This document shows positions 1 through 26,074 of a stretch of DNA of 26,074 bases, in pieces. The stretch spans positions 1 through 26,074 of the IMG/VR virus record IMGVR_UViG_3300021957_000257; one strand, given 5' to 3'. A model generated the notes under the pieces. It did not search any database, was not told the origin of the DNA, and saw only the letters and a list, made by a program, of their open reading frames with translations. The DNA is from a virus. Numbering within the stretch: position 1 is the first letter of the stretch; each line of letters begins with the position of its first letter. The position numbers were made by a program, and so were the translations under genes.

Positions 1-15
1 AAATGTAAAAGTCGT

Positions 16-21
16 TATAAT
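16..21 (+). promoter_or_regulatory. -10 box (TATAAT) before the structured RNA
   Basis: TATAAT in the context TTATAATA matches the -10 context of the early-type cassettes at 706 and 25688. Its -35 partner would lie upstream of the window, so it cannot be checked here. A start 6-9 nt downstream would put the RNA 5' end just before the first helix at 35. Confidence 0.4.
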
Positions 22-27
22 AATATA

Positions 28-435
28 GAAGATTTCCCGAGGCAAATATTAGCGGCCGCTGTATTTGCAGAAAACCGGGATTCACGTGTGCACTCTAAGG
101 GGTGCGGCGACGTAGGTGGGCTACTAAGAATAAAAAGGTAGACTCGATATAAGAGCGCTTATTACCTACACGATACACGCGCTGGACGCACGAGGGAACT
201 AAAATAGTGTATCAACCTAGGAGGAGACAGTATCTCTTACGATTTACAGTATCTCCTCCTCAGAATTATAGGAGTGTAGCTCAATAGGTAGAGCGACGGT
301 CTCCAAAACCGTATATGAATGTTCGAATCGTTCCACTCCTGCCACACGTGTCGTTGATAGCGACTAGTACGGGATGGCATACCGTATGACGAGAAGAGCA
401 TTAACAACCTCAAAACTCAGGCCACATTTTTTTTT
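28..435 (+). ncRNA. Putative large structured non-coding RNA with embedded tRNA
   Basis: No convincing ORF lies here and the stretch is visibly richer in GC than the AT-rich genes around it. A -10 box TATAAT (16-21) would start RNA near 28, and nine T (427-435) could mark the end. Perfect helices can be drawn: 35-39/76-80 enclosing 42-48/62-68; 90-95/100-105 (four-base loop, one G-U pair); 112-117/164-169; 172-178/207-213; 219-227/252-260 (9 bp); 368-372/382-386; and a long-range 83-90/343-350 that encloses the tRNA. Large phage RNAs that sit beside or around tRNAs (GOLLD, ROOL) are known, and this could be a relative or a new class. I recognise no signature of tmRNA, RNase P RNA or a group I intron. 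Ends are estimates, and the stretch before the T run forms only a weak hairpin, so termination is uncertain. Confidence 0.6.
270..344 (+). tRNA. tRNA-Trp (anticodon CCA)
   Basis: A complete cloverleaf can be drawn by hand. The acceptor stem is 270-276 with 334-340 (7 bp). The D stem is 279-282/291-294. The anticodon stem is 296-300/308-312 with loop CTCCAAA (301-307), giving anticodon CCA. The variable loop is 313-316. The T stem is 317-321/329-333 with loop TTCGAAT. U8 and A9 are present, the discriminator is G341 as in bacterial tRNA-Trp, and the CCA end is encoded at 342-344. It is the only tRNA I see in the window. It lies inside the structured RNA region, so it may be cut out of a longer transcript. 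Confidence 0.95.
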
Positions 436-455
436 CATTTATTTTAAATTAACTG

Positions 456-486
456 TTGACTTTAGTTCAATAAGCAGTATTATAAG
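456..486 (+). promoter_or_regulatory. Early-type promoter, copy 1
   Basis: TTGACT (456-461), 19-nt spacer, TATAAG (481-486). The start of the spacer (TTAGT) is shared with the other copies. It stands just after the T run that may end the structured RNA and drives the 63-aa gene at 511, which has Shine-Dalgarno GGAGAG at 501-506. Confidence 0.7.
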
Positions 487-510
487 GGTATAGTTAATAA
501 GGAGAGATAA

Positions 511-702
511 ATGAGTAAACCAATTTCAGTTAAAAGATTAAAGAGTAATATCGAAAATAGCCGTAATAGAAATGAAATGATTAGAATTCTTGCTAGTACA
601 TTGCCTCACAATATTAAGGTTAATAGTGATGTTAAGGTTATCGAAGGATTACAGAAAAGATTACAAATGGTTCTACAATTGCAAGAAAAATATTGCAATT
701 AG
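511..702 (+). CDS. Hypothetical small protein, 63 aa
   Basis: The start is clear: GGAGAG ends 4 nt before the ATG, behind its own promoter. The protein is basic and probably helical, with KRLKSN near the N-terminus and a leucine/glutamine-rich C-terminal helix (LQKRLQMVLQLQ) that could self-associate. I do not recognise a family. It is first in a chain of small plus-strand genes with early-type promoters, so a host-takeover or regulatory role is possible but unsupported. Confidence 0.75.
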   Translation: MSKPISVKRLKSNIENSRNRNEMIRILASTLPHNIKVNSDVKVIEGLQKRLQMVLQLQEKYCN

Positions 703-705
703 TTG

Positions 706-736
706 TTGACTTTAGTATAGAATGTGTGATTATAAT
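706..736 (+). promoter_or_regulatory. Early-type promoter, copy 2
   Basis: TTGACT (706-711), 19-nt spacer, TATAAT (731-736), then an A/T-rich leader and AGGAG (752-756). The whole stretch to the RBS is nearly identical to the copy at 25688-25737, so promoter and RBS look like one repeated cassette. Confidence 0.75.
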
Positions 737-762
737 AGTATAATTTAATTTAGGAGAAAAAT

Positions 763-1041
763 ATGAATTTCGGTATATACAGTAAAATGATTGTTAGTAA
801 TAATGGTTCTGAAATACAAGTATCAACTACAGATACTAATTTGATAGATGAGTTAAACTCAATTATTATGACTCAAGTAACAACGGGTCTGGAAGTTGAG
901 AGATTTGTCGGTATAGATGTAACTCAAATCAATATCAGCGAAGATGTTAATCATGGCATAGTCGAGGAGTACAATGTTCATGAGTTAAACGGTTTGTTAC
1001 CATTAGAGAATAGTCCTAATTTCTTTCAGAGAATATTATAA
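763..1041 (+). CDS. Hypothetical protein, 92 aa
   Basis: The start is fixed by AGGAG (752-756), 6 nt before ATG 763, behind promoter copy 2. The product is acidic and mixed alpha/beta, with no metal-binding cysteines, signal peptide or membrane segment. I do not recognise it. Its stop shares a base with the next ATG (TAATG at 1039-1043), so the next gene is probably translated by coupling. Confidence 0.75.
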   Translation: MNFGIYSKMIVSNNGSEIQVSTTDTNLIDELNSIIMTQVTTGLEVERFVGIDVTQINISEDVNHGIVEEYNVHELNGLLPLENSPNFFQRIL

Positions 1042-1262
1042 TGCTTAAATGGACAAGAGTTCGCAACGATTACGGAGGGGTAGAACATCACTCCACTAAA
1101 AATAACGTTGTTATTAAGCGAAATGGTAATAAATTTATTTGTACTTATCTCGATTATGGGGTGATTACTGGAAAATCTGTAACTGAGCTAAAAAGAACCG
1201 TCGAATGGGTGTTATCTCAGAAAAAAAATCGCGGTTCAATGCTGAATATGGGAGTCAAGTAG
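1041..1262 (+). CDS. Hypothetical protein, 73 aa
   Basis: Coupled to the upstream gene through TAATG. It is a small basic protein whose first half looks like beta strands (repeated V/I-K alternation, NNVVIKRNGNKFICTYLDYG), followed by a helix ending in VEWVLSQKK. No family recognised. It overlaps the next gene by one base (TAGTG at 1260-1264), so three genes from 763 form a tight translational unit. Confidence 0.7.
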   Translation: MLKWTRVRNDYGGVEHHSTKNNVVIKRNGNKFICTYLDYGVITGKSVTELKRTVEWVLSQKKNRGSMLNMGVK

Positions 1263-1480
1263 TGAGTTATCACGAATCAGACGAAATTAATACTAAGAAT
1301 CACCACCTTGTTGGCGTTGTGTGGCCTGTTAAAGGGTCTACAGGATCAAAATATAGAGTAAGAATGGGTGATTTTGGGTTTTCATGCGATTGTATCGCGT
1401 TTAGAAAGTGTAAACATATCAAATATGTTGAAAAAGTTATAGTTGGTGAAGAAAAATATGTTGACTTTACTACAAAATAG
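1262..1480 (+). CDS. SWIM-type zinc finger protein, 72 aa
   Basis: I start this gene at GTG 1262 rather than an upstream ATG. GGGAG (1250-1254) lies 7 nt before it, and the start overlaps the preceding stop as TAGTG. The protein then begins MSYHESDE. Residues 38-54 carry C42-x-C44-x5-C50-x-H52, the SWIM zinc-finger pattern (CxCxnCxH), known from SWI2/SNF2 and MuDR-type proteins, where it binds DNA or proteins. Here it is almost the whole protein. The promoter variant for the downstream sigma gene lies inside the last codons. A small nucleic-acid-binding regulator is the best guess; the partner is unknown. Confidence 0.75.
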   Translation: MSYHESDEINTKNHHLVGVVWPVKGSTGSKYRVRMGDFGFSCDCIAFRKCKHIKYVEKVIVGEEKYVDFTTK

Positions 1481-1491
1481 TGTGATAATAA
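1461..1491 (+). promoter_or_regulatory. Early-type promoter variant inside the SWIM gene end
   Basis: TTGACT (1461-1466) followed by TTACTA and, further on, TGTGATAATAA. A -10 could be GATAAT (1484-1489, 17-nt spacer) or TAATAA (1486-1491, 19-nt spacer). It resembles the cassettes at 706 and 2041 but must also encode the last residues of the SWIM protein. It would serve the sigma factor gene. Confidence 0.5.
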
Positions 1492-1515
1492 GATTTTATA
1501 ATGAAAGGGACTTCA

Positions 1516-2037
1516 ATGATTAATAATAAAAGAGTAAAAATACCTAAAGGAAACCCAACTAATGCTGATGAGGCTGTTAGAGCGTGTACAGCGATGGTTA
1601 AAGCGTGTGTAAAGAAGTGGATGCGTAACCACTATGGTGAGTATAACGATCTTATGCAGTCTGGTTTCTGTGGCGTTATGCATGCTTACGGTAAATTTGA
1701 CTTTAAAAAGAATGTAAAGTTTACTACGTATGCTTATTTCTGGATTAGAGCTTATGTTCGCGAAGCTGCTATGAAGAATTGGAATGTTATGAACCATTCT
1801 GCTAGACTTGATAAGGTTGACTTCATGATAGAAGCTCCTACAGGTCCTGAGGATATGTTTAGATTCGCTAACTTCTTGACAGCTAGAGCTAAATTAACTG
1901 ATGATGAAAAGCAGTTGTTGGATTGGAGAGCTGAAGGGTATACTTATTCAGAAATCCAAGAAAAAATTGGTGCTAGTAACCTTAGCGTTGTAAGAAATAA
2001 GGTAATGGACCTTGTTTCACAAATAGAAAAAGATTAA
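1516..2037 (+). CDS. Phage sigma factor (sigma-70 region 2 plus HTH)
   Basis: A sigma-70 region 2 core is plain at about residues 45-90: a GVMHAYGKFDF stretch, KFTTYAYFWIRAYVRE and a following tryptophan, matching the KFxTYAxxWIR motif that binds core polymerase and melts the -10 element. Near the C-terminus, LTDDEKQLLDWRAEGYTYSE followed by a second helix looks like the region 4 helix-turn-helix. ATG 1516 is preferred over ATG 1501, because AAGGGA (1505-1510) is well placed for it and nothing precedes 1501; this gives 173 aa. T4 gp55, the late sigma, is of similar length but lacks a clear region 4. This could be the late sigma or a second one. gp33, the late co-activator, is encoded at 9507-9746. 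Confidence 0.85.
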   Translation: MINNKRVKIPKGNPTNADEAVRACTAMVKACVKKWMRNHYGEYNDLMQSGFCGVMHAYGKFDFKKNVKFTTYAYFWIRAYVREAAMKNWNVMNHSARLDKVDFMIEAPTGPEDMFRFANFLTARAKLTDDEKQLLDWRAEGYTYSEIQEKIGASNLSVVRNKVMDLVSQIEKD

Positions 2038-2040
2038 CTG

Positions 2041-2071
2041 TTGACTTTAGTATCTAATGTGTGATTATAAT
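2041..2071 (+). promoter_or_regulatory. Early-type promoter, copy 3
   Basis: TTGACT (2041-2046), 19-nt spacer, TATAAT (2066-2071), then AAGGAG (2081-2086) and ATG 2093. It shares TTTAGTAT and TGTGATTATAATA with copy 2. Confidence 0.75.
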
Positions 2072-2092
2072 ATTATAACAAAGGAGATTTAA

Positions 2093-2731
2093 ATGATTGA
2101 TTACGGTAAAATTTATGGAAGAGTAGATACTTTCTTACAAACTAGAGAAGGTCTACGTAATCCTAAGAATACACAAGATTACGTTTGGTTTGTTAGAGAA
2201 TTAACTGGAATCTTTTGTGGTGCTGGTTATGAACACAACCTTAAGACTAATGATATAATCAAATATTTCGATATGGTGCAAATTCACGAAATAACAAACT
2301 TGGATACGTCTGGATCACTTAAAGATGTATCAGAGTGCATATCTCTTGAAATATTATCTCACCCATTATACGAAATTACTGAGTTTACACTTATGAACTA
2401 TAAGCCTGGTAATGTACAAGTGGGACCTGGTGAGTTTTTCTTTTGTTTTTATGATAGTGGATCTACTTTTGGTATAGATAATCAAGCAGGGTACGATGTT
2501 GTTCTAAATAACGTAACAACTGAGCTTAAAAAATTAGGTTCTAACTTCACTACACCTGAGCTGTTTGATAAATATGCTGAGTCAGAAGAAGTAGATAGGT
2601 TGTTAGTTATTAAACCGGTTTCTAACGCTAAGAAACCAGCTATGAGATCTAAATATGCGTGTACACCAACTACAAAGTGGAGAACAGCTTTTACACATAG
2701 AGGTAAAGCAGGAACACTTGCATTAGTGTAG
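2093..2731 (+). CDS. Unknown protein, possible PD-(D/E)XK-like fold, 212 aa
   Basis: It has its own promoter and AAGGAG RBS. I do not recognise the family by name. The middle (residues 108-148) shows GPGE (111-114), a run of aromatic strands, AGYD with D135, and E144-L-K146. A conserved G-x-GE helix followed by D and then ExK is the pattern of many phage PD-(D/E)XK nucleases, but the spacing here is short and the match rests on only a few residues. The C-terminus is basic and serine/threonine rich. It lies right after the sigma factor, and a hairpin follows its stop. Nuclease activity is a hypothesis. Confidence 0.7.
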   Translation: MIDYGKIYGRVDTFLQTREGLRNPKNTQDYVWFVRELTGIFCGAGYEHNLKTNDIIKYFDMVQIHEITNLDTSGSLKDVSECISLEILSHPLYEITEFTLMNYKPGNVQVGPGEFFFCFYDSGSTFGIDNQAGYDVVLNNVTTELKKLGSNFTTPELFDKYAESEEVDRLLVIKPVSNAKKPAMRSKYACTPTTKWRTAFTHRGKAGTLALV

Positions 2732-2753
2732 GAGGTTTGACCTCCTTGGAGGT
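2730..2753 (+). promoter_or_regulatory. Mutually exclusive hairpins around an RBS
   Basis: AGGAGGT (2730-2736), loop TTG, ACCTCCT (2740-2746) form a perfect 7-bp stem. The same ACCTCC (2740-2745) can instead pair with GGAGGT (2748-2753), which contains the RBS of the gene starting at 2759. One fold leaves the RBS free and the other hides it. The first arm overlaps the stop codon of the upstream gene (2729-2731), so a terminating ribosome could shift the balance. Confidence 0.5.
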
Positions 2754-2758
2754 TAAAC

Positions 2759-2977
2759 ATGGAGCTAGTTTTTGCTCTTGTAACATATTTAGGTCTTCAA
2801 GTCGTTGATACTTCGTTTTTTAGAAGTATTGACGATTGTAAATATTTTGCAACAAGATTAAACAACCAACCACGTATACCAAATAGATCTGGTGGCGAGG
2901 ATGAACCAAAAACAAAGGTTTATATTTCTGTATGTGAACCTAGAAAAGTAGATACTAAAAATAACAAAGTTTATTAG
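2759..2977 (+). CDS. Small exported or membrane-anchored protein, 72 aa
   Basis: RBS GGAGG (2748-2752) lies 6 nt before the ATG. A hydrophobic N-terminus (about residues 2-16) could be a short signal or anchor. After it comes DDCKYF, a proline-rich stretch and VYISVCEP, so there are two cysteines that might form a disulphide. The layout (hydrophobic start, Cys-x2-F, a second Cys some 30 residues on) is shared with the convergent gene at 2974-3222. Such small two-cysteine proteins are common in marine phages and have no assigned function. Confidence 0.7.
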   Translation: MELVFALVTYLGLQVVDTSFFRSIDDCKYFATRLNNQPRIPNRSGGEDEPKTKVYISVCEPRKVDTKNNKVY

Positions 2978-3222
2978 ATACTTGTACCTTTAGGTTCCTT
3001 CATCATATTTTCAACAGCGTTTTTATCCGCACAATATATTTCCTTAGGAGGGTATTTGTAACTATACGCTTTCATAGCTTGGCCATAAAGCTCTTTGTGG
3101 TTTTGTTCTACAAACACTCTACATTGATTGAAATTTATAAAAGTTGGTTCAACAAATATATAAGCCGTTGGTGGTTGATTTACAGTAACAGCGCTCATAA
3201 GCACTACAATTAAAAAAGTCAT
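2974..3222 (-). CDS. Small exported protein with signal peptide, 82 aa
   Basis: The N-terminus (MTFLIVVLMSAVTVNQ) reads as a signal peptide with likely cleavage near residue 12-16. The mature part has two cysteines (FNQCRVF and EIYCADK) in the same arrangement as its convergent neighbour at 2759-2977; the two genes overlap at their stops by 4 nt. No Shine-Dalgarno is visible before the ATG, which sits inside an 8-bp inverted repeat (3220-3227/3238-3245), so the start is less certain. Function unknown. Confidence 0.65.
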   Translation of the reverse strand: MTFLIVVLMSAVTVNQPPTAYIFVEPTFINFNQCRVFVEQNHKELYGQAMKAYSYKYPPKEIYCADKNAVENMMKEPKGTSI

Positions 3223-3245
3223 AACATTTTATTTATTATGTTATG
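3220..3245. repeat. Inverted repeat over the start codon of the 82-aa gene
   Basis: CATAACAT (3220-3227) and ATGTTATG (3238-3245) are perfect complements with a 10-nt A/T loop. The minus-strand start codon is in one arm, so folded mRNA would bury it. It may be a simple intergenic hairpin between two minus-strand genes. Confidence 0.45.
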
Positions 3246-3256
3246 ACTTGGGTTAT

Positions 3257-3493
3257 TTACTTCCTTATAAGTTCAATTTCCATTTTCAGAAAATTGTCAA
3301 ACAATTTAAACTTTTTACGTTTTTTGTTATACATCACTGCTCTGAAAGATTCAACAGGAAGCAACCAAGGTGCGTGTGAGGATCTCACTGCAACTTCTTC
3401 TATAAAGTCTACTGCTTCGTCTAATGATGGGAATTGTCCATGACATCTAAGATCATTGAACACTGGTTCTTTTGTAACTAATGTATATCTCAT
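3257..3493 (-). CDS. Hypothetical protein, 78 aa, late-promoter driven
   Basis: RBS AAGGAG (minus strand, 3505-3500) is well placed for the ATG at 3493. The protein is mixed alpha/beta; FPSLDEAVDFIEEVAV looks like a helix, and the C-terminus is strongly basic (NKKRKKFKLFDNFLK). I do not recognise a family. Its leader is the notable part: a T4-late-like octamer lies inside a hairpin that would otherwise mask the RBS (3493-3571), so expression is probably restricted to late transcripts. Confidence 0.7.
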   Translation of the reverse strand: MRYTLVTKEPVFNDLRCHGQFPSLDEAVDFIEEVAVRSSHAPWLLPVESFRAVMYNKKRKKFKLFDNFLKMEIELIRK

Positions 3494-3571
3494 AATATAC
3501 TCCTTTTGTTTAAGTTATTGGTTGTTTTAAATCGAGTAACCAACTCTACTATATTTATAAGGAGTATATTA
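3493..3571 (-). promoter_or_regulatory. Late promoter inside an RBS-masking hairpin
   Basis: On the minus strand TATAAATA (3559-3552) matches the T4 late -10 consensus, with a start expected near 3546. A 13-bp perfect inverted repeat (3493-3505 with 3559-3571) flanks it, and its downstream arm holds AAGGAG, the RBS of the gene starting at 3493. Read-through RNA from the upstream minus-strand gene carries both arms and would hide the RBS. RNA started at the late promoter lacks the first arm and leaves it free. A second small stem, 3518-3523/3538-3543, lies in the late leader. The 100 bases at 3494-3593 hold nothing else I recognise. Confidence 0.7.
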
Positions 3572-3593
3572 ATTAATAGTTAAATAATTTAAT

Positions 3594-4766
3594 TTAACTA
3601 GGTGGTGGAGGCGGTGCTAAACCTTCAAACATCTTTGATGGAGCTGCATCTGTAGGAGGTGGTGGAGGAGCAAGACCTTGCATTCCAGGAGGAGGTGGTG
3701 GTGGAGCAAGATCCTGTTGAGTTGAATCACCCACTTTAGGTATCTTAGGTGTATAACCTGGTGCCCTTGTTTTACATTCGTGGATCCAATTTTCTACTAT
3801 CTGTTTATCAGAAGGAATAAATGTGTTACCCTCAGCATCTGTAATTATAAAAGGTGCTACATTACATTGTAGATTATTCAAAGTAACTTGAACTTCTTGT
3901 AATGCATTTTTCCTAAATAATTTTGCTGCTTCAAGTCTTATTTTAATAAGATCATCAGGATGCAATCTATCTTGCATAATAATATTCTCTTGACCTGCTA
4001 TTTGTCTTTCATAACAAGCACGTTCGTCATCATCGTTAGGAGCAAGATACAACTTACCTTCAGTTTCACCAGTATTTTTCATATCTACTAGTTCAGCATC
4101 TTTCTCTAAATGTTCCATTAGATTAAACCATGTAATTTGATGCCAATTAGGGGCACCTATTAATCTTTCAGGTGATTTACCTTCAAAGGGATCTACATGA
4201 TAGAAGTGTACATCAGGATATGTCTTCAACATCCATTGAAATCTTCTCTGCCAGTTTCTATATGTAGGCGCAATGCCTTCTTCACCTTCTTTAACCTTCT
4301 GATAATGTTTTTCATTAGCATAAAGATTGTTTAGTTTACCATTTTTTTCAGAACCTTCAGAACCGAAACCAAAAAAATCCATTCCTATAAGAAATAACTT
4401 CTTTGATTTGTGTATATCAATAGCAACATGTGAAGCCATAACTCCAGCTGCCATTTTCTCTGGTGTCGTACATTTTTTAGCTCCTGAACCTGGCTTAGGA
4501 TACCAAGTATACAACCAATTTCTTCTCGAGAAATCTTTGAATAATTTATATATTGATTTTGTTAATGGTTCGTCTGAAGATATGTTGACATGAGGTCTAA
4601 ATTCTTTTTTAAAAAACCAATTACAACCATACAGGACGCCGTAGTCCATAAGTTGTTTAATATCTTTATCTTTTCTTGAAGTTCCGTTACCTATTATCCA
4701 CGAATATTGATTTTCCGGTATAATTGGTTTGCTTCCTTGGCTTTTCTTTATTTTTATTTTGCGCAT
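3594..4766 (-). CDS. DUF115/glycosyltransferase-like protein with polyproline tail, 390 aa
   Basis: The N-terminal part (residues 20-190) has WIIGNGTSRKDKDIKQL, then YGCNWFFKKEF, HVNISSDE and KKLFLIGMDFFGF. This resembles the nucleotide-sugar-type fold of DUF115/MAF and sialyltransferase-like proteins; the match is by eye and moderate. The middle is helical and charged. The C-terminus carries three LAPPPPP blocks (about 353-360, 365-371, 383-390) separated by short linkers, a flexible polyproline end. The start overlaps the upstream gene by 80 nt, but no later Met precedes the IGNG motif, so the long form is kept. It could modify a sugar on virion or host; this is not proven. Confidence 0.7.
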   Translation of the reverse strand: MRKIKIKKSQGSKPIIPENQYSWIIGNGTSRKDKDIKQLMDYGVLYGCNWFFKKEFRPHVNISSDEPLTKSIYKLFKDFSRRNWLYTWYPKPGSGAKKCTTPEKMAAGVMASHVAIDIHKSKKLFLIGMDFFGFGSEGSEKNGKLNNLYANEKHYQKVKEGEEGIAPTYRNWQRRFQWMLKTYPDVHFYHVDPFEGKSPERLIGAPNWHQITWFNLMEHLEKDAELVDMKNTGETEGKLYLAPNDDDERACYERQIAGQENIIMQDRLHPDDLIKIRLEAAKLFRKNALQEVQVTLNNLQCNVAPFIITDAEGNTFIPSDKQIVENWIHECKTRAPGYTPKIPKVGDSTQQDLAPPPPPPGMQGLAPPPPPTDAAPSKMFEGLAPPPPPS

Positions 4767-4941
4767 ATGATGTACATACCTTCCACATTATTTTTTCTAT
4801 TTCTATTGGGTTAAGTGACTTGAATTGACTGTTTTGCTTTATATATTTAATAACACTTTCAACGTCTTTTACTTGGTAAATGAAAATGGATCTTTCAATT
4901 AAATCATATAAAATTTGATAAGTTGATTTCTGCTTTAACAT
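4687..4941 (-). CDS. Hypothetical protein, 84 aa
   Basis: It begins directly after the stop of the upstream gene (4942-4944), with AGGA a few bases before the ATG. It is helical and charged, and its last 25 residues are basic (NKNKEKPRKQ) and overlap the start of the polyproline-tailed gene by 80 nt, which is long even for a phage. It could be an accurate overlap or an ORF extended past its conserved part. No family recognised. Confidence 0.6.
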   Translation of the reverse strand: MLKQKSTYQILYDLIERSIFIYQVKDVESVIKYIKQNSQFKSLNPIEIEKIMWKVCTSYAQNKNKEKPRKQTNYTGKSIFVDNR

Positions 4942-5154
4942 TTAAAGTCCTAACATTTTACTAACAGTTTTATTATCCGAACTTAGCGATTTACCAGATC
5001 TAATCCAATCTACTATTTGATCAAAATAGAAAGCAGCAGCTTTTTCTTTACTATCCAGCAATTGTGTACTTGCTTCATTCAATACGCTAATTAAATTTTG
5101 TGGGTTTATGGTTGTAACGTCTCTTTTCATCGTTTTTGCAAATCTTTGATTCAT
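4942..5154 (-). CDS. Hypothetical protein, 70 aa
   Basis: Its ATG overlaps the stop of the 54-aa gene upstream (ATGA at 5151-5154), so it is translationally coupled. It is a small helical protein (NLISVLNEASTQLLDSKEKA) with no cysteines or membrane segment. It belongs to a four-gene minus-strand run (5807 to 4687) that starts with the primase-type zinc domain, so a replication accessory role is possible. Not recognised. Confidence 0.65.
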   Translation of the reverse strand: MNQRFAKTMKRDVTTINPQNLISVLNEASTQLLDSKEKAAAFYFDQIVDWIRSGKSLSSDNKTVSKMLGL

Positions 5155-5315
5155 TTTATACTTTCTTCTATTTGTTGTTGAACTTCATCGACTCTTGATT
5201 GGAGATAACTTATTGATGTATGAATATGACCTGTGTCTTGTGGTTGCAATTTGCTTTTTGCAACAGATATTTCATCCATTAATAGTATTAGTCTTGCTGT
5301 TAATGATATACTCAT
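5151..5315 (-). CDS. Hypothetical small protein, 54 aa
   Basis: A short gene that is easy to miss. ATG at 5315 follows AGAGGT by a few bases (minus strand, complement of 5321-5328), and the stop TGA (5153-5151) overlaps the next gene's ATG as ATGA. The product begins MSISLTARLILLMDE and ends in a long charged helix (SRVDEVQQQIEES), so it may form a coiled coil. Good RBS, coupling and exact fit to the gap between its neighbours support it. Function unknown. Confidence 0.7.
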   Translation of the reverse strand: MSISLTARLILLMDEISVAKSKLQPQDTGHIHTSISYLQSRVDEVQQQIEESIK

Positions 5316-5339
5316 AATTTACCTCTTTATTGTTATAGT

Positions 5340-5807
5340 TTATAATAGTCTTTTTTTGAAAATAGTTATTAATTTTTCTAAGTTTTTTTCTGTCAACAAT
5401 ATATGTTTTCTTGCAAGAAATGTTCTATATTGCTCTTCGTTTTTAAATTTTTTTATAAAAAATATTTCAGATAATATATCATCTGTCATACCTTTTCTAT
5501 TCATAATTGTATTGTAATCAAACATATCAACTACTTTAGTAATAAAGTTGTTTTGTGATATTCTTTGATATAAATCAGGGTGTTTCAATCTTGTATACAT
5601 TGCAAATGTACCTGCATAGTTACAATTATGACAATAACACATTAAATTGTTATCTCTTTTACTTACATAAAATCTAGCTCTGTGTAATTTTGATTTTGAA
5701 TCTCCACAAACATCACAAGACCAGTTCCAAAAATATTGTTGTTTCCGTGTATAGTTTCTAACACGAGATTCAAGCTCACATACAATTTCTATTTGTTTAG
5801 TTATCAT
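5340..5807 (-). CDS. Primase-type zinc-binding domain protein, 155 aa
   Basis: Residues 28-70 carry C31-x2-C34-GDS, then HRARFYV, then CYCHNC (C59, C62) and YAGTF. This is the zinc ribbon found at the N-terminus of phage DNA primases, where it reads the primer start site. The protein ends at 155 residues with only helices after it; I see no TOPRIM or AEP catalytic motifs here or in the next genes. T4 gp61 is over twice as long. It may be a stand-alone partner of a catalytic subunit elsewhere, a regulator, or a degenerate primase. No RBS is visible; octamer TATAACTA (5819-5812) ends 4 nt before the ATG, so the mRNA may be leaderless. Confidence 0.7.
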   Translation of the reverse strand: MITKQIEIVCELESRVRNYTRKQQYFWNWSCDVCGDSKSKLHRARFYVSKRDNNLMCYCHNCNYAGTFAMYTRLKHPDLYQRISQNNFITKVVDMFDYNTIMNRKGMTDDILSEIFFIKKFKNEEQYRTFLARKHILLTEKNLEKLITIFKKRLL

Positions 5808-5811
5808 ATAA

Positions 5812-5835
5812 TAGTTATAATAAAATTAATAAATA
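5812..5835. promoter_or_regulatory. Divergent late-type promoters, probably leaderless
   Basis: Plus strand AATAAATA (5828-5835) ends 4 nt before ATG 5840. Minus strand TATAACTA (5819-5812) ends 4 nt before ATG 5807. Each differs from TATAAATA at one position. At T4 late spacing both transcripts would begin at or within a base or so of the start codon, and no Shine-Dalgarno is present for either gene. Confidence 0.5.
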
Positions 5836-5839
5836 TTTT

Positions 5840-6829
5840 ATGAAATACTTAATTTTAATTACAGCACTTGGAATATCGCTAATTGCAGCATATTACAGTA
5901 TTGTCGGATTAGCAGCTATATTTGCGGCTAGTGTTATACCTGTTATAGTAATGGGTTCAGCTTTAGAAGTTGGAAAACTTGTTAGTGTAGCTTATCTACA
6001 TCAAAAGTGGAATACAGTTCCATTTTTTCTTAAAAGTTATTTGAGCTTTGCTATACTTCTATTAATGTTTATAACGTCTATGGGTATATTTGGCTTCTTA
6101 TCAAAAGCACATATTGAACAAACAGTCATATCAGGGGATAATACTGTTAAGATAGAAAGAATTGATAACCAAATTAACAGACAAGCTAGAGTTATAAAAG
6201 ATGCTGAAACAGTTTTAAGTCAATTAGACAAAGCTGTGCAAGTTTTAATAAATTTTGATAGAATAAGAGGAGACTCTGGGGCAATTGCTCAGAGAGAAAA
6301 ACAAAAACCTGAAAGAGAACAATTAACTAAAATTATTAATGGAGCAGAAAATATAGTAGACAAGCTTCAAATAGAAAAATTAGTTTTAGAAAAAGAACAG
6401 ATTCAATTAGAAGCTGAAGTTGGTCCTATAAAATATATTGCAGAGTTTGTGTATGGTGAAAAAGCAAATAGATCAATGTTAGAAGAATCAGTCAAATGGG
6501 TTATCATTGTTATAGTAGTAGTGTTTGATCCATTAGCTGTTTGTTTGTTAATTGCTTGGTCGCACATGTCTGTAACTGGTGTTAAAAAAGAATTTATAGA
6601 TAAAAATGCAAATTTAAAGAAAAAAGTTTTATTTGAAGTTCCTAAAGAAGCTAAAATTAAAGTTGACAATGATAAAAATAAAACTATTATCATTGCTGGC
6701 AAAAGCTATACCGAAGCTCAAATAGCTGGTATATTAAAATCTAAATTTGAAGATCTCCCCGATGATCAAAAAACTGTATACAACAAGTTTCGTAAAAAGA
6801 AAAGCGGTAGTAAAGCTGGTTCAGCATAA
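5840..6829 (+). CDS. Multi-pass membrane protein with coiled coil, 329 aa
   Basis: Hydrophobic segments lie at about residues 3-20, 22-48, 66-88 and 219-243. Between the third and fourth is a roughly 110-residue charged, heptad-like region (IDNQINRQARVIKDAETVL and onward), which would form a coiled coil on one side of the membrane. The C-terminus (250-329) is lysine-rich. It looks like a host-membrane protein made in infection rather than an enzyme, and similar proteins occur in marine T4-like phages without assigned function. It starts a plus-strand run that ends at the terminator at 7941. Confidence 0.75.
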   Translation: MKYLILITALGISLIAAYYSIVGLAAIFAASVIPVIVMGSALEVGKLVSVAYLHQKWNTVPFFLKSYLSFAILLLMFITSMGIFGFLSKAHIEQTVISGDNTVKIERIDNQINRQARVIKDAETVLSQLDKAVQVLINFDRIRGDSGAIAQREKQKPEREQLTKIINGAENIVDKLQIEKLVLEKEQIQLEAEVGPIKYIAEFVYGEKANRSMLEESVKWVIIVIVVVFDPLAVCLLIAWSHMSVTGVKKEFIDKNANLKKKVLFEVPKEAKIKVDNDKNKTIIIAGKSYTEAQIAGILKSKFEDLPDDQKTVYNKFRKKKSGSKAGSA

Positions 6830-6832
6830 ATA
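6825..6832 (+). promoter_or_regulatory. Possible late promoter (CATAAATA)
   Basis: One mismatch from TATAAATA, partly inside the stop region of the membrane-protein gene and 22 nt before ATG 6855. A start near 6838 would leave a short leader with AGG at 6845-6847. Weak, because a single near-match in AT-rich DNA is not rare. Confidence 0.3.
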
Positions 6833-6854
6833 ATACAACTTGTTAGGTTAGGGG

Positions 6855-7076
6855 ATGATCTACGAACATAAAAATAACATTTTGGATGTCAGAGGAAGAC
6901 TTGGACATCTTTACGTAAATCAACACCTACTTTTTGTAGGAGATTCGTATAAAGCTATACTTATGTTTATAAAATTCTCAAACAACAACAAGAATGTATT
7001 AGACAAGTTCAGGAATCAACTTGAACAAAGAGAAGAGTGTAGGTTAAAAAAATTGAATAGTGTTGAAAATGAATAA
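6855..7076 (+). CDS. Hypothetical protein, 73 aa
   Basis: A small, basic, mixed alpha/beta protein: strands at the start (DVRGRLGHLYVNQHLLFVGD), then a helix rich in N, K and E. No family recognised. AGG at 6845-6847 is a modest RBS. It overlaps the next gene by 8 nt (ATG 7069 within its last codons), so it belongs to the same operon. Confidence 0.6.
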   Translation: MIYEHKNNILDVRGRLGHLYVNQHLLFVGDSYKAILMFIKFSNNNKNVLDKFRNQLEQREECRLKKLNSVENE

Positions 7077-7470
7077 TTATTCTAATATTGCATTAATATT
7101 TTTATTTTATTGTTTAATGATAAGTTTTATATCTTTATCAAGTGCTGAAGGTAGTGGAAAAATATATAAACCTTCTGTAGATAAAAAAAGAATATACGGT
7201 GCACCAAAAGATTATACAAGACAACAAAAAATTCAGAATGGTAATATATCATTAAAAAAATATACCACTTGTAGACTAATGAGAAGAATAACTTCTAGAA
7301 CAACAGGTTTACAAGCATGTGTTTATAAAGGCGGAAATAAAACTTTTGAATTAATGTACGAGAAAAACTGTCCTAAACAATACAAATGTGTTTATAATCC
7401 GTTCGGAAAGGAACCCAACATTGATAGTGTTATAGAGAGTTTAAATCAAATTAAAAAGGGGAAAAAATGA
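7069..7470 (+). CDS. Exported cysteine-rich protein, 133 aa
   Basis: I use ATG 7069 rather than GTG 7060 because MNNYSNIALIFLFYCLM then gives a regular signal peptide, with likely cleavage after SSA (about residue 26). The mature part has four cysteines (TTCRLM, LQACVY, KNCPKQ, YKCVYN), which could make two disulphides in the periplasm. It is otherwise basic. The stop overlaps the next ATG by 4 nt. No family recognised; an envelope-acting phage protein is a reasonable guess. Confidence 0.65.
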   Translation: MNNYSNIALIFLFYCLMISFISLSSAEGSGKIYKPSVDKKRIYGAPKDYTRQQKIQNGNISLKKYTTCRLMRRITSRTTGLQACVYKGGNKTFELMYEKNCPKQYKCVYNPFGKEPNIDSVIESLNQIKKGKK

Positions 7471-7958
7471 TTGATCCAATAACCGCTATAGCAGCAGCAA
7501 CATCAGCTTTCAATGTTATAAAAAAAGGATTTGAGGTTGGAAGAGACATAGAATCAATGTACGGAGATGTAGGTAGATGGATGGGTGCTGTATCTGACAT
7601 AGACCAAGCAGAAAAGATGAATAAAAAGCCTCCTCTTTTTAAAAAAATCTTTGCTGGGTCTTCTATTGAAGAAGAAGCTTTAAATATATTTGCAGCAAAG
7701 AAAAAAGCAGAATCTATGGAACAAGAACTTAGAACATATGTTAATATGGTACATGGCCCTGGAAGTTGGAACGAAATAGTAGCATTACAAGCTCAAATAA
7801 GAAAAGATAGAAAAGCTCAAATATATGCTCAACAAGAAAAACAAAGAGAAGTACTTAACGCTATAGGTTTAATTATTTGCAGTGTATTGTTTTTAGGATT
7901 GTTAGTATTTTTATTTTATATTGGAGTACAATTGGCAGGAAAACCTGCTCCTTGGTAA
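7467..7958 (+). CDS. C-terminally anchored membrane protein, 163 aa
   Basis: AAGGGG precedes ATG 7467, which overlaps the previous stop. The N-terminus is alanine-rich (ITAIAAATSAF), the middle a long charged helix (EEEALNIFAAKKKAESMEQE, then an Ala/Gln-rich stretch), and residues about 133-156 a single strong membrane helix near the end. This makes it a tail-anchored protein facing the cytoplasm or the virion side. Similar proteins recur in marine T4-like phages with no known role. The terminator hairpin overlaps its last codons. Confidence 0.7.
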   Translation: MIDPITAIAAATSAFNVIKKGFEVGRDIESMYGDVGRWMGAVSDIDQAEKMNKKPPLFKKIFAGSSIEEEALNIFAAKKKAESMEQELRTYVNMVHGPGSWNEIVALQAQIRKDRKAQIYAQQEKQREVLNAIGLIICSVLFLGLLVFLFYIGVQLAGKPAPW

Positions 7959-7971
7959 GAGCAGGTTTAAT
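7941..7971 (+). terminator. Hairpin terminator at the end of the plus-strand membrane-gene run
   Basis: AAACCTGCTC (7941-7950) and GAGCAGGTTT (7959-7968) form a perfect 10-bp stem with an 8-nt loop, followed by AATTTTG. It overlaps the stop codon of the upstream gene and lies just before the convergent end of gene 32 (7976). The T-rich side suits plus-strand transcription; it is less suited to minus-strand termination. Confidence 0.75.
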
Positions 7972-7975
7972 TTTG

Positions 7976-8887
7976 TTAGTCTTTAGCTAATGATTTAAAA
8001 TAATCTTCTAAATCTTCATCATCGTCTGATGCTTTAGATGTAACAGGAGCTGGAGTAGGTGTATCGTCTTTCTGAAACACATTATTCCACTCACCCTTTT
8101 CTTCACTTCCAGCACTAGCAGGTGTTGAAGGTTCTGATGAAGGTGAAGTTTTTTCTGTTACTTCGTTTAATCTAGTTGATAACTCTTCGTAGCTTTTAAA
8201 GTTGTTTGAATCAACTAACTCATGAACATCGTGCTGAGCTTCAAACACAGATTTCATCTTATTATTATCTTCTGATAATACTGAAGGTTTTTCAAACTCA
8301 GATGAATCATAATTCCAATATCCAGATACAATTTTTATCTTTATTCTGAAATTAGCACCTTCTATCATATCAAAAGGATTCACAGGAGTATCATCAGCAA
8401 ACTCAGGCTGCATTACACTCATAATCTTATCAAAGATCTTTTGACCAAATCTAAACATCTTAACCTGACCTTCGTGCTCTGGATTTTCAGGATCTTTCAA
8501 TATGAGAGCATTAGCAAAATAAGAAGTTCTTCTCTTCTGCTTCCTTGCTACATCTTTATTTGATTCAATACCTGAGTTCCACAATGTAGCATTATATTCA
8601 CTAACAGGATCTTTCTGACCTATAGTTGTGAGTGAATTTTCAATGTACCACTTTCCAGTAGGACCTTGAAAACCATGATCATACATTCTTACCCAAGGTG
8701 TTTTATCTGGATTTGGTCCAGGCAAAAGTCTAATCACAGCATAACCTGTACCGTCTTTACCCATCTTAGGTTTCCAAATACGATCATCAGTTCTATTATC
8801 TTGATTTCCCTGAAGTTCAGTTTTTAAGTTAGTTGTAAGTTTTTCAAAAGCAGACTTACGATTCTGCATATAATCTTCAAAAGACAT
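7976..8887 (-). CDS. gp32: Single-stranded DNA-binding protein gp32
   Basis: The T4 gp32 core is clear: WVRMYDHGFQGPTGKWY, RRTSYFANALILKDPENPEH, KMFRFGQKIFDKI and the EGANFRIKIKIVSGYWNYD block. The N-terminal basic segment mediates cooperativity in the family, and the acidic tail (DDDEDLEDYFKSL) matches the partner-binding C-terminus. It coats ssDNA in replication and recombination. The protein has no cysteine at all, so the zinc site of T4 gp32 is absent; the corresponding stretch reads TTIGQKDPVSEYN. RBS AAGGAAAA precedes the ATG. It follows gp33 and gp59 in the order known from T4. Confidence 0.95.
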   Translation of the reverse strand: MSFEDYMQNRKSAFEKLTTNLKTELQGNQDNRTDDRIWKPKMGKDGTGYAVIRLLPGPNPDKTPWVRMYDHGFQGPTGKWYIENSLTTIGQKDPVSEYNATLWNSGIESNKDVARKQKRRTSYFANALILKDPENPEHEGQVKMFRFGQKIFDKIMSVMQPEFADDTPVNPFDMIEGANFRIKIKIVSGYWNYDSSEFEKPSVLSEDNNKMKSVFEAQHDVHELVDSNNFKSYEELSTRLNEVTEKTSPSSEPSTPASAGSEEKGEWNNVFQKDDTPTPAPVTSKASDDDEDLEDYFKSLAKD

Positions 8888-8914
8888 ATTTTTTTCCTTT
8901 TTCTGTTTCTAGTT

Positions 8915-9514
8915 TCACTTTTTATTTGCTTGGAATATTTCCAACGCTATATCATTGTAATATGTTATATTTAAAATATTTTTTAAAAAAGGTCTATATT
9001 TTTTAATTTTTTGTATATATTGTGGCCACATTACTGGAATTTTTATCAAGTTGTAATGGTTGTCAACAAATGGATAGAAACTATCAATCAACAATAAAGT
9101 TTCTACGTTTATTAAATTTTTAATTGCAAGATCGTGTATCAAAGGAATAGTATGATCATTTTTAACGTATACTAATTCAGCTGGTTTGTACTCAGAAGCT
9201 AACATTTCAACATCTTGTTTAAATTTAGAAGGAAAATTTTTTAAATGTGATTTAAACTTGTTATGATTATCCTTTGACATATCTCTTATCCAACAATTTG
9301 GCTTATCGATAAAATGAGACAAAAAAAATGTTAATAATTCTTTCTGAGGTAGTATCTTAGATAATTTTTCGAACGAATAGTAATCAGTTCTTTTGTTATA
9401 TGCTTGTTTGCTCGCATTAACTTTACCTTGATATTTAAAATAATCATAATCAGATGTAAAGTGTCTTTGTAATGCTAAGTAGTTTATGTAAGTGTAATAA
9501 CCTGTATCAGACAA
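8915..9514 (-). CDS. gp59: Helicase loader gp59
   Basis: At 199 aa it is close to T4 gp59 (about 217), which loads the gp41 helicase onto gp32-coated forks. The N-terminal half has YDYFKYQGKVNASKQAYNKR followed by DYYSFEKLSKIL and the FFLSHFIDKPNCWIRDM block, all in the gp59 order. The C-terminal half has LINVETLLLIDSF, matching the family's FETFILLDSF region. It lies directly between genes 33 and 32 as in T4 and overlaps the gp33 gene by 8 nt. gp41 itself is not in the window. Confidence 0.88.
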   Translation of the reverse strand: MSDTGYYTYINYLALQRHFTSDYDYFKYQGKVNASKQAYNKRTDYYSFEKLSKILPQKELLTFFLSHFIDKPNCWIRDMSKDNHNKFKSHLKNFPSKFKQDVEMLASEYKPAELVYVKNDHTIPLIHDLAIKNLINVETLLLIDSFYPFVDNHYNLIKIPVMWPQYIQKIKKYRPFLKNILNITYYNDIALEIFQANKK

Positions 9515-9746
9515 CCGTTTTCTTCTTGTATTTTAAAGCGTTTACAATTAATGCATCTCGCTCGATCTTCTCTTTTATATTTTTATTAATAAGTCTCTTA
9601 ACATCTCTAGGATCGATATCAAAATCTTTACACACATCTATTGTTGCATCGATATAATTTAATCTTTTATGTTTTACTGCCTCTTCAATTAGAAGCGGAA
9701 ACGATTTATTATTAATACCAAAGTCTGAATCAACTATTTTCTTCAA
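9507..9746 (-). CDS. gp33: Late promoter transcription accessory protein gp33
   Basis: At 79 aa it is shorter than T4 gp33 (112), but the core is recognisable: FPLLIEEAVKHKRLNYIDAT, then DIDPRDVKRLINKNIKEKIE, close to the IEKMVEEF..SYLEAT and KFIPSGIIEKI parts of T4 gp33. gp33 sits on the polymerase flap and couples late transcription to the sliding clamp. Its place next to 59 and 32 supports the call. It overlaps the upstream 76-aa gene by 17 nt. Together with late octamers across the window it implies T4-style late transcription. Confidence 0.8.
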   Translation of the reverse strand: MKKIVDSDFGINNKSFPLLIEEAVKHKRLNYIDATIDVCKDFDIDPRDVKRLINKNIKEKIERDALIVNALKYKKKTVV

Positions 9747-9960
9747 AGCCAGTCCCCTTACTATTTTTAGTTATCATTATATCACACAATTGTGTAAACC
9801 ACGCATCTATAGTTGTTAAATTTCTATCTTTATAGTAATCTTTTACCATATTGAGTATTTTTATTTTATCTTCGTCTGATGCTTTAGAGGTATTCCAATA
9901 GTTAGATATATCCCTGGCTGTTTCTTCTATATCAGTTGGTTTTATTAGAGGTAAGTCCAT
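9730..9960 (-). CDS. Hypothetical protein, 76 aa
   Basis: A small acidic helical protein (TDIEETARDISNYWNTSKAS and a second helix around YYKDRNLTTIDAWFTQL). No cysteines, no membrane segment. It occupies the slot where T4 has dsbA, but I see no clear similarity to DsbA. It overlaps the nuclease gene upstream by 29 nt and gp33 downstream by 17 nt, so it is part of the replication operon. Function unknown. Confidence 0.65.
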   Translation of the reverse strand: MDLPLIKPTDIEETARDISNYWNTSKASDEDKIKILNMVKDYYKDRNLTTIDAWFTQLCDIMITKNSKGTGFEENS

Positions 9961-10621
9961 TGTAAAGAGTTATCCTTTCTTTTAGCTGGTTAGTATATTT
10001 TATAATGTCTTTTTTGGATAATGTGAAAATTTGTTTTGACCCATCTTGAACAGATATTAAAATACAAACTTGTTCAGGCATTTCACCAACTAATTCTCTA
10101 TAAGCTATAAAATAAAAACAGCCCTGTAAAAAATAATCTTGAATCCATTCTACTTTTTTTGTTCTATTTGAAGTTTTAAAATCTATAATAGATAATTTAC
10201 CTTTATATTCTGCTATACAATCTACAGTTCCTGCTACTTTTAAGATATTAGAATATAAAGGTGTTTCTAGACATCTAACGTTGTCTATTAAATCTAATTC
10301 CGGACGTATTCCCCTAAAAAGAAACTCACCACTAGTAGAGCCAAGATCATCCAAAGGTTCATTGAGCAAGTAATCCTCACAAAGTTTATGCATCGATGTA
10401 CCACGAGTTGTAGCAGCTTTGGTAACTTTGTTAGCTTGTTCCTCGCCAACTCTTTTACGCCATTTAACAAGCGAACTTTTGTCCGAAGTCTTTGAGAGGA
10501 CAGTAGTAATAGACGGATACGAAGTTTTTTGATTAATTTCATATACTCTTCCATTTTCTCCACCGTTCTTTTGTTTAATCTTCGGTATCTCTTTCCAGAG
10601 ATGATTGAATTTTTTTAACAT
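9932..10621 (-). CDS. RecB/Cas4-type PD-(D/E)XK exonuclease
   Basis: At 229 aa with all the nuclease motifs: RGTSMH (73-78), GTVD (131-134), IIDFKT with D147 and K149, and the downstream Q166-x3-Y170 typical of RecB-like and MGME1-like single-strand exonucleases. These residues bind two metal ions to cut DNA. Such exonucleases are frequent in the replication block of T4-like marine phages and probably take part in recombination or host DNA breakdown. It overlaps the ClpX-like gene upstream by 47 nt; no strong RBS is visible, so translation may be coupled. Confidence 0.85.
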   Translation of the reverse strand: MLKKFNHLWKEIPKIKQKNGGENGRVYEINQKTSYPSITTVLSKTSDKSSLVKWRKRVGEEQANKVTKAATTRGTSMHKLCEDYLLNEPLDDLGSTSGEFLFRGIRPELDLIDNVRCLETPLYSNILKVAGTVDCIAEYKGKLSIIDFKTSNRTKKVEWIQDYFLQGCFYFIAYRELVGEMPEQVCILISVQDGSKQIFTLSKKDIIKYTNQLKERITLYNGLTSNKTN

Positions 10622-11711
10622 GATCTTTTGTAACCGTTACGCCTTTCAATTCAAACATATTGTCAAGCAATACATTTTCTAATATAGTTTTTAATCCTCT
10701 AGCACCAGTTTTTTGTTGTAGAGCTAGCTCTGCCATTGCTTTCAGTGACGATTCATCAAATTTTAATTCTAATTGTGATTCGCTAAACAACTTGATATAT
10801 TGATCTACAGGATTATTTTTTACTTTAGTGAGTATGTAAATCAAATCATCTACAGTCAATTCTTTTAAAGCTGCTATCAATGGAATTCTACCTATTAATT
10901 CAGGTATAAAACCAAAGTCTTCAATATCTTGTGGTGTGACTTTTTGTAACAATGTAATATCAGGTTCGTATATTTCTATATCAGCATCTACACCTATATT
11001 AGTTGTAGGTCCTACTTTTAATCTTTTTGCAACATTGTCTTCTAATCCAACAAAAGCTCCTCCAACTATAAAAAGAATATTTGTTGTATCAACTTGTAAT
11101 TTCATTCTTGTCAAACCAGTATTTTTTTCTATATCAACAATTGTACCTTCCATTAATTTTAATAATGCTTGCTGTACACCTTCACCACCAATATCTCTTT
11201 GTTTTCCACTGTTATGTCTTTTAGCTATCTTGTCGAACTCATCTATAAAAATAATTCCGGTTCCTGCAGCTTCGAAAGATTGTCCTGCTGCTGTAATGAG
11301 ACCATCAATCATTGTTTCAACATCTTTACCAACATATCCAGCTGCTGTGAGTGAATTAGCATCTGCTATATGCACTGGAACCTTCAAAAATTCAGCTAAT
11401 TTCTTAACTAGATATGTTTTACCTGAACCTGTAGGACCCAACATTAATACGTTAGTTTTATCTAACCTATCAACAAATTTTGAATCTCTATATATCATTA
11501 ATCTTTTATAATGATTAAAGGCTGCTGTAGATAACACTTTTTTAGCTTTTTCTTGACCTACAACATAGCTATCTAGATAATTGTAAATTTCTTTTGGCGT
11601 AGGAAGATCAAAGTCAGCCATGGCAGAAGAATCGTGAATCAAATCAACTTTTTCTTTTAAACCTTCTAAAAAATCAGAAAGAAAAGTTTTGTCTTTATCG
11701 GCAATATTCAT
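10575..11711 (-). CDS. ClpX-like AAA+ unfoldase without zinc domain, 378 aa
   Basis: Walker A GPTGSGKT (92-99), pore loop GYVG (125-128), Walker B IIFIDEFD (153-160), RDIGGEGVQQALLKLMEGT, then PELIGRIPLIAAL and sensor-2 GARGL. This is ClpX throughout its AAA+ module. Bacterial ClpX starts with a cysteine zinc-binding domain; here the first 35 residues have no cysteine. The loop that carries RKH in E. coli ClpX (substrate tag contact) reads NTGLTRMK, and the IGF tripeptide that docks ClpP appears as IGV. It may unfold proteins alone or borrow host ClpP with altered specificity. No ClpP is encoded in the window. It lies in the replication operon. Confidence 0.9.
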   Translation of the reverse strand: MNIADKDKTFLSDFLEGLKEKVDLIHDSSAMADFDLPTPKEIYNYLDSYVVGQEKAKKVLSTAAFNHYKRLMIYRDSKFVDRLDKTNVLMLGPTGSGKTYLVKKLAEFLKVPVHIADANSLTAAGYVGKDVETMIDGLITAAGQSFEAAGTGIIFIDEFDKIAKRHNSGKQRDIGGEGVQQALLKLMEGTIVDIEKNTGLTRMKLQVDTTNILFIVGGAFVGLEDNVAKRLKVGPTTNIGVDADIEIYEPDITLLQKVTPQDIEDFGFIPELIGRIPLIAALKELTVDDLIYILTKVKNNPVDQYIKLFSESQLELKFDESSLKAMAELALQQKTGARGLKTILENVLLDNMFELKGVTVTKDHVKKIQSSLERDTED

Positions 11712-11716
11712 AATAA

Positions 11717-11959
11717 TTATATAAGGTGATCCACACCTTTTCCTCTTGGATGTTTTTCTTTTATTAGTTTTAATTTATCTTTAAAACCACCAGGCAACTT
11801 ACCCCCATCAATTGTACGTCCTCCAATAAAAGACGCTGTTGTAAGTAATTTTTTTAAATGTGGATTTTCTTCTAGATACTTTACAGAATCTTCATAAGTT
11901 GTGAAAAATTCACTGTATTGTTCGTTTGTATTTGTATTCATAAAGTTATATGTTGGCAT
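11717..11959 (-). CDS. Hypothetical protein, 80 aa, FmdB-like start
   Basis: Starts MPTYNFMNTNTNEQYSEFF, which recalls the start of FmdB-family small proteins (MPTYxFxC), but the zinc cysteines are absent. The C-terminus has GGKLPGGFKDKLKLIKEKH and PRGKG. Proteins of this type are common in T4-like marine phages and have no known role. Its ATG shares a base with the stop of the 58-aa gene (TAATG on the minus strand). FmdB relationship is a guess from the first residues. Confidence 0.7.
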   Translation of the reverse strand: MPTYNFMNTNTNEQYSEFFTTYEDSVKYLEENPHLKKLLTTASFIGGRTIDGGKLPGGFKDKLKLIKEKHPRGKGVDHLI

Positions 11960-12135
11960 TAATCTTTTTCTTTTTCAGTTATAATTTTTTTAGCTAGTTC
12001 ATCAAAAAAAACTTTAAAGGATTTATCATCTTTAAAAAGTACTGGTTTACCATCTATTATATTAGTTAAGGTGTTCCAAGATGTTCTTGCTGCTCTAAGT
12101 GCTTTTTTACTATACATGTAATGTCTATTTTCCAT
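11959..12135 (-). CDS. Hypothetical small protein, 58 aa
   Basis: Short but well supported. ATG at 12135 follows AGGAG (complement of 12141-12145) by 5 nt, and the stop overlaps the next ATG as TAATG. The protein is basic: MENRHYMYSKKALRAARTSW at the start, then a beta-like DGKPVLFKDDKSFKVFF and a lysine-rich end. It is the first gene of the minus-strand replication operon, which runs to gene 32. Function unknown. Confidence 0.72.
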   Translation of the reverse strand: MENRHYMYSKKALRAARTSWNTLTNIIDGKPVLFKDDKSFKVFFDELAKKIITEKEKD

Positions 12136-12166
12136 TGTTGCTCCTATCTATTATAATGAATTTTTG

Positions 12167-12198
12167 TAATAAATATAATATAATATAAATTATTTATA
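12167..12198. promoter_or_regulatory. Divergent late-type promoters between replication and tail operons
   Basis: Minus strand TATAAATA (12198-12191) is a perfect late octamer for the replication operon starting at 12135. Overlapping it, plus strand TATAAATT (12184-12191) could serve the tail operon starting at 12219, and AATAAATA (12168-12175) is a further near-match. The core 12184-12198 is nearly palindromic. The 83-nt gap holds no gene. Confidence 0.55.
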
Positions 12199-12218
12199 GA
12201 AAGATTGATAATATAGTA

Positions 12219-12839
12219 ATGGAAATTAACAAAAGGCTTAAAAATCAAAGAGCAACTAAAAATAATATTAGTGAAAATAAATCTAATGCTAGTTTAGACA
12301 AAAGAACTATAGCTAAAAAATTTAGAGAATTAGCTAACAATGCTCAGAAAACTTTAGGAACTAAAGAATCTATTAGATTTTTTAGAGAAAAGCTAGTAAG
12401 AAGAAAAGTTGATCATGATCAGCTTATGAAAAATTATAAAACAGCATCAACACCAAAAGTTGGATCTATGCTAGTTTACAATTACAATCCTAAGTGGAAA
12501 GATAAGTTACCTTATTATGATTTAAATCCTTGTATTATTCTTTTAGACTATACAAAAGATGGATGGTATGGAGCTAATATGCATTACCTTCCTCCTACTC
12601 TTAGAGCTGATCTACTCTTAGATATAGGATGGAATAAAAGTGCTTCTTTAAACAATATTCAAAAATCATTAGAGAAAAACAGTTTAACTAAAATATGTTT
12701 AAAAAGATATCTTAGAAGTCAGTTAAATAGTAGAATAAAGATAATAAACAGAGAAGATTGGGAAATAATTATCCAATTACCTTTTGATGCTTTTGTTAAT
12801 GAGAGTAGAGGTAGAATTTGGAGGAAAGCTAGAAAATAA
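12219..12839 (+). CDS. Conserved T4-like virion-associated protein, 206 aa
   Basis: The first 80 residues are basic and helical (RTIAKKFRELANNAQKTLG). The centre, about residues 82-132, has GSMLVYNYNPKWKDKLPYYD followed by PCIILLDY, DGWYGANMHYLPP and a following RADLL. I have seen this YNPK..LPYYD..GWYG.NMHYLPP pattern in T4-like structural modules, but cannot name the gene with confidence; a DNA-end or head-completion role is only a possibility. It heads the plus-strand tail block and is coupled to gene 54 through TAATG (12837-12841). No strong RBS is visible. Confidence 0.7.
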   Translation: MEINKRLKNQRATKNNISENKSNASLDKRTIAKKFRELANNAQKTLGTKESIRFFREKLVRRKVDHDQLMKNYKTASTPKVGSMLVYNYNPKWKDKLPYYDLNPCIILLDYTKDGWYGANMHYLPPTLRADLLLDIGWNKSASLNNIQKSLEKNSLTKICLKRYLRSQLNSRIKIINREDWEIIIQLPFDAFVNESRGRIWRKARK

Positions 12840-13654
12840 TGTCATTACAAGAATTTAAAACATCAGCTTATTCAGATACTGGTTTTGCAAGAGCTAACAA
12901 ATATGTAGTAAATGTATTTTTACCAAATGCAAAGACTGCTATGGGATCTGGTTTGATTGGAACATTATTTAAAAATATGCCTAACACACCTTTTACGCAA
13001 CCAGGAAGTTCGTTTATTAATATACCTGGATTTTTTACTGGATCACAAGGTGTTAATATAGATGCTGCCCAACCTTTAAGAAATGCTTTAGCAAATAAAA
13101 ATTTTGTGGGTGCAGTTAGTAAATTAGGAAGACCTATATCAGGTTTTGTATTTCAAAATATAATAGGTAGAGGAAGACAACTAACATTGTATTGTTCTGG
13201 CGCTGAGATACCTTCAAGAGACGTTGAAGCAAACGAATTGTATTTGTATGGTGAATCAAGACAAGTTGGATTTAGACATTTGCATCAACAATTAGCTCTT
13301 CAATATTATTGTTCAGAAGATTTAAGAGAAAGAAGATTTTTTGAAGAATGGCAGAATATGGTATTTGATCCTGCTTCAAAGAACACGGGTTATTATGACG
13401 AATATACATCAACTGTTCAAGTTCAACAATGGGATTATGGTTTAACTAGAAAAATGGCCGAATATGTGTTTGATGAAGCTTATGTCGCAACAGTTGGTAA
13501 TTTAACTTATGCTTACGAAAATAGCGAGATACAGAGATTATCAATAAACTTTAATTATAGAAATTACAGAAGAACAGATTCTGGAAGTTCAGGAGGATTA
13601 GGTGACGTTGTAAGTAACTTTGCAGGAAAGATTGCAAAAGGAATAGGAATCTAA
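12839..13654 (+). CDS. gp54: Baseplate tail-tube initiator gp54
   Basis: The start MSLQEFKTSAYSDTGFARAN parallels the MYSLEEFNNQAINADFQRNN of T4 gp54. The C-terminal half is a tail-tube fold: CSGAEIPSRDVEANELYLYG, ERRFFEEWQNMVFDP, GYYDEYTSTVQVQQWD, then EIQRLSINFNYRNYRR. gp54 sits on gp48 at the top of the baseplate and starts tube polymerisation. At 271 aa it is somewhat shorter than T4 gp54 (320). gp48 also carries a tube-like fold, but the gene at 17302 fits gp48 better. The last 20 residues are glycine-rich. Confidence 0.75.
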   Translation: MSLQEFKTSAYSDTGFARANKYVVNVFLPNAKTAMGSGLIGTLFKNMPNTPFTQPGSSFINIPGFFTGSQGVNIDAAQPLRNALANKNFVGAVSKLGRPISGFVFQNIIGRGRQLTLYCSGAEIPSRDVEANELYLYGESRQVGFRHLHQQLALQYYCSEDLRERRFFEEWQNMVFDPASKNTGYYDEYTSTVQVQQWDYGLTRKMAEYVFDEAYVATVGNLTYAYENSEIQRLSINFNYRNYRRTDSGSSGGLGDVVSNFAGKIAKGIGI

Positions 13655-13655
13655 A

Positions 13656-14111
13656 ATGTTAGATATAAATCAAATGAGTGTTGAATTAACTGCTTTAATA
13701 CTTCCTTGGATAGGTGTTATTTTATCTGTTATAGTTGCTATATGGTTAAAAGATTTTGCTACTAATGCAGCTAAAGGATGGGCGTTTAAATCCAATCAGT
13801 CTTTCAATGAAGGGGATCATATTATATTAGATGGCAAAGATGCCATCATAGTAAAAATAGGTATGTCACAAACAGTATTTGGCGTATACACTGACAAAGG
13901 GTACACATGGAGATATATAACTAACGACAGATTAGCAGTTACAAAAATAGAAAAAATTATCAACAAAAATCTTCATTTAGACACGGAAGCAGAAAAAGGT
14001 TTAAGAATACAAAAAATGATTGATGCTTCTCAAAACGATATGATTAAAATGAATGAAGAAAAAATTAATGAAAATAAGAAAAAGATTGATGAGTTAAAAA
14101 ATAAAAAATAA
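13656..14111 (+). CDS. Membrane protein with MscS-like beta domain, 151 aa
   Basis: One membrane helix at about residues 9-31 (LTALILPWIGVILSVIVAIW), followed by a domain with SFNEGDHIILDGKDAIIVKI, a QTVFGVYTDKGYTWRYITND stretch and RLAV. The order F-x-GD-x-I, then V-x-x-I, T and IxND/IPN is that of the MscS mechanosensitive channel beta domain. The last 50 residues are a lysine/glutamate coiled coil. MscS has three membrane helices and works as a heptamer; this is a reduced form. It sits between genes 54 and 26 with AGGAA before its start, so it is made with tail proteins. Channel function is unproven. Confidence 0.65.
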   Translation: MLDINQMSVELTALILPWIGVILSVIVAIWLKDFATNAAKGWAFKSNQSFNEGDHIILDGKDAIIVKIGMSQTVFGVYTDKGYTWRYITNDRLAVTKIEKIINKNLHLDTEAEKGLRIQKMIDASQNDMIKMNEEKINENKKKIDELKNKK

Positions 14112-14126
14112 TATTATGAGGTTATT

Positions 14127-14828
14127 ATGAGTTTAAAGAATATAAGATTAAAGACACCTGAATACGATGATAAGGTACCATCAACAGGTGAAGATGTAAA
14201 GTATAGACCATTTACAGTAGCGGAAGAAAAATTACTTCTCATTGCAAGTGAATCAAAAGAAAATAAACAAATAGCTGATTCAATGAGAAAAATTATTACT
14301 AATTGTACAGGATTTGACGCAGCTACATTAACATATTATGACATAGAATATCTTTTTACAAAAATAAGATCTAAGTCAGTTGGAGAAGTAGCAACAGTTA
14401 AATTTAATTGTGAAAAATGTGAAGGTGAGAATAACGTTGGCATAGAGTTAGATAAAGTTAGAATTCAAAGAAATGATAACCACTCTAAAAATATTAAACT
14501 AGACGAAAATTTATTTTTTATTATGAGAGAACCACAGATTGAAGTTTTAGGATTGTATGACGACAATAAAAATTCAGTTGATAATGTAATTGAAATTGTT
14601 TGTGGTTCATTAGACCAAGTTCAAATGGACGATGAAATAATAAAGGTTGATGAAGGTGAAAAAGAAGACGTTAAAAATTTAATTGAGCAACTTACTTCAG
14701 ATCAGTTTCAAAAGTTAAGTACTTTTTTTGATACTATGCCTAAAACAATTATAGATTTAGAATATGAATGTATGCATTGTAATGAAATTAATAAAAAGAA
14801 ATTGGAAGGAATGCATAATTTTTTTTAG
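14127..14828 (+). CDS. gp26: Baseplate hub subunit gp26
   Basis: The T4 baseplate family pattern is seen: KYRPFTVAEEKLLLIASESK, then LTYYDIEYLFTKIRSKSVGE and two cysteine pairs, C95-x2-C98 and C215-x2-C218, that would bind one zinc. It is 233 aa, near T4 gp26 (208). RBS GAGGT precedes the ATG. The gene ends in eight T (14819-14826) read as TTT TTT TAG; the heptamer T TTT TTT (14819-14825) suits a -1 slip into the next reading frame. By position before the tape measure it corresponds to the tail assembly chaperone pair of other phages. Confidence 0.82.
   Translation: MSLKNIRLKTPEYDDKVPSTGEDVKYRPFTVAEEKLLLIASESKENKQIADSMRKIITNCTGFDAATLTYYDIEYLFTKIRSKSVGEVATVKFNCEKCEGENNVGIELDKVRIQRNDNHSKNIKLDENLFFIMREPQIEVLGLYDDNKNSVDNVIEIVCGSLDQVQMDDEIIKVDEGEKEDVKNLIEQLTSDQFQKLSTFFDTMPKTIIDLEYECMHCNEINKKKLEGMHNFF
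14819..14825 (+). promoter_or_regulatory. Putative -1 ribosomal frameshift site (T TTT TTT)
   Basis: The zero-frame codons are TTT (14820-14822) and TTT (14823-14825), followed by TAG (14826-14828), so the run fits X XXY YYZ exactly and the stop codon right after it would favour slipping. The -1 frame opens at this very run. Confidence 0.6.
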
Positions 14829-14860
14829 TTAACCTTTCTCACATAGGGTTGGTATCATTT

Positions 14861-15022
14861 ATGAAAAATGTTTTTGCTTGTATTCAGCACCACAAATGGT
14901 CTTACACAGAAATTATGGAAATGATACCGTGGGAAAGGGATATTTACTTTAACTTTTTAGTTGCGCATATCAAAGAAGAAAATGAAAAAACTGAACAACA
15001 GAACAAGAAAATGAGCAGATAA
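14861..15022 (+). CDS. gp51-like hub assembly protein, probably a -1 frameshift product
   Basis: If read from its own ATG it is 53 aa: FACIQHHKWSYTEIMEMIPW, ERDIYFNFLVAHIKEEN and a charged tail. A hydrophilic helix with MIPWERDIY recalls the gp51/tail-chaperone extensions of T4-like phages. No good RBS precedes ATG 14861. The same frame is open back to 14819, where it meets the slippery T run of gene 26 (its upstream stop is 14816-14818), and the intervening codons read LVNLSHIGLVSF. A gp26-gp51 fusion by -1 frameshifting is therefore likely. Its stop overlaps the tape measure ATG (TAATG, 15020-15024). Confidence 0.7.
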   Translation: MKNVFACIQHHKWSYTEIMEMIPWERDIYFNFLVAHIKEENEKTEQQNKKMSR

Positions 15023-16701
15023 TGGCTGAAATAAATCAAGAAACAATTAAAGATCTTAGTAATTCTATTACTGGAATGTTTAATGCATTTAAAAGTAGTG
15101 CAGAAAGAACACATGATTTTTTAGTAAAAAGAAGAGACGCTAATGCTAAAGCCATAGATGATCTTAAACGTCAAGTTGACGAACAAACAAGATCAGGTCC
15201 TCCTACAGCTGATGGTGCTAGAATTGTAAGAGAAGCATTTAAAAAGATTGATGAACTTGAACAACAAACTTATGATCGTCTTCAAAAGTACAGAGCTGTG
15301 TTTGGTGATAGCCAACTTAAACATCAACAAAAGAAAAAAGATGATCCAGCTTATGCTCAATTCACTCAAGGTAAAACTAAAGGTGATATGAGTAGGATGG
15401 ATAAAATTAGAGAAGGTTTTTATAAAAACGGTTTAGGTGTTTTAAAAAACATATCTAAAAAAATGGGGGATTTTATAAAAGCACCATTTAAAGCAATAGC
15501 TGGAATTGCTGACAAAGGTTTAAAAGGTATATTGTTAGGTCTTGGTTTGTTATCATTTATAAAATTTATTGAAGGAATACAAAAAGCTTCAAAGTGGTTT
15601 GGAGCTAATCCAACATTTGGAGATATTTTGAGTTCAGGATTAGCTAATTTAATTGGATTTTTTACAGGAGCCAATGAAGAAGAAAGAAAAAAAATGGCTA
15701 TTGATATTAAAGAGAAGTATATGAAATTGAAAAAAACAATATTTTATGTTATAGATTCTTTTTCTTTTTTAATAGACACAATGCATAAATTGTTTACAGG
15801 TGATTTCGAAGGTGTTGTTAAAAAATTTGAAAAAGATGGAAGTGCTTATAAGTTTTTTACAGCACTTGGAATACTAGCACTTGCACTTCCAGGTTTAACA
15901 ACTAGCGTAGTAGCACTATCAGCTGCATTAATACCATTTGCTAAATTAGCCCTTGTAATTGGATTTGTTTTTGATCTTGTTAGTGAAGCTATTATATCTT
16001 TTATGAAACTAGTTAAATTTGGTAAAGCTGTAATAGGCAAAGTTAAAGATTTAGGAGGGGGACCCTCTATTAAAGATAGATATGAAAAAGGTGTTGTAGA
16101 TGATATTAAAGAAACATTAGAAGCTATTAAGAAAGGTAGTGTCAACAATGCATCTATGTATCAAAAAATGGACTCTGCTACTGCGGAATATAACTTATCT
16201 AACTTCTTAGCAGATAAAGATAACAAGGGAGCAGTTAGTAAATTTTTAGAATCGGCAAATAAAGAAGAAATTGAATACATTAACAAACTAATGCAAGATA
16301 GAAAAAAAGGGTTCATAATGCCATTTATGGATGCTATAAAGGCCCAGGACCAAAATGCAATAGAAGCAGCAGAGGAAGATAAAATAAATAAAAAATTAGA
16401 TCAAAATTTTAAAAATTTAAAGAGAATAGAAAAAATTAGATCTGACGCAATTAAACTTCAAAATGCTCAATTAGTTCCTGACGAATCTACTGCATTGTCA
16501 AAAGTTACTCGTTTTGATGGTCAGATGTATGGTATTGATAAATTAACTGATACTTTACAAGATTATTTTGCTAAACAAATGCCTAGTGATATTAAAGTTA
16601 ACAATACAAGTATTAATAATAATACAACTGCTCCAAAAACTCAATTTAAATATTTTACACCTAGCAAAGGTAAAGGACCTTACTCTAATATGTTGACTTA
16701 A
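15022..16701 (+). CDS. Tail tape measure protein (gp29-like)
   Basis: 559 aa, close to T4 gp29 (590). The first 160 residues are long charged helices (DFLVKRRDANAKAIDDLKRQ), and hydrophobic stretches lie at about 167-186 and 278-330, as usual for tape measures whose hydrophobic part enters the host membrane. The C-terminus is Asn/Thr-rich and ends PSKGKGPYSNML. Sequence similarity to gp29 itself is not obvious; the call rests on length, composition and position right after the gp26/gp51 pair. It is coupled to gp51 by TAATG. Its stop overlaps that of minus-strand gene 4 by 4 nt. Confidence 0.7.
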   Translation: MAEINQETIKDLSNSITGMFNAFKSSAERTHDFLVKRRDANAKAIDDLKRQVDEQTRSGPPTADGARIVREAFKKIDELEQQTYDRLQKYRAVFGDSQLKHQQKKKDDPAYAQFTQGKTKGDMSRMDKIREGFYKNGLGVLKNISKKMGDFIKAPFKAIAGIADKGLKGILLGLGLLSFIKFIEGIQKASKWFGANPTFGDILSSGLANLIGFFTGANEEERKKMAIDIKEKYMKLKKTIFYVIDSFSFLIDTMHKLFTGDFEGVVKKFEKDGSAYKFFTALGILALALPGLTTSVVALSAALIPFAKLALVIGFVFDLVSEAIISFMKLVKFGKAVIGKVKDLGGGPSIKDRYEKGVVDDIKETLEAIKKGSVNNASMYQKMDSATAEYNLSNFLADKDNKGAVSKFLESANKEEIEYINKLMQDRKKGFIMPFMDAIKAQDQNAIEAAEEDKINKKLDQNFKNLKRIEKIRSDAIKLQNAQLVPDESTALSKVTRFDGQMYGIDKLTDTLQDYFAKQMPSDIKVNNTSINNNTTAPKTQFKYFTPSKGKGPYSNMLT

Positions 16702-17264
16702 CTTTTTCTTTTAGGTCTAGGTCTTTTTGCTTTAGTTTTAGCTGATTTGAATATATCTACAAATTTTGGTTTCTTACTTTTTGTACTCTCTTTGAGTAAT
16801 TTTGTTTTATCTGTTTCCCAATTCAATATACCCATTTCTTTTAAAGTTTTCTCAGTCCAAATTTCAAAAATAAAATCGTTTCTTTTTGAAACTTCCATAG
16901 CTTTAGCCCACTTGCTCATGTTAATAGTATATGTTATCATTTCGTTAACATATCTAGATGTTTTTCTTTGAGACTTTGGCTTCTCTGGTTTTTTTGTTTG
17001 AATTTCAGGTTTTACTTCAATAACTTTTACTGAACCGTCTTTAAATTTAATGTAAAAATCAGGATAATATTTGTGTCTTTTTTGGTATATAGGATGTTCG
17101 TATGGAATTGCAATCTCTTCAGAAGCCCATTCAACAACTAATTCATTACCATCTAACCATCTCATTACGTTTCTTTCCCAATGAGATCTGTAAATAATAT
17201 TGGCTTTATCACCAACATATTTCTCAGGATGTTTAATATCAGTAAATTTTCCTTTATGATACAT
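16698..17264 (-). CDS. gp4: Head completion nuclease gp4
   Basis: The N-terminus YHKGKFTDIKHPEKYVGD, then IIYRSHWERNVMRWLD, VEWASEEIAIPY and KYYPDFYIKF...KVIEVKP match T4 gp4 (head completion) closely. The nuclease residues of the TnsA-like PD-(D/E)XK fold are present: E30, P68-D69 and E83-V-K85. gp4 trims or seals packaged DNA before tail joining. At 188 aa it is longer than T4 gp4 (150), because of a basic C-terminal tail (KTKAKRPRPKRKS). It is inserted on the minus strand inside the plus-strand tail block and has its own late promoter in the gap shared with gene 48. RBS TAAGG lies 7 nt before the ATG. Confidence 0.88.
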   Translation of the reverse strand: MYHKGKFTDIKHPEKYVGDKANIIYRSHWERNVMRWLDGNELVVEWASEEIAIPYEHPIYQKRHKYYPDFYIKFKDGSVKVIEVKPEIQTKKPEKPKSQRKTSRYVNEMITYTINMSKWAKAMEVSKRNDFIFEIWTEKTLKEMGILNWETDKTKLLKESTKSKKPKFVDIFKSAKTKAKRPRPKRKS

Positions 17265-17294
17265 ATAAATACCTTACTAATATATTTATTAAGG
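17264..17294. promoter_or_regulatory. Overlapping divergent late promoters of genes 4 and 48
   Basis: Plus strand TATAAATA (17264-17271) precedes gene 48; minus strand AATAAATA (17290-17283) precedes gene 4. At T4 late spacing both would start near 17277. CCTTA (17272-17276) pairs with TAAGG (17290-17294), which is the RBS side for gene 48; the same CCTTA read on the minus strand is TAAGG, the RBS of gene 4. Late plus-strand RNA starts past the first arm, so its RBS is free; read-through RNA would mask it. Confidence 0.6.
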
Positions 17295-17301
17295 AATAAC
17301 A

Positions 17302-18204
17302 ATGGCAACTCCAATACATAAATTTCCTAGCAAAGGTTTAGGTGTAGATAACGAAATACCTGGATGGATACAAATTGTAGCTAGAGAAGTTCAATTTGGT
17401 TTGACTACAACAGTTAAAAAACCTTCTATTGGAAATGTTTCAAACGTTGGCCAAGAAGGTATTGGTGTAGCTAAAGATACAAAGAAGAACGTAGCTTATA
17501 TTCAATTGCCAATACCTCAAAATCTTTTATATGCTCAATCAGCTGGATATAATCAAGAATCTCTTGGAGCTACACAAGCTGCTGCGGCAAGTGCTGCAAA
17601 CGCTTCTAGTTTTCAAGATCTTGTAACTAATAAAGGTTTAGATGTTATAGGTGGTGTGCTTACAGATATATCATCAACTTTTAGAAATCCACTTCAGTTA
17701 GCAAAAGGAATAGTAGCTAATCCTTTTTCTTTTACAATGTTTGGACAAATGGCCCATAGAACATTTAATTACAGTTGGGTATTTGTTCCTAGAAATGAAG
17801 CAGAATCACAAGAAGTTAAAATTATATGCGATACGTTATCCTATTACCAATTGCCAGGAAGAGAAACAGAAAGCTTTCTTCAATTCCTCGAAATACCTTT
17901 ACATTTTGATATCAGTTATCATTGGGGTAATAGTTTAAACCAATACTTAGAACAACCTAACAGATCTGTACTTACTAATATAACTGTAAATTATGGCGGT
18001 GCCACAAGAGCTCAAAGACATAGCGATGGATCACCAATTGAGGTAGGTTTAGATTTAACTTTTATTGAAGTAGAACCTTTAATTAGGAATAAATTTGGAA
18101 ATGGACATACCTTAGAAGGTGGCAACAAACTAAAACAAGATGATGTTAACAAAGTTAAAACTAAGTTAGGAGCTAATCACGTAATGGGTGGTCAAGGCGA
18201 ATGA
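17302..18204 (+). CDS. gp48: Baseplate tail-tube cap gp48
   Basis: The C-terminal half matches the gp48 tube-like fold: FNYSWVFVPRNEAESQEVKI, ICDTLSYYQLPG, PLHFDISYHW, then NITVNYGGATR and EVGLDLTFIEVEPLIRN. gp48 is the first ring below the tube and is followed by gp54. The N-terminal half is a low-complexity Ala/Ser/Gly linker (TQAAAASAANASSFQDL). 300 aa against 364 in T4. RBS AAGG at 17291-17294 and a perfect late octamer 31 nt before the ATG. Its stop overlaps the gp53 start (ATGA). Confidence 0.8.
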   Translation: MATPIHKFPSKGLGVDNEIPGWIQIVAREVQFGLTTTVKKPSIGNVSNVGQEGIGVAKDTKKNVAYIQLPIPQNLLYAQSAGYNQESLGATQAAAASAANASSFQDLVTNKGLDVIGGVLTDISSTFRNPLQLAKGIVANPFSFTMFGQMAHRTFNYSWVFVPRNEAESQEVKIICDTLSYYQLPGRETESFLQFLEIPLHFDISYHWGNSLNQYLEQPNRSVLTNITVNYGGATRAQRHSDGSPIEVGLDLTFIEVEPLIRNKFGNGHTLEGGNKLKQDDVNKVKTKLGANHVMGGQGE

Positions 18205-18851
18205 GTTATTTTTCTGAATTTCCTTATATAAATTATGTTTTCAATAACAATGAAAATAAATTAATAAAAAACATTTCATTGAAGCCTGAAATTGTAGAAA
18301 AAGTCAAAAATCAAAGATCTGCTTTTGAGACGTATACTATTAAAGACGGAGATACAGTAGAATTAATTTCACATAGATTGTATGGTGACGTGCACCAACA
18401 TTGGGCTTTGATGATATCTAATGATATGGTATCTCCATATATAGACATGCCTTTAACTAATCAACAGTTTGACGAATATATATTTCAAAAGTATAAAAAT
18501 CAAAAAGATTCAGATAACAATAATGTAACACTCAATAAAACTAACACAATAGCTTTTACACAATTTGTAGGAACTACAGAAAACAATTTTAATACAATAA
18601 TAGGAAACGTAACTGCTAGACCTCATCATTTTGTTGATGCTGATAAAAACAAATATTCGTATGATTACATTGTTAATAATTCTATTAAAAGTAACGCATA
18701 CAGTAGAACAGAAGTTGCACCTATAGTTTCTCCTATTTCTATATACGACAATGAGCAAGATTTAAACGAAGCAAAACGAGATATACTTGTTCTTAAACCT
18801 AATTTAGTAGATCAAATAAAAAATGAATTTAAAAGAGTAATAAATGAGTGA
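18201..18851 (+). CDS. gp53: Baseplate wedge protein gp53
   Basis: The LysM-like part typical of gp53 is clear: RSAFETYTIKDGDTVELISH, RLYGDVHQHWALMISNDMV and PYIDMPLTNQQFDEYIFQKY, parallel to YYIKGSPRPEELANAIYGN..YWVLLMCND of T4 gp53. gp53 locks neighbouring wedges around the hub. The C-terminal half is Asn/Asp-rich and similar in length to T4 (216 against 196 aa). It is coupled to gene 48 (ATGA) and overlaps the gp27-like gene by 8 nt. Confidence 0.88.
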   Translation: MSYFSEFPYINYVFNNNENKLIKNISLKPEIVEKVKNQRSAFETYTIKDGDTVELISHRLYGDVHQHWALMISNDMVSPYIDMPLTNQQFDEYIFQKYKNQKDSDNNNVTLNKTNTIAFTQFVGTTENNFNTIIGNVTARPHHFVDADKNKYSYDYIVNNSIKSNAYSRTEVAPIVSPISIYDNEQDLNEAKRDILVLKPNLVDQIKNEFKRVINE

Positions 18852-20124
18852 CTATGCAGGTTCATACAAATTCAAAAATGTTTCAATTTCTAAAAATACA
18901 GATAGTACTGATATAACTGGATTAATATCTGAAGTAAACATTTTTGCTTATATAGAACAACCATCAGCTACTATAATGGTTTCAATAAAAGATTCAATTA
19001 ATTTTTTAAATGATTATCCAATTAAAGGTGGACAAGAATTAGAAATTGAAGTAGACTTTGATAATGAAAAAAGAATATGGAAAGTTGTTATAGCTTCAAT
19101 TGAAGATATAAGTTCAAGTTTAAACACTAAAGTGTACAATCTAAGATGTGTATCTCATTCGCTTTTTAAGTCTCACTATACAACAATTTCACAATCTTTT
19201 CAAGGTAAATTGTCTGATATTGCTAAATCTATTTTTGAACAATATAAAAACCCAACAGAAAAAATTAGAATATGGGACGAATCATCTAACAGCGGTTCAT
19301 ATGTTATACCTGGTTGGTCACCTACACAAACAATAATGTGGTTAGCTTCAAAATCAAGAGCTAAAAATACTGATACAAGATTTAAATTTTTTCAAGATTC
19401 ATTTTTAAATTATAATTTTTTACCATTAGAAACATTAACAGAAAAATATCTCGAAGAAGATATTCAAACTTTTTATTATCATGTAATGAAAACAGATAAC
19501 GTTGATAGAAAAAAAAATGAGATGAATGAAATTTTATCATATTCATTGAATGAATCTAATAACGTTTTAGATAGTTTTTCTAATGGTTTTTTAACTGGAG
19601 AGTTGTTTGAATATAACACTACCAGTAAAAATTTTGAAAGTATAAAACATGATTATTTTAATGACTTTAAAAATTTTAAAAATGAAACTGGAAACAAAAA
19701 ACCTTTATGGGAAAAGAAAGACTTTTCTAATACTTATGCAGATGAAAAATTTAACAATGGTTTAGAAATTGATCAAGTTACAAGATTTAGAGATGATGAT
19801 TTGTCAGATAAAAGTGAAATTTTAGATAAATCTAATTTGTTAAGAAGTTATTTTAATATGAGTAACAACATGGTTACAGTAGATATAAAGGGAAATAACG
19901 CAACAGACATAGGTCAAATTATTAATCTTGAATTTCCAAAAACAAAACCTCTTGTTAAAGGAGATTTGAAAGATGAATTTGTATCAGGTAGATATTTAGT
20001 TGTAGGAAAAAGACAACAGTTTAGTGTAAACGACACTATTTCGCATTTAGATTGTATTAGAGATTCCAATACAATTACAAGTGCATATCATGGTAGTAAT
20101 GATTTAGGCGGAGAAGATGTATGA
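18844..20124 (+). CDS. gp27: Baseplate hub protein gp27
   Basis: 426 aa (T4 gp27: 391), immediately upstream of gene 5, its known partner. The first third (GLISEVNIFAYIEQPSATIM, LEIEVDFDNEKRIWKV, VYNLRCVSHSLFKSHYTTIS) and the PGWSPTQTIMWLASKSRAKN block fit the tube-like domains of gp27, also found in Mu gp44 and the pvc/VgrG hub. The late part (ATDIGQIINLEFPKTKP and SGRYLVVGKRQQFS) is a typical hub C-terminus. It overlaps gp53 upstream and gp5 downstream (ATGA). Confidence 0.82.
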   Translation: MSDYAGSYKFKNVSISKNTDSTDITGLISEVNIFAYIEQPSATIMVSIKDSINFLNDYPIKGGQELEIEVDFDNEKRIWKVVIASIEDISSSLNTKVYNLRCVSHSLFKSHYTTISQSFQGKLSDIAKSIFEQYKNPTEKIRIWDESSNSGSYVIPGWSPTQTIMWLASKSRAKNTDTRFKFFQDSFLNYNFLPLETLTEKYLEEDIQTFYYHVMKTDNVDRKKNEMNEILSYSLNESNNVLDSFSNGFLTGELFEYNTTSKNFESIKHDYFNDFKNFKNETGNKKPLWEKKDFSNTYADEKFNNGLEIDQVTRFRDDDLSDKSEILDKSNLLRSYFNMSNNMVTVDIKGNNATDIGQIINLEFPKTKPLVKGDLKDEFVSGRYLVVGKRQQFSVNDTISHLDCIRDSNTITSAYHGSNDLGGEDV

Positions 20125-21506
20125 GTTATTTTGGTGATACGTTCAAATGGTTTATTGGAGTTGTTGAAGATAGAAACGATCCTAGTGAATTAGGAAGAGT
20201 AAAAGTTAGATGTCATGGTTTACATACAGATGACAAAAATTTAATACCAACCAACGACTTACCTTGGGCACAAGTAATGATGCCTGCAACTTCTGGCAGC
20301 GTTGGAGGTGTAGGTGAGTCACCAACTGGAATTGTTCAAGGCTCAACTGTGGTAGGATTTTTTACCGATGGTGTACATATGCAACAACCATTCGTTTTAG
20401 GTACTTTTCATGGAATGAATCAAATTCACACAGATCCCTTAAAAGGTTTTAGAGATCCAAATGAGCAACATCCAGTAAGAATAAGTGAAATTGGAGACAA
20501 CAGTGATAATGATGTACCGTATAATGCACAAAAACTTAATGTTGAAAAAACAGAAAATTACATAGTTAGGTTAAATGGTAGAGTAGATTCTGTTGATACT
20601 GCATCTCCTCCTAAAGTTTCATCTGTAGCTCAAGATAAAGATTTTTCATATTATGAAAAAGAAACGTGGGACGAGCCTTATCCTTACAACGGAAACATTC
20701 CTTCATATCCTTACAATAAAGTTTTAGAATCTGAAAGAGGTCATATAAAGGAAATAAACGATACCCCTGGATCTGAAAGTACATTGGATTACCATAGATC
20801 AGGTACATTTGAAGAAGTTATAGCAGATGGAACTAAAACTCTTAGAGTTGTAGGTGATAATTACACTGTGGTATTTCAAGATAATAATATGTTGGTTGAA
20901 GGAGATATGAATTTAACTGTTAAAAAAGATTTGAGAGTTAAAGTAGAAGGTAATTATCACTTAGAAGTTAAAGGTAATTACACTGAAAATATCAAGGGAG
21001 AAAAACAAGTTAAAATAGGCAATTCATTTAACATGGAAGTAGATCAAGACTTTGTTCAAAATATTGGTGAAGATTACGATACAAGAATAAATGGTAGCGA
21101 ATCTAGACATGTTGTTGGTGATAGAAATACAATAGTTAATAGAACTAACTCATTAAACGTAGATAGCGATCATCAAATATTTGTAGAAAATACAATCAAC
21201 ACTTTTAGTGTTAATAGAAACGTGACAGCTACATTAGACGAATACAAAGTAATAAGTGAAAAAGATATTACTATTGAGACTCCAGCAAATATGAATGTAG
21301 AAGTAGACACAAATGTAACTGAGACTGTTGGTGGAAACACCACTAAAACTGTTGCTGGAACTTTGACGGACACAGTAACTGGAAAAGGAATAATCAACAT
21401 GGCCAACGCTGAAAGTGAAGTAACAGCTAAAACTATTACGCTTACAGGCCATACACATACAGATCCAGCTGGAGTAGCTGGTGCAGAAACATCAACACCT
21501 AATTAG
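20121..21506 (+). CDS. gp5: Baseplate central spike gp5 without lysozyme domain
   Basis: The OB-fold start, WFIGVVEDRNDPSELGRVKV and PWAQVMMPATSGSVGGVGES, is nearly that of T4 gp5 and includes the hub-docking surface. A C-terminal set of eight-residue-like repeats (about 255-440; VEGNYHLEVKGNYTENIKGE and so on) would form the triple beta-helix needle. It ends in GHTHTDPAG, a histidine-rich tip. T4 gp5 has a lysozyme domain between these parts; here about 150 residues of non-enzymatic linker take its place, with no E-D-T triad. A separate endolysin gene lies downstream. Confidence 0.9.
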   Translation: MSYFGDTFKWFIGVVEDRNDPSELGRVKVRCHGLHTDDKNLIPTNDLPWAQVMMPATSGSVGGVGESPTGIVQGSTVVGFFTDGVHMQQPFVLGTFHGMNQIHTDPLKGFRDPNEQHPVRISEIGDNSDNDVPYNAQKLNVEKTENYIVRLNGRVDSVDTASPPKVSSVAQDKDFSYYEKETWDEPYPYNGNIPSYPYNKVLESERGHIKEINDTPGSESTLDYHRSGTFEEVIADGTKTLRVVGDNYTVVFQDNNMLVEGDMNLTVKKDLRVKVEGNYHLEVKGNYTENIKGEKQVKIGNSFNMEVDQDFVQNIGEDYDTRINGSESRHVVGDRNTIVNRTNSLNVDSDHQIFVENTINTFSVNRNVTATLDEYKVISEKDITIETPANMNVEVDTNVTETVGGNTTKTVAGTLTDTVTGKGIINMANAESEVTAKTITLTGHTHTDPAGVAGAETSTPN

Positions 21507-21514
21507 AGATTATT

Positions 21515-23884
21515 ATGGCATTACAATGTGGTAAAAATTTAGAACAAGAATCTGTTAAATCTTCTCAGAAAGATATGAAAAGTCTTATGAAAAAAGGTAG
21601 AGGTATGTTAGCTAACCTTAAAAAAAGTAACGCCTTTAAACAACTAGACATTAAAAAGTTAGAAAAAATACCTAAGAAACTTAACGAAGTTGTAATTACT
21701 GGATATACAAATAAAGTTACAGTACCTGATGATACTTTTCTTATAGGAGCCGTTTATGGTAAAAAAACAGGTTCTGGAATGAAGTTTTTAATACTTGATT
21801 ATACTTATGACAAAGAAAATAATATAGTTTCAACAACTGAAAAGGTTAATGAATTTATTGTTACTGCACTTGTACCTGATGGTACAGAAGAAGTTAACCT
21901 AAAGAAAGAAGTTGAAAAACTTCAAGGTACTGGAAACGTAAATGATTTTATAGCAAAAGCTAAAGATTTACAACTAAAATTTGGATCTGCAACTCCTACT
22001 CCAAAAACATCTGATGTTGAAGAAATTGCTGAGAACACTTCTACTATAAATTTAAGTGACAAGCCAATAAAAATATTAAAGGTTTTAATTATGACTGATA
22101 ATAATACTTTTTATGGTGGAACAAGAAATTTTAAATTAGAAGATACTGTTGTTACTTTAACGGTGCCTGGAGAGCCTAATAAATTAAGAGTAGTAAAAAA
22201 AATAAAAGTAAAATACTCAGTTCCTGGAACAAGCTCTGTTGCAATGGGATCTAAAGGCAATTTTGACATAAATCAAATTCTAGCTAAAGTAACTAAAGAT
22301 AAAAACTTTACAACTAATGATATTAAAACTATTGACAATGCTAAAGTAAAAGGTTTAATGGGTTCATATCAAAAAGATATTGGAAAAGGTTTAAATAATT
22401 TAGATACAAGTAAAATGACTGGACCAGAAAAAAGTTTAATTGGCCAATTCAAATCCGGAATAAATCCTGATGGAAATTTAAACATGAGTGCTCTTAATTT
22501 TAATAAAATATTTAACTCAGCAGGCGACATAGCACAAAATTCTGCTAAAGGCAAGGTAGAAGAAACCGCACTTAAAAAAATGTTGTCAGGAGATTTATCT
22601 GGAGCTTTTAGTGAAGGTGTAAAATTAAATCAAATGGGAAGTTCATCAAAAATTCCAGCAATTCCTAAATCATTTGATTTAACTAAATTATCTAAAGATC
22701 CTACAACAGCTTTAACAAGTTTATTGAGTATAACAACTGCTAGACCAAGCTCTCCTATTTTAAGAACTGTTGATTCAGTGAAAAGTGTAGGTGGTGGAAA
22801 CAATTCTAATTCTATTACTTTATCTAAACCATTATCTGAAATAGTAAAAGTTGAAGGTAGAAAAGCAGGAACTAACTTTTTTGGTAATGCTAATTATAAA
22901 AAGAATCAAACTAAAATTATAACTTCAGAATTATACGAAGAAATAAAAGTTACTTACAAAACTCCAGCTCCTGAAATTAAACCAGGAGAAGCTTTTGGTG
23001 CAAGAAAATTAGATACATGCAAAGACTTGCCTGATATAAAAGTTTTATTACCTAAATTAAGTATACAAGATTTGACTCAAGGAAAAACTTTGTCAGATGT
23101 ATCTTCAGTGGTTCCATTGAGTAAAGCAAAAAAACCTCCTGTGGAAAAACCTAAATCTAATTCAGTAGATTTAGAAACTTTAAAATTTTCAGCTAATGTA
23201 AATTATAAAGATTACATTTCCAAAAAAGATTTAGATACGTTTCATGAATATTTAGATTTACTTGAAGATCCTATATTTGATTATTTTGCAGGTGAAATTG
23301 GAAGAGCTAAAATAGCAAGAGATGATTTAAGAAGTACATCTATATACAAAAGGCTAAAACTCCTTTTCAAACAAAATAAAGGTAAAAAAAGATCACAGTT
23401 GGTAGCTGAAGGTTTAATGTCTCAAGAAGATAACACTTGGGTAAAAACTGTTTATAGACCTGTATATAGAAAATACAGATATCTTTTATTTGGATATAAT
23501 AAAATTAACAACTATGGAATATCAGATTCAATAAAGAATTTTATTTCATTAACAGCTGAAATAAATGTTTTTAAAGAAGTCATAGAAATAGCTAACAGAG
23601 GAGACGAAGGTCTTATAGCTGCGTTTAAAACAGGTGAAGTTAAAGCCATGACAAGAAGAGTTGATGTTCTAAGAAAAGTAACTATTGACTTTGAGGATGA
23701 AACTAAAATTACTCCTGCCTACAAAGAAGAAATAAGAAAAGCATTAGAAATAGCAAATTTTAATTTTCCTAATGAGAAAGATGGGATTAAATATAAAAAC
23801 GCTTTTATTAAAAGAGTTTTCAGTGAAGAAGAAGTAAATCAAGCAGTAGTATATGATTTACAAAATAATTATAAAGTTAATTAG
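21515..23884 (+). CDS. Large unknown tail-associated protein, 789 aa
   Basis: It follows gene 5 by 8 nt and is the longest gene here. Residues 1-60 are basic; 60-230 look like beta strands with TNKVTVPDDTFLIGAV and KIKVKYSVPGTSSVAMG. A Gly/Ser/Lys-rich linker with ITTARPSSPILRTVDS runs to about 560; the last 220 residues are helical and charged (DYISKKDLDTFHEYLDLLED). No family recognised; there is no signal peptide or catalytic motif I can name. Position between spike and lysis genes suggests a structural tail or hub-associated protein. Confidence 0.7.
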   Translation: MALQCGKNLEQESVKSSQKDMKSLMKKGRGMLANLKKSNAFKQLDIKKLEKIPKKLNEVVITGYTNKVTVPDDTFLIGAVYGKKTGSGMKFLILDYTYDKENNIVSTTEKVNEFIVTALVPDGTEEVNLKKEVEKLQGTGNVNDFIAKAKDLQLKFGSATPTPKTSDVEEIAENTSTINLSDKPIKILKVLIMTDNNTFYGGTRNFKLEDTVVTLTVPGEPNKLRVVKKIKVKYSVPGTSSVAMGSKGNFDINQILAKVTKDKNFTTNDIKTIDNAKVKGLMGSYQKDIGKGLNNLDTSKMTGPEKSLIGQFKSGINPDGNLNMSALNFNKIFNSAGDIAQNSAKGKVEETALKKMLSGDLSGAFSEGVKLNQMGSSSKIPAIPKSFDLTKLSKDPTTALTSLLSITTARPSSPILRTVDSVKSVGGGNNSNSITLSKPLSEIVKVEGRKAGTNFFGNANYKKNQTKIITSELYEEIKVTYKTPAPEIKPGEAFGARKLDTCKDLPDIKVLLPKLSIQDLTQGKTLSDVSSVVPLSKAKKPPVEKPKSNSVDLETLKFSANVNYKDYISKKDLDTFHEYLDLLEDPIFDYFAGEIGRAKIARDDLRSTSIYKRLKLLFKQNKGKKRSQLVAEGLMSQEDNTWVKTVYRPVYRKYRYLLFGYNKINNYGISDSIKNFISLTAEINVFKEVIEIANRGDEGLIAAFKTGEVKAMTRRVDVLRKVTIDFEDETKITPAYKEEIRKALEIANFNFPNEKDGIKYKNAFIKRVFSEEEVNQAVVYDLQNNYKVN

Positions 23885-23893
23885 GAGAGCGAT

Positions 23894-24343
23894 ATGCTTA
23901 CATTATTATCATCGTTATTAGGATTTGGTACAAGTTTTGTTCCAAAGTTATTAGAATTTTGGCAAGACAAATCCGACAAAGCACAAGAGTTAAAAGTTAT
24001 GGCTCTTCAGATAGAGAGAGAAGAAAAGATGCTAGCAGTCAAAGCAGAGATGATGGAAGCTGCTAACGACATGCAAAGAGATGTAGCATTATTAAATCAT
24101 GACATTGAAACATCTAAAAATGCATCTACCTGGGTTCACAATTTAAGATCTTCAGTTAGACCTATGATAACTTATTTGTTTTTTGTGTTATTCTTTTTTG
24201 TAGAAGGAGTTGCAGCTTATGTTGTTTTACGAGATGGTGGGGATATTAGTATCATCGCATCAACGTTATGGTCAGAAGAAACGTCCAGTATTTTTGCTGC
24301 TATTGTTAGCTTTTGGTTTGGTTCTCGTGCTATAAAGAAATAA
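23894..24343 (+). CDS. Holin, three-membrane-helix (GTA-type) family
   Basis: AGGAGAG before ATG 23894 is the strongest RBS in this stretch and overlaps the previous stop. The 149-aa protein has a hydrophobic N-terminal helix (2-15), a charged middle helix (QIEREEKMLAVKAEMMEAAN), a strong membrane helix at about 91-112 preceded by SSVRP, and a last hydrophobic helix ending SFWFGSRAIKK. This is the layout of the GTA-type 3-TM holins. It lies 3 nt before the endolysin gene, so the two form a lysis pair. Confidence 0.82.
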   Translation: MLTLLSSLLGFGTSFVPKLLEFWQDKSDKAQELKVMALQIEREEKMLAVKAEMMEAANDMQRDVALLNHDIETSKNASTWVHNLRSSVRPMITYLFFVLFFFVEGVAAYVVLRDGGDISIIASTLWSEETSSIFAAIVSFWFGSRAIKK

Positions 24344-24346
24344 ACC

Positions 24347-24790
24347 ATGAATATTAGTAGCAATTGTATAACATTAATTAAACACCACGAAGGTGTAAGA
24401 AACACTCCGTACCAAGATCCAATTGGATTGTGGACGGTTGGAGTAGGACACTTAATGGGTAATGGAAAAGTGAGACCTAAAGATTGGAATAGAAAAAGAT
24501 CTGATCAAGAAGTTGATGATCTTCTTAGATATGATATAAGAAGATTCGAAAATGGTGTAGAATCTATGATCAATGTTTCTTTAAATCAAAATCAATTCGA
24601 TGCTTTAGTGTGTTTTGCTTTCAATGTAGGATTAGGAAATCTTCAAGCTAGTACTTTAAGAAGAAAATTAAACAGAGGCGACTACGAAGGAGCTTCTAAT
24701 GAATTTCCTAAATGGCGTAGAGCTGGAGGTAGAGTATTGAATGGTTTGGTAAAAAGACGTAATGATGAGAGATTATTGTTTATAAAATGA
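24347..24790 (+). CDS. Endolysin, T4-lysozyme-like (GH24 muramidase)
   Basis: Residues 11-35 read IKHHEGV...YQDPIGLWTVGVGH, giving the catalytic E15, D24 and T30 with the E-8-D-5-T spacing of T4 lysozyme. Later NQNQFDALVCFAFNVGLGNL and FPKWRRAGGRVLNGLVKRR complete the family. It cuts the sugar backbone of peptidoglycan. 147 aa, no signal peptide, so it depends on the holin. RBS is weak and translation may be coupled to the holin. Its end overlaps the convergent fibre gene by 18 nt. Confidence 0.93.
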   Translation: MNISSNCITLIKHHEGVRNTPYQDPIGLWTVGVGHLMGNGKVRPKDWNRKRSDQEVDDLLRYDIRRFENGVESMINVSLNQNQFDALVCFAFNVGLGNLQASTLRRKLNRGDYEGASNEFPKWRRAGGRVLNGLVKRRNDERLLFIK

Positions 24791-25642
24791 GAAAATAGTA
24801 TTTCCACTAACGTCTTTAATTTGGAAATCATTCATAACTTTTTGAAACAGTGGAATTAAAACGTCTGAATCAGCAGTAGTGTTAATTAAAGAATATTCAT
24901 TAAACATATTTACAACAGAATCAGAATCAAGCTGAACGTCTAACTGAGCTGTGTTGTTATTAGTAGCAGTTTGAAGAGAAGAAATAACACCACTGTCTGA
25001 ATCAGCTCTTGCAATTAAATTGTTTACTTTAGTATTAATACCAGAAAGACTAGCACCACTTGAGGATATTGCAGTGTTAAGAACTTGAAGCTGTGTGTCA
25101 TCAGAATCTAATCTATTTTTTATTAAATTTATTTGTGTATTAATTGATTGTATTTTATGATCATCTGAATCTAATCTACTTTTTACAGAAGTTATTGTAG
25201 GAGAAGCAACAAGGGTTGTTTCAAAAGCTCCAACAGTTACTAAAGAATCAGAATCTGTAGCTGCTTCTTTGTTAACATTGACTAATATTTTTCTATTAGC
25301 TATCCAAGCATCTCTTTGATTATTGTATTGAAACGATGGAGAAGTTCCTCTTTCAAACAAACCGTCGCTGTCTGTTACAGTAATTCCAACATTGTTGTAT
25401 TGGTCTGAATCATAAGCATTTTTAGCTAGAACAATATTTTTATCTGCAATAGTTAACGTAGTAGAGTTTACAATTGATTGAGCACCATAAACTCTTAGAT
25501 CACCGTGTATTCTAACATTATCAAAAGAAACGTAACCATCAGCCTCTGAGTCAGCTAATAAGTTATTATTATTCTTATCGACTAAACCAGTTACCTGGGA
25601 TCTTCCTAATTGATTTGTAATTCTTCTAGTATTTTTGGCCAT
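24773..25642 (-). CDS. Fibre-like structural protein with DSD repeats, 289 aa
   Basis: The N-terminal region VSFDNVRIHGDLRVYGAQSI, VNSTTLTIADKNIVLAKN is of the kind seen in marine myovirus tail or fibre proteins. DSD occurs eight times (78, 91, 130, 158, 179, 214, 239, 258), twice as RLDSDD; between 150 and 230 the pattern looks like a helical coil with an IQSINTQINLIKNRL start. It ends in IFSFYKQ. No receptor or peptidase motif recognised. TATAAATA (25654-25647) ends 4 nt before the ATG and no RBS is visible, so the mRNA may be leaderless. Confidence 0.75.
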   Translation of the reverse strand: MAKNTRRITNQLGRSQVTGLVDKNNNNLLADSEADGYVSFDNVRIHGDLRVYGAQSIVNSTTLTIADKNIVLAKNAYDSDQYNNVGITVTDSDGLFERGTSPSFQYNNQRDAWIANRKILVNVNKEAATDSDSLVTVGAFETTLVASPTITSVKSRLDSDDHKIQSINTQINLIKNRLDSDDTQLQVLNTAISSSGASLSGINTKVNNLIARADSDSGVISSLQTATNNNTAQLDVQLDSDSVVNMFNEYSLINTTADSDVLIPLFQKVMNDFQIKDVSGNTIFSFYKQ

Positions 25643-25646
25643 GTTT

Positions 25647-25654
25647 TATTTATA
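25647..25654 (-). promoter_or_regulatory. Late promoter (TATAAATA) for the fibre-like gene
   Basis: A perfect T4-late octamer on the minus strand, separated from ATG 25642 by AAAC only. The expected start is at or within a base or so of the ATG. Confidence 0.6.
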
Positions 25655-25687
25655 TGTAAAAAATTAAAAAAAATATATAATTAGCTG

Positions 25688-25718
25688 TTGACTTTAGTAT
25701 AATATATGGGATTATAAT
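25688..25718 (+). promoter_or_regulatory. Early-type promoter, copy 4
   Basis: TTGACT (25688-25693), 19-nt spacer, TATAAT (25713-25718), leader and AGGAG, nearly the same as copy 2 at 706 although some 25 kb away. It drives the SleB-like gene. Confidence 0.75.
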
Positions 25719-25744
25719 AGTATATTTAATTTAGGAGTAAAGTA

Positions 25745-26074
25745 ATGAACGAATTTTTAGCTGCATTGTTTATATCAAAAGCAATAATATTTTCTACTAC
25801 ACCAGTTGAAGTAAAGACAGCTTCACCTGAACTGTATTGTTTAGTACAAAATATTTATTTTGAAGCAGGAAATCAATCATACGCTGGAAAAGTAGCTGTT
25901 GCAGAAGTAACTTTGAATAGAGTAAAAACAAGAAAATATCCGGATAATATTTGTGGTGTAGTCAAACAAGCTAGAATGAGTAAGTGGTGGAAAGAAGAAC
26001 ACGGTAAAGATGTTCCTGTTAGAAACAAATGTCAATTTTCTTGGTTTTGTGATGGCAAGAGCGATGAAATAAAA
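25745..26074 (+). CDS. SleB-like cell wall hydrolase (partial)
   Basis: Only the first 110 residues are in the window; the frame is open to the end. A short hydrophobic N-terminus (MNEFLAALFISKAIIFSTT) suggests export. LVQNIYFEAGNQSYAGKVAV and AEVTLNRV, then KYPDNICGVVKQ and CQFSWFCDG, match the hydrolase-2/SleB family: the FEA glutamate (E40) is the expected catalytic acid. Such enzymes cut peptidoglycan in spore and phage contexts. It has an early-type promoter, not a late one, and follows the lysis pair, so it may act early on the host wall or in addition to the endolysin. Confidence 0.88.
   Translation, partial: MNEFLAALFISKAIIFSTTPVEVKTASPELYCLVQNIYFEAGNQSYAGKVAVAEVTLNRVKTRKYPDNICGVVKQARMSKWWKEEHGKDVPVRNKCQFSWFCDGKSDEIK

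Follow-up and report, generated by a model that had tools for sequence, protein, structure and literature searches.

A GC-rich non-coding block around a tRNA-Trp gene in a T4-like phage: a possible structured RNA of about 400 nucleotides

Large RNAs linked to tRNAs occur in many phages, and to our knowledge no function is known for them; one of them, GOLLD, forms a homo-oligomeric nanocage. GOLLD RNAs are found in phages near tRNAs, and their linker sometimes holds phage tRNAs; many members exceed 800 nt and have a conserved 3' region, and in the GOLLD of a cryo-EM study the 3' region comprises about 410 nt (PMC12286853). ROOL, an RNA of phages and prophages whose function is unknown, is often located near tRNA islands (PMC12286853).

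The locus described here resembles both in that a putative non-coding RNA of a phage is associated with a tRNA. It differs from GOLLD in the length of the block, which is only about 390 nt with 82 nt 3' of the tRNA, and from ROOL, often situated near tRNA islands, in that a single tRNA lies inside the block and no tRNA cluster is present; neither Rfam model is matched. The comparison of positions 1–520 of the window (the whole stretch of DNA that was analysed, 26,074 nt) with all 4227 Rfam models at an E value of 10 yielded only the tRNA and one meaningless fragment. The proposal of a first-pass annotation that the block might be a divergent GOLLD or ROOL is therefore not supported, also in view of a size that is half that of GOLLD; as far as sequence comparison can tell, the arrangement would be like that of GOLLD RNAs with a tRNA in the linker, but in an RNA that is half as large and shares no sequence with them.

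The same annotation had seen no fit to a tmRNA, RNase P RNA or self-splicing intron, and ARAGORN and Rfam bear this out. A tmRNA is found by neither of them, no RNase P model of Rfam is matched at an E value of 10, and an intron within the tRNA can be dismissed, because the gene is continuous (ARAGORN) and no intron model is matched. The two-piece tmRNA of the Methylophilales phage Melnitz, a distantly related marine myophage, is comparable as a structured RNA of 453 nt, but no tmRNA was found in the present locus by ARAGORN or Rfam. With stand-alone phage tRNA-Trp genes the locus shares a canonical tRNA-Trp with an encoded CCA end; unlike this locus, other phage tRNA-Trp genes belong to tRNA clusters or have flanks that are not enriched in GC to this degree.

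The window, a viral record of 26 kb, comes from a marine T4-like myophage. The block is situated at the edge of this contig, and the following features are discussed:

7–21, plus strand: probable promoter −10 region, AAAAGT-CGT-TATAAT, judged from the context of the motif in related contigs; the −35 would fall before base 1, off the contig
35–80, plus strand: predicted 5' hairpin, 35–39/76–80 and 42–49/61–68 (with 51–53/58–60); fold of 28–82 with z −3.0, pair probabilities 0.86–1.0
36–425, plus strand: GC-rich non-coding block, putative RNA (transcript perhaps 28–435); maximal-scoring GC segment, no ORF of at least 60 aa
83–90, plus strand: 5' arm of a proposed long-range helix, 8 bp, perfect with 343–350
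112–169, plus strand: three-way element, 112–117/164–169, 118–125/137–145 and 149–153/158–162, model only
172–213, plus strand: predicted hairpin 172–178/207–213, pair probability about 0.85–0.93
217–262, plus strand: predicted hairpin 219–227/252–260, 9 bp, perfect; fold z −3.1, pair probability about 1
270–344, plus strand: tRNA-Trp, anticodon CCA, CCA end encoded (ARAGORN; Rfam RF00005, 69.7 bits)
343–350, plus strand: proposed to pair with 83–90 as the 3' arm of the long-range helix; it takes in the CA of the tRNA's CCA
353–405, plus strand: 3' domain, weak stem 353–358/400–405 around hairpin 367–372/382–387, model only; GC 0.49, fold z +0.7
427–435, plus strand: T9 run at which the transcript may end; the window has no longer run of T
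456–483, plus strand: promoter-like site of the next gene (511), TTGACT-16-TATTAT, separate from the block

The tail tube and tail proteins of the phage are 20–30% identical to those of Pelagibacter phage HTVC008M, Melnitz, rhizobial phages and cyanophages. The closest relative found is a viral contig of 46.9 kb (G001), in which the sigma-like protein is 91% and the ClpX-like protein 86% identical. Close to the GC-rich block, at 1501–2037, the window encodes a protein with sigma-70 region 2 (Pfam PF04542; sigma factor in PHROG). A ClpX-like AAA+ ATPase is encoded at 10575–11711, and many viral contigs contain relatives of it at 53–86% identity.

The annotated tRNA-Trp inside the block is confirmed, since ARAGORN and Rfam agree on a canonical gene at 270–344. 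Among the tRNA-Trp genes compared, the best match is that of Pelagibacteraceae (62 of 76 positions); the anticodon loop CUCCAAA is identical to that of the SAR11 tRNA, while the anticodon and T stems differ, and the acceptor AGGAGTG is common to many Alphaproteobacteria among the matches listed. The likeness of the tRNA to Pelagibacteraceae and the tail-protein matches make a SAR11 host plausible for this phage. Directly 5' of the tRNA lies a short AU-rich linker (264–269), as is usual for RNase P substrates.

The GC-rich block has sharp boundaries. When GC is scored over the whole window, the best segment is 36–425 with a score of 36.0, compared with at most 17.3 in 200 shuffles; it nearly coincides with the stretch that had been described by eye as richer in GC than its surroundings. 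The second-best segment (score 21.9) lies in the proline-rich coding end of gene 3594–4766, the protein of which has PPPPPP repeats in its C-terminal end. The GC content of the block is about 0.47, versus 0.305 elsewhere in the window, and by part it amounts to 0.46 in the leader (28–269), 0.48 in the tRNA and 0.49 in the trailer (345–426). Because leader and trailer are both GC-rich, the excess is not due to the tRNA alone: about 240 nt on the 5' side and about 80 nt on the 3' side are GC-rich non-coding flank, and this locus has the largest flank GC excess of 58 isolated viral tRNA-Trp loci collected with anchored patterns. A second GC-rich case considered in that comparison, contigs L223 and L212, was discarded, as its flank contains tRNA-like genes that ARAGORN had not called; no hidden degenerate tRNAs were found by Rfam (E value of 10) in the flanks of the present locus. 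The GC-rich stretch begins shortly after the promoter-like box and ends shortly before the T run, and GC falls off sharply before base 36, which speaks against an RNA that reaches far beyond the start of the contig.

The block does not encode a protein of notable size. Of the gaps that the ORFs found leave in the window, 1–510 is the longest, and the earlier view that no convincing ORF is present is confirmed by the lack of any frame of at least 60 aa in this gap, the block itself having short frames only. An antisense function of the leader is not indicated either, as its pairing with the start regions of 32 genes of the window gave no signal (z +1.3).

The TATAAT box that had been placed upstream of the block is present at 16–21. 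The extended motif AAAAGT-N3/4-TATAAT has this single occurrence in the window; in the related contigs L201–L207, it is nearly always located just 5' of a small gene, and 14 matches were counted in 0.40 Mb including the window's own, versus 1.65 expected, several of the contigs being near-copies. The −10 region of the block resembles the second promoter type of these relatives. The first-pass assignment of the box to the type of the early-gene promoters is not supported, since the −35 would fall off the contig. The early promoter-like sequence of the window, TTGACTTTAG, precedes small genes at 456, 706, 2041 and 25688, with a one-mismatch copy at 1461; with up to one mismatch allowed, it has 12 matches in the window versus 4.4 expected. 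The own −10-like box of the block, together with the own promoter-like site of the gene at 511, suggests that the block is a transcription unit of its own. The T run noted at its end is indeed present; nevertheless, about 0.9 T9 runs would be expected by chance, and without a hairpin ahead of it there is no canonical terminator for the block.

With regard to the promoters of the downstream 63-aa gene, L201–L207 have the second promoter-like type, AAAAGTATGGTATAAT, before its homologue, whereas L200 and the window have TTGACTTTAG there. As judged from these motifs, the same gene would stand behind different promoters in different phages.

The search for relatives of the block retrieved none. 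Comparison of the flanks with 50,697 phage records (blastn) gave only chance-level matches, and 35 contigs with a related ClpX-like or sigma-like protein, compared over their full records, gave only short AT-rich pieces; the sole tRNA of these contigs is a tRNA-Asn in two of them. The 178 viral tRNA-Trp places, including that of the window, that were collected in tRNA-Trp-anchored scans have flanks unlike those of the block, two exact 18-mers, one from 88–105 and one spanning the 3' end of the tRNA and the adjoining flank, had no matches, and a covariance model of 83–262 found only the window itself in about 1.6 Mb of loci. A search of 297 genomes of the SAR11 order, performed without a positive control, gave no convincing flank match; its two short matches (E values of 0.002–0.006) are at chance level. 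Eight contigs encode a relative of the downstream 63-aa protein (44–50% identity), and upstream of that gene they contain other genes or AT-rich sequence and not the block. Several of them are fragments, so that the absence holds for the corresponding place only. L200 has the same downstream gene with the same TTGACTTTAG promoter and lacks the block, as is expected of a separate cassette. Because it is missing at the corresponding place in relatives, the block behaves like a lineage-specific cassette, as far as can be judged from the contigs compared.

In silico folding supports a structure less strongly than had been proposed. The free fold of the whole region has an energy of −117.3 kcal/mol (z −1.7 to −2.4 in shuffles), but this minimum-energy fold breaks the tRNA cloverleaf and omits the long-range helix. 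Enforcing the cloverleaf raises the energy to −112.9 kcal/mol, and in the resulting model the long-range helix (83–89/344–350) would enclose a hairpin, the three-way element, the hairpins 172–213 and 217–262, and the tRNA. The long-range helix, described earlier as 83–90/343–350 and enclosing the tRNA, does exist as a perfect 8-bp complementarity and has a probability of about 0.6 under this constraint, although it is absent from the free fold; an 8-bp helix between the leader and the first bases past the tRNA is found in 1.3% of shuffles, a post hoc figure. The outer stem of the three-way element likewise depends on the constraint (probability about 0.7 with the tRNA enforced and about 0.02 without). 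When the tRNA was fixed and the flanks were shuffled, the native flanks folded better than 97% of the shuffles (z −1.9, p 0.027; post hoc). By part, the leader has a z of −2.2, whereas the trailer (345–426), taken alone, is not structured (z +0.7); locally, the hairpins 35–80 and 217–262 stand out most, each with a z of about −3.

The at least seven helices of the first-pass annotation can be found, among them 42–48/62–68, 83–90/343–350, 172–178/207–213 and 219–227/252–260, but their number is at the chance level. Counting stems had to be discarded as proof of structure, because perfect stems of at least 6 bp number 13 with 15 expected, and a list of helices alone is thus no evidence. Local stems of at least 7 bp (42–48/62–68, 172–178/207–213 and 219–227/252–260) number three versus 0.7 expected, which about 3% of shuffles reach. 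As a control, the tmRNA of Melnitz, which is a genuine RNA and similar in length, has a z of −3.0, compared with which the value of about −2 for the block is weaker. The claim to a structured RNA is moderately supported. Hairpin 219–260 is formed by AGGAGGAGA and TCTCCTCCT. A perfect ribosome-binding sequence lies within AGGAGGAGA, but an ATG does not follow within reach, and thus the hairpin is unlike a translation signal.

The locus is real and unusual. The explanation that we favour, and to which we would give an even chance, is an independent phage transcription unit whose product is a non-coding RNA, about 400 nt long, that has the tRNA-Trp as one domain. The block would be transcribed from near 28 to near 426–435, and its GC-rich flanks would form a hairpin at the 5' end as well as a multi-branched domain, possibly closed by helix 83–90/343–350, of which the complete tRNA-Trp would be one branch. 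Host RNase P and 3' nucleases would most likely process part of the transcript into a working tRNA-Trp, and the matured tRNA-Trp would support translation during infection, while the flanking RNA, should it have a role beyond the supply of tRNA-Trp, might serve as a structured body around the tRNA or as a stable leader RNA. The initial description of a tRNA-Trp within a unit of some 400 nt is thus upheld with respect to a discrete non-coding unit (GC segmentation, lack of ORFs, promoter context), but its structure is weaker than stated. In favour of such an RNA are the GC segment, which exceeds the shuffles and includes both flanks, the two hairpins with z of about −3, flanks that fold better than 97% of shuffles, the promoter-like box shared with related phages, the separate promoter-like site downstream and the lack of the block in L200. 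Against it stand the single sequence with no homologue, the fold z of about −2 that falls below that of the Melnitz tmRNA, stem counts at chance, the free fold that destroys the tRNA, the trailer that is unstructured alone, the missing canonical terminator, and the location of the −35 off the contig.

The main rival is a plain phage tRNA-Trp gene whose precursor is unusually long; its flanks would be functionless and recently gained from a GC-richer genome. This is possible, although somewhat unlikely. The stem counts, the modest fold z and the unstructured trailer agree with it, absence from relatives fits a recent gain, and such phages commonly carry single tRNA genes. However, no source of the flanks was found in the phage records or, in the search without a positive control, in the 297 SAR11-order genomes, the GC-rich stretch fits closely between the promoter-like box and the T run, two local hairpins have a z of about −3, and the three annotated tRNA genes of Melnitz have short flanks of about 10 to 90 nt. 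An improbable alternative is the formation of two products, whereby the leader (28–269) would be a separate structured small RNA, the tRNA would mainly serve for the RNase P cut that generates its 3' end, and the trailer would be discarded. The confinement of structure to the leader and the linker at 264–269, which is like that of an RNase P substrate, agree with this scheme, but the trailer (GC 0.49) is no poorer in GC than the leader, helix 83–90/343–350 would tie the two together, and the leader gave no antisense signal with the 32 gene starts. It is very improbable that the block is a GOLLD or ROOL RNA that has diverged strongly or been shortened and holds the tRNA in its linker: the vicinity of GOLLD to phage tRNAs and its sometimes tRNA-bearing linker (PMC12286853) would suit the locus, yet the tRNA model is the only Rfam model matched meaningfully, and about 400 nt contrast with more than 800 nt, and a 3' part of 82 nt with one of about 410 nt.

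A further step from the favoured transcription unit with the tRNA-Trp as one domain would be an independent new class, that is, a compact phage RNA of about 400 nt in a cassette of its own, with a functional tRNA-Trp as built-in branch of a multi-helix body, as a small analogue of tRNA-bearing GOLLD. With a single sequence at hand, this is put forward tentatively and regarded as rather unlikely. If true, it would provide a compact RNA with a tRNA in its fold that is far easier to study than a cage-forming RNA of 800 nt, and it would mean that phages have coupled tRNAs to structured RNAs on more than one occasion. Should the flanks turn out to be functionless, the locus would be merely a tRNA gene with an odd precursor.

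It should be noted that a 10-bp hairpin elsewhere in the window, at 2735–2758 (z only −1.4), covers a ribosome-binding site directly 5' of the ATG at 2759, a position as if for translation control.
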